In this document: positions 1 through 41,125 of the stretch, piece after piece
Numbering within the stretch: the first letter of the stretch is position 1
Layout of the letters: the number at the start of each line of letters is the position of its first letter
IMG/VR virus record: IMGVR_UViG_3300043409_000645
Span: 1 to 41,125 of that record
DNA: 41,125 nucleotides
Direction: 5' to 3' (one strand)
DNA from: a virus
Notes under the pieces: generated by a model
Database searches by the model: none
Seen by the model: only the letters and a program-made list of their open reading frames with translations
What the model was told of the DNA's origin: nothing
Position numbers and translations under genes: made by a program

Positions 1-47
1 ACATCTGTCTCAAACTGAGAACCTTTACGGCCATTCTTGTTAGCCAT
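1..47 (-). CDS. PD-(D/E)XK nuclease, 5' fragment (partial)
   Basis: This is the first 15 codons of the nuclease whose complete copy lies at 40628-40978; the rest is cut off by the window edge. The ATG at 47-45 overlaps the preceding small gene by 8 nt. It differs from the full copy only by two silent changes, at codons 7 (Arg) and 12 (Phe). It is present because the contig ends are redundant and is not a second gene. Confidence 0.9.
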   Translation of the reverse strand, partial: MANKNGRKGSQFETD

Positions 48-194
48 TCTTTACCTTGTTAATCTTGTAAACCTGCTTGCCATCTTCTTCTTTAATCTCA
101 ATGAGACCAGACTCAAGCAGTGCAATCAATAAGTTTTTCATCTCTTCACGCAGTGCGTTGATTTGATTCTTTACGTATTGTATTTCAGTACTGA
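1..194. repeat. Terminal direct repeat, left copy
   Basis: The first 194 bases match 40932-41125 over their whole length with four mismatches (positions 12, 27, 49 and 67 here), all transitions. The genome is therefore circularly permuted or was closed by overlap, with a unit length of 40,931 bp. All four differences fall on third codon positions and are silent in the two genes covered, which looks like natural strain variation rather than read error. Confidence 0.95.
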
Positions 195-198
195 CCAA
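40..198 (-). CDS. Small charged hypothetical protein (52 aa)
   Basis: A 52-residue frame using TTG at 198-196, overlapping the epimerase stop by 14 nt; a shorter start at the internal ATG (codon 20) is possible, and neither has a convincing ribosome-binding site. The product is lysine- and glutamate-rich and probably forms a short helix followed by a beta pair. I recognise no family. That it is coding is supported by comparison with the other terminal copy, where both differences within this frame are silent (codons 44 and 50). It sits between the epimerase and nuclease genes in the early operon. Confidence 0.6.
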   Translation of the reverse strand: MVSTEIQYVKNQINALREEMKNLLIALLESGLIEIKEEDGKQVYKINKVKNG

Positions 199-1045
199 TT
201 ACAGTCACCGCCTCTGCTATACCTTGCTCAAGTGTAATCTTTGGAGTGTAGAATGATAGCAGTTTAGTGTTATCGGATACGCGGTGCATACATCCAACTG
301 GCTTATCAGGTCGAGTAACAATAGTTTGTTGGTATCCAACTTCAGTCATTGCCATCTGTGCCAACTCTAGGAACGAAGTGGATCTACCCCAACCTAAGTT
401 AGTAGGACCTTGCACGTTCTGTTCAACTGCAGTCATCACTGCGTTGACCACGTCAGTCATATGGATAAAGTCACGAGTCTGTGTGCCTGGACCCCACACT
501 TCAAACTCTTCTTTCTTATAAAGCGCACGTGTAACATACATTGGAAACGGATAAGTGCTGTCTTGGTCCCACGCATAGCCTGAAAATGGTCTAAAAATAT
601 GGACATTCTCCACAAATTGGGACAAGTATTCACCCATTAGTTTACCCCAACCATATGTCATATCAGGTTGATGCACTATGTCTAAGCTGATGTCAGACTC
701 TTTCAGTCTCCACTCTGGGTTATCTCGTTGCATTGAAATTGGGTACGCCGCACTAGATGAGAAGTAAACTATCTTGTGTGGTTGAGTCTTTAAGCACCAC
801 TGAAAGAACTCAGAGTCAATAGATAAGTTATCTGCGACAGCCAGTGGTCTACCTTCAATGGACTCACGTCCACCGACAATAGCAGCTAGGTGAATAACAA
901 GATCATACTGGGTGTCTACCACCTTGAAGAATGCACGGCAGTCAACACCTTTCTTAATATCAATACAGGTCAGGTCGTGGTCCTCTAACTTTTTCTTAAA
1001 GTATTTACCTACAAATCCTTCGCTACCTGTTATTAGTATCTTCAT
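185..1045 (-). CDS. NAD-dependent epimerase/dehydratase (extended SDR)
   Basis: A 286-residue extended short-chain dehydrogenase/reductase of the type that modifies nucleotide sugars (GDP-L-fucose synthase/UDP-glucose epimerase-like). The Rossmann motif GSEGFVG (residues 7-13) is at the N-terminus, the serine-rich strand end YFSSSAAYP is near 94-102, and the catalytic YxxxK is Y131/K135. Length is near the family norm of about 300. The ATG overlaps the preceding gene by 23 nt. The two genes immediately upstream look like glycosyltransferases, so the three probably act together on a sugar nucleotide, either for glycosylating phage DNA or proteins or for altering host surface glycans. The substrate cannot be read from sequence. 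Confidence 0.85.
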   Translation of the reverse strand: MKILITGSEGFVGKYFKKKLEDHDLTCIDIKKGVDCRAFFKVVDTQYDLVIHLAAIVGGRESIEGRPLAVADNLSIDSEFFQWCLKTQPHKIVYFSSSAAYPISMQRDNPEWRLKESDISLDIVHQPDMTYGWGKLMGEYLSQFVENVHIFRPFSGYAWDQDSTYPFPMYVTRALYKKEEFEVWGPGTQTRDFIHMTDVVNAVMTAVEQNVQGPTNLGWGRSTSFLELAQMAMTEVGYQQTIVTRPDKPVGCMHRVSDNTKLLSFYTPKITLEQGIAEAVTVIGQY

Positions 1046-1766
1046 CTTTGCCCCAATCGTAGATGTACTTCACATTACCTGATTCATCAAATGATATTTC
1101 TTGGTCTGTACGATAAACAAAGACATCGTTTTCATCCAGCGCTGCTCCTATATGGCAAACCGTATTAATTCTTTTGCGTTTAATTTTTTTCTTAATAGAT
1201 GGTGGTGTAGGCATATAATTGTAATACTCATCGTGGATTAAACAATTAGCTGCCACGTGTGGATATATTTGATTTGCCATAAACTCTTGGTCTTGCATAT
1301 AAGTATTACGCAGTGGTGTTTCATCCCATATCTTTTGGAAGAAATGCAGGTCTTTAGTGCGACAAGCAAACATACCAGCAGAGATAAGATAACCGTGACC
1401 TGTTGGATGATCTCTAATAATATGAAAACCAAAGCCTGAATCCAAGAACTCTTGGTGGGCTTGAGCCTCACGTAGTGATAGTCGAGCATCACAATCTCTA
1501 CTAAGTACAACATCTACTGTTGAGTCACAGATAGCCTGGAATCTCCACATACGAGCCAGTGAGTTCTCAGGTAAATCAACCTCTACCTGTTCCACATTGT
1601 GAAACAAATCAAGTGTTGTCCGTACCCACGTTGGAACAGATGCTCCTACATAAAAGCGCACAGTAAATCCAGGGAAAAATACCTGAGCTAACTGTGCGTT
1701 CTTGATGGCACCAACCATAAAGCGAAGGTCTTTGCCATACAAAGAATAGGAAATTACTTGTTTCAT
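1023..1766 (-). CDS. Glycosyltransferase-like protein
   Basis: A 247-residue protein with features of an uncharacterised GT-A-like family: an N-terminal SLYG segment, PGF/RFYV strand, MWRF, then an acidic R-D-C-D motif (D91, D93) where a metal-binding DxD is expected, and FHIIRDHP further on. The basic C-terminal stretch near residue 190 (KKKIKRKR) is unusual. It starts by a 4-nt ATGA overlap with the upstream glycosyltransferase gene, implying translational coupling. Transfer of a sugar is an inference from motifs and context; donor and acceptor are unknown. Confidence 0.65.
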   Translation of the reverse strand: MKQVISYSLYGKDLRFMVGAIKNAQLAQVFFPGFTVRFYVGASVPTWVRTTLDLFHNVEQVEVDLPENSLARMWRFQAICDSTVDVVLSRDCDARLSLREAQAHQEFLDSGFGFHIIRDHPTGHGYLISAGMFACRTKDLHFFQKIWDETPLRNTYMQDQEFMANQIYPHVAANCLIHDEYYNYMPTPPSIKKKIKRKRINTVCHIGAALDENDVFVYRTDQEISFDESGNVKYIYDWGKDEDTNNR

Positions 1767-2428
1767 AGTAAGGACAAAGCCACCTTAAGTACATCATTTT
1801 TTAGTTGGTTAGCAGCGTATTCATCAAAGACTATTTTGTCGTGTGTATATACTTCAGATGAATTGACATCTGTGTAACCAGCATCTTGTGTAGCCTTACC
1901 GTTAAGGTAGTGCATATGTTCAATGATTGCCTCTGGTACATAGTTCAGCGCATCTAATGCGTGACCAAGAGTCATCCAGAAGTTATCCATATACAAGTGA
2001 ATCAACTTAGGCGGTGCCATAAAACCTAATGGTTTAATGATGTTAGTACTCATCATTACTGCTGTTGCTAACTTTTCACGCTGGAATAGATCGTCACCGT
2101 ATGACAGGCCATAGCCACGCTCTTTAATAGGAGAATAAAGTTTCTCATCCCAAGCATCTGTTCGTACTACGTGGTCATCTCCCATAAAGTAAATAGTTTT
2201 ATACTTATCTATATACTTATTGGCTACTAGGTTTAGCGTGCCATTCATACGCAGACGTGGGTTTACCTCATAGATAACGTTGTCAATGCGTGGGTACAGT
2301 CCTGCTTCATCATCGTCAATAGCAATGCAAATATCAGATATTTTGCTATGCAACTGCAGTTGCTCAACTGTACGAGCAACATTGTCTGGTCTACCCCGCG
2401 AAGGGATAATTACTAAGTTCGTTACCAT
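1763..2428 (-). CDS. Glycosyltransferase family 2-like protein
   Basis: About 221 residues with a GT-A fold pattern: VIIPSRGRPDN at the N-terminus (nucleotide-sugar binding strand), a D-rich turn IAIDDDEAG, and FMGDDH (D84, D85) as the likely metal-binding motif. I chose the second ATG (2428) because AGGA lies five bases before it; an ATG two codons earlier is possible. It overlaps the ATPase gene by 38 nt. It heads a three-gene sugar cluster with the next glycosyltransferase and the epimerase. Confidence 0.75.
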   Translation of the reverse strand: MVTNLVIIPSRGRPDNVARTVEQLQLHSKISDICIAIDDDEAGLYPRIDNVIYEVNPRLRMNGTLNLVANKYIDKYKTIYFMGDDHVVRTDAWDEKLYSPIKERGYGLSYGDDLFQREKLATAVMMSTNIIKPLGFMAPPKLIHLYMDNFWMTLGHALDALNYVPEAIIEHMHYLNGKATQDAGYTDVNSSEVYTHDKIVFDEYAANQLKNDVLKVALSLL

Positions 2429-3293
2429 ACTCATCCTGTTCTTCTGGAATGTAATTAGCAGTGATTATCCCTGCCCTGGCATCTCTTGCCAGCATCTGAC
2501 CATAAACATTTTGGTCTGCTATCTGACACGCTCCATAGTTCACAAAGAGCGTAGCCCAGTCCTTGCCATCTGCATAGTGTGGACCAAAGCGGTTCTTCAC
2601 TGGTGCAATCTTGAGTTCACCCAGTGCTGGGTCATAACCCAAAGTAATAATCAGTGAAGGTAGTTGGCTTACCTTGCCGTGAATAGCACGGCGAGCAGGC
2701 GGTGTAGTAGGTGATCCGTACTCACTCTGCTCTGATACGTGGTGTAGTACTAGTACACAAGCCTCAGTCTTACGTGCCATATCGTGTAGTTCCATCATAA
2801 TTGCACGGAGGCCTGCCCACTCATTATCGGTCTCAGCTGCTACGTTCATTAAATTATCTATCACAATTAGTTCTGGTGCTACTCCGAACAACTCAACATA
2901 TGCTCGAATCTCAAGTTCGATATCATCTAAAGAAGGTGAAGAGTCAAAGACCCACTTAATATGATTGAGTTTCTCGAAGTATTTATTGTAGTAATTTTTG
3001 TCATTAGACAAGTTAGATTCAACTAATAACTGACTATGACCAGAAGCGTGCGCTGCCGCACGCATCATTACTGTTGTGGTATCGGTATCGGCTGAGAAGA
3101 ACAGTGTTGGCACCTGTGCTTTCATTGCATAGATAAGAGCAAACATACTCTTACCAGCATTAGGAGCAGCAGCAACCATACATACTTGTCCACGTCGGAA
3201 GTTAATTTGCTTACGTTTTAACGCATCCCATACGTCAGGTAACGGTGTTGCTTTGGTAAGCACACCGCCCCAAGCACGGGATAAATCAAGCAA
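2391..3293 (-). CDS. DnaB/RecA-like ATPase (replicative helicase-like)
   Basis: A 300-residue RecA-fold ATPase. Walker A is APNAGKS (43-49), Walker B is LIVIDN with D146, followed by an LHH segment (VLVLHHVSE) typical of DnaB/RepA-type helicases and phage AAA recombination ATPases. It is shorter than full DnaB (about 450), lacking the N-terminal primase-interacting domain, as in many phage helicases. It starts at TTG 3293 behind GGAGG and overlaps the whiB stop by 8 nt. The split primase genes lie further down the same operon, so a replication role is likely. Confidence 0.8.
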   Translation of the reverse strand: MLDLSRAWGGVLTKATPLPDVWDALKRKQINFRRGQVCMVAAAPNAGKSMFALIYAMKAQVPTLFFSADTDTTTVMMRAAAHASGHSQLLVESNLSNDKNYYNKYFEKLNHIKWVFDSSPSLDDIELEIRAYVELFGVAPELIVIDNLMNVAAETDNEWAGLRAIMMELHDMARKTEACVLVLHHVSEQSEYGSPTTPPARRAIHGKVSQLPSLIITLGYDPALGELKIAPVKNRFGPHYADGKDWATLFVNYGACQIADQNVYGQMLARDARAGIITANYIPEEQDEYGNELSNYPFAG

Positions 3294-3552
3294 CGTTGCC
3301 TCCTTGTAACTTAATTCCTCTTTGCCTACGTATTCTTTGGCGATCTCTAAAGACTAGACCGCCCCAAATGCCGTGAGTTTCTTTCATAATTCCCCACTCA
3401 GCACATTCAGATTGGTGTGGACAACTCTTGCATATTGATTTAGCAAAGAGCATCTCTCTTGAATTGCTTCCGTTATCCCTTTCAGGAAACCAGAAATCCC
3501 CACCAATCTCAGCACACGCGGGAGCTTCATAATCTCGTGGCTCCCGCAGCAT
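3286..3552 (-). CDS. whiB: WhiB-family Fe-S transcriptional regulator
   Basis: An 88-residue Wbl protein. The four cluster cysteines are C13, C41, C44 and C50 (C-x2-C-x5-C spacing in the core), followed by the diagnostic GIWGG turn (61-65) and a basic C-terminal segment (RDRQRIRRQR) that binds DNA. WhiB proteins are confined to Actinobacteria and their phages, where they contact the principal sigma factor, so this is the best host marker in the window. The ATG directly follows the stop of the upstream gene. A role in shutting down host regulators is inference from known phage homologues. Confidence 0.93.
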   Translation of the reverse strand: MLREPRDYEAPACAEIGGDFWFPERDNGSNSREMLFAKSICKSCPHQSECAEWGIMKETHGIWGGLVFRDRQRIRRQRGIKLQGGNVA

Positions 3553-3918
3553 TTATCTAATCCAGGATGTCTCGCACTTATCTGGCGCACCCTTTGGTGA
3601 TGGACACATCCACGCACGCCAAGGTCCCTTAGTAGAAGTACCTGTCTTATAAGTCATAGGCCCGTGTTTACACACTGGCGCAGCGCCTGCATCTGTTACT
3701 GGTGCAGCGTTGAATTGTTGTGTTACAGAAGCCACTGTAGGAGCGTTAGAAGCAGCCCCACTAAGTTCACTTGCAGTTGATTTAATGAGAGCAGCAACCA
3801 TTGATAGATCATTGAGTCCTGTTTCTAATTCTTTAATTTCTGTTGCATAAAGGTTAATCAGTGTTCCATCATTCAACTTGTAGTTGACTTGGAACTTTGT
3901 ACTTTCTGGTGCAGCCAT
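3553..3918 (-). CDS. Zinc-ribbon protein next to exonuclease (possible recombination partner)
   Basis: 121 residues: a polar N-terminal region (about 1-75), then a C-terminal ribbon with C83, a H-G-P turn and two further cysteines around a tryptophan-containing PWRAWMCP segment. The start has a strong GGAGG and overlaps the exonuclease stop as TAATG. Proteins with this tail occur beside RecB/Cas4-like exonucleases in actinophages, so a DNA-binding helper function is plausible. I do not recognise a named family. Confidence 0.6.
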   Translation of the reverse strand: MAAPESTKFQVNYKLNDGTLINLYATEIKELETGLNDLSMVAALIKSTASELSGAASNAPTVASVTQQFNAAPVTDAGAAPVCKHGPMTYKTGTSTKGPWRAWMCPSPKGAPDKCETSWIR

Positions 3919-4874
3919 TACTTTCCTCCGTTTAACTTAATGGATAGACGCTGACTTTCAGTGCCTACTTTCTTTGGAATGAAACCAAGAAGTTTCTCGA
4001 CTTCATCACCATCAACTGTAGTTCTGCCTGCCACAGTTGTCCAGCTTATTTCAGCACCACTTAACGTAGTACCTAGTACTCCCTCAAATGATGTCTTGAG
4101 GGAATCTCTTTGTTTCTCTAGTTCTTTAATCTTGGAGTCGTACTGTAAGTACAGCACTGCATTCCTGTCAATATCTGGATCAGGAATGATTACTTCACTG
4201 ACTTCTGTACGTCCTTTTTTTAGACCAGCGCATCCCATCTCACCTGATGAATCGTAATACTTGCAATAGAACTTGCAGTAATTCTCTTCTCGTTCAGGTG
4301 CTGGTGCTTCTTTTGCTTCTTTAATAAGAGCAAGCCAGCCTAAAGCCTGCAATGCAATAGTTTCATCATATGGTTCTGAGTGGACCTTAATATCGCGCTC
4401 ATCACCATCTCTGGCAATAGCAACCAAGTTGACTGTATTGACTTTAGCCTTACCAGATTTCTCTAATAGGTAACCATAGAGTTGCACTTGCCAACGCTGT
4501 TGTGTTGAAGGAAAGTATGAAAGATTGCGTACCTTGCTGGTTTTCCAATCTACAACTGCACCAGTTTCAGGTATGAATAAATCTATGTGTGCTTTCATAT
4601 CGCCGTACTCAACTTCAGTTTCAACCCAATACTTCTCACCCTTTGGGTCTAACTCAGTGATGGCTTCTTCAATAGCACCGTGAATAGCAGTACCCATAAT
4701 AGCTGCTAATTTTAATTCGTTATCATTAGTAACAGGCTGACTGTTTAATCTGTACCAAACCTTGCGAGCGCAGCCACCTATCTCAGATGGACCTACTTGT
4801 GTTTGTACTGAACGTGAACGTTTTGCATCCTTATCACGCAATACACCTAGTAATAATTCTTTTGGATCAGTCAA
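3918..4874 (-). CDS. Cas4/RecB-like PD-(D/E)XK exonuclease with Fe-S cysteines
   Basis: A 318-residue RecB-family nuclease. Motifs in order: C35 after GG, H65 in MGTAIHG, D98 in HIDLF, D109-W-K111 in VVDWKTSK, Q131 and Y133 in QVQLYGY. C35 plus the trio C200, C204 and C215 reproduces the one-plus-three cysteine arrangement that holds a 4Fe-4S cluster in Cas4/AddB nucleases. Start is TTG 4874 with AGGA eight bases upstream. The likely role is DNA end processing for recombination or for degrading host DNA; no cas1/cas2 is nearby, so a CRISPR role is not indicated. Confidence 0.85.
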   Translation of the reverse strand: MTDPKELLLGVLRDKDAKRSRSVQTQVGPSEIGGCARKVWYRLNSQPVTNDNELKLAAIMGTAIHGAIEEAITELDPKGEKYWVETEVEYGDMKAHIDLFIPETGAVVDWKTSKVRNLSYFPSTQQRWQVQLYGYLLEKSGKAKVNTVNLVAIARDGDERDIKVHSEPYDETIALQALGWLALIKEAKEAPAPEREENYCKFYCKYYDSSGEMGCAGLKKGRTEVSEVIIPDPDIDRNAVLYLQYDSKIKELEKQRDSLKTSFEGVLGTTLSGAEISWTTVAGRTTVDGDEVEKLLGFIPKKVGTESQRLSIKLNGGK

Positions 4875-5043
4875 GGGAAATTCCTCTCACTAAAGCTGCT
4901 GCGTCTGGACAACCCAGCATTACTTCAATTTCTTGAGCAATTCTTTCACGTAATGCCACTTCATCAAAACTGTTACCAAGGCGACCAGCACGATAGCCTG
5001 TTTCAATCGCTTCGTTAAGTGCATAATTTAATGTCTTTTCCAC
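4867..5043 (-). CDS. Small hypothetical protein (58 aa)
   Basis: Predicted all-helical and acidic, 58 residues from GTG 5043, which overlaps the HTH gene stop as TAGTG; a TTG nine codons upstream is the alternative. No recognised domain. It is sandwiched between the HTH and exonuclease genes with overlaps on both sides, so it is translated as part of the operon. Confidence 0.6.
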   Translation of the reverse strand: MEKTLNYALNEAIETGYRAGRLGNSFDEVALRERIAQEIEVMLGCPDAAALVRGISLD

Positions 5044-5225
5044 TATTGATTGCTCATACTTAATAGCCAAGCATCTAATTCAGATGCTTTATAACGATAT
5101 GTCTTACCAAGTTTGACTCTTGGTATACCTACCTCTTTGCCTTTCTGATATAAATAAGCCTTGCTAATAGATAAGTGCTTAGCTGCTTCTTCTAAAGTAA
5201 TCCAACGTTCCGTAGTAGTTTCCAT
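5043..5225 (-). CDS. Excisionase-like MerR-type HTH protein
   Basis: A 60-residue single-domain winged HTH of the HTH_17/excisionase family: ITLEEAAKHLSISKAYLYQ forms the helix-turn-helix and KLGKTYRYKASELDAWL the wing and final helix. ATG overlaps the upstream stop as TAATG. No integrase is present in the window, so it is more likely an early regulator or DNA architecture protein than a true excisionase. Confidence 0.8.
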   Translation of the reverse strand: METTTERWITLEEAAKHLSISKAYLYQKGKEVGIPRVKLGKTYRYKASELDAWLLSMSNQ

Positions 5226-5791
5226 TATTCAAATATCCTTTCCTGGACTACCAACTGTACAGGCGGTGATGTATTAACGTCAAGCACCGACGCGATTTCT
5301 ATTGCCTTGCGTGCCACGCTCTTAGATGCAGCCAATGTCTTAGTAGCACCCAGCGCAAGGCTGTATAGATAACCCAGCGCTATCTGACCACCTGAGCCTA
5401 TGCCGTACCTGCCTTCTTGGTTGGATATAAAACTCATATCACACGCGATGTGGAATAAGTTACCGTCAAATGCAATGAGGTAATCAAAACCTGAGTCTGT
5501 TGCTTGCTTAGCCCAATCGTAACCGTGTGTCTCAAAGGCACGGATAATAGATGGAACTATTTTCTTACCCATCCACTGAATCGCATCTTCTCCGTTGTAC
5601 GCAGGCGGATTCCAGTTGTACGCAAGGATATCTCCTGGACGTGAGTCACCCGTGATGCCTAATAGATATCCGTTTATCTCAATAATCTTTGGCGTAAGTA
5701 AACTAATAGTTCGTAAGTTATCTTCGGTAATTTGCGAATCTGCAGCCATCACCACGAAGTCTTTACCAGAGATCCCAACCAACGTAGTCAT
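5225..5791 (-). CDS. Proteasome/HslV-like Ntn hydrolase
   Basis: 188 residues matching the beginning of 20S proteasome beta/HslV subunits: MTTLVGI, then VVMAADSQ and TPKI. If Met1 is removed, T2 is the nucleophile, with D17 at the expected mature position and the catalytic lysine at 34 rather than 33. A GIGSGG turn near 130 also fits the fold. There is no propeptide. It is the first gene of the early operon, with no Shine-Dalgarno but a -10-like box seven bases before ATG. The host probably has a proteasome; this protein could replace or mimic it, or act as a stand-alone protease. Partner ATPase and activity are unknown. Confidence 0.75.
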   Translation of the reverse strand: MTTLVGISGKDFVVMAADSQITEDNLRTISLLTPKIIEINGYLLGITGDSRPGDILAYNWNPPAYNGEDAIQWMGKKIVPSIIRAFETHGYDWAKQATDSGFDYLIAFDGNLFHIACDMSFISNQEGRYGIGSGGQIALGYLYSLALGATKTLAASKSVARKAIEIASVLDVNTSPPVQLVVQERIFE

Positions 5792-5798
5792 AAAGTGA

Positions 5799-5807
5799 AG
5801 TGTATCA
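5799..5807 (-). promoter_or_regulatory. Extended -10 promoter for early operon (leaderless)
   Basis: On the minus strand TGA-TACACT (TGn plus TAnnnT) ends seven bases before the ATG at 5791, with no ribosome-binding site between. A transcript starting 6-7 bases after the box would begin at or next to the ATG, as in actinobacterial leaderless mRNAs. No good -35 is visible. It is inferred to drive the leftward early operon. Confidence 0.5.
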
Positions 5808-5825
5808 CGACACGCCGAGATTGCT

Positions 5826-5854
5826 TTGATACTAGGCAGAGAGTCTACTAGAGA
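5826..5854 (+). promoter_or_regulatory. Candidate promoter for 5862 gene (leaderless)
   Basis: TTGATA (5826-5831) and TAGAGA (5849-5854) are separated by 17 bases, and the ATG at 5862 lies where transcription should start. No Shine-Dalgarno is present. It shares the 70-bp intergenic space with the leftward promoter, making a divergent early promoter pair. Confidence 0.45.
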
Positions 5855-5861
5855 TTACAAT

Positions 5862-6173
5862 ATGAGCGTGAGCGAATTTGCAGGACGCCCCTCGATGGGG
5901 CGTAGCAGTAACTGTACTGTTACTGTGCGGTTCCGTCTACCAACCCTGCGAAAAAAGAAACAGGACTTACCACCCAAATTTGGTAGCGACCTGAGAGAAC
6001 TTGGACCGATTCACGTCTGTCCTTGTGGCTCTCAGGTCTTTTCTATTATGGCATCCTTTGAAGATTACGAACTGAGCTGGTATTTCTTGGACGGTACCTG
6101 CGTTAACTGTGGCAATCTAGTAGTTGTCCCCTGCCCTGTGGATAAAGATGAATCACAAACTCAGTCAGATTGA
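5862..6173 (+). CDS. Zinc-ribbon hypothetical protein (103 aa)
   Basis: 103 residues from ATG 5862; an earlier in-frame start at 5826 would overlap the promoter. The C-terminal half has CPC (about 52-54) and CVNC (about 79-82) flanking an aromatic strand (FEDYELSWYFLDG), typical of a small zinc ribbon. Proteins with the ELGPIHVCPCGS pattern are common in actinophages but have no known function. Its 3' end overlaps the HNH gene by 26 nt. A 7-bp inverted repeat lies inside the gene near 5908-5927. Confidence 0.75.
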   Translation: MSVSEFAGRPSMGRSSNCTVTVRFRLPTLRKKKQDLPPKFGSDLRELGPIHVCPCGSQVFSIMASFEDYELSWYFLDGTCVNCGNLVVVPCPVDKDESQTQSD

Positions 6174-6498
6174 TGAACACGCCCGTACTGGCGTCTGCTC
6201 TGTATGTGGTCAAACAAAAATAAAACTGAGGGATTCAAAGAATCCACTGAGCAGTCGGTACAGATGTATCTCTGTATACAAAAGAAATATAATTAATTCC
6301 CAGTACCCGTATGCAACCCACAAGAAAGATACCTGTGAACACTGTGGCTTTGTGCCTACTCACGCCTCACAGCTTGATGTAGACCACGTAGACGGGGACA
6401 GGTGGAACAATGACCCAGCCAACCTACGCACCTTGTGTGCCAATTGTCACCGTCTAAAGACACACTTGCACGGAGACTCTAACTCTGGTATTTTTTAG
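6148..6498 (+). CDS. HNH endonuclease
   Basis: 116 residues with a complete HNH core: CxxC at 63-66, D79-H80, N92 and CxxCH at 97-101, plus an N-terminal zinc pair (C17, C20, with C40). ATG 6148 has GGAT upstream. Such genes in phages act either as homing endonucleases or beside terminase in packaging; this one is far from terminase and is free-standing, so a homing-type or defence-related nuclease is more likely. It is convergent with the late operon, whose terminator lies just beyond. Confidence 0.88.
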   Translation: MNHKLSQIDEHARTGVCSVCGQTKIKLRDSKNPLSSRYRCISVYKRNIINSQYPYATHKKDTCEHCGFVPTHASQLDVDHVDGDRWNNDPANLRTLCANCHRLKTHLHGDSNSGIF

Positions 6499-6501
6499 CT
6501 A

Positions 6502-6524
6502 GAACAGATCCCTATGGTCTGTTC
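6502..6524. other. Inverted repeat after HNH gene
   Basis: A perfect 7-bp stem, GAACAGA with TCTGTTC, around a 9-nt loop begins four bases after the HNH stop. No T-run follows on either strand, so it is not a canonical terminator; it may protect an mRNA 3' end or be an operator. Confidence 0.4.
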
Positions 6525-6565
6525 GAGTGCTGCTCCTGGGTATGAGCGAAACTGCCCACACAAAG

Positions 6566-6605
6566 CAAAAAAGCCCCTACTCAGGATTTCTCCTGAGCAG
6601 GGGCT
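6566..6605 (-). terminator. Rho-independent terminator of late operon
   Basis: A 7+7 bp stem (AGCCCCT/AGGGGCT and CTCAGGA/TCCTGAG, one mismatch between them) with a 4-nt TTTC loop, followed on the minus strand by TTTTTT. It lies 22 bases beyond the holin stop and ends the roughly 26-kb leftward late operon. It may also stop rightward transcripts from the HNH gene. Confidence 0.92.
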
Positions 6606-6627
6606 GTTTATTGCCTCGCGCTATCGG

Positions 6628-6840
6628 TTATTTAGAACCGAGACCAAAATCTTTTTCTGCTTTATCTGCCCACTTGACAGCAGGACCTGCGATAGAACCG
6701 ATAAGAATTGCATACTCTGGTGCCATATCAGCAGCAAGTGCTAGACCCATTGTGATAGCTGAAGCAAGTACTGCGCGAAGATAACTCTTTGCAGCTGCCT
6801 TGAATTCTTTGCTTTTTAACTTCTTGATTAATTTATCCAT
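6628..6840 (-). CDS. Holin
   Basis: 70 residues: a basic N-terminal helix (about 1-20), one hydrophobic segment (LRAVLASAITMGLALAADM) and a second (YAILIGSIAGPAV), then a charged tail. This two-segment topology and position immediately after the endolysin are typical of phage holins that permeabilise the inner membrane. The start has AAAGGAG and overlaps the endolysin stop as TAATG. It is the last gene of the late operon. Confidence 0.75.
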   Translation of the reverse strand: MDKLIKKLKSKEFKAAAKSYLRAVLASAITMGLALAADMAPEYAILIGSIAGPAVKWADKAEKDFGLGSK

Positions 6841-7310
6841 TAGTTCTCCTTTGGACTTGTTGGTTCTTTCTTCTTAGCCTTTACCTTAGTTACCTTAGCC
6901 TTTGCCTTATTCATAAGTGATGGCTCTGGCATCCAAGGGAACCAAGAAGAAGTATTGTTGCCACACTGCTTCTTAATGGATATATGCAGGTGTTTTTTAT
7001 GTTGATTAGGACCAGTATAAATGTTCTCGCCCTTAGCCTTTGACCAAATCTTTCCTTTAAAAATTAAATACTCAACTCGGTTATCTTTTTGTAACTCTGA
7101 ATAAATAAAAGAGCAATTAACTCCACTATCTGGGTCGTTAGTAAGATCTACCGCGTACCCTGAGTTGTGGTCTGAGTTAGGATTTTGTGTAACGTGAGCT
7201 TTAGATGGGAGCAGACCATCGGATGCTTTCATCCTCTTCGGCCATATTGCTGTTGCTTGACGCAGTACTGCTATTGCAGCAGGCGTCGCCTTTTTTGCAA
7301 GTGGAATCAT
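6840..7310 (-). CDS. Peptidase M15/D-Ala-D-Ala carboxypeptidase-like endolysin
   Basis: 156 residues. The zinc peptidase signature is intact: SDHNSGYAVDL gives H48 and D55, and HKKHLHISI gives the H-x-H pair (H107, H109). The N-terminal ATAIWPKRMKASDG is typical of actinophage M15-like lysins. The last 25 residues are a lysine-rich tail (KAKAKVTKVKAKKK), probably for wall or membrane binding. There is no signal peptide, so export depends on the holin. It cuts peptidoglycan peptides (known of family). Confidence 0.88.
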   Translation of the reverse strand: MIPLAKKATPAAIAVLRQATAIWPKRMKASDGLLPSKAHVTQNPNSDHNSGYAVDLTNDPDSGVNCSFIYSELQKDNRVEYLIFKGKIWSKAKGENIYTGPNQHKKHLHISIKKQCGNNTSSWFPWMPEPSLMNKAKAKVTKVKAKKKEPTSPKEN

Positions 7311-7510
7311 TATTTTCCTCGTTGTAATAAAATTTGATAGAGTTTGTCAACTTTTTCCTCTAATCTATTGACTTGGTCGCGTAAGGAATTGCCACCGTTT
7401 GGACGAAATTCATACATCAATGATTTAAATATCCATCTAAATCCTGTGATAATTGCTCCTAGTATTCCTATACCAGTTGCTATAAACATAGCCCAATCGT
7501 TAGCAGACAT
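7310..7510 (-). CDS. Membrane-anchored coiled-coil protein in lysis cassette
   Basis: 66 residues: one transmembrane helix (about 6-26, WAMFIATGIGILGAIITGF) then a heptad-like charged helix (QVNRLEEKVDKLYQILLQ). It has GGAGAA before the ATG and overlaps the endolysin start as TAATG. The topology resembles phage holin-associated or DUF2746-like proteins; it could be a second holin, antiholin or spanin-like helper. Position supports a lysis role, but the exact job is unproven. Confidence 0.65.
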   Translation of the reverse strand: MSANDWAMFIATGIGILGAIITGFRWIFKSLMYEFRPNGGNSLRDQVNRLEEKVDKLYQILLQRGK

Positions 7511-7519
7511 TTTTTCTCC

Positions 7520-9727
7520 TTAAATGCTTCTAATTGTTACTAATAAAACGCCGCCGTAACCAGAGAAGCGTTTGTCGGTAGGGGTTTTGTTGGTAAAATC
7601 CATCTCTTCAATGAGTCCAAGGAATGATTCACCAGTACGGAAATCTTGTACACGAATGGTGTCACCAACATTTTCAACTTGCTCCAGTGCAGACATACGG
7701 TCATAAGCTGAACCTTCATAGCCTGACTTGTTATTAAATTTATCTGACTCACCGTCATAGCACATTACTGGGAATTGAATAAGGCGCTGACGTGGAATAG
7801 ATGGAAGAGAATTAACCTGATATCCAGTAAAGAGTGGACCCTTGGTTGAGTCAGTAGATGAACGAGTCATTACAAACTTAAAGCCAAGGTACTGTTGTGG
7901 TCCCTGTGGATACGGAATACCTACTTGGTCAAGTTCTGAACCTTGAGTAAAAACACCAAGGTTAAATTCAGTTCCATTTGCTGCAACAGAAAGTATGTTT
8001 AATCCACCATCGGTTGTATTAAAACGTGGAGTAAGTAACTTAAAGATTTTGTTTTCTAATGTGTTGTAACGAATAAAGCCAGTACGTAGTTCTGCTTCTG
8101 GTATTAATTCTGTAGCATCTTCTATGTATACAGTTCCATCTGCACCATTGCCTGCATTACAAAATGCCAGGCGTGATGCCTCCCCCATAAAGGCACACGC
8201 TGTTGTGTAATGAGTAAGAGTATCTGTTGAATCATACAAATCCCAAGCATAAGCAAATACAAGGCTTGACACTTCTTGTCCTAAGTTAATACGAGTAACG
8301 CCTACTTGTCCGTCTACACCTGTGGCGCACCATATAAATTTATCTCTAAAGGCAAAATCGTATGTAGGCTGAGTTGTTTCAAAGATAAGTGGACCGTAGT
8401 TAATAGATCCATCCTGGTCAGAGACTGCAGCAATACGTACACCTTGGTTAGTTCCAATAGCCATATAACCTAAGTAATAAGAAATCTTAAATGTTGTTTC
8501 ACCTACTGGTAATTCAGCTGCTGTAATAGCGCTGGTTAATGTAGGCATAGCGCCTGCTGTAGTCAATGTGAACTTATAAATATTAGATTGGATGCCGCTA
8601 TATCCTGAGATGTAAATTGCAGCTCCTGAAGATGTAATGCTAGTAAAGATATGATCTGGGTCATTGTGTGAGTAAACCGCAGCAGGTAGTGAAGTAGCAG
8701 TGGATGAAAACTCATAAACCTTATCATTGACACACATAATAAGACGTTCTTTAGTGTATTCAATAACAGCATTTGTTACAGTAATACTATTTTCAGTAAT
8801 CATTAAGGTAGGAGATACAGAACTATCATCAGACAATAACTTCTTGTATACTCTAAGTCGTGGAGTTCCACTTGCTGTTACGTTAGTAACCCAGTAGGCA
8901 TAGACTCCATCATCACAAATTGCGTGTACTGGGTAATCAGTACCAGATGTGTAGTCAATAAAGTGAATTACTTCAGCGACACCAGTACCAACTGGGGACA
9001 CGGCAGTAGACGCCACGTTAGATTCTGTCTTAGCATAAGTAAAAGTTGTAGTTGTAGGTACGCCAGTGATGCGGTAGGTACCATTAAACGTTGCGTCTAC
9101 ACCAGTAATAATAATTTCCATACCAGTTGATAAACCGTGAACTGCTGTTGTAGTCAGCGTTGCTACGTTAGATGTAAGTGCCTTATTACTAATAGATACA
9201 GTAATCTGTGGAAATATTTTATCTACATCATATTCATCCGCTAGTAACACGCCGTTATAGGTGTTGCTGTTTTTATCCCACTGAATAGATCGCATAATTT
9301 GCCAAGGACGACCATCGGTTCTAATGCCACCAGTTGTGATGTGTTGATTAGATACGTTTTTAAGAAGCGTTACTTGACCCTTGCTCCATACGTCACAGCC
9401 TTTGCTGTATGTGTACTGGAATCGTAACGACTCATCTTGTGCTGGCTCAAAGAATCTAATACCTTGACCTAAATGAAATGTTGACTGACTTCTAATCCAC
9501 CAACCAGTCAAGGTCTGCTCACCTGGTTCACGAGTAGTATCAAGTTGCTGCTTGCGGTACTGAGCCGTTACGCGGCGATACGGAGTCTCATCGCTGGTTT
9601 CCAAGAAAAAGGGTTGACCAGCAATAGCAATGTCGTAAGCAACAGATGTAAGACCAAACGAACCAGTGGTTACTGGGTTAGACAGTGGGTACGGGATTGG
9701 ATCCGTAATGTCTGCGCCGTATGGCAT
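7520..9727 (-). CDS. Large beta-rich tail protein (nozzle/tail-tubular-B-like candidate)
   Basis: 735 residues, rich in short beta strands with repeated aromatic/Gly turns, consistent with a propeller or beta-solenoid. Residues about 175-255 look like an inserted Ig-like module (VSISNKALTSNVATL..., NGTYRITGVPTTTTFTYAK) that occurs in many phage tail proteins. It is the last structural gene before lysis and has AGGAGG before ATG. In a short-tailed phage a protein of this size and fold is a good candidate for the tail nozzle, by analogy with T7 gp12; this is inference from size, composition and position. Confidence 0.55.
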   Translation of the reverse strand: MPYGADITDPIPYPLSNPVTTGSFGLTSVAYDIAIAGQPFFLETSDETPYRRVTAQYRKQQLDTTREPGEQTLTGWWIRSQSTFHLGQGIRFFEPAQDESLRFQYTYSKGCDVWSKGQVTLLKNVSNQHITTGGIRTDGRPWQIMRSIQWDKNSNTYNGVLLADEYDVDKIFPQITVSISNKALTSNVATLTTTAVHGLSTGMEIIITGVDATFNGTYRITGVPTTTTFTYAKTESNVASTAVSPVGTGVAEVIHFIDYTSGTDYPVHAICDDGVYAYWVTNVTASGTPRLRVYKKLLSDDSSVSPTLMITENSITVTNAVIEYTKERLIMCVNDKVYEFSSTATSLPAAVYSHNDPDHIFTSITSSGAAIYISGYSGIQSNIYKFTLTTAGAMPTLTSAITAAELPVGETTFKISYYLGYMAIGTNQGVRIAAVSDQDGSINYGPLIFETTQPTYDFAFRDKFIWCATGVDGQVGVTRINLGQEVSSLVFAYAWDLYDSTDTLTHYTTACAFMGEASRLAFCNAGNGADGTVYIEDATELIPEAELRTGFIRYNTLENKIFKLLTPRFNTTDGGLNILSVAANGTEFNLGVFTQGSELDQVGIPYPQGPQQYLGFKFVMTRSSTDSTKGPLFTGYQVNSLPSIPRQRLIQFPVMCYDGESDKFNNKSGYEGSAYDRMSALEQVENVGDTIRVQDFRTGESFLGLIEEMDFTNKTPTDKRFSGYGGVLLVTIRSI

Positions 9728-9738
9728 TTATCCTCCTA

Positions 9739-9747
9739 TGGTACTAT
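9739..9747 (+). promoter_or_regulatory. Extended -10 promoter of reversed methyltransferase gene
   Basis: TGG-TACTAT ends six bases before the ATG at 9754, with no ribosome-binding site (the AGGAGG here is on the other strand and serves the leftward tail gene). This fits leaderless transcription of an autonomous accessory gene. Confidence 0.5.
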
Positions 9748-9753
9748 TGGATT

Positions 9754-10437
9754 ATGACTCTTGATATAAAAACTATTCCGCCAGTGGTTATAGAATCAGG
9801 CATATACGGTTGCGTTGAGATAGAACGCAAAGGCAATTACTATTATTTGAAACATTCTGGAATTAAATGGAATATTTATACAATACCTAATATGCGTGAA
9901 TATCACGAGCAATGGTCAGGTTATGATCTTGCCTATGGTGATGTTTTAATTTCAGGATTTGGCTTTGGTCAAATAGCCACTTGGTTAGCATCAAAACCAG
10001 AAGTAAAATCAGTTACTGTTATAGAAAAATGTGAAGATATAGTCACTGCATTTTTGGCTAACAATATTATGCCTAGCAATGTAACTGTAGTTATAGATGA
10101 CGCTAATACTTATTCAACAGATAAAAAATATGATTGTATAATTTATGACCATATAGCCAATGGAACACACAAACCTGACTTTTATAAAAATATATGTTCT
10201 GCTGCTAAAAATATAAAGCACGACGTATTTTGGTTTTGGTCTTTAGAGTTTTATTACGCTAAATATTATTATGGTATGAACTCAGAACATATGTACTATA
10301 ACCCAATAGATTTTTTACAATTTGATTTTAGTCGTAGTTGGCAAAAACTACGCCAGGTTCTTGATATGCCAACTATACCTAACTTATCAAAAGATAAAAT
10401 AGATTCTTATATGAAATCTTTTTTTCTTAGGAAGTAA
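9754..10437 (+). CDS. Class I SAM-dependent methyltransferase-like protein, reversed in late operon
   Basis: 227 residues. The SAM-binding pattern is ISGFGFGQIATWLA (motif I), SVTVIEKCEDIV with an acidic strand end, DDANTY and CIIYDHIA, close to spermidine-synthase-like methyltransferases. It is rightward while all neighbours are leftward, it is visibly more AT-rich, and its stop abuts the stop of the next gene without a gap. These are hallmarks of an inserted accessory gene (moron). Substrate is unknown. ATG 9754 was chosen over 9721 because the longer start would overlap the promoter box. Confidence 0.65.
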   Translation: MTLDIKTIPPVVIESGIYGCVEIERKGNYYYLKHSGIKWNIYTIPNMREYHEQWSGYDLAYGDVLISGFGFGQIATWLASKPEVKSVTVIEKCEDIVTAFLANNIMPSNVTVVIDDANTYSTDKKYDCIIYDHIANGTHKPDFYKNICSAAKNIKHDVFWFWSLEFYYAKYYYGMNSEHMYYNPIDFLQFDFSRSWQKLRQVLDMPTIPNLSKDKIDSYMKSFFLRK

Positions 10438-11130
10438 TTATTTATATTTTTTAGGTTGTCTAAACAAAGATTTATAACCATCAAAAAATTTGGTTCTAAG
10501 TTTAATAGTAGTTTTGTTTTGATTGTTTCTATCTTCATCATTGCCAATTTCCATTTGCCAAGATTCTCTTTTGAATGGAATAACCTGAACCATAGGTGTA
10601 CCAGCTGGAATAATTCCTTTATAAGTAACATCATTTAATACAAATGGAAAATTTACTGGAGAGTCATATTGATCTGTGTCTACAACTGCAGGAAGAATAT
10701 TAAATATTGATTCCCTGTGAAATGGTTGAACAAACATAACAGAGTAACCTGGTTCAGTTTTAATAGCCCAAGGGTTTATCCACTTAGGATAAGAAGTTTT
10801 GTGTCCATTTCTATTTGGATGATTAGGAGCTTGTTCTACTGGATGAAACTGTATGGGACCAAACGAAGGCCATTCAAACCAAGGTTCGCCATCTCGTTGT
10901 GAGATCCATACATCTACTGGTGTGAATAAGATATAACCCGCAGCTATGGCATCGAATACTGGCATACAACGTTTGATGGTTGCTGATGTACTTCCTTCTC
11001 CGTTGGGTTGTTTTTCCCCACCCATATACGACTCAAGGTTTTTATACCAATCTGGTATACAGGTGTATGCAGGTTTTGGAGCGAAGTCGTCAGGAACACC
11101 TGACGTATTCGTAAAAGTTATATTAGGCAT
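10438..11130 (-). CDS. Uncharacterised tail-region accessory protein (DUF6065-like?)
   Basis: 230 residues rich in aromatic and proline residues (WFEWPSFGP, PKWINPWAIKTEPGYSVMFVQPFHRES, PVNFPFVL, IIPAGTPMVQVIPFKRESW). The pattern resembles an uncharacterised family in environmental phages and cyanophages that I believe corresponds to DUF6065, though I could not check. No catalytic motif is evident. It has no Shine-Dalgarno but has its own extended -10 box upstream, and forms a convergent pair with the methyltransferase. Confidence 0.5.
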   Translation of the reverse strand: MPNITFTNTSGVPDDFAPKPAYTCIPDWYKNLESYMGGEKQPNGEGSTSATIKRCMPVFDAIAAGYILFTPVDVWISQRDGEPWFEWPSFGPIQFHPVEQAPNHPNRNGHKTSYPKWINPWAIKTEPGYSVMFVQPFHRESIFNILPAVVDTDQYDSPVNFPFVLNDVTYKGIIPAGTPMVQVIPFKRESWQMEIGNDEDRNNQNKTTIKLRTKFFDGYKSLFRQPKKYK

Positions 11131-11136
11131 AGATCT

Positions 11137-11145
11137 AGCATAGCA
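11137..11145 (-). promoter_or_regulatory. Extended -10 promoter (leaderless) for 11130 gene
   Basis: On the minus strand TGC-TATGCT ends six bases before the ATG at 11130 and no ribosome-binding site is present. Spacing matches the boxes at 5799 and 9742. No -35 is apparent. Confidence 0.5.
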
Positions 11146-11406
11146 CTAGACTTGAAATTCCTCAGCAATTTCTTCAAAAGGTGGATATTCTGGTAGTGGG
11201 ACCCAAGCATTCGTTACTTCATCCCATTGCCTTCCAATGCCTGCAATGCCGTGTTGGCAACAACAAATAATCTTGAAAGCACCAAGGGATATTTTTACAT
11301 CTTCTAATAATTGATGATTATGTGCCAATTCATCAAACACTGCAACATTTATTACAATATTGTTTTCGTCAAGAAATGCGTGTTCGTGCCATTCTAAATG
11401 TGTCAT
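11146..11406 (-). CDS. Hypothetical protein (86 aa)
   Basis: 86 residues with an acidic C-terminus and a CCCQHG segment near the middle. ATG overlaps the fibre gene stop as ATGA, so it is translationally coupled to the glycine-rich fibre protein and may be a chaperone or small tail component. No family recognised. Confidence 0.6.
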   Translation of the reverse strand: MTHLEWHEHAFLDENNIVINVAVFDELAHNHQLLEDVKISLGAFKIICCCQHGIAGIGRQWDEVTNAWVPLPEYPPFEEIAEEFQV

Positions 11407-12551
11407 ATTCTAATTACCACCAATCCGTTACCGCCTGCTCCGCCAGTAGAGTTGTATGTATGACTGTTAAGAGGACTAGAATTAGTGTTTCCACCACCAC
11501 CGCCTCCTCCGCCAGTTCCATTTGTGCCAGCACTACCAGGGTTTAGAGTAGACGTATTGGATATTACTCCTCCATTACCACCTCCACCTGAACCACCACT
11601 AGCGTTTCCACCACCACCGCCACCACCTATTGTGAAGTTAGTAAAGTAGTTAGCGCCATTGCCACCGTTGCCGCCTTGGCCAAATCCGTTTCCGTTTGCA
11701 CCAGCATTGGTTTTACCACCGCCGCCACCGCCAGCATAGGAATCATTAGCAGTATTGCGAAAAGCACCACCACCAGAAGTTCCTTGACCTGCAGTTCCAG
11801 CACCTACAACAAATGTACCTTGTCCACCTGCACCACCGCCTGAACCACCTGCACCACCAGAACCAGTTCCACCAAAACCACCACCAGTAGCTGTAATATT
11901 AAAAGCGTTACTGTTGCTTCCTGCGTTTCCAGAGCTTGCTGAAACACCAGTTCCACCAGCTCCAATAGTGACAACATAATTTGCAACGTTTGCCGTTGTA
12001 TTAGATTGAAGAACACCGCCAGCACCACCACCTGCACCTGCTCTAGTAGCACCTGTAACGTTTCTAGTTGAGTATGTTTCTATTCCACCAGCACCACCAC
12101 CGCCACCTGCGACAATTAGATAAGCAACTGTTTGACTTCCAGCGTTAACGGTAAAGTTACCAGTTGTGTTAAAAATAAGGTAAGTGTATGTACCATCATT
12201 ATTAGTTGTGTTAGCATTTGAACTGTATGCAAATGCAGCAGTAGGTGTTACTGAGTTAGACGCAGCTGATGCATCAGAATTTACACCATAAGATGTTTGT
12301 GCTATTATTGTAAATGTATAAGCGGTTCCATTTGTTAAACCAGATACTGTAATCGGAGACGATGTAGCAGATCCTGTAATGCTACCTGGAGATGATGTAG
12401 CTACATATGTAACAGTTCCCCCTTTGCCTGTATAGGTAGGCGCTGTAAATGGAACACTAACGCTACCGTTGGTTGAAAGGTCAGTTGCTGTACCAATGGT
12501 AGGTGTTCCTGGTTTTTTACCACCAGATGCTGCTGATGTTATAATTAACAT
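11403..12551 (-). CDS. Glycine-rich tail fibre/adhesin with FN3-like domain
   Basis: 382 residues. Residues about 15-110 look like a fibronectin type III domain (VSGLTNGTAYTFTIIAQTSYG...); about 120-150 is a small beta segment; the remainder is a glycine-rich domain with long G-G-G runs, closed by the hydrophobic end LVVIRI typical of phage adhesins with glycine-rich polyproline-II-like tips. It sits among tail genes. Likely an exposed receptor-binding or adhesion protein. Confidence 0.75.
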   Translation of the reverse strand: MLIITSAASGGKKPGTPTIGTATDLSTNGSVSVPFTAPTYTGKGGTVTYVATSSPGSITGSATSSPITVSGLTNGTAYTFTIIAQTSYGVNSDASAASNSVTPTAAFAYSSNANTTNNDGTYTYLIFNTTGNFTVNAGSQTVAYLIVAGGGGGAGGIETYSTRNVTGATRAGAGGGAGGVLQSNTTANVANYVVTIGAGGTGVSASSGNAGSNSNAFNITATGGGFGGTGSGGAGGSGGGAGGQGTFVVGAGTAGQGTSGGGAFRNTANDSYAGGGGGGKTNAGANGNGFGQGGNGGNGANYFTNFTIGGGGGGGNASGGSGGGGNGGVISNTSTLNPGSAGTNGTGGGGGGGGNTNSSPLNSHTYNSTGGAGGNGLVVIRI

Positions 12552-13417
12552 TATACCGCCAAATCTCCTAGTAATAGGAATGTGTTAGACGCTATACAAA
12601 TAAGTGCCGCTGTTGAATATTGAGTTCTTAATAAAGTTCCAGGAGTAGAATAAATAACAGATGTTCCATCATCATCAATAGTTACCACACCAGTTCCAAG
12701 TCCTGCAATAGCAATCTGTTCACCTACTGCAAAAATACCGTTAGGCACTGTAATTGTTTTATTACTAGATGAGGTCATAGTAATTAACTTGCCAGCATCA
12801 GATGCAATTAAGGTATAATTATCTGTCTTGGTATTTAATTCAACATTGATTGGACTCCAAGACAAAGTAGAACCATCAGTTGTAAGATATTGTCCACCAT
12901 TGCTTGTTTGAGATGGAATTTCCGTAGAAAGTGCAGCCCATTTAATACCTGCACTTTCTGCGCTATCTGCAGTAAGAATATATCCGTTAGTTCCAAGTCC
13001 TACACGAGCAACTACACCTGAACCAGTTGCTGCAATTAAATCACCTTTAGTAGTTACTAAAGATTCTGGTATTGCGCCATCGGCTGTTGCTACACCATTG
13101 CGAAAAAAGATAAGGTCATCGCTAGTAAGTACGTGTTTAATTGTTGCACCTGATGCGTGACTAATAGCAGTAGATCCCGCTTCACCACGAGTAATAGTAA
13201 AATCATTACCAGAGTTAGCGGTAATAAAACAAATTTCTTCATTGGATGTATCTGGGTCAATAGCTACCGTAAATTGGTCTACGTTACCTGCACCAAGGGT
13301 TATTCCACCAAGAAGTGCTGAAGCAGTACCAGCTGATACGGTTGTTGTAGTAGCGCTATTTGACAGGCTTCCTGCCAACGTTGTCTCTACACTGATACTG
13401 GAATATTCACGTGTCAT
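12551..13417 (-). CDS. Tail fibre protein with shared C-terminal domain
   Basis: 288 residues. The N-terminal about 105 residues (TTLAGSLSNSATTTTVSAG..., FTITRGEAGSTAISHASG) resemble a widespread virion-attachment domain. The last about 95 residues (YTLIASDAGKLI..., TPGTLLRTQYS..., LLLGDLAV) align by eye with the C-terminus of the collagen-like protein at 15384-16550, so the two share a terminal trimerisation or tip domain. Start has AAGGA. Confidence 0.65.
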   Translation of the reverse strand: MTREYSSISVETTLAGSLSNSATTTTVSAGTASALLGGITLGAGNVDQFTVAIDPDTSNEEICFITANSGNDFTITRGEAGSTAISHASGATIKHVLTSDDLIFFRNGVATADGAIPESLVTTKGDLIAATGSGVVARVGLGTNGYILTADSAESAGIKWAALSTEIPSQTSNGGQYLTTDGSTLSWSPINVELNTKTDNYTLIASDAGKLITMTSSSNKTITVPNGIFAVGEQIAIAGLGTGVVTIDDDGTSVIYSTPGTLLRTQYSTAALICIASNTFLLLGDLAV

Positions 13418-13426
13418 TATTTTTCC

Positions 13427-14329
13427 TTATTTGCTGTAGTGAACGCGGATTGGATAACGGTTTTGCATTTTAATTGATTCTTCCTGCAAGCGTTGCTGGA
13501 ATAAAGCAAAGACATATTTAGAACTTGAAGCACCTGCAGTTGATGGTAATTTAGCATCAGCTAAATCTGCTTCGGCTGACGTGAGGTTGATACGACCTGT
13601 ATCCACGTATGAGAGGAGTCTGTAAGAAGCACCAAGAGTAACGACGTCTCGGCACGATTCTGGTAATCCCGTAACATCAGAGAAATCATCATTAGAGTTA
13701 GTAAGGGTATTTGGGATAGCCGAATACCATACTTGGACGTTACGACCAGGCATAATTTTTTCATAAAGGTTCACCGTTGCTGTAGTGTCAAATGCTGATA
13801 CGTTAGCCATACGATCCATACGCCAACGGTTTACTGGCAGCCATTCGCGAGATGGACCAACTGTTTGCCAAGAAATAAATAGTGCATCACGAGCTTGTGC
13901 TGGTAATGGATACGCAACTTGCGCTGCGTTAAAAGTAAATACTGTTGATTGTGTTGAAAACAGTTTAGGATAAAAAGAATTAATTGTATCGTTAATTGCT
14001 TGTTTAACAATAGTTCGTGGGAATGTTGGCGTTAATGTAATTTGTGCATTTTCTGCGTGAGGTGAAGGTGTAGTACCTTGATACCCACGACCAAAGCCTG
14101 GGATAACATTAAGTGTATTGTTGCCCCTATTAAATGAGTCAATCCAGATTAGTTCATTATCAATTTCAACGATACCTTTAGCAAGGTTGTCTGCCGATCC
14201 AATAATAATACTTGTGTCTGTTGAAGTGATACCACCAGGGTTTGCAAGATAGGTAATGCGGTCTTGACGCAGGGTGTAACCAGCAAGGTTTGACCGTACT
14301 TCGTCAATCATTTCAGCTAGTGTTGCCAT
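13427..14329 (-). CDS. Head-tail adaptor/tail structural protein candidate
   Basis: 300 residues beginning with a helical segment (LAEMIDEVRSNLAGY), then a beta region with FTFNAAQVAYPLP, and a helical SCRDVVTLGASYRLL segment near 225-240. This architecture resembles podoviral adaptor (tail-tubular-A-like) proteins that join portal and nozzle. AAGG precedes ATG. The function is inferred from fold pattern and position; no strict signature is available. Confidence 0.5.
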   Translation of the reverse strand: MATLAEMIDEVRSNLAGYTLRQDRITYLANPGGITSTDTSIIIGSADNLAKGIVEIDNELIWIDSFNRGNNTLNVIPGFGRGYQGTTPSPHAENAQITLTPTFPRTIVKQAINDTINSFYPKLFSTQSTVFTFNAAQVAYPLPAQARDALFISWQTVGPSREWLPVNRWRMDRMANVSAFDTTATVNLYEKIMPGRNVQVWYSAIPNTLTNSNDDFSDVTGLPESCRDVVTLGASYRLLSYVDTGRINLTSAEADLADAKLPSTAGASSSKYVFALFQQRLQEESIKMQNRYPIRVHYSK

Positions 14330-15374
14330 TTACCTTCTCCTCATAGAACATAACGTTCTTCTGTAGTCGTTCATCATCGGGTGATATCTTTAGTGCTCGT
14401 TTGCCGTACTCCAACGCTTCATCCCATTTTTGTAGATTCCACGCTGATACTGCTATTAGGTCATCTGCCATATGAGACCAAGCCCATTCCTCAGACATAA
14501 ATTCTGAGGTTTTCACAGTTTGTTCTAAAGAAATCTTTGCTATTTTGTTGCATTCTTCCCACCGTTTTTGGTGGTAGTAAAAATTAGCTAGTGCTAAAAT
14601 TGATTCTTTACTTTGATAAACTTCAGTTGCTTTTATTAAATGTTCTTCTGCGTTATCGGTATCCATTTTAGATAAAATACGAAGTGCATAACTTTTTTCT
14701 GCTGGAAATACACTGACATCTAAATAACGCTTTAAGTTTTCCGTAGATTCCTTAGCCATATTGTGATAAAAATATTCTCTACCTAAGTAATATAAGTTAC
14801 GTGCAGTTGGATCTTCCTCTGCTGCTTTCTTAAGCATTGGTAGATAATTGCCGCGTGACTTTTCACCATCTGGTAAGTGCCACGATTCAATATCAAACAT
14901 CTTAGATGTCTCTTCACTTTCACGGTAATACCCACTGGGTACTTCGTGTATCGGATAGACCCATCTAACGTTTTGCCTTGTATGAATTCTGAACCCATCA
15001 AACTGTGCTTTGACAGTTCCATCAGGATTAAAGTCCGTTACAAATCTATAGCGTGGTTTGTGGATACCTTCAGCAAAAGCCTTTTCTAATTCTGCTCGCC
15101 AACCTGGTTTCATTATTTCATCCAAATCCATTGCAATACAGTAATCAGCATCGGCTGGTACTAGAGCAAGACTTGCGTTTCTAGCATCATCAAATCGCCA
15201 AGGTTTTACACTGATTGTATAAATTTGTATGCCAAGTTCCTTGGCTATCTCAACAGTTCTATCTGTTGAACCAGTATCTGCTATGACGTGATAGTCAGCA
15301 TCCTTGGTAGATTCAAACCAGCGCTTGACGTGTTTTTCTTCGTTCAAGGCAATGCTATAAACGGCTACTTTCAT
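14313..15374 (-). CDS. Family 2 glycosyltransferase with TPR-like C-terminal half
   Basis: 353 residues. GT-A domain about 1-180: VAVYSIALNEEKHVKRWF, ADTGSTDRT and the metal-binding AMDLDE (D83, D85). The second half is a helical repeat region (NLYYLGREYFYH, YALRILSKM, ALANFYYHQKRW, WDEALEYGKRAL) resembling TPR units, an arrangement known in phage and bacterial GT2 proteins that glycosylate peptide substrates. It sits between fibre genes, so it may glycosylate tail fibres or host surface structures. It has no Shine-Dalgarno; TAAGAT six bases before ATG may be a leaderless -10, although it overlaps the upstream stop codon. Confidence 0.85.
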   Translation of the reverse strand: MKVAVYSIALNEEKHVKRWFESTKDADYHVIADTGSTDRTVEIAKELGIQIYTISVKPWRFDDARNASLALVPADADYCIAMDLDEIMKPGWRAELEKAFAEGIHKPRYRFVTDFNPDGTVKAQFDGFRIHTRQNVRWVYPIHEVPSGYYRESEETSKMFDIESWHLPDGEKSRGNYLPMLKKAAEEDPTARNLYYLGREYFYHNMAKESTENLKRYLDVSVFPAEKSYALRILSKMDTDNAEEHLIKATEVYQSKESILALANFYYHQKRWEECNKIAKISLEQTVKTSEFMSEEWAWSHMADDLIAVSAWNLQKWDEALEYGKRALKISPDDERLQKNVMFYEEKVNGNTS

Positions 15375-15383
15375 AAGCTTATC

Positions 15384-16542
<1,159 letters not shown>

Positions 16543-16550
<8 letters not shown>

Positions 16551-16890
16551 CTATAGTCACCGCTCCTGTCACAATAAATTGTCCTTCTAAAATTCGAGTA
16601 ATTACCGAGCCTGAGTCAAGTACTAGGTCATAGACATAAGTGTTTGCTCTAATTGCTCCAGTAACTGCAGCGCTAAGAGTTACGGTTATTTGACCTAATC
16701 CACCGTTAATAGCAATTTCACCATTTGCTGACGTAGCAACGGTTGTTGTAGTTGTTGCTCCAATGAATGGACGCACAGTCATAGTTGCTGTGTAATTTGT
16801 AAGATTCCAGGGAGTACCATTATTTTTAATGGTAAACTGAAAATTAAATGTAGTTGCTTGTTCTACTACTAGGTTAAAGCGAGCACTCAC
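16543..16890 (-). CDS. Beta-sandwich tail protein (BppU-like N-terminal fold)
   Basis: 115 residues from GTG 16890, which overlaps the upstream stop as GTGA. The pattern [23 protein letters not shown] followed by alternating strands resembles the N-terminal domain of phage baseplate/fibre proteins such as BppU. It directly precedes the collagen-like fibre and overlaps it by 8 nt, suggesting it attaches that fibre to the virion. Confidence 0.55.
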
Positions 16891-17177
16891 GAGGCCACCT
16901 GACGTAGCGCAGCAGCTGGCTCCAGTCCTGTAGTACCAGCAATCTTGTTGCAGATACCAGCAATGTCTAGCCAATTATTACGGTCAGGAATTCCATAACC
17001 AATATTAAGGCAACCGACTGTATCGGTTACTGTACCAAGAGTTACGTTTGCTGCAATAGCCCAGGCTTGAGCAGCGCCTGCTGTATCAAGATAAGCAGAA
17101 CGTGGGGGATAGGTGCCACCGTTAGCAAGACGATTTAATTCGTCTACAAGTGTTGAACCGAATATTCCGTATGACAC
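16887..17177 (-). CDS. Hypothetical virion-region protein (96 aa)
   Basis: 96 residues, GTG start with GAGG nearby. Contains LDTAGAAQAWAIAAN and NNWLDIAGICNKIAG segments; no recognised domain. It lies between small head-region genes and tail fibre genes with coupled overlaps, so it is probably a minor structural or assembly protein. Confidence 0.6.
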   Translation of the reverse strand: MSYGIFGSTLVDELNRLANGGTYPPRSAYLDTAGAAQAWAIAANVTLGTVTDTVGCLNIGYGIPDRNNWLDIAGICNKIAGTTGLEPAAALRQVAS

Positions 17178-17206
17178 CTATTACCTCACTTCTTATTTGT
17201 TTACTT

Positions 17207-17314
17207 TTAGTAGTTTTCTTTTTCGCCAGTCTTTTCTTCACCAACGCCAGCGCCTGGAGCGCCTGTTTCAATATCGTCATATGATGCGTAACCGCATCCG
17301 CATACAGCACACAT
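17207..17314 (-). CDS. Small cysteine-containing protein (35 aa)
   Basis: 35 residues; ATG overlaps the upstream stop as TAATG. The N-terminal CAVCGC offers a possible metal site, followed by an acidic Gly-rich tail. Function unknown; coupled overlap supports expression. Confidence 0.55.
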   Translation of the reverse strand: MCAVCGCGYASYDDIETGAPGAGVGEEKTGEKENY

Positions 17315-17478
17315 TATTTGCTCACTGTCTTTTTGCCGCCAGAGAACTTGGCTGTATTGCCTTTTGTTTTACCAGTTGATGATGCGGTTGAAGAAGGAGT
17401 AATACCCTTCTTGCTTCCTGATCCAAAACCTTTAAAGTTTGTGGACTCAGCGCCACCAGATGATTTCATTTTTTTCAT
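17314..17478 (-). CDS. Small basic Ser/Gly/Lys-rich protein (54 aa)
   Basis: 54 residues, highly basic and low-complexity (KKMKSSGG, GSGSKKGI, TGKTKGN), predicted disordered. Starts with ATG after a GGGGAAAA stretch. Could be a DNA-associated virion component, like the other tiny basic proteins at 28723 and 30837; this is inference from composition only. Confidence 0.6.
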   Translation of the reverse strand: MKKMKSSGGAESTNFKGFGSGSKKGITPSSTASSTGKTKGNTAKFSGGKKTVSK

Positions 17479-17507
17479 AGTTTTCCCCTATTTCTATTTA
17501 GTGACGC

Positions 17508-17792
17508 TTAGTCTCTAAATCCCATTGTGTTGCCATCAAATGCCTTGCCTACGTCATTACTTATAGCCATAGCTGCATCAATGTCTTTCTTCTTAGTAGA
17601 AATTGGTTCTACTCCCTGACGGATTGCATCGTAATAAGAAGTCAATTCTTTTTCGTCTTTCTTGACTGCTTGCAAAGATGAACGTGAACGGGTAGGTGTA
17701 GCACCGCCATCAATCATTGGCATATTAGAACGCATACACTCACCATAAGTAACGTGATCTTGTGTCTGACAAGATGATGTGCAATTACTCAT
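17508..17792 (-). CDS. Hypothetical head-region protein (94 aa)
   Basis: 94 residues. Four cysteines in the first 20 residues (CTSSCQTQDHVTYGEC) are followed by an S/R-rich segment and a helical C-terminus. The family is familiar next to capsid genes of actinophages but unnamed. Four-base ATGA overlap with the upstream gene. Confidence 0.65.
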   Translation of the reverse strand: MSNCTSSCQTQDHVTYGECMRSNMPMIDGGATPTRSRSSLQAVKKDEKELTSYYDAIRQGVEPISTKKKDIDAAMAISNDVGKAFDGNTMGFRD

Positions 17793-18115
17793 ACTATCGG
17801 CTCCAAATAGTCTGCATAACCCGCAGCAATAAGAACTGCTGCTTGTTCATCCGTGACTGTATAAACGTGACCACCGAGGAAATAATAATCAGCATCTTCC
17901 AAATCATTCTGGTAGGGATAAAGGGTTTCTTCAACACTTGCACCGTTGACAATTAATGTCATACCGCGAGCAATGTCTGTAATAAAACTTGGAATAGATC
18001 CTGTAAGGGAACCATCAACCAAAGGCTTACCAGCAAGACGTGAGTACTTATCAGGCCACGCTTTGCCTGCATTCCACGTTTGGTTTTGCCAAGGTGTTGT
18101 TAATGTATATGCCAT
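17789..18115 (-). CDS. Hypothetical head protein (108 aa)
   Basis: 108 residues, beta-rich with GGHVYTVTDEQAAVLIAAGYADYL near the C-terminus. The start has a strong AAGGAG. It lies immediately after the major capsid gene, the usual place of decoration or head-completion proteins; the specific role is unproven. Confidence 0.6.
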   Translation of the reverse strand: MAYTLTTPWQNQTWNAGKAWPDKYSRLAGKPLVDGSLTGSIPSFITDIARGMTLIVNGASVEETLYPYQNDLEDADYYFLGGHVYTVTDEQAAVLIAAGYADYLEPIV

Positions 18116-18142
18116 TAGTTCTCCTTAGTGAACTGACTCAGT

Positions 18143-18162
18143 GACAGGGGTTGCCCCCTGCC
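18143..18162 (-). other. GNRA-loop hairpin downstream of capsid gene
   Basis: An 8-bp stem with one G-T pair closes a GCAA tetraloop on the minus strand, 23 bases after the capsid stop. No U-run follows, so it is more likely an mRNA-stabilising or partial-termination hairpin that sets capsid mRNA above downstream genes. A short palindrome (18132-18142) lies next to it. Confidence 0.55.
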
Positions 18163-18184
18163 ACCGCGTTAATCAACTAAATGA

Positions 18185-19114
18185 TTAGCCGTTTGTTGCA
18201 GCAGATTCAATGCGGTAAAGAGCTGCTTGACGAAGGAGTGACCATCCGCCGAAGTAGTACCAACCGATTGTATGGAAGCGACGAAGCGCATCAATCTGGG
18301 GTCCAATGACGGTTGAAATGTCTTGGCCCATTGCTTCTGCAAGTGCTTCACGTCCAGCAACAACAGCACTGTATACGTTAACATCGTTATCGTTTACTGT
18401 GTAAGGAACACGTGGTGTTTCTACCACAAATGCACCTTCAATTACGCCAACAGCGCCAGCCACAAATGGTGTGCGGTCTACGTACTTTGAAAGTTCCTGG
18501 AATCCACCTGTACCAGTTTCAGCACGAAGATCGGCTGTCTGACGTGGGTGTAGGTATGCTGCATAGAGTTCACCAATACGAGGCAATGCCTTGTTTGTGC
18601 GAAGTTCTGTTACAGCTTGACGAATGTTAGATACAGTCATTAACTGAGTTGCCTCAATGCCTGCTGTATTTGTTGCTGTTCCTGCATAGATTGCGTTTGA
18701 GCCTGCTGTAAGAACAGAAGCAACAACAGCATCAATAGAGTCTGCAGCATTATAAGCGATGATGTCAGCAAGAGCTGAGTCAACATCGTTGAAAGAAGTT
18801 AGGTTTAACTTCTTAGTAGTTGTTACGGCTGAGCCGTATTCTTGAAGTGTAACCGCAACTTGTGTTGGGTTACCAAGAGCAATAGAAGAAACGTCAGATG
18901 CTTCCGTCAATGTAGATGTAGCCGCAGCTAGATCTGAATAGATTGAGAATACAACTGATGATCCTGGCATTGCTTGTTGCACTGGCTTGACGTCTGCAAG
19001 AGCACGCATAACAGGAATGGAACGAAGTGCCATTCTTACATATTGATCATATGCTGTTTGTACGAGGTTGCTTATCGCCGAGGTACCAGTGAGCGAACCA
19101 CCTGGAATTGCCAT
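18185..19114 (-). CDS. Major capsid protein, N4-gp56 family
   Basis: 309 residues. The layout (N-terminal AISNLVQTAYDQYVRMALRSIPVMRALADV, the VTLQEYGSAVTTTKKL strand, then the TVSNIRQAVTELRTNKALP helix and YAAYLHPRQTADLRAET) matches the N4-gp56-like HK97-fold capsid family. The scaffold gene is immediately upstream. N4-gp56-type capsids occur in podoviruses and others. One copy; no decoration domain fused. Confidence 0.85.
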   Translation of the reverse strand: MAIPGGSLTGTSAISNLVQTAYDQYVRMALRSIPVMRALADVKPVQQAMPGSSVVFSIYSDLAAATSTLTEASDVSSIALGNPTQVAVTLQEYGSAVTTTKKLNLTSFNDVDSALADIIAYNAADSIDAVVASVLTAGSNAIYAGTATNTAGIEATQLMTVSNIRQAVTELRTNKALPRIGELYAAYLHPRQTADLRAETGTGGFQELSKYVDRTPFVAGAVGVIEGAFVVETPRVPYTVNDNDVNVYSAVVAGREALAEAMGQDISTVIGPQIDALRRFHTIGWYYFGGWSLLRQAALYRIESAATNG

Positions 19115-19139
19115 TTAGCGTTAGCCTTTCGGATTGTTG

Positions 19140-19616
19140 TTAGAGTCCAGACTGTTGTATAACAGCGTCAAGCTCCTCTTTCGAGTTAGCGCTCATAAGT
19201 TTGCGAAGAATGTCATCGCCTGCATCTGGTGTTAAACCAGACTCAACGGCGCTATTCATCTTTTTATAAGCAGCAGCTTGTGCTGGGTCTACAGTGTTCT
19301 GGTTAGATTCTTGTGACTCTATGCCGAATACGTCGCCGTAATCGTCAAGCCACTTAGACAAAGACTCCTCAGTTGGGTCAATGTCCTGTGGGATAAACGC
19401 AGATATTTTCCTATTTATCCCGCGAGCTTCGAGGACATCTTTAATAGCTCGTTCTCTTTGTGCTTTGGATAGACCATCAAATTGAGCACGAAGCTCTTGA
19501 AGTTCTTTATCCTTTTGCTTTGCTGCTTTACGCAGTTGTTTGACGAGATCATTGTTTGAATTTGAATAACTATCTTCAAATTCAGTATCGTCGTCCTCGT
19601 AGTCGTTATTGGACAT
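19140..19616 (-). CDS. Capsid scaffolding protein
   Basis: 158 residues from ATG 19616, seven bases after GGGAG. Acidic N-terminus (NNDYEDDDTEFED), long coiled-coil (LVKQLRKAAKQKDKELQELRAQFDGL) and helical C-terminus (GDDILRKLMSANSKEELDAVIQQSGL) match scaffold proteins in composition and position just before the capsid gene. An upstream in-frame ATG at 19634 is less likely. The 122-bp gap in front is the largest within the late operon; I see no gene in it. Confidence 0.8.
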   Translation of the reverse strand: MSNNDYEDDDTEFEDSYSNSNNDLVKQLRKAAKQKDKELQELRAQFDGLSKAQRERAIKDVLEARGINRKISAFIPQDIDPTEESLSKWLDDYGDVFGIESQESNQNTVDPAQAAAYKKMNSAVESGLTPDAGDDILRKLMSANSKEELDAVIQQSGL

Positions 19617-19738
19617 AGTCCATCTCCCTATCATTGTTTGATTACGCCAGCCTCATATTCCGTTGGGGTACGGGTATGGCTCTGACTACTGGTATTGTTA
19701 TCGCTCTACTAGGCCAGTCGTTCTAGCAGCAGGTTTAT

Positions 19739-21037
19739 TTAGTAGGAACCAGCTCCAGAGATTCCTGTATTTGATGCACGGTCACGACTTAGTGCGCCAC
19801 CTGAAAGTCCCGCAGATCCTTTGAAGGCTGCAGATTCAAGTGCTACTAATTGCTGACGGCGTTGCTTTGCTGTTGTAGAACCAGGAATGTTAAATATTTC
19901 CTGTTCTGCTGTTGCTTGATTGTATGGCTGTTGCTTATAGATATCAGCTAATTGTGAACTACGTGGTAGAAGTTGAGATATGGTTCCATATCCTTGTTCT
20001 GCCTGAGTCTTTGTTACACCGTAGCGTGCTAGATAATCTGCATCTGCTTCATTGGTTGTAAGTCCAAATCGTACTGCCGATCCACCAACTTCTGCTGCTG
20101 CAACCTTGCTCTTAATCTTGTCAAGAGAGTTTGTTGGGTCAAGTGTGTAAGCCAAGATATCGCCATTGGTAATATCTGGATAAAAGTTTTTAAGAGCAAT
20201 TGCAATTTCTGGGTTAGCATTGAGTACGCGGTCTTTAGCAAGTTGTAAACGACTTTCTAACTCTACCGCTGATACGTCATTAGCAAGAAGAGCTTGGAAT
20301 CCTTCTTGAGTTCCTATTGAATCTTTTTTCCAATATGATTCTGGAAGTCCATAGTTACGCATAAGGTTTTGATAAGCATCTTCTTTAGCAATATATGTAG
20401 CTTCATCAAGTGCTACTAATCCTTTAGATATACGCTGTGCGTTAGCAGCAAAGCGTTTTTTGTAGGCTTCAGATTCACGTAATTTAATGGTAAATTCTGC
20501 AGGTGAGGCACCTGTAATTATAAGATCTTTAAGGGGGGTAATTAAACTTTCAAGTCCGTATTGTTTAAACTGGCTATAAAGCAAGTCATAAGCAGATTGA
20601 CGCTCTTGTTGTCCAATAGATGCCGCTTCTGATGCAGCATCTAAAACCCAACCTTTGTCATCATCCCAAGTATATTTTTTACCATCGTTTGGCATTATTG
20701 GTTTAATCCAACTACTACCAGTCCATATCCAAGCTTTGCCTGGTTGTGATGGTGGTGGAGCACCTACCTTAATAGGTGTTCCGTATTGATTAACAGATTG
20801 TTCTGCACCTTGAATACTGGCAAGTGCTTCCTTGTATGGATCTGCAGAAATTTGGTTAAACAATCGTTTAGTCATTGCTCCACCTTGTTCTGCTTCAAGT
20901 TCAGACGCAGATACATAAGTAGGGTTTGCAAGAGAAGTTGTTAATTGTTGTTGAGCAGCAGTAAGTTGTCGTTGGCGTTGAGCTTCGGCAGCAACTTGTT
21001 GTTGATACTGTTGCACTGCTTCTTCATAAGTAGCCAT
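19739..21037 (-). CDS. Helical virion protein of unknown role (432 aa)
   Basis: 432 residues. Glutamine-rich coiled-coil N-terminus (about 1-35), a short W-rich middle (KAWIWTGSSWIKP), then a helical domain with FKQYGLESLITPLKDLIITGASPAEFTIKLRESEAYKKRF and LMRNYGLPESYWKK, a domain I associate with structural gene blocks of actinobacterial podoviruses. Located between the giant protein block and scaffold. Probably an internal or injected virion protein. Confidence 0.6.
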   Translation of the reverse strand: MATYEEAVQQYQQQVAAEAQRQRQLTAAQQQLTTSLANPTYVSASELEAEQGGAMTKRLFNQISADPYKEALASIQGAEQSVNQYGTPIKVGAPPPSQPGKAWIWTGSSWIKPIMPNDGKKYTWDDDKGWVLDAASEAASIGQQERQSAYDLLYSQFKQYGLESLITPLKDLIITGASPAEFTIKLRESEAYKKRFAANAQRISKGLVALDEATYIAKEDAYQNLMRNYGLPESYWKKDSIGTQEGFQALLANDVSAVELESRLQLAKDRVLNANPEIAIALKNFYPDITNGDILAYTLDPTNSLDKIKSKVAAAEVGGSAVRFGLTTNEADADYLARYGVTKTQAEQGYGTISQLLPRSSQLADIYKQQPYNQATAEQEIFNIPGSTTAKQRRQQLVALESAAFKGSAGLSGGALSRDRASNTGISGAGSY

Positions 21038-21039
21038 TA

Positions 21040-22596
21040 TTACCCCTGGAATCCAAAGTCACGAAGGACTTGTAGTGCTGATGTTGAAACACTTTCTCTG
21101 GCGTTACCTGTGTATTGCCAGCGACTATCCTGACGAAGCATTTTTTGGAAATCATAAAGGTTCATATCGCCTTTATCTGTAATACCCATACGAAGTGTTG
21201 GATCATTAAGGTCAATCTGGTCTGAATTAAGTTCCAATATAGAAGCCATTGTTTGTTTGTATGGGGCATAAACTTGGCTTAAGTCATAGCCTTGACCTAG
21301 CAAATCACGGACATATGTTGGCTGACCTTGTGCTGCTAATTTACGTGCATCTTGTGCAATGCGGTTAGCATCAATAGTTCCATTAGCAATACCTTCAAGA
21401 ACTTGTTGTTCGGTCTGAGCGCCAGGAATAATGTCACTTAACTTAAAACCATTGTTTTTAGCAATTGATTGAAGGTTTTGATAATCAAGTAGTGCTGCAC
21501 CTGAATATCCTTCAGTTAGCTTTCCGCCAATCATTGAAGTTGTTGGACGAATAGATGCCGCTAAGAAGTCTGTTATGTATGACTGATCTTCGCTACGGTT
21601 AGTAATGTAAAGATTTTCTGCTGCCTTACGAAGCGCTGCAGGATCTGATGCTGCTCCTGAACCTAGTTGAGCTGCTCGTGCAGCAAGGCTCTTTTCAATC
21701 TGAGCAATTTTCATTTCATAGTCAGTTGTGCCTTGAGCCTGACCTGTTGCTACTAAATCATCATAGTTATACTTTTGAACAAAACGTGTTTTGATTTCAG
21801 CAGAGTTTTGCTTGTACCAAGTATCATTGCGAATCTCTTTACGGAGTTTATCTGCAGTCCATTTTTCAGATACATAACGCTCAAGAAGATTCTTAAGGCT
21901 CGGTACTCGATTAAAAAGAACTTCTGGTAATGATAGGTCAGTTGCTGCTACAGATAGTGCTTCATCTTTGAGCGCTGATGCTGTTTTTCCTAAAGTCTTT
22001 TTCTTAGGTACTTTAGGAGTTTGACCTGGTACTTTAGGTGTTTCAGTAATGGGAGTATTGGCTTTAGGTGTCTGGTCTGACTTTGGAGCAAGGGCTGCTT
22101 GAGCTTCTGCTGCTTTTTTAGCTTGATAAGAAGTTGGGTCTACTCCTGCAGATGCTCCCATAGAAGGAAGTTCCGTGCCTGCAAGTCTTGCTTTAGCAAT
22201 ACTTGGGGAAAGTTGATAACCTAATTTTTTAGATATAGCAGATTGGTAGTCTCCAACCAAAGCATCCATATCAGCTTTAATTTTTTTAGCTGAATCACTA
22301 TTGGGATTTAGTTGTAGGTCTAAAGACTTTTTTAATTCAAGATATTGTTTTTCAATATCAGTGGCGCTTTTATTTCCTTCGCTTGTTCTGATTGCGTCTT
22401 TGAGTTCTTTAATTTTGTCAGAATATATTTTACGCTTAGCAAGTGCTTTGTCGTACTTCTTTTTAAATTCTGCGCGACGTTCAGATGATTCCTTAGAATC
22501 TTCAGCAATTCGTTTTGCAACTGCTAAACTTGAATTATTGGTTTGGAAAAGAGAATTATAAATTTCCAGGTCTTTTGTGAAAGAATTTTCAGCCAT
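21040..22596 (-). CDS. Helical virion protein of unknown role (518 aa)
   Basis: 518 residues. Long charged coiled coil at 1-110, a Pro/Thr/Lys linker near 170-205 (TPKANTPITETPKVPGQTPKVPKKK), and a helical C-terminal half with WYKQNSAEIKTRFVQKYNYDDL. The C-terminal half loosely resembles the neighbouring 432-residue protein in motif style (short helices with Y-W-K), which may indicate a related domain. No enzyme motif. Confidence 0.6.
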   Translation of the reverse strand: MAENSFTKDLEIYNSLFQTNNSSLAVAKRIAEDSKESSERRAEFKKKYDKALAKRKIYSDKIKELKDAIRTSEGNKSATDIEKQYLELKKSLDLQLNPNSDSAKKIKADMDALVGDYQSAISKKLGYQLSPSIAKARLAGTELPSMGASAGVDPTSYQAKKAAEAQAALAPKSDQTPKANTPITETPKVPGQTPKVPKKKTLGKTASALKDEALSVAATDLSLPEVLFNRVPSLKNLLERYVSEKWTADKLRKEIRNDTWYKQNSAEIKTRFVQKYNYDDLVATGQAQGTTDYEMKIAQIEKSLAARAAQLGSGAASDPAALRKAAENLYITNRSEDQSYITDFLAASIRPTTSMIGGKLTEGYSGAALLDYQNLQSIAKNNGFKLSDIIPGAQTEQQVLEGIANGTIDANRIAQDARKLAAQGQPTYVRDLLGQGYDLSQVYAPYKQTMASILELNSDQIDLNDPTLRMGITDKGDMNLYDFQKMLRQDSRWQYTGNARESVSTSALQVLRDFGFQG

Positions 22597-23309
22597 TAGC
22601 GTAGGCCTCCAAGTTCTTCAAACATAATTTGATAAGCATCAGTTGCGCGGTTTTCAATAGCAGGTTGAGTATTCTGAATTTGTTGTGTTAAAAGTTGTTG
22701 AGTATCAAGACCGCCTGTTGTCATAGATGAACCAGAACTGTTATAAACAGTTTTTGTTGGATTGGCCATTTGAGCTTTGCGTATTTGTTTTGTGTATTGA
22801 GCAATCTCTTCTGGGGTTGCATCTTGTCCAACAAGATTGCGATAAACTTGATTAACAAGAGCAGCTGCAGATGTGTCATTAATCTGAGATGTCTGTACAG
22901 ATACTCCTCCATCTTTACCGCCACTGCCTTTATTAATTTCAAGAAATGTCGGTAGGTCCAATTGCTGACCTGCTTGAATTTCAGTTGTAAGGTCTGAGTG
23001 AGCAGTAATCCAAGCATTACGAAGGTCTTTAGTAACAGCTCCAGTAATATTTCCTACTTTGTATCCAGCATTACGCAAACGGTTAGCATAAGCAATACGC
23101 TCTGCTGGAGTCATATCAATTAACTCTTTATTGAGTTGTGCTTCGGTTGCTTTTTCTAAATTATCTGGATTTGCAGATGATGGAATTGAAGAAGTAATGT
23201 AAGACGCGCCTGCAACATTAGGGTCAAAGCCACCTGTTGAGGTGCCTTGATTTACTACTGCTTCTTGAGCAGTACCCTTTTTGAATGGTTTAGGTGCTGT
23301 ACGTGGCAC
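22596..23309 (-). CDS. Helical virion protein of unknown role (237 aa)
   Basis: 237 residues from GTG 23309 with GGAG upstream. Disordered N-terminus, then MTPAERIAYANRLRNAGYKVG and VNQVYRNLVGQDATPEEIAQYTKQI, two small helical motifs. The second resembles DUF4214-like short helical domains (a loose visual match). Tightly packed between the 1587- and 518-residue proteins, so likely part of the same virion complex. Confidence 0.55.
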   Translation of the reverse strand: MPRTAPKPFKKGTAQEAVVNQGTSTGGFDPNVAGASYITSSIPSSANPDNLEKATEAQLNKELIDMTPAERIAYANRLRNAGYKVGNITGAVTKDLRNAWITAHSDLTTEIQAGQQLDLPTFLEINKGSGGKDGGVSVQTSQINDTSAAALVNQVYRNLVGQDATPEEIAQYTKQIRKAQMANPTKTVYNSSGSSMTTGGLDTQQLLTQQIQNTQPAIENRATDAYQIMFEELGGLR

Positions 23310-26300
23310 TTATTCTCCGATCAATTGTGCAAACAAAACATTGTATGCTGATTGTGTATTTGGATTGCTACCTGCTAGTTCTTGAAGTTGCAACTTAGTG
23401 CCTTCTTTCATAGCATCCAAACGTCTTTGGGAAGATTGTGAACGGTCTGTAACTTGTGAAGCAGATGCTGTGTAAGCGTCATATACTGCCAACATATTCT
23501 TTAATACGCCTGCAATTGCACCTTTTGGTAGGTTAGTTTCATTGGCAAACATATTGCGTAAGTCTTTAACTGCTTGATCTCTGCGAATATCTGTTTCAGT
23601 TCCTTGAGCGAACTGTGTTGCAAGTGTTGGACGTAGCGCCATATAGGACTTAGACCATTGGCTCCAGGCATCGTTGATGCGACGCTTTTGATCTGGAGAT
23701 GAAGTAGCAGCCAATGAGTTCTTGTACAGTTTATTCTGTTCAAAATAGAACTGACGGTCTGTAGCAGTCTGTACTTCTTTAAGGAAATCACCTACTGGTT
23801 TTTTATCAAGAAAACCTTCGTTAACTAAAGTCTTATAAGTATCATAGTTAAACTTGCCAATTTGTGGAATTAAAAATGCTGCTGCTTGCGGATACTTTTT
23901 TAATAGTTCATTGTTTTGATCTACCCAGTTACCAGCTGTTTCTCCATAACGGATAACAGCAACAGAGTTTTTCTTAGATTCAGCTATTGTATATGGCATT
24001 TGCTTAGGGAATAGACGAATCCATTCCTCTGTAGCCTTTCCAAAGTCACCGTTGTACTGAGTAACTAGGTTTGAAAAGACTTGCTTAAAGCTGGTACGTT
24101 CGTTATCACGAACCCATTGAGCCATATCAGACTTAAGGTTAACCATTGGGCTTGCTGGTACTATAAGTGATGTAAAAAATCGCATACCTAGAACTGTTGT
24201 TGTAGTTGCTTTTAATTTTTCTTGGTAAGCTTCAAGTTCTCCAGCACTAGGAGGCCTATCGTTACCAAACTCATCTTTTGTAATCTTGAGTCCGTGTCCA
24301 GTAGCCTCTAGATATGTAGCAGCCTTACGGAATGCTGAGGCATATTGTGAATCACGCTCATCTTGGTTAAGAACTGAGAGCAACTTGTTGATATGCGCTG
24401 GCATAATAGCCTGAACAATTGGTTGATCTTCGCCGTATGTACCTTGTAGGTACTTTTGTGCTTCTTTTGTAGAAGGAATTAAGCGATACATCATTTCTAA
24501 TGGAAATGCTGCTAACGGTCCAGAGAATGTTGGGAAGATTGCATCTGGATTCATTGAAGGTGTGAGCATATTAAGCTTTGCACCAAACTCAACTGGCATT
24601 GGAGCCACAAATCCGTTACTTAACCCTGCAACTTTAGCAAGACTAGCCATTACTGAATAGACTTGGTTCAAACCTGGGTAGATAAAGTATGAATCGCCTT
24701 GGTCATCCTTCTGCACAAAGCCAGAATGTGTTACGCCTTCGTAAGTCAAGGACAAACGAGCAATAGATTCTGGGTTGTAGCGTACTGAACGTGCTACACG
24801 ACGATAGAAATCTTCAGTTGCACGGTAGTAACGTGCGAAGTTACGCATAGTAAATGCTAATTGCGTGCGTACTTCTGGGTTATCTACGTATGAAAGGACT
24901 CTTTGCTTAGCAAGGTCCTGCGTAATTTCAATAATGTTAGATTTAGCACGTGATGTAGCGTCTTTAATCAGCACTTCTTTTTCTGCTGCTGTTAAAGATG
25001 CGTTGTTTCTAATAGGGTCTGTAAAAGACTTGATATAGCGATCTTCTAGACCTGCTGATTTCCATCCTTTACGGATATCTACAGTAGCTGAAAGAACTAA
25101 AGGCTCACGTGACCAGCGAGCGTTCATCTCGCCTAACCAGTTCCAATGCTTTCCAACAATTTTACCTGCTGGATTACCGTCAGAGATAGGCATTAACTTT
25201 TTGCCTACAACCCATTCAGGCGCATCTTCAATGTTTTTGGGAAGATCATCAATACCAAAGTCACGTGTATTAACTTTAATTCCACCTTCAGGTGTACGGA
25301 TGCGTGTTTTAGCAAGAAGTTTTTGGTTTAATGAACCATCTGCTTTTTGAAAAAGGTTACGTGTGGCAGCATATATATTGCGAGCGTGAACCATTTCATC
25401 AGCATTATTGCCTGGATTATATAATTGAAAACGTGCTTTTTGTCCAGCATATTCTGCAGACATAAGTTTTTTATAAATTTCTTTAATTGCATACTCTTCA
25501 TTTTCCATAAAGCGAAGAGCAATGGATCCCAATTCATCATTGCCTACTGCAGCAATATTAGTAATCCAAGCAACTTTACCATCTGTAGTAAGAGCATTAA
25601 GATTTTGGTAAGAACCGCCGTGATCTATTTGATACTTTAATCCATCGATTTCATATTGACGCATTGTGCCGTACTTATCAACTGCTTGAAGTGTATCTGT
25701 CCAATGGTCTGCACCAGTGATACCTTTCTTGCCACCTTCAGCAACTGCTGCAAGCATATCGTCAATTTGACCATACTGAGCCATCTCGGCAATAATTTCA
25801 CGAGCTGCTGGGTCTATCTTACCAAGATACTTATCAGCCATTACAGCTTCTGCCATAATAGCGCGAGCATCTTGTACTGTTTTTGCTGCTGCAAGTTTTT
25901 CTGCATATAAAGCGCGGTCTTTTTTCATAACAAGTTTATTAATTACACTAAGTGTATCTCCGCCTTGTCCAAGACGAATCTTGTTAGAAAGGCGCTTACC
26001 TGCAACTACACCCCAGACACCGTCGCCTACAGCAAGGTGGACCATAAGATCTTCAATGGAGTTACGTACAGCAAATCGAGGACCAGCAAGTGTCAAGAAT
26101 GACCAAGCAGATGTTATGTCTTGCGCCCACTTTGTGTGAGACCAACCCATAATACGTCCCATAATTTGAGCACGACCTACAACACCATCAAGGTCTTGTA
26201 TTTTAGGTACAGTCATACCTGATGCAAGTTGATAATCAAAGATAGCAAATTGCTGGTTATTAAACTCAGATGGATTAAGATACTGTCTTTCTCCAGCTGC

Positions 26301-28073
26301 ATCTAGAATAACTTTATTATCTTTATCACGTAGCAATATTTTTGGAGCAAATAATTGCTCACGACTTGACTTTGCTAAATCGTCTAATACGTTACCAAGT
26401 CCTGGAGTTTTGTTAATTCCACGAATCTCAGCAACGGTGTTATATACACCCATCATAATATTACGTTTCTGGGCTTCGTCACCAGCTTTAAAAGCCTCTG
26501 CAAACATACGTGAGTTGTAACGTGTGTTGGCTAAACGTGCTAATTGATAAACTTTTTCTGCTGCATCAGGTGCATTTGGGTCAAAAAAGTTATCTCTAAA
26601 AAATGGAATTTTTGTAAACTTAGAAGCAAAACGATCAATACGATCTTGAATGTATGACAGTGGCATACGAAATCCGTTGTCATCACGAAGCTTTGCAGTT
26701 CTGCGTTCTACATCACCAATTTTACTGGTGCTTGCTTCTTTAAGAAATTCTTTAGGAGTTTTAGCTGTAGCAATTTCGCCTGTGCGAGAATCAATTAAAG
26801 TTGTTTTTTCTAATAAACGTGCCTGTACACCTGCTGGCGTAATTGTTTCTCCAAAGATTTCACGAGATACGCGCTTACCTGCAGAATCAAAACGAAGTAT
26901 TTTATTACCCGCAGTCATTAACCCAATACGAATTTGACGTCCTGCGTCCATACGTGGGAGAAGCTGAACTTGACGTCCTGCTTGACCATTAAATATTGGC
27001 ATTGCTTCTTGAACGTTAGCAAGATATGATTTTGTAGTACCTGCTTCTACAACTCCATTTTTAAGCATAGATTGAATAACATCATCGCCAAATTCTGGAG
27101 CAATCCTCTTAAGAGCAACGCTTGCATTAAACAATTCTTCGCTCTTAATTGAACCTGCTTTAAATTTACCTTGTGCTTCTTTGTAAATTTTAAGTGCCGA
27201 TACAAATTCTTGGTCAAAGCGTTGTACACCTGCTTTTTCAAAAGCCTTTTGAACATTTGCTGCATTACCGATAATATTTTTTAAAGCATAATTAGATATA
27301 TCGTAAGCTTTTTTAGCTTTACCTAAAGCAAGTGTAGGATCTGTAAAGATACGAAACGCTGCATCGCCAAGACCTGAAATAGTCTTGTATAGAGGACCTG
27401 AGCCTTCTAAAAAACTTGGAAGAATTGCATTAGCAATAGCACGTCCTGGAGAATACTTAGCAGCTTGCGCTGCATCTAGCGCTTCTTGAAAGAGTCCATC
27501 TTTCTTCTGTGAAGCTGCTGATGCAATAGCCTTTTCTTGTTCGGTACCTGTAGCAATAATTTCATCAAGTGACATACCTGATGCAACCTTTTGAGCCACA
27601 TTCATCATATCTGTACCATAAATCTTTTGAGCAGATGCTATACGATTTGGGCTAAATACTTGATCACCTTTGTCGTTGGCAGTTGTCCACGCTTCTCCAA
27701 GATTGACACCTTGGTCTAAAGCAATAGCGCCAGTACGATAAGCGCGAGTTGTTAAATCTGAAAGTTCTTGTACACCTTTGAAAGCCAGTTTTACTGGAGC
27801 AGCAGCAATATTAAATGCTGGCTCAATTGTATAATGAAGCGCTGTGCCTAACCAGCCACGCTTTTTATCAATATTGCCAAACTGGTCTTTAAGAGAGTTT
27901 TGTTGTTCAGGAGTAAGTTTTGAATATTCTTGTTGTGCAACATCTGATGGCAATGAAGAAAGTTTTTGATGTGTATCAAGAGCTTTAGTAAAGCCATTGA
28001 GTTGTTTCATCTGTTCAGGTGTAAGACTGGCAGTTGTGGCAATCGCTTTAATGTTATTTGACGTAGTACCCAC
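23310..28073 (-). CDS. Giant virion protein (1587 aa), internal/injection protein candidate
   Basis: 1587 residues, the largest gene. Mostly helical with scattered beta; no transmembrane run long enough for a tape measure, and no polymerase or peptidase signature I can see. Notable segments: QDITSAWSFLTLAGPRFAVRN near 660-680, a MARNFARYYRATEDFYRR-like helix near 1110, and TVLGMRFFTSLIVPASPMV near 1330. It starts with GTG overlapping the upstream stop as TAGTG. Position between portal and scaffold, rather than after the capsid, argues against a tape measure and for an internal, ejected protein of a short-tailed phage. This is inference. Confidence 0.55.
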   Translation of the reverse strand: MGTTSNNIKAIATTASLTPEQMKQLNGFTKALDTHQKLSSLPSDVAQQEYSKLTPEQQNSLKDQFGNIDKKRGWLGTALHYTIEPAFNIAAAPVKLAFKGVQELSDLTTRAYRTGAIALDQGVNLGEAWTTANDKGDQVFSPNRIASAQKIYGTDMMNVAQKVASGMSLDEIIATGTEQEKAIASAASQKKDGLFQEALDAAQAAKYSPGRAIANAILPSFLEGSGPLYKTISGLGDAAFRIFTDPTLALGKAKKAYDISNYALKNIIGNAANVQKAFEKAGVQRFDQEFVSALKIYKEAQGKFKAGSIKSEELFNASVALKRIAPEFGDDVIQSMLKNGVVEAGTTKSYLANVQEAMPIFNGQAGRQVQLLPRMDAGRQIRIGLMTAGNKILRFDSAGKRVSREIFGETITPAGVQARLLEKTTLIDSRTGEIATAKTPKEFLKEASTSKIGDVERRTAKLRDDNGFRMPLSYIQDRIDRFASKFTKIPFFRDNFFDPNAPDAAEKVYQLARLANTRYNSRMFAEAFKAGDEAQKRNIMMGVYNTVAEIRGINKTPGLGNVLDDLAKSSREQLFAPKILLRDKDNKVILDAAGERQYLNPSEFNNQQFAIFDYQLASGMTVPKIQDLDGVVGRAQIMGRIMGWSHTKWAQDITSAWSFLTLAGPRFAVRNSIEDLMVHLAVGDGVWGVVAGKRLSNKIRLGQGGDTLSVINKLVMKKDRALYAEKLAAAKTVQDARAIMAEAVMADKYLGKIDPAAREIIAEMAQYGQIDDMLAAVAEGGKKGITGADHWTDTLQAVDKYGTMRQYEIDGLKYQIDHGGSYQNLNALTTDGKVAWITNIAAVGNDELGSIALRFMENEEYAIKEIYKKLMSAEYAGQKARFQLYNPGNNADEMVHARNIYAATRNLFQKADGSLNQKLLAKTRIRTPEGGIKVNTRDFGIDDLPKNIEDAPEWVVGKKLMPISDGNPAGKIVGKHWNWLGEMNARWSREPLVLSATVDIRKGWKSAGLEDRYIKSFTDPIRNNASLTAAEKEVLIKDATSRAKSNIIEITQDLAKQRVLSYVDNPEVRTQLAFTMRNFARYYRATEDFYRRVARSVRYNPESIARLSLTYEGVTHSGFVQKDDQGDSYFIYPGLNQVYSVMASLAKVAGLSNGFVAPMPVEFGAKLNMLTPSMNPDAIFPTFSGPLAAFPLEMMYRLIPSTKEAQKYLQGTYGEDQPIVQAIMPAHINKLLSVLNQDERDSQYASAFRKAATYLEATGHGLKITKDEFGNDRPPSAGELEAYQEKLKATTTTVLGMRFFTSLIVPASPMVNLKSDMAQWVRDNERTSFKQVFSNLVTQYNGDFGKATEEWIRLFPKQMPYTIAESKKNSVAVIRYGETAGNWVDQNNELLKKYPQAAAFLIPQIGKFNYDTYKTLVNEGFLDKKPVGDFLKEVQTATDRQFYFEQNKLYKNSLAATSSPDQKRRINDAWSQWSKSYMALRPTLATQFAQGTETDIRRDQAVKDLRNMFANETNLPKGAIAGVLKNMLAVYDAYTASASQVTDRSQSSQRRLDAMKEGTKLQLQELAGSNPNTQSAYNVLFAQLIGE

Positions 28074-28486
28074 TACTGACCTCTGGATAAAGCGTTCTGG
28101 TATAAAATCGAGATTTCTCCAGTTGTATCGTATGGAAGAAGTGCTGCTAAAGTATCTGAAAGTTTTCCAGTAGGTTGACCTGTACCAAGTGCTTCTGATC
28201 CTGGACCTGCACCCATATCAATACCTGCGGTGATTGGTTCATTAGGACGTTGTGATGGAGCAAATAATGGAGTTACAGGTTGCGGTGCGCTAGGCACTGC
28301 TGCTGCAAGTTGACCTTGCGAAATTGGACGTGTGTTTGCTGACCTTGCAAGCGGAGCACCAGAGGCTAACTGTGCTGTCTCTGATGTATCACCATAGAAA
28401 TTAGATGGCATACGATCTACACGCTTTGCATATTTTCCAGGACCAGATACACCTTTAAGCGGATTTCTTGCATCTTCAAGCGCCAT
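28073..28486 (-). CDS. Hypothetical proline-rich virion protein (137 aa)
   Basis: 137 residues, Pro/Ala/Gly-rich and probably disordered (APQPVTPLFAPSQRPNEPITAG), with a short helical end (EISILYQNALSRG). Start has AGGAGG. Overlaps the upstream gene by 11 nt and the giant gene by one base. May anchor or chaperone the giant protein; no domain recognised. Confidence 0.6.
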   Translation of the reverse strand: MALEDARNPLKGVSGPGKYAKRVDRMPSNFYGDTSETAQLASGAPLARSANTRPISQGQLAAAVPSAPQPVTPLFAPSQRPNEPITAGIDMGAGPGSEALGTGQPTGKLSDTLAALLPYDTTGEISILYQNALSRGQ

Positions 28487-28697
28487 CGGTATCCTCCTGT
28501 ATCTTTTCTAAATCGTTTGTAAATTCTTCCCACACTTTACCAACTCGTGATTGACGAGTGGCGTGGTAAATTGCTAATTCCATTAATTCTTCTGTAAATA
28601 CTGTAATGCTGTTTGATAAGTTATGCAGAAACCCAGTAAGTATTACTAGGAAGTCTGCAAGATGAACCGAACGCGGAACTTCATTGTAATTATCCAC
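28476..28697 (-). CDS. Small helical hypothetical protein (73 aa)
   Basis: 73 residues from GTG 28697, with GAGGTGG seven bases upstream. Two amphipathic helices (LADFLVILTGFLHNLSNSITVFTEEL and SRVGKVWEEFTNDLEKI). The first is hydrophobic enough to be membrane-interacting but too polar for a clear transmembrane helix. Function unknown. Confidence 0.6.
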   Translation of the reverse strand: MDNYNEVPRSVHLADFLVILTGFLHNLSNSITVFTEELMELAIYHATRQSRVGKVWEEFTNDLEKIQEDTDGA

Positions 28698-28722
28698 GCT
28701 CGGTCCACCTCACTGAAATTGA

Positions 28723-28863
28723 TTAACCCTTTTTAACTTTGTTACCTGGACGTCCTGCTGGAGTTACTCCGAAGTATGTCTTTCCACCTGATGGTTTAGA
28801 AGTATCCTTCTTACCCTCAACTGGCTTTGACATAGGCGCTGGGGCCTGTGATCCTTTGTTCAT
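28723..28863 (-). CDS. Small basic Pro/Gly/Lys-rich protein (46 aa)
   Basis: 46 residues, basic and disordered (SKPVEGKKDTSKPSGGKT, GRPGNKVKKG). It has one of the best ribosome-binding sites in the window (AAAGGAGG). Sits directly after the portal gene. Composition suggests nucleic-acid contact in the virion; unproven. Confidence 0.6.
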   Translation of the reverse strand: MNKGSQAPAPMSKPVEGKKDTSKPSGGKTYFGVTPAGRPGNKVKKG

Positions 28864-28880
28864 ATTGCACCTCCTTTACT

Positions 28881-30641
28881 TTATGCCGCGCCGCCGATTG
28901 AGGCGAGCAATGATGCAATGTCTGGTTTTCCTTGTTGGTCTGGTGAACCAGCAGCAGGGGCCATACCGCCAGTTTGTGACTGTATTGGCTGCGAGGCAGA
29001 AGCGGGGGCCGCACCTGCTGCTGGATTCATCATTCCAGGTGCCATTGCTGGCATCTGGGGTTGTGGTTCTGGGGCAAAAGCCTCTTCCACAATAGTTTCA
29101 ATTTGTTTACCCTTTTGACGGCCTTTAATTACTTCGGCAATACGAGTAATAATTTGTGATGGATCCTGTCCTTGCTGAGCAACTAACGGAATAGTCTGTG
29201 CATATTGTGCAACGGCAACGCGTAGCGCATCCCGCATTTCTTCAATATCAACTTTTTGTTCTTCTTGTGAAACGTTAATCTCAACTGGTAGTTCACGACG
29301 GACATAGTCGCGAGATACAAGTTTGTCTGAACGCATTTGTAGCAAAGCAATAGTCGCACGGTTTGGATCCATACCAGACATAATTCCGTAACGAACATCT
29401 ACTGTGTAGTCGCCATTAATAATTTTAGATGGAATGTATTTCATTGAATATGGAGTACCGTCATCAATGCCGCGAATCTCTTTAATCTTGTTACCAAAAA
29501 TCTTTTCATCTACCTTAAAGCACAAGCCAATAACTTCAACAAAGAGTTTGGCAAATTGTGCTTGGGCTGCTTTAATCTGTGTATCAAAGCCTGCTTGGAG
29601 TGCTTGTACACCGCGACCTGTTACAACGGAAGCATCTGTTTGACCAGAACGAGATTCAGGATAACGAGCACCCATACGAAGTTCACGTTCTAAGATGCCT
29701 GACTCTTGGAATACACCTGCTGGTAGCTCTAGTGGAACACGACGGATACCTTGTGGATTAGCAGAGCGCATAATTGCGTCAGGACCAAGGGCTAATTCTT
29801 GTACATCTTGTGGAATAGCAATAGGTGCCTGAATAGACTTTTCAGCTGCTTGAATTTGGAGCACTGCAAAGCGAGCACGAGCAAGTTGTACTGCAAGCAC
29901 GTCATCAAATTGACCGCGTGATTCGCCATCAATAGATGAGCGCTGTGCTACACGTACTAGACACTCACCGATTGGGTTAGGTGTACGAGATAGAATTAAA
30001 TCTTTACGCTCTGGTAGATAGATTGTGTCTTGATCTTTGTCGTGGTAACGAATCAAAGATAGATACGGTGAGCCTGGTGTAAATGAGTTCTTGTTTAGAA
30101 TCTGGTCTGCAAACTCTGGGTACATAGACGCTAGGGTTTGAGCATCCATACCAACGATTTGAGTCAATGATATACAGCGACCAAAGCGATCTACCTCTGG
30201 GTATGCACCAAAAGGATTAACAAATTTAATGATTGGGTTGTTGTTCTCGTAATCAAAATCAATCATTGCAATTAATTGACCGTAGGTATTAAACCAGTCA
30301 GCACCTGTGTACATCTGAATCTGAACATCAGACTCATCAATGTAGTAATTAGCAACACGAGCGCGCATATCGGCGGCGCGACGTGCAGCGTCGGAGACCA
30401 TATTAGATGCTGAACAGTTAAACGACGGCAGTGGTGCCATAGCTTCTGCTAAGTCACGGGCTGATACGTCAATAAGGTTTGCAATCAGAGGCTTTGGATA
30501 ATCCTCAGAAAACATAGAGGGATAAACCTTTGATATGTCGCCTTGGCGAACAGAAAGGACATCGCGCATACGTCCGTCACGCGCTGCGTAACGGGTCTGC
30601 ATACGATTTACCTTTGCGGTAATCTCTCTAATATTTAACAA
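28881..30641 (-). CDS. Portal protein
   Basis: 586 residues, typical size for a portal. TTG 30641 follows AAGGA by seven bases. N-terminal helices, YYIDESDVQIQMYTGADWFNTYGQLIAMIDFDY clip/wing region, VNPFGAYPEVD, and a long C-terminal helical barrel with a Pro/Ala/Met-rich disordered end (APEPQPQMPAMAPGMM). The gene follows terminase with only two tiny genes between. It forms the dodecameric DNA entry channel (known of family). Confidence 0.8.
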   Translation of the reverse strand: MLNIREITAKVNRMQTRYAARDGRMRDVLSVRQGDISKVYPSMFSEDYPKPLIANLIDVSARDLAEAMAPLPSFNCSASNMVSDAARRAADMRARVANYYIDESDVQIQMYTGADWFNTYGQLIAMIDFDYENNNPIIKFVNPFGAYPEVDRFGRCISLTQIVGMDAQTLASMYPEFADQILNKNSFTPGSPYLSLIRYHDKDQDTIYLPERKDLILSRTPNPIGECLVRVAQRSSIDGESRGQFDDVLAVQLARARFAVLQIQAAEKSIQAPIAIPQDVQELALGPDAIMRSANPQGIRRVPLELPAGVFQESGILERELRMGARYPESRSGQTDASVVTGRGVQALQAGFDTQIKAAQAQFAKLFVEVIGLCFKVDEKIFGNKIKEIRGIDDGTPYSMKYIPSKIINGDYTVDVRYGIMSGMDPNRATIALLQMRSDKLVSRDYVRRELPVEINVSQEEQKVDIEEMRDALRVAVAQYAQTIPLVAQQGQDPSQIITRIAEVIKGRQKGKQIETIVEEAFAPEPQPQMPAMAPGMMNPAAGAAPASASQPIQSQTGGMAPAAGSPDQQGKPDIASLLASIGGAA

Positions 30642-30651
30642 TTATTAGTCC

Positions 30652-30837
30652 TTAGAATCCTTGTTCTGTTTGACCAGAAACTTTAGTAGGCCATTCAACT
30701 TTGTCAACGGATGCTGCTGCTTTTGCTGCTGCATATTGTTTGCGACCTTGCATTGACGGAGTAGGTTCTGTAATAGCACCTTTGTCTACATAGACTTGCT
30801 CGCCTTCGGCGTTAGTAATCCAACTTGTTTGTCCCAT
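30652..30837 (-). CDS. Small hypothetical protein (61 aa)
   Basis: 61 residues, polar. ATG overlaps the upstream stop as TAATG. Contains SWITNAEGEQVYVDKGA and a helical QGRKQYAAAKAAASVD. No family recognised; position between terminase and portal suggests packaging or portal assembly. Confidence 0.6.
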   Translation of the reverse strand: MGQTSWITNAEGEQVYVDKGAITEPTPSMQGRKQYAAAKAAASVDKVEWPTKVSGQTEQGF

Positions 30838-30959
30838 TATTTTTTCCTTTTCTTTTTAGTTGCAGCCTTTTTGATCATAGACTTCTTAGCAACTTTGACA
30901 ATTACATTTTTTTCTTGGCGACCTGGTGTTGTAGGTGGCATTGGCATTGCTACGCTCAT
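30837..30959 (-). CDS. Small lysine-rich protein (40 aa)
   Basis: 40 residues: Met/Pro-rich start (MSVAMPMPPTTPG) then a strongly basic end with runs of lysine (KKSMIKKAATKKKRKK). Begins eight bases after the terminase stop. Highly basic tiny proteins beside terminase may bind DNA during packaging, but this is only a suggestion. Confidence 0.55.
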   Translation of the reverse strand: MSVAMPMPPTTPGRQEKNVIVKVAKKSMIKKAATKKKRKK

Positions 30960-30967
30960 TTGTCTCC

Positions 30968-32827
30968 CTAGACGAAGTGTCGCTCTTGTGCTGCAATCAG
31001 TTCGTCAATGTTGACGACTATTCGTTTTTGTTTTTCGGCCCTAGATAGAAACGGATTACGCATATGGTTTTGTTGGTATTGACCATAGTTGAGCATCTCA
31101 CGTGCTCGGATTTCACAGAACCACAGCGCCATTACTAAGTCAGTCTTGCCTTTAGTAGTTGGAGACCACGTAATAAGTTGTTCGATTAGTGCCTTGATAT
31201 TCTCAGTTTGATCTGAAGGCAAGTGGATAAGGTTATCTCTGTGGTGTTTGCCATCTTGTTGCTTTGTTCCAAACAAGGTAGACATAGAAGCCACACCAAA
31301 GCCAGCGTCCCATTTGTTGTTACCAGTATGGTGTTCTTTGAGTTGAACGCCACGTGATGCTAGGTGTTGACGGATTCCTTCGTCTTGCGTTAAGAAAGCC
31401 TGAAAAGCGTTCTTTTCTACAATCCACTCTGACGGTTTATAGATTTCAGTCCAGTCAAAAATAAGCTGCCTAATTTGTGCTGGAGTCGGTCTAGTAATTT
31501 TATGAGTATCCACAATATAGCGTTTATGATTGTGGCGATTAATTGCATAACATACAACGGCAGTATCACCAACCATAGCAGGGTCCAAGCCGCAAATGAA
31601 AGTGAATCCATTAAGGTCTTTAGGATGACCTGGATAGCCCGCATTTAATGCACCCGCCTTACGCATTCCGTCAATCGAACCACGAACACATACAGGGTCA
31701 AAAATAGCGTCATCTGAAATGTCCTGTTGTTGGTAAATCAAAGCCCACGTGGAGGCATCCATAGATTGGCGCTCGTTATATAAGTTGCGACCATTCCAAC
31801 GTGGGTAAAGTCCTTCTGGTGTCTTATCAGAATCTAGCTGTCCATCAAAGGGAGCATCGGAAGCAGGCCAAAGCGTTTCCCATTTATCAGGATCTTCATC
31901 TGTTTGAAGTAGCGCTGGCATAGCCAGATATTTCCACGGTACTAGACCGCCTGGATATCTGTCGGGGTTTCTAAGTTCGCGATACAAGTCAACACTAGCA
32001 ACGCGGGTTCCAATAATAATGAGTTTGCCTGTTGGGTTAAGGCGGGAACGTACGTCCTGAGTCAGCCACTTAATCTGACGTTCAAAGTCATTAGCGTTGC
32101 TTAGGGTTACAGCATCGTCTACGATAATCATATCGGCACGTTTGCCGTAAATCTGACCGCCGATACCAACGGCTTCAATGTTTGGATCCTTTTCACCAGA
32201 CTCACGGAGTTCATCTCCGAAGGTGATGCGGGTTGCCTGCCACGAAGCTGACTTAGAGTTAAAGCCAACACCTGCAGCGTAAGCCTGCTGGAGTTCCTCA
32301 TACTGTGGATGAGTCAGTCTTTGCTTGATAGCGTACAAGAAGTCTGCCGCTAGACGTTGGGTCTGGGATACAATTAGGATTCTAAAGTTAGGGTTGCGTG
32401 CTACCTGCCACGTAGCGTAGTCTACGGTTATGGTCATAGACTTTGCGTGGTTAGGCGGAATGTTAATCAGGACGCGGTTATCTGCCAGTCCTGTTTCCCA
32501 TTTCATACTAGGGTGAAGCCAGCCTGGCTCTCGACCCTCAATTACATCTACTAGATTCTGCTGATGTGGAAAAGTCCTGGAGTGCAGAAAACGCTGACGA
32601 AATTCAGAGAAGGAAATGTCGTGGACGTCACCAGAGGCAAAGGACTTGTCTTTGAGTCCTAGCCTAGTACGATCTACTTTATCTAAAAATACTTTGTCTG
32701 TGCGGCGGTAGTACTCGTAGGTTTTCATAGACTTACCAGCTGAGGCACAAGCCTGCTCTATAGTCATACCTTCTGCTACACAACCAAGGATAATTCTTTT
32801 GGCAATGTCGGCGGAATTATCTGCCAC
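30968..32827 (-). CDS. terL: Terminase large subunit
   Basis: 619 residues, full length. ATPase: Walker A-like PPNHAKS (124-130), Walker B MIIVDD (D237, D238), and a coupling/motif III region IIIGTR near 271-276. Nuclease: GLDPAMVGD with D415 as the first metal ligand. Residues 1-60 carry an extra HTH-like helical domain (MTIEQACASAGKSMKTYEYYR), and no separate small terminase is recognisable, so DNA recognition may be built in. Start is GTG 32827 with GGAG eight bases upstream. It packages DNA into the prohead. Confidence 0.92.
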   Translation of the reverse strand: MADNSADIAKRIILGCVAEGMTIEQACASAGKSMKTYEYYRRTDKVFLDKVDRTRLGLKDKSFASGDVHDISFSEFRQRFLHSRTFPHQQNLVDVIEGREPGWLHPSMKWETGLADNRVLINIPPNHAKSMTITVDYATWQVARNPNFRILIVSQTQRLAADFLYAIKQRLTHPQYEELQQAYAAGVGFNSKSASWQATRITFGDELRESGEKDPNIEAVGIGGQIYGKRADMIIVDDAVTLSNANDFERQIKWLTQDVRSRLNPTGKLIIIGTRVASVDLYRELRNPDRYPGGLVPWKYLAMPALLQTDEDPDKWETLWPASDAPFDGQLDSDKTPEGLYPRWNGRNLYNERQSMDASTWALIYQQQDISDDAIFDPVCVRGSIDGMRKAGALNAGYPGHPKDLNGFTFICGLDPAMVGDTAVVCYAINRHNHKRYIVDTHKITRPTPAQIRQLIFDWTEIYKPSEWIVEKNAFQAFLTQDEGIRQHLASRGVQLKEHHTGNNKWDAGFGVASMSTLFGTKQQDGKHHRDNLIHLPSDQTENIKALIEQLITWSPTTKGKTDLVMALWFCEIRAREMLNYGQYQQNHMRNPFLSRAEKQKRIVVNIDELIAAQERHFV

Positions 32828-32945
32828 GTAGGTCTCCTTAATAGGGCGCGAAGCGCCAAAATAAAATCGGGCGGAATGCCCATTTCATATACTAGGGAGA
32901 ATGATGATTACTAGGCGCAGCCATTTTTATAGAACTCACCCGACT

Positions 32946-33079
32946 AAAAACCGCGACTGCGGGTACTGTCGGCTCCCGAAGGAGCCACAGCGACTGAGGG
33001 GTAAGTTAGTGCTCAGCCCTAGGGGGCCTCGCAAGAGGCCAACCAGCACAGTGACGGGGCTTTCCAAACTTTCAGCCCC
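32946..33079 (-). ncRNA. Candidate structured small RNA upstream of terminase
   Basis: Read leftward: a 6-bp stem (33074-33079 with 33056-33061, 12-nt loop); a 5-bp closing stem (33045-33049 with 33009-33013) enclosing a perfect 6-bp hairpin (33035-33040/33025-33030, TTGC loop); a 10-bp stem with one bulge (32981-32990 with 32966-32976) capped by a UUCG tetraloop; and finally CCGC-AGTC-GCGG followed by TTTTT (32946-32950), terminator-like. A TATATA box ends six bases before the first stem. No match to a known RNA family that I recognise. Confidence 0.45.
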
Positions 33080-33084
33080 TACTG

Positions 33085-33090
33085 TATATA
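33085..33090 (-). promoter_or_regulatory. -10-like box in front of candidate RNA
   Basis: TATATA on the minus strand, placed so that transcription would begin at the first G of the GGGGCT stem (33079). No recognisable -35 and no TG extension. Could alternatively serve the late operon, because no better leftward promoter is visible before terminase. Confidence 0.35.
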
Positions 33091-33139
33091 AGGCAGGAAA
33101 AATACCGTATTTCCCGCTTTCTGTTATTTTATTTTACTA

Positions 33140-33152
33140 ATGTGTTACACAT
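33140..33152. promoter_or_regulatory. Palindrome, possible operator
   Basis: ATGTGT-T-ACACAT, a perfect 6-bp inverted repeat around one base, in AT-rich DNA between the divergent operons. The form fits a dimeric HTH repressor or activator site. Binding protein unknown. Confidence 0.4.
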
Positions 33153-33368
33153 CACATACTTTCCGTTTCTGACCTGCGGTTTTACTGGATCTGATTTAAC
33201 TTTAGGAAATATATTTATTTGGGGTACATAACACTACCTTGGACAAAAGTTAACAAGGTGGGGTCGCCTGTTCGCGCCTGAGGGCGCGAGCCCCGCCCCC
33301 TTGCCCCTTGTCGCGCCCGCTAATTCTGCCCCGTTGCGCCCTGTGCTGCTAGGGATTAGCGCGGGGTG

Positions 33369-33455
33369 GGCAGACCTATCGGCAGACCTTGCCCGAAATT
33401 AACATCTCCATAATTAGGCAGACCTGCCCCCGATTAAGTAAGCAGGGGCAGACCT
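33369..33455 (+). repeat. Four iteron-like GGCAGACCT repeats
   Basis: Exact copies start at 33369, 33381, 33417 and 33447 (spacing 12, 36 and 30 bases, near multiples of a helical turn), all in the same orientation. An 8-base inverted relative occurs near 34451 and a partial copy near 35190. The setting (GC-rich island next to AT-rich DNA in the only large intergenic region) suggests an origin or master operator. Confidence 0.55.
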
Positions 33456-33661
33456 AACCCCGCGCCCTGCCCTATCTATCGCCCGCCCTGCCCTAACCCG
33501 CTATCGCCCCGCCCCTATCGGATAAGCCATAAGCCAGATAAGCGACACGCCTAACCTGCTAAGAATCGCCCCGCGCTTATGCTTGATTATGCGGTATAGG
33601 CAGGTATATCCTTGCCCTAACCCGTAAACCTACGGGCTAACTATCTAAGGAGAATAAGACT

Positions 33662-34135
33662 ATGAATAATAATCCAACAATAGGAGAGGCTTACGATAGC
33701 CTCACCTCATCAATAGATGAATATGTAAATGATGGCGTAATAACTAGCGAGTCAATTAATACTTATAACTTAGCGATACAACAAGATGTAAACTTCCGCG
33801 ATCTACTTATGGGTTTACCTAAGCACTATGAAATAAATAAGTGCGTGGAATTTATTACTTATACGCTAGGGCAGGTTGACCAACAAGAACGCGCCCCGTA
33901 TCTAACTATTCTTAGTGCGTACGCTTATGAATTAGGAGATGTGAAATTAGCGCATAAGTACCTAAGTGAAGCGGTGGCTATAAATAGTGAGTACTCACTA
34001 GCGAAATTACTATCTCGCGTATTTGCTTCGGGGTGGCCATTTGATGCTCTTGCTTCAATGCGCGATAATTTAGACGATAAGGTGCGCGAGAATGTAGAAT
34101 CACAGCGTGAAATTCTATTAAGTGAGTTAGTGTAA
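33662..34135 (+). CDS. DUF4192-like protein
   Basis: 157 residues, first gene of the rightward cassette, behind AAGGAG. The segment LTILSAYAYELGDVKLAHKYLSEAVAINSEYSLAKLLSRVFASGWPFDAL matches the pattern of actinobacterial DUF4192 C-terminal halves (helical, TPR-like). DUF4192 is usually longer, so this is a short phage form. Function unknown. The 3' end couples to the next gene as TAATG. Confidence 0.65.
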   Translation: MNNNPTIGEAYDSLTSSIDEYVNDGVITSESINTYNLAIQQDVNFRDLLMGLPKHYEINKCVEFITYTLGQVDQQERAPYLTILSAYAYELGDVKLAHKYLSEAVAINSEYSLAKLLSRVFASGWPFDALASMRDNLDDKVRENVESQREILLSELV

Positions 34136-34275
34136 TGCGTAACCCTAAGAGTGAAATCGTGTTACGCGATAGCGTTACGGGTGAAGAATTAGCCCGCGCC
34201 CTGCTCACCCCGTCTAGGGTGAAAGCCCTAATACGCGCCTATTCTCTCGCGGGAATAGATGCGGTGGCACTATGA
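34135..34275 (+). CDS. Small hypothetical protein (46 aa)
   Basis: 46 residues, helical, with EELARALLTPSRVKALIRAYSLAG. Starts by TAATG overlap and ends by ATGA overlap with the next gene. No family recognised. Confidence 0.55.
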   Translation: MRNPKSEIVLRDSVTGEELARALLTPSRVKALIRAYSLAGIDAVAL

Positions 34276-34406
34276 CCCGTAAATATCGTCTAGCGCGTAC
34301 CGCGCTTATAATCGCCCTAATCGGGCTTATCGTGTATCTATCGGGTCATCTTTGGTACACGGGGGGCGGGTGGTGTATCGGGTCAATGGCAGAATGTAAC
34401 GCCTAG
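34272..34406 (+). CDS. Small membrane protein (44 aa)
   Basis: 44 residues: basic start (MTRKYRLAR), one transmembrane helix (TALIIALIGLIVYLSG), then a Gly/Trp-rich end with two cysteines (WCIGSMAEC). ATGA overlap with the upstream gene. Inner-membrane location is predicted; role unknown. Confidence 0.6.
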   Translation: MTRKYRLARTALIIALIGLIVYLSGHLWYTGGGWCIGSMAECNA

Positions 34407-34417
34407 CGACGTACTAT

Positions 34418-34469
34418 CGCCCCCGTGGATGCAATTCTACGGGGGCGGTGGTCTGCCACTAGGGGCAGA
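34418..34469 (+). other. Two tandem hairpins in mRNA between small genes
   Basis: A perfect 9-bp stem (CGCCCCCGT, 34418-34426, with 34439-34447) around a 12-nt loop is followed by a 6-bp stem (TCTGCC, 34452-34457, with GGCAGA, 34464-34469). Neither has a U-tail. The second contains iteron-related GGTCTGCC. May be an mRNA processing or attenuation site. Confidence 0.5.
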
Positions 34470-34495
34470 ATCTAAGAGAATGAGAGAGTAAGATT

Positions 34496-34663
34496 ATGGC
34501 GTACCTATGCGATAGATGTAACGCACACCCCGCCCGATATGTCGTTAGCGGGCTTACCGCCCTGGCATATTATGATGGTCTATGCGGTGAGTGTTGCGCA
34601 TCATTCTTAGAATCTAAGGGTGATATAGCGGGGGCGCGTAAGTTCAGGGCGGTGAGCGCGTGA
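34496..34663 (+). CDS. Small zinc-ribbon-like protein (55 aa)
   Basis: 55 residues with paired cysteines C5/C8 and C30/C33 (C34), a four-cysteine zinc site. Starts after a purine-rich GAGAGAGTAAG leader. Coupled to the next gene by GTGA overlap. No named family. Confidence 0.6.
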   Translation: MAYLCDRCNAHPARYVVSGLTALAYYDGLCGECCASFLESKGDIAGARKFRAVSA

Positions 34664-34794
34664 TCCGAGATGCGATATTAGACGCGCTTATACAAGCGGG
34701 GCGCGTGTCTATAATTCCCGTAGGCTTTGAGGGAAAGGGAGAGGGAAAAGGAGAGGGAGAGGGAGAGAATGAGGGAGAGGGTGAGGGCGAATGA
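34660..34794 (+). CDS. Small protein with Glu/Gly-repeat tail (44 aa)
   Basis: 44 residues from GTG 34660. The first 22 are ordinary (AILDALIQAGRVSIIPVGF); the rest is an almost pure Gly/Glu/Lys repeat encoded by a purine tract at 34729-34769. The tail may be real or the frame may simply run through a ribosome-loading purine repeat for the downstream gene. Both overlaps (GTGA, ATGA) favour translation. Confidence 0.5.
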   Translation: MIRDAILDALIQAGRVSIIPVGFEGKGEGKGEGEGENEGEGEGE

Positions 34795-34898
34795 AGATAA
34801 GCACAAGGGCTAAGTGCGTGGAGTGTAACCGCGTATTTGATTTATTAAATGAAGAGGACGCGGGAGAGTGGACTTATGGACACGACTGCGAGGTGTAA
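34791..34898 (+). CDS. Small zinc protein (35 aa)
   Basis: 35 residues with C9/C12 and H31/C33, and the YGHDCE ending that recurs in tiny actinophage proteins. ATGA overlap with the preceding gene. Likely binds zinc; function unknown. Confidence 0.6.
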   Translation: MKISTRAKCVECNRVFDLLNEEDAGEWTYGHDCEV

Positions 34899-34904
34899 AA
34901 ATTA

Positions 34905-34913
34905 TGGTATAGT
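34905..34913 (+). promoter_or_regulatory. Extended -10 promoter with structured leader
   Basis: TGG-TATAGT just after the stop of the 35-aa gene, followed by two small hairpins (GGTAG/CTACC at 34922-34935 and a CTCTCC/GGAGAG stem at about 34944-34968) before the next start at 35024. The box matches the TGnTAnnnT form found upstream of the leaderless genes, but here a leader of about 100 nt follows. Confidence 0.45.
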
Positions 34914-35023
34914 ACGGGGCAGGTAGTACGCTACCCGCTTTCGCTCTCTCTCCTTAGATAGTGGGAGAGGGCGGGGGCGAGAAGTAGATTACTTCACAAG
35001 TGGAAAAGAGAGAAGGCAAGAAA

Positions 35024-35344
35024 GTGACTGAAGAATATAACGGATGGAGCAACCGCGAAACGTGGGCAACTGCTTTACACATTAATAATGACCAAGCGCT
35101 ATACGAAATGGCACAAGATTACACAAGGTTAGAGATAGAAGGACACGACAAAGGCGAGACAATTAACGCTTATTATCTTGGGCAGACCTTTTCTAATTGG
35201 ATAGTAGATGACCTGCTTACCCTTGAAAATATTGCTGGAAATCAAGGTCTTTGGCTTATGCTTACGGATATCGGATCTTTATATCGTGTTAACTGGGAAG
35301 AAATTGCTTACACATTCCTCACAGAAATGGCGGTAAGTAACTAA
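35024..35344 (+). CDS. DUF7249-like protein
   Basis: 106 residues from GTG 35024, which has AAGG seven bases upstream; GTG 35000 is the longer alternative. The start NGWSNRETWATALHINNDQALYEMA matches an uncharacterised family widespread in phages and plasmids, which I believe is DUF7249. Helical, acidic. Coupled to the next gene by TAATG. Confidence 0.65.
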   Translation: MTEEYNGWSNRETWATALHINNDQALYEMAQDYTRLEIEGHDKGETINAYYLGQTFSNWIVDDLLTLENIAGNQGLWLMLTDIGSLYRVNWEEIAYTFLTEMAVSN

Positions 35345-35511
35345 TGCCTAAATATACAGTATTTCAGACTAGGACTTATGGCTTCTATCAAAATGTGGAA
35401 GCGGGCAGCATTGAAGAAGCGATCCGACTAGCGGAAGAGGGCGAGTGGGAGCAAGATACGAACGACATTGAAGAAGAAGTAACTGCTCAACTAGTGGAAG
35501 AGGGCGAGTAA
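35344..35511 (+). CDS. Small acidic protein (55 aa)
   Basis: 55 residues, beta-hairpin-like start (PKYTVFQTRTYGFYQNVEAGSIEEAI) then an acidic Glu-rich end. Resembles short ERF-like/ant-type phage peptides in shape only. No family recognised. Confidence 0.55.
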   Translation: MPKYTVFQTRTYGFYQNVEAGSIEEAIRLAEEGEWEQDTNDIEEEVTAQLVEEGE

Positions 35512-35658
35512 ATGAGTAGAGAATTAGAAGTGCTTCGGCAAGAATATGTAAGGGCGAAGGAAACTCCGCTTTTTGATGACCCTGAAGATTACTGCATATT
35601 GCTGGACTTAATTGACCAGCGTATGCAGGAAATCCAAGACCGATACGCAAATTACTAG
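35512..35658 (+). CDS. Small helical protein (48 aa)
   Basis: 48 residues, charged and helical (LEVLRQEYVRAKETP, CILLDLIDQRMQEIQDRY), starting directly after the previous stop. GAGGGCGAG serves as ribosome-binding site. Could form a coiled-coil dimer. Unknown function. Confidence 0.55.
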   Translation: MSRELEVLRQEYVRAKETPLFDDPEDYCILLDLIDQRMQEIQDRYANY

Positions 35659-35676
35659 AGGGAGAGAGGGCGAGCG

Positions 35677-35808
35677 ATGGCGGTAATATGTACCTATGAT
35701 GGATGCGAGGCAGAGAATGAGGACTATGAAAACAGCAACGGGACTTACTGGTTTCGGTGCTATAAATGTGGGTGGGACAACGAAGTTGTCCATTCACCTT
35801 GGAAATAA
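35677..35808 (+). CDS. Small zinc-ribbon protein (43 aa)
   Basis: 43 residues, C5/C10 and C28/C31 with the RCYKCGWDNEV ribbon that ends many zinc ribbons. Preceded by GGGAGAGAGGG. Likely nucleic-acid or protein binding. Confidence 0.6.
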   Translation: MAVICTYDGCEAENEDYENSNGTYWFRCYKCGWDNEVVHSPWK

Positions 35809-35834
35809 TGGAGAGGGAGAGGGAGAGGGAAAGA

Positions 35835-36002
35835 ATGTTTGAACCAACCAAAGAATACTGGCAGGCAAAAGCAGATCTATGTAAGGCAACCGCCTTGCGA
35901 CAATTAGAGGACGCGGATGCGTCCGAGGCTATGAAGAACTTAGAGCGTATGGTATATGCGCTTAGCCGTGTAGGTATCACGAACGAGAGAGAGGGCAAGT
36001 AA
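35835..36002 (+). CDS. Small helical protein (55 aa)
   Basis: 55 residues (FEPTKEYWQAKADLCKATALRQLEDADASEAMKNLERMVYAL), amphipathic helices. ATG 35835 follows a 26-nt purine repeat (35810-35835). A start at 35808 coupled as TAATG would add an Arg/Glu repeat encoded by the same purine tract; the shorter start is preferred. Confidence 0.55.
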   Translation: MFEPTKEYWQAKADLCKATALRQLEDADASEAMKNLERMVYALSRVGITNEREGK

Positions 36003-36124
36003 TGAGTGAAGTAACCTATTGTGAAGTTTGCTTGACAAACTTTACAGATGATGACGACTTTAACCATAGGTTTGACTATCCAGTCTGCCTATCCTGCGCC
36101 GATAAAATGGAGGTTCTAGTATGA
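36002..36124 (+). CDS. Small zinc protein (40 aa)
   Basis: 40 residues with C7/C10 and C29/C32 and an acidic loop (TDDDDF). TAATG overlap upstream, ATGA overlap downstream. Another four-cysteine mini-protein in the cassette; function unknown. Confidence 0.6.
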   Translation: MSEVTYCEVCLTNFTDDDDFNHRFDYPVCLSCADKMEVLV

Positions 36125-36372
36125 GTGAAGTAATAGCCTTTCACCCGAAAGTATCACCCTTATTCACCTTTTATGAGGTGGTAGAGGGAGAGGGCAACGC
36201 CGTATGGGGCGGCAACGACCCGATAGAGGCAGTCCAATGGCTACGCCGTAGCCCACTTAACTCACGCCTGCTAGTATCAGCGTGGGACGCAGAGGACGAG
36301 GACGCTATGCTCGTTGGGCAACCAATGGACATAACTAAGATCGTATTTGCCACGTTAGCAGGAGTCCTATGA
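36121..36372 (+). CDS. Uncharacterised actinophage protein (83 aa)
   Basis: 83 residues with GNAVWGGNDPIEAVQWLRRSPLNSRLLVSAWDAEDEDAMLVGQPMDIT, a pattern seen repeatedly in actinophage early regions. Small alpha/beta fold. No known activity. Overlaps both neighbours by four bases. Confidence 0.65.
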   Translation: MSEVIAFHPKVSPLFTFYEVVEGEGNAVWGGNDPIEAVQWLRRSPLNSRLLVSAWDAEDEDAMLVGQPMDITKIVFATLAGVL

Positions 36373-36443
36373 TACTGGGAATCATTGGCGTAATGGTAGT
36401 CTTCTACCTGTTATTAGTAGCTGAGGATAAACTTAATGGGTGA
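36369..36443 (+). CDS. Tiny membrane protein (24 aa)
   Basis: 24 residues, almost entirely one transmembrane helix (ILGIIGVMVVFYLLLVA) with a short charged end. ATGA overlap with the upstream gene and 8-nt overlap with the downstream gene, which is what supports it. Possible membrane-associated helper. Confidence 0.5.
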   Translation: MILGIIGVMVVFYLLLVAEDKLNG

Positions 36444-36732
36444 GCAGGAGACCAAGACGGTGAGTGGCAAGCAAGCTATCTCATACCGTAACTACAGACG
36501 AGCGAGAGACCGAGCACTGGTGAGGCTAACACACGCTTACCCCAACACGTACAGGCAACTGTTAGCAGAGGAGAACGCCTTTGATGAGGTTAATGGTAAA
36601 AAGTGGGTTGGTATTAGCGGTAGCACTAATCTTGTTGTGGGTATTCATACCCGCGCCAACGCAGCGACAGGAATTGTTGCCGCACAAACCAGTAGTTCAC
36701 AAGACCAAAGCAACGATGCAGGAAAAGCGTGA
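36436..36732 (+). CDS. Uncharacterised actinophage protein with YRRARDRAL motif (98 aa)
   Basis: 98 residues. YRNYRRARDRALVRLTHAYPNTYRQLLAEE is a conserved helical pattern found in many actinophages, followed by GKKWVGISGSTN. The C-terminal 49 residues are encoded in DNA that in another frame encodes the signal/membrane part of the transglycosylase (149-nt overlap). DNA binding is possible from the Arg-rich helix but unproven. Confidence 0.7.
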   Translation: MGEQETKTVSGKQAISYRNYRRARDRALVRLTHAYPNTYRQLLAEENAFDEVNGKKWVGISGSTNLVVGIHTRANAATGIVAAQTSSSQDQSNDAGKA

Positions 36733-37006
36733 AAACATACGTATATCCAAGCGTTACGCTTACATCTTATACAAGTGGGGGGAGAGAGAGCGAGCCTGCC
36801 TCGTCGCCTTATGGACCCGTGAAAGCAGGTTTGACCACCTTGCAAAGAACCAACAAGGATCATCAGCTTACGGAATTGCTCAACTACTTGGAGAAACAAG
36901 TCGAGATTCTAGAGAGCAAATCCTCAAAGGTCTTATTTATGTGCAGTCAAGATATGACACACCTTGTCGAGCCAAAGCCTTCCACGATAGACACAACTGG
37001 TACTGA
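36584..37006 (+). CDS. Membrane-anchored lytic transglycosylase-like protein
   Basis: 140 residues from ATG 36584. Residues 7-23 form a hydrophobic signal anchor (SGLVLAVALILLWVFIP); after a polar linker the SLT-like core has catalytic E80 in TRESRFDHLAKN and the YGIAQLL motif (96-102), with a shortened C-terminal half. It cleaves glycan strands of peptidoglycan (known of family). It lies far from the lysis cassette, in an early-type operon, so remodelling of the wall during infection or superinfection exclusion is possible. Confidence 0.8.
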   Translation: MRLMVKSGLVLAVALILLWVFIPAPTQRQELLPHKPVVHKTKATMQEKRENIRISKRYAYILYKWGERERACLVALWTRESRFDHLAKNQQGSSAYGIAQLLGETSRDSREQILKGLIYVQSRYDTPCRAKAFHDRHNWY

Positions 37007-37009
37007 TTA

Positions 37010-37648
37010 GTGCTGGTTTTTGATTTCTTTTCTGGTACAGGGAGTTCAACTAAAGCGTTCAAGGATAAAGGTCATACTGTTATATCTTTTGAAATGGATG
37101 AATCATTCAAAGCTACAGAAAATGTTGATGTGCTTGTATTAGATTCCGATTATCTGATACAAACATATGGCAAACCTGACTTTATATGGGCTTCTCCTCC
37201 TTGCACATCCTTTAGTGTTGCTTCTATCGGACACCATTGGGCGCAAGGCGGGGAGAATCCTATACCAAAAACAGAATCAGCTAAATTAAGCCAGGAATTA
37301 GTAGCACATACAAGGGATTTAATATTAAAACTTAATCCTACGTATGGTTATCTTATTGAAAACCCCAGAGGAATGCTTCGCAAACTGCCAGTAGTGGCAA
37401 ACTTACCCAGAAGAACAGTTACATATTGCCAATATGGTGATAGTCGTATGAAACCAACAGACTTATGGGGATATGTTGCTAATTGGGTAGCCAAACCAGC
37501 CTGTAAAAATGGTATGCCTTGTCACGAAGCTGCTCCGCGTGGAGCAAGGACTGGAACTCAAGGACTCAATGGTGCTAAGGATAGATCTAAAGTGCCATAT
37601 GATTTAAGCGTTGAAATACTTTCAGCCATAGAAAGTGTGCTACACTAA
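37010..37648 (+). CDS. DNA C5-cytosine methyltransferase (compact)
   Basis: 212 residues from GTG 37010. Motif I FFSGTGSST (6-14), motif IV SPPCTSFS with catalytic C65, motif VI ENP (117-119), motif VIII QYGDSRMKP (141-149). It is much shorter than standard enzymes (about 330), with little room for a target-recognition domain between VIII and IX, as in some phage orphans. No restriction enzyme is adjacent. Probable role: self-methylation against host restriction. AT-rich relative to preceding small genes, hinting at separate acquisition. Confidence 0.85.
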   Translation: MLVFDFFSGTGSSTKAFKDKGHTVISFEMDESFKATENVDVLVLDSDYLIQTYGKPDFIWASPPCTSFSVASIGHHWAQGGENPIPKTESAKLSQELVAHTRDLILKLNPTYGYLIENPRGMLRKLPVVANLPRRTVTYCQYGDSRMKPTDLWGYVANWVAKPACKNGMPCHEAAPRGARTGTQGLNGAKDRSKVPYDLSVEILSAIESVLH

Positions 37649-37670
37649 TCCTGCACCTCTCTGTTCCGTC

Positions 37671-37711
37671 AGTAAAGCCTTGCCTCGCCTTCGGCGGGGC
37701 TTTACTTTTTG
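37671..37711. terminator. Bidirectional terminator between convergent operons
   Basis: An 8-bp GC stem (GCCTCGCC with GGCGGGGC, loop TTC) at 37682-37700 is flanked by AGTAAAG/CTTTACT, which can lengthen it, and followed rightward by TTTACTTTTT. It separates the methyltransferase (rightward) and the FmdB-like gene (leftward), whose stop it overlaps. Confidence 0.8.
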
Positions 37712-37881
37712 GAGTCAGTAGAATAAAAGCCAGGTGCATTAAAGGTAATGGCGGGGGTGGAGAACACCCTGCTCATAGGTACGTGGCAGTCAAAGCAGAT
37801 AGGTGCGTTAGCTTTAGCGTGAATACTGCGCTCAACGCCTAGTTCACTCTTACAGGTATCACACTTGTAGTCATAGATCAT
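37702..37881 (-). CDS. FmdB-like zinc-ribbon protein
   Basis: 59 residues. MIYDYKCDTCK (C7, C10), CFDCHVPMSRVFSTPAITFNAPGFYSTD (C29, C32) match the FmdB/CxxC_CxxC_SSSS family, including the closing GFYSTD. Family members are linked to regulation, but evidence is slim. ATGA overlap with the upstream nuclease-like gene; last gene of the leftward early operon. Confidence 0.85.
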   Translation of the reverse strand: MIYDYKCDTCKSELGVERSIHAKANAPICFDCHVPMSRVFSTPAITFNAPGFYSTDSKK

Positions 37882-38261
37882 AATCTAATTGCGTCCTCTA
37901 CTAAGAAGTAACCTACAATTTTAGGTACTTTAGCTTTGTTATCAAACTCAGTGCTGGCTGGCATCAAGTGTGTAAGCCATTGAGGTTCAGGTAAGTCAGT
38001 CAAATCAAAGGAATAGATACCAAGTGGAGTGGAATTAATATAGAAAGGGAGCAGGTTGCGTTGCGTTGCCTGCTCGATAAGAGCGCGATACTTTATCTGT
38101 TCAACAAGTAAATCGAGGTAGTGTGTCTGCCTACATTTTAATTCTATGAAATGACCAGCTTTATCGCTGATGCAATCAAAAGAGTCATAGATACCCTCAC
38201 TCTTGACCAAGTCTGGATACATCTCAGACTTAAGGTGATTAAATAACTGTTCCTCGTTCAT
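37878..38261 (-). CDS. PD-(D/E)XK-like nuclease
   Basis: 127 residues with SFDCISDKAGHFIELKCR, giving D29 and E40-x-K42, the minimal PD-(D/E)XK active site, followed by a helix with Q55. Short single-domain form. It starts by ATGA overlap with the sigma-like gene. May act as a DNA resolvase or host-DNA nuclease; no closer assignment is possible. Confidence 0.6.
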   Translation of the reverse strand: MNEEQLFNHLKSEMYPDLVKSEGIYDSFDCISDKAGHFIELKCRQTHYLDLLVEQIKYRALIEQATQRNLLPFYINSTPLGIYSFDLTDLPEPQWLTHLMPASTEFDNKAKVPKIVGYFLVEDAIRL

Positions 38262-38890
38262 CTAAATGGAGAGTTCCCGCCAAGTTCATCTTGCAAGTGA
38301 CGCAGTGCAGTGGTGCATCTACGATCAGCAGTAGATGTAGCACATTCTAGTACTTGTGCTATCTGTGCAAGTGTGTAATGCTCGTGATAACGCAAACGCA
38401 AAATAGTTTGATCTTCAATTTGTAATTTAATAAAACCCTTTTTAATATCAAGCAAAGTAGCAAGTAAGTTACCGCCTTCTGCTGGAGATGAAGAGCCACG
38501 AGGTTGCCCGTCCTTAAGCATCTCTTGTGCTTGTTCTAGGACTGTACCGTCAATAACTGAAGCAATAACAAAGGGCAGTAATTGTGCCAGTGTAGGGCTA
38601 TCGTAATAGGCTTCATCGGCTATTTGATAGCCAGACTTAGTAGCCTTTTCCTTGCGTGCGTAACGCTCTGCTACACGCCTCATCTGCCACGCTATACGCT
38701 GCTCATTGTGCTTACGTTGAGCAGTATCAAGCTCGGAAAGTTGGTCATTAATATAATCAACACGAGTGGTAGCCCAGTGGAAACACTCTTGCTTTACATC
38801 TTCTAGTTCAACCCAGTTATGAAAACGACGATGAATAGTACGAGCAACTGAAGGTACTAAATCAAAGAGTATTGGGTTGAGGTCGGTCAT
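38258..38890 (-). CDS. Sigma-70-family-like regulator
   Basis: 210 residues from ATG 38890 (ATGA overlap). The N-terminal WVELEDVKQECFHWATTRV resembles sigma region 2, and the C-terminal QTILRLRYHEHYTLAQIAQVLECATSTADRRCTTALRHLQDEL is a good region 4 HTH. The middle (about 95-150) is atypical, with a variable Ser/Pro/Gly loop. Such phage proteins may redirect RNA polymerase to late promoters or act as an antirepressor-like factor. Regulation of the late operon is inference. Confidence 0.65.
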   Translation of the reverse strand: MTDLNPILFDLVPSVARTIHRRFHNWVELEDVKQECFHWATTRVDYINDQLSELDTAQRKHNEQRIAWQMRRVAERYARKEKATKSGYQIADEAYYDSPTLAQLLPFVIASVIDGTVLEQAQEMLKDGQPRGSSSPAEGGNLLATLLDIKKGFIKLQIEDQTILRLRYHEHYTLAQIAQVLECATSTADRRCTTALRHLQDELGGNSPFR

Positions 38891-39288
38891 TCTTTGGGCC
38901 AAGTCTCATCGAGTACCATCATTGCAATAGCTGAATAGTTTAGAAGGTCAATAAAACTATCGCGTAAGGATTCGTTACTAGGCTTAACACCGCTATCTAA
39001 TAGGTTGTTAATGCGTGCTATTTTGTCCCACATACGTACACGCAGACCATTAAGAGGTCCACCTGGGCTAAGGCTGATGTTCTTAGGACCGTAGTCGTGG
39101 TGCTTTTTAATAAGTAAGTTACCTGCTGAATCCAAGATGCGCCAAACATTAGTGACAAAAGTATCATCTACCTTATTGGTATCGGTCTTATCAACACTTG
39201 CTCGCTCTGATAATCGGAGTGCAAGATCTGAAAGCCCATATGCTGCAAAGTCTGTAACATTGTGATCCACTCGTCCTTTGTCATTCAC
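38887..39288 (-). CDS. Nmad1/DUF1599-like nucleotide-modification protein
   Basis: 133 residues from GTG 39288, eight bases after GGAGG; ATG 39294 is the alternative. KKHHDYGPKNI, GLRVRMWDKIARINNLL and SLRDSFIDLLNYSAIAMMVL match the Nmad1 (DUF1599) family, predicted to be MazG/dUTPase-like helical proteins linked to phage nucleotide modification. It lies directly after the Toprim primase gene. Substrate unknown. Confidence 0.75.
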   Translation of the reverse strand: MNDKGRVDHNVTDFAAYGLSDLALRLSERASVDKTDTNKVDDTFVTNVWRILDSAGNLLIKKHHDYGPKNISLSPGGPLNGLRVRMWDKIARINNLLDSGVKPSNESLRDSFIDLLNYSAIAMMVLDETWPKE

Positions 39289-39934
39289 CAGCATATCCTC
39301 CAATTAGAATCTTTCGTGTCGCTTCTGCCCCATTAGCAAGGTAAAAGTCCGTAATGTCCATTCCTGCTGGTAAGGATACAATAGTGCTGTTCATCACCTC
39401 GTTTGCGACACGCTTAGAAAACTCAGCCCCAGGATTAGAACCATCTTCTTTAATGTCGTTATCTCCTACTATAAATACAGTGTCGTAACCGTTATAAAGT
39501 TTAGGAAAGTGTGACTTCCAAGCAGCAACACCAGGAACACCTGTTGCTGGTATGCCAAGAACACCTGATGCAATGACTGTATCTAACTCACCTTCACAAA
39601 TAAGAATGTATGGAGTCTGCAATAAAATATCGGATACGTTATACAGATGTGATTTCTGATTAGCTGGAGATCCATACTTAGGTTTGCCATCATCAATACG
39701 TCTAAATTTAAAGCCAACGCAGTCACCAGAGGCAGTAATGTATGGAATAGATATCCAACCCTCATACATCTCGTGACCGTTGATTGGATTAGTAACTGTA
39801 CCTAACTGAAAGCGACCTGCTGCCTGCTCAGATATTCCACGTTCTTCGAGTGCGACTATTACTTCTGGAGTTATTTCCTGCGCGTACTGGATTGCCGCTT
39901 CCAGCAGCAATTTCGATTGCACGTTTGAGGCCAT
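39281..39934 (-). CDS. DnaG-type primase, Toprim catalytic protein
   Basis: 217 residues. After a helical linker and an RNAP-basic strand region (YITASGDCVGFKFRRID, 65-81) comes the Toprim domain: LICEGELD (E114, E116) and FIVGDND (D158, D160), the metal-binding residues for primer synthesis. It lacks the zinc finger, which is on the adjacent overlapping gene (107-nt overlap). Together they make a split primase; a programmed frameshift joining them is a possible alternative. Confidence 0.82.
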   Translation of the reverse strand: MASNVQSKLLLEAAIQYAQEITPEVIVALEERGISEQAAGRFQLGTVTNPINGHEMYEGWISIPYITASGDCVGFKFRRIDDGKPKYGSPANQKSHLYNVSDILLQTPYILICEGELDTVIASGVLGIPATGVPGVAAWKSHFPKLYNGYDTVFIVGDNDIKEDGSNPGAEFSKRVANEVMNSTIVSLPAGMDITDFYLANGAEATRKILIGGYAGE

Positions 39935-40205
39935 CTTTAAACTCCATATTCTCTAAGATACACACCAAGTTTACTGCATTGCCACCCTTACCGCAGGTGT
40001 GGCAGTAGTACAAATTGTCTAATGTATTTATTACTGCTGACCTTCTACTGTCGTTGTGTAAACAACACCGCACAGAAGATGATCTTCCTTCCCTTACTTC
40101 ACCGCCATAGTTAGCAACGATAGCTGCTATGGGGATTGTGTTTGCATCAACGGCGCCTTTGAACCTTTGCTTACGAACCACCCTGGACCAACCTTGTGCT
40201 GACAT
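39828..40205 (-). CDS. CHC2 zinc-finger primase subunit
   Basis: 125 residues from ATG 40205, eight bases after AAGGAG. CHC2 zinc site C47-x2-H50 and C68-x2-C71, as in the template-reading domain of DnaG. Ends with a Ser/Arg-rich tail (NNSRSNSRTRRTW). Its gene overlaps the Toprim gene (107 nt, another frame) and, at the 5' end, the small Cys/His gene (79 nt). Confidence 0.82.
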   Translation of the reverse strand: MSAQGWSRVVRKQRFKGAVDANTIPIAAIVANYGGEVREGRSSSVRCCLHNDSRRSAVINTLDNLYYCHTCGKGGNAVNLVCILENMEFKDGLKRAIEIAAGSGNPVRAGNNSRSNSRTRRTWNI

Positions 40206-40309
40206 CCACAGTCTCCTTCGTACTCGCATTTGTCGTGCCAGTGTGTGGCACGCTTAAGATGACCTAGTGAGTTCTCCTCACCAGCCTTACGACAACTTAG
40301 GCAAATCAT
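40127..40309 (-). CDS. Small Cys/His zinc protein (60 aa)
   Basis: 60 residues with C3/C6, H18, H22, C28 and C34/C36 ending in CQHK: a probable zinc protein. The CLSCRKAGEEN...HDKC...CQHK pattern is frequent in actinophage replication regions. Its ATG overlaps the upstream stop as ATGA. The 3' third overlaps the CHC2 gene in another frame. Confidence 0.65.
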   Translation of the reverse strand: MICLSCRKAGEENSLGHLKRATHWHDKCEYEGDCGCQHKVGPGWFVSKGSKAPLMQTQSP

Positions 40310-40467
40310 CCTTCTGTCTGACTTCCACTTTCGACCACCGCTTGCTCTGTGGCATCGGTTTCTTCTTGAACTTTGACATTTTCCGTCTCTTCAACGGTTT
40401 CATTATTGATGGCATTTGCATCACTCCATATCTCAGATGTGTTAATAAATCCTTCAGGTGTTGGCAT
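40306..40467 (-). CDS. Small acidic protein (53 aa)
   Basis: 53 residues, Glu/Thr/Ala-rich and probably disordered (ETVEETENVKVQEET). Bounded by overlaps with both neighbours (ATGA downstream). Composition resembles DNA mimics or acidic linkers, but there is no specific evidence. Confidence 0.55.
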   Translation of the reverse strand: MPTPEGFINTSEIWSDANAINNETVEETENVKVQEETDATEQAVVESGSQTEG

Positions 40468-40628
40468 TAGTTAATCTCCTTTGCAAAATTAAAATTATTA
40501 CCAAGAAAAGTAAATGTAAATCCATTGGTAATTCCGTATTCATCTGTTTCTGTTTCATAGAAAGACCATCCCAGAAAACCCTTAAACCACTTATCTTGGT
40601 GAGTATCTCTATCTTGATATTTGTACAT
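40467..40628 (-). CDS. Small aromatic-rich protein (53 aa)
   Basis: 53 residues from ATG 40628, which overlaps the nuclease stop as TAATG behind AAAGGAG; a start seven codons upstream (40649) is less likely. Beta-rich and aromatic (WFKGFLGWSFYET, FTFTFLGNNFNF). Function unknown. Confidence 0.6.
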   Translation of the reverse strand: MYKYQDRDTHQDKWFKGFLGWSFYETETDEYGITNGFTFTFLGNNFNFAKEIN

Positions 40629-40978
40629 TACTGTTTCTCCTTTAGCCATTGTTTAAGATCTTGGATTACCCAAGCCGATTCGATACTGGAGTTGCGACGC
40701 TTAACAATTACATAGTGCAGTGGTACTTCCCCGATACCACGTGCCTTAGCGTAGTTAAGCGCCTCAACCTCAGCTTCCCTCCAGAATTCAGGCAAGGAAA
40801 GAGTTGCCCTGTTCTTGAGTTCTAAGATAAAGGTTTCCCCCGATATGATAACAACCATATCCCCTTCATCTTTTGCCCCAGCCTTAGTCAAACGTTCTGC
40901 CATAGCACCCATACTGCGGAACCATTTCATTACATCTGTCTCGAACTGAGAACCTTTGCGGCCATTCTTGTTAGCCAT
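40628..40978 (-). CDS. Holliday-junction-resolvase-like PD-(D/E)XK nuclease
   Basis: 116 residues. E13 in GSQFETDV, then KDEGD (D40), E53-x-K55 in FILELKNR: the classic Hjc/VRR-type active site in a compact fold. The arrangement is that of archaeal/phage Holliday junction resolvases. It lies at the contig junction, with its first 15 codons repeated at 1-47. Likely resolves recombination or replication intermediates before packaging. Confidence 0.75.
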   Translation of the reverse strand: MANKNGRKGSQFETDVMKWFRSMGAMAERLTKAGAKDEGDMVVIISGETFILELKNRATLSLPEFWREAEVEALNYAKARGIGEVPLHYVIVKRRNSSIESAWVIQDLKQWLKEKQ

Positions 40979-41125
40979 TTTTTACCTTGTTAATCTTATA
41001 AACCTGCTTGCCATCTTCTTCTTTAATCTCAATGAGACCAGACTCAAGCAGTGCAATCAATAAGTTTTTCATCTCTTCACGCAGTGCGTTGATTTGATTC
41101 TTTACGTATTGTATTTCAGTACTGA
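40932..41125. repeat. Terminal direct repeat, right copy
   Basis: Second copy of 1-194 with four silent transitions (40943, 40958, 40980, 40998). See the left copy for interpretation. Real genome length is 40,931 bp. Confidence 0.95.
40971..41125 (-). CDS. Small charged hypothetical protein, partial (second copy)
   Basis: Same gene as 40-198; its stop is at 40971-40973 and its first codon lies beyond the window edge. Two silent differences from the left copy support it being a real coding sequence. It overlaps the nuclease start by 8 nt. Confidence 0.6.
   Translation of the reverse strand, partial: STEIQYVKNQINALREEMKNLLIALLESGLIEIKEEDGKQVYKINKVKNG

Follow-up and report, generated by a model that had tools for sequence, protein, structure and literature searches.

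What does a folded RNA do directly in front of the packaging and capsid genes of a phage? The window analysed here comprises 41,125 nucleotides of an uncultured phage (IMG/VR record IMGVR_UViG_3300043409_000645, positions 1 to 41,125), and its minus strand carries at 32946-33083 an undescribed folded RNA of about 130 nt, lying 5' of the genes for packaging and capsid. The late operon encodes terminase, portal, head and tail proteins, and its first gene is TerL (30968-32827, minus strand; GTG start at 32827, Shine-Dalgarno sequence at 32834-32839). To our knowledge, the switching-on of late genes is poorly understood outside the model phages, and this RNA probably controls when the late genes come on.

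The fold of the window RNA has a predicted energy of -64.6 kcal/mol (z -3.77), which none of 200 dinucleotide shuffles equalled, and in a sliding scan of both strands between 32701 and 33720 the best-scoring segment was the RNA stretch on the minus strand (z -3.87). Read on that strand, the element begins with a 5' hairpin, hairpin A (33056-33079, GGGGCU/AGCCCC), which is supported by the fold and by relatives. Hairpin B (33025-33040, GGCCUC-UUGC-GAGGCC) is seen in the fold, and hairpin C (33016-33027, GCCC-CCUA-GGGC), which overlaps it in the window, covaries in relatives. The core helix P4 (32975-33001, CCC-UC-R-S..S-Y-UC-GGG), with its conserved apical loop UNCGCUGURGCU, is the most conserved sequence of the RNA. 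A bulged 10-bp hairpin with a UUCG loop (32966-32990) is an alternative to P4, sharing its G's, and shows a compensatory change from C-G to A-U in a close relative. The last hairpin, CCGC-AGUC-GCGG followed by UUUUU (32946-32962), is terminator-like; directly 3' of its stem lies a conserved motif, TTTTAGTNGGGRTR..TCTAT (32928-32950), of which TTTTAGTNGGGRTR is less variable across relatives than the terminator hairpin. A first-pass annotation of the sequence had described four minus-strand stems, including the bulged UUCG stem and the GC hairpin with its U-run, and all of them were recovered where it had placed them. Two corrections come from the relatives: a minimum-free-energy stem overlapping the TATA box lacks conservation, and the conserved P4 (CCC..GGG) and the bulged UUCG stem compete for the same G's.

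Relatives were recruited in two ways, with TerL (at least 80 related viral contigs) and with a degenerate pattern drawn from the best-conserved part of the RNA (at least 120 stretches), giving at least 178 distinct RNA-holding contigs after removal of duplicates, the window counted in. Among the matches listed, TerL was found in 175 of these contigs and lies 3' of the RNA on the same strand in every one (175/175), with 105-722 nt between core and TerL; the six listed TerL matches without the RNA core are incomplete contigs that end inside or before it. A second TerL clade of at least 80 loci, recruited with the partial TerL of the most divergent RNA holder among the matches listed (L143), has a TerL about 72-80% identical to that of the window and diverged versions of the RNA. 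Upstream of TerL, nearly all of the clade 2 loci listed have the TATA start and the 5' hairpin, and in most of them the core, or a hairpin in its stead, is also present. Small, variable, unrelated genes, coding for an HNH endonuclease or a low-complexity Ala/Lys-rich protein, stand between the RNA and TerL in 11 of the contigs listed (L059, L064, L129, L142, L144, L146, L148, L151, L163, L179 and L196), an arrangement that ties the RNA to the start of the operon and not to TerL.

The search of Rfam 15 that the first-pass annotation had proposed gave no match to the window RNA above the gathering cut-off in any family, and low thresholds also returned nothing. Blast against GenBank phages and plasmids gave no match, no description of the RNA was found in the literature, and the two pattern matches in 84,980 prokaryote genomes were both without promoter and hairpins. 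On these comparisons the RNA appears common to this phage and hundreds of relatives, and without prior description. The relatives of TerL point to freshwater actinobacteria as the hosts, and phages of this lineage appear common in freshwater metagenomes. The contigs come from overlapping environments and their counts are not independent events, so the number of different stems is a better measure than the counts themselves.

The stems turn over extensively while remaining paired. In relatives, hairpin A takes the form GGG-GA-GCAAAGC..GCUUUGC-GA-CCC, with more than 15 other complementary stems in its place, among them GUAAAAC/GUUUUAC, GCAAAGC/GCUUUGC, GUAAAGU/ACUUUAC, GCAAAUGC/GCAUUUGC and GGGAUAUAC/GUAUAUCCC; clade 2 adds GCGAAUGC/GCAUUCGC, GGAGUGAAAC/GUUUCACUCC, GAGAGAAAC/GUUUCUCUC and others. 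Counted without an alignment among the matches listed, the GA/GA internal loop with a perfect stem (GGG-GA-stem..stem-GA-CC) is present in 81 of 165, as against 0.8% after shuffling, and 62 of 68 distinct sequences can form a hairpin C of 4 bp or longer, as against 22% in shuffles. For P4 (consensus CCC-UC-R-S, loop UNCGCUGURGCUY, S-Y-UC-GGG), the alignment-free count of the top S-S pair among the 177 contigs listed is 93 G-C, 83 C-G and one unpaired, and the same pair is the top covarying pair in an unguided scan. In clade 2 the two sides of the otherwise invariant CCC/GGG pairing change jointly, as CAUCC/GGAUG in L320, and L360 and L362 have pairs in place of the UC/UC mismatches (CCCUUGC/GCAAGGG, CCCUCGC/GCGAGGG). 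Run on the full MAFFT alignment, RNAalifold found no more than the CCC/GGG core and a single inner stem; because MAFFT misaligns the mixed hairpin types, a covariance-model alignment and alignment-free stem tests were used instead. In the former (97 distinct rows), which is fitted to its model and so, unlike the alignment-free counts, biased towards the model's structure, 186 cells have changed on both sides; shuffles give 57 (sd 7.5), and all slid controls give far fewer than 186. The covariation score is 0.271 against 0.109, reached by none of 500 shuffles. The compensatory changes in homologues on which the first-pass annotation had made its RNA depend are present.

Two other roles for the conserved sequence were tried and rejected. 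A coding sequence does not fit length differences that are not multiples of three, and most relatives lack an open frame. An antisense small RNA is unlikely because UACCCCUC, the best-conserved part of the RNA, forms one arm of a helix and covaries with the other arm (ACAUCC..GGAUG in L320), and because the complement of UACCCCUC is not enriched in the window genome.

The stems could also be palindromes of a DNA element, whether a cos or pac site, a replication origin or a cluster of operators, and the intergenic region does contain GGCAGACC repeats, CTAGTA repeats and, in 34 of the 142 relatives listed, DnaA boxes. The many G-U pairs are confined to the minus strand, which suits an RNA read from it better than a palindrome in DNA. 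Further points against DNA are the tandem G-A internal loops, the length of the apical loops, the promoter lying on the same strand as the hairpins, the U-runs that follow the final hairpin, and contig ends that do not pile up within the element. This makes a DNA element the least probable of the readings considered. A cos end was also sought from the contig ends and rejected, the ends being scattered.

The region upstream of the RNA is conserved as well. A TATATA box before the first stem, claimed in the first-pass annotation, was found at 33085-33090 on the minus strand, five bases ahead of the first hairpin, and as a -10-like box it predicts an RNA start at about 33079. The inverted repeat GCGGGAAAT..ATTTTTCCTGC (33093-33117, minus strand) abuts this -10 region and is a probable operator: it varies with compensation in several relatives, and the form that relatives share, GCGGGAAAT..ATTTCCYGC, touches the -10 box. 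Upstream of the promoter is a palindrome of CRP/FNR type, TGTGA-N6-ACACA (33141-33156, minus strand), which reads TGTGAN6TCACA in most relatives. The relatives share TATATA followed by AGTAGGGG, and operator and TATA box occur as a single copy in the window genome. A sigma-70-like factor encoded at 38258-38902 is a candidate user of the late promoter. About 110 nt upstream of the RNA promoter lies a strongly conserved block, GTACYCC..AAATATATTTCCTAAAGTGAA (33199-33227), which resembles a divergent promoter on the plus strand (TTCACTTTAGGAAATATATTTATTTGGGG in relatives).

The 3' end is more variable. The window's own terminator is weak, with a stem of 4 bp; among relatives the longest stems have 7 bp, and some loci have no stem at all. 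In 119 of the 255 loci listed a U-run follows a stem of 5 bp or more; these stems come in 20 different sequences that change with compensation, and the other loci are without one. Among the clade 1 matches listed, 36 of 85 distinct 3' regions with a U-run have no qualifying stem ahead of it, and 35 of 191 loci end in GGCAGGTGTAATAG instead of a U-run terminator; the predicted termination is therefore not universal. The first-pass view of a discrete RNA with its own start and stop has thus gained conservation, compensatory changes and a conserved promoter region, while its stop is supported in about half of the relatives.

The distance from this end to TerL bears directly on function. In the window the U-run is about 118 nt from the TerL start. 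It is often about 50 nt away in relatives, and no more than 60 nt in 75 of the 119 listed loci with a terminator stem of at least 5 bp. So short a gap leaves little room for a second promoter, and, barring one concealed there, polymerase would have to read through the U-run to transcribe TerL. Together with the position at the operon head, where genes are inserted before TerL, and with the competing hairpins described below, these distances favour a late-operon leader with regulated read-through, to which we assign a probability of about 0.48; what the first-pass annotation had offered as one possibility is now the preferred reading.

Second to it comes a free-standing small RNA made from the late promoter, acting in trans late in infection by binding a protein of the phage or of its host, which might be RNA polymerase, a nuclease or a ribosomal protein. 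It would account for the RNA's own promoter region and for the strong terminators of many members, and a fold that persists as almost all stem sequences change suits a protein-binding scaffold. There are parallels in the actinophages D29, Kampy and WC1, whose abundant, highly expressed non-coding RNAs near the genome ends, one of them near the left end before the late genes, have no assigned function (PMC10986025). Model R1 gave no significant match within the initial 6 kb of D29 and of Kampy, nor in a Streptomyces phage. A trans role would not require the RNA to stand so strictly at the start of the late operon, a sizeable minority of loci lack the terminator, and with the U-run so near TerL read-through would be required anyway; this reading is the main rival of the leader, and less probable than it.

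As a late-operon leader, the element would be the first ~135 nt of the late transcript, started at a single, tightly regulated promoter consisting of the TATATA box, the abutting inverted-repeat operator and the CRP-type site further up. The nascent RNA would fold into hairpins A, B and C and the core P4; part of transcription would stop at the terminal hairpin and U-run, releasing a free small RNA, and read-through would carry the polymerase into TerL and the structural genes. The folded RNA may set the choice between stopping and reading through in cis, by contact with RNA polymerase or an elongation factor or, alternatively, by exchange of P4 for a competing hairpin, with the outcome that the structural genes come on late. 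A leader should stand ahead of the late genes and share their strand, as the RNA does in all 175 distinct contigs listed. In 116 of the 126 distinct sequences among the matches listed, another hairpin could take up the G's of P4, either following P4 (CGGGC-GCUAA-GCCCG type) or preceding it (GGCUCC-UUCG-GGAGCC type); the shuffled control is itself high, at 57%, so the competing hairpins are only suggestive of a two-state leader. Pairing of the core UUACCC with a downstream GGG motif, a would-be antiterminator, was rejected, since swapped partners pair as well (-7.5 kcal/mol) as the RNA's own (-7.4 kcal/mol).

Known leaders offer partial precedents. The pR' leader of phage lambda (lambda 6S RNA) is a short transcript of the late promoter that ends at the terminator tR' just before the late genes, whose expression needs Q-dependent read-through. 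The likeness, by description only, lies in the late-promoter transcript, the terminator before late genes and the read-through; in contrast, no Q-like antitermination protein was recognised in the proteins scanned from the window phage, and the lambda leader is not known to have a conserved multi-hairpin fold. In phage HK022 the structured put RNA, at the 5' end of early operons, acts on the transcribing polymerase, which it contacts and makes less responsive to terminators further downstream. It and other structured antitermination leaders are alike, again by description only, in being structured RNAs at the 5' end of a phage operon with an action on polymerase, here a proposed one; put belongs to early operons and has two hairpins, whereas the present RNA has four to five, a late operon and its own terminator.

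A plain 5' UTR, whose hairpins would merely stabilise the late mRNA or provide a processing substrate, would agree with the further hairpins just ahead of the TerL Shine-Dalgarno sequence in the window (32845-32857 and 32869-32881). Stability alone needs no conserved core loop UNCGCUGURGCU, no tandem G-A motif and no fixed order of five hairpins, and we regard such a UTR as improbable.

The proximity to TerL also raises the question of packaging. An RNA of this large freshwater-actinophage lineage might work in trans with terminase or portal in head assembly and filling, like the pRNA of phi29, or might take the place of the small terminase subunit; the Planktophila phages would then have an unrelated RNA with an analogous role. 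The RNA always adjoins TerL, TerL is the only window gene with a terminase match, no small terminase was identified in the window, and the CTAGTA repeats conserved in the RNA-TerL gap are a candidate packaging site. The phi29 pRNA, likewise phage-encoded and structured, measures 120-174 nt and is located near packaging genes; it is thought to replace a function lost by the p16 terminase, and belongs with another terminase class and phage family (PMC11476376). The comparison with it that the first-pass annotation raised, while seeing no specific similarity, found no support: the Rfam covariance model of phage pRNA gave no match to the window RNA at E up to 5; in a 41-kb phage that is not phi29-like, the 619-aa TerL, far from a small nuclease-less ATPase of p16 type, matches T7 DNA maturase B and, just under the cut-off, an RNase H-like Terminase_6C domain. 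Genes can moreover be inserted between RNA and TerL, and an N-terminus of TerL that looks HTH-like by eye could do the small subunit's job. A part in packaging is therefore quite unlikely; if true, an RNA with such a part would be a new class of phage RNA machine component. That N-terminus (GMTIEQACASAGKSMKTYEYYRR) is possibly a built-in DNA-recognition domain, and CCTAGTA repeats 19 nt apart (32895-32915), between RNA and TerL, are a possible terminase recognition or packaging site; across relatives the density of CYAGTA is 8.9 per kb in the RNA-TerL gap against 0.8 per kb in TerL.

A leader at this position is not confined to the phages described so far. The Planktophila-phage clade, with a TerL about 46% identical, includes the cultured phages LanE43AprE7 and F5 (PMC10202952) and has a structured leader of another kind, also covarying, immediately ahead of TerL and on the TerL strand (2770-2995 in L198, 2969-3194 on the plus strand of OX376640, 21995-22220 on the minus strand of OX376641, and upstream of TerL in L202-L281). 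The two leaders share a TATA-like start, several covarying hairpins and the place before TerL. They differ in their set of hairpins, and the Planktophila type is undetected by model R1, which found nothing significant in 58 other tested sequences, chiefly of this TerL clade; Rfam has no match to it either. Stems of its third hairpin average 9.0 bp, as against 5.3 with partners swapped, and it has an invariant AAUAUAUAA loop and a conserved CAGAGUUAUGCCGUU. The presence of a different leader at the same place suggests that structured leaders ahead of TerL may be more general among these phages. Since the cultured phages E7 and F5 carry a leader at the same position, the question can be tested in culture. 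An RNA whose shape persists while almost all of its sequence is replaced must have an important function, yet this one falls outside every described family; it is probably a sign of how late genes are turned on in these phages.

Elsewhere in the window, four GGCAGACC repeats at 33369-33454, in a GC-rich intergenic region, are possible origin iterons; the whole window holds six copies against 0.7 expected. In the late region, the gene at 5225-5791 matches the proteasome/HslV peptidase family.
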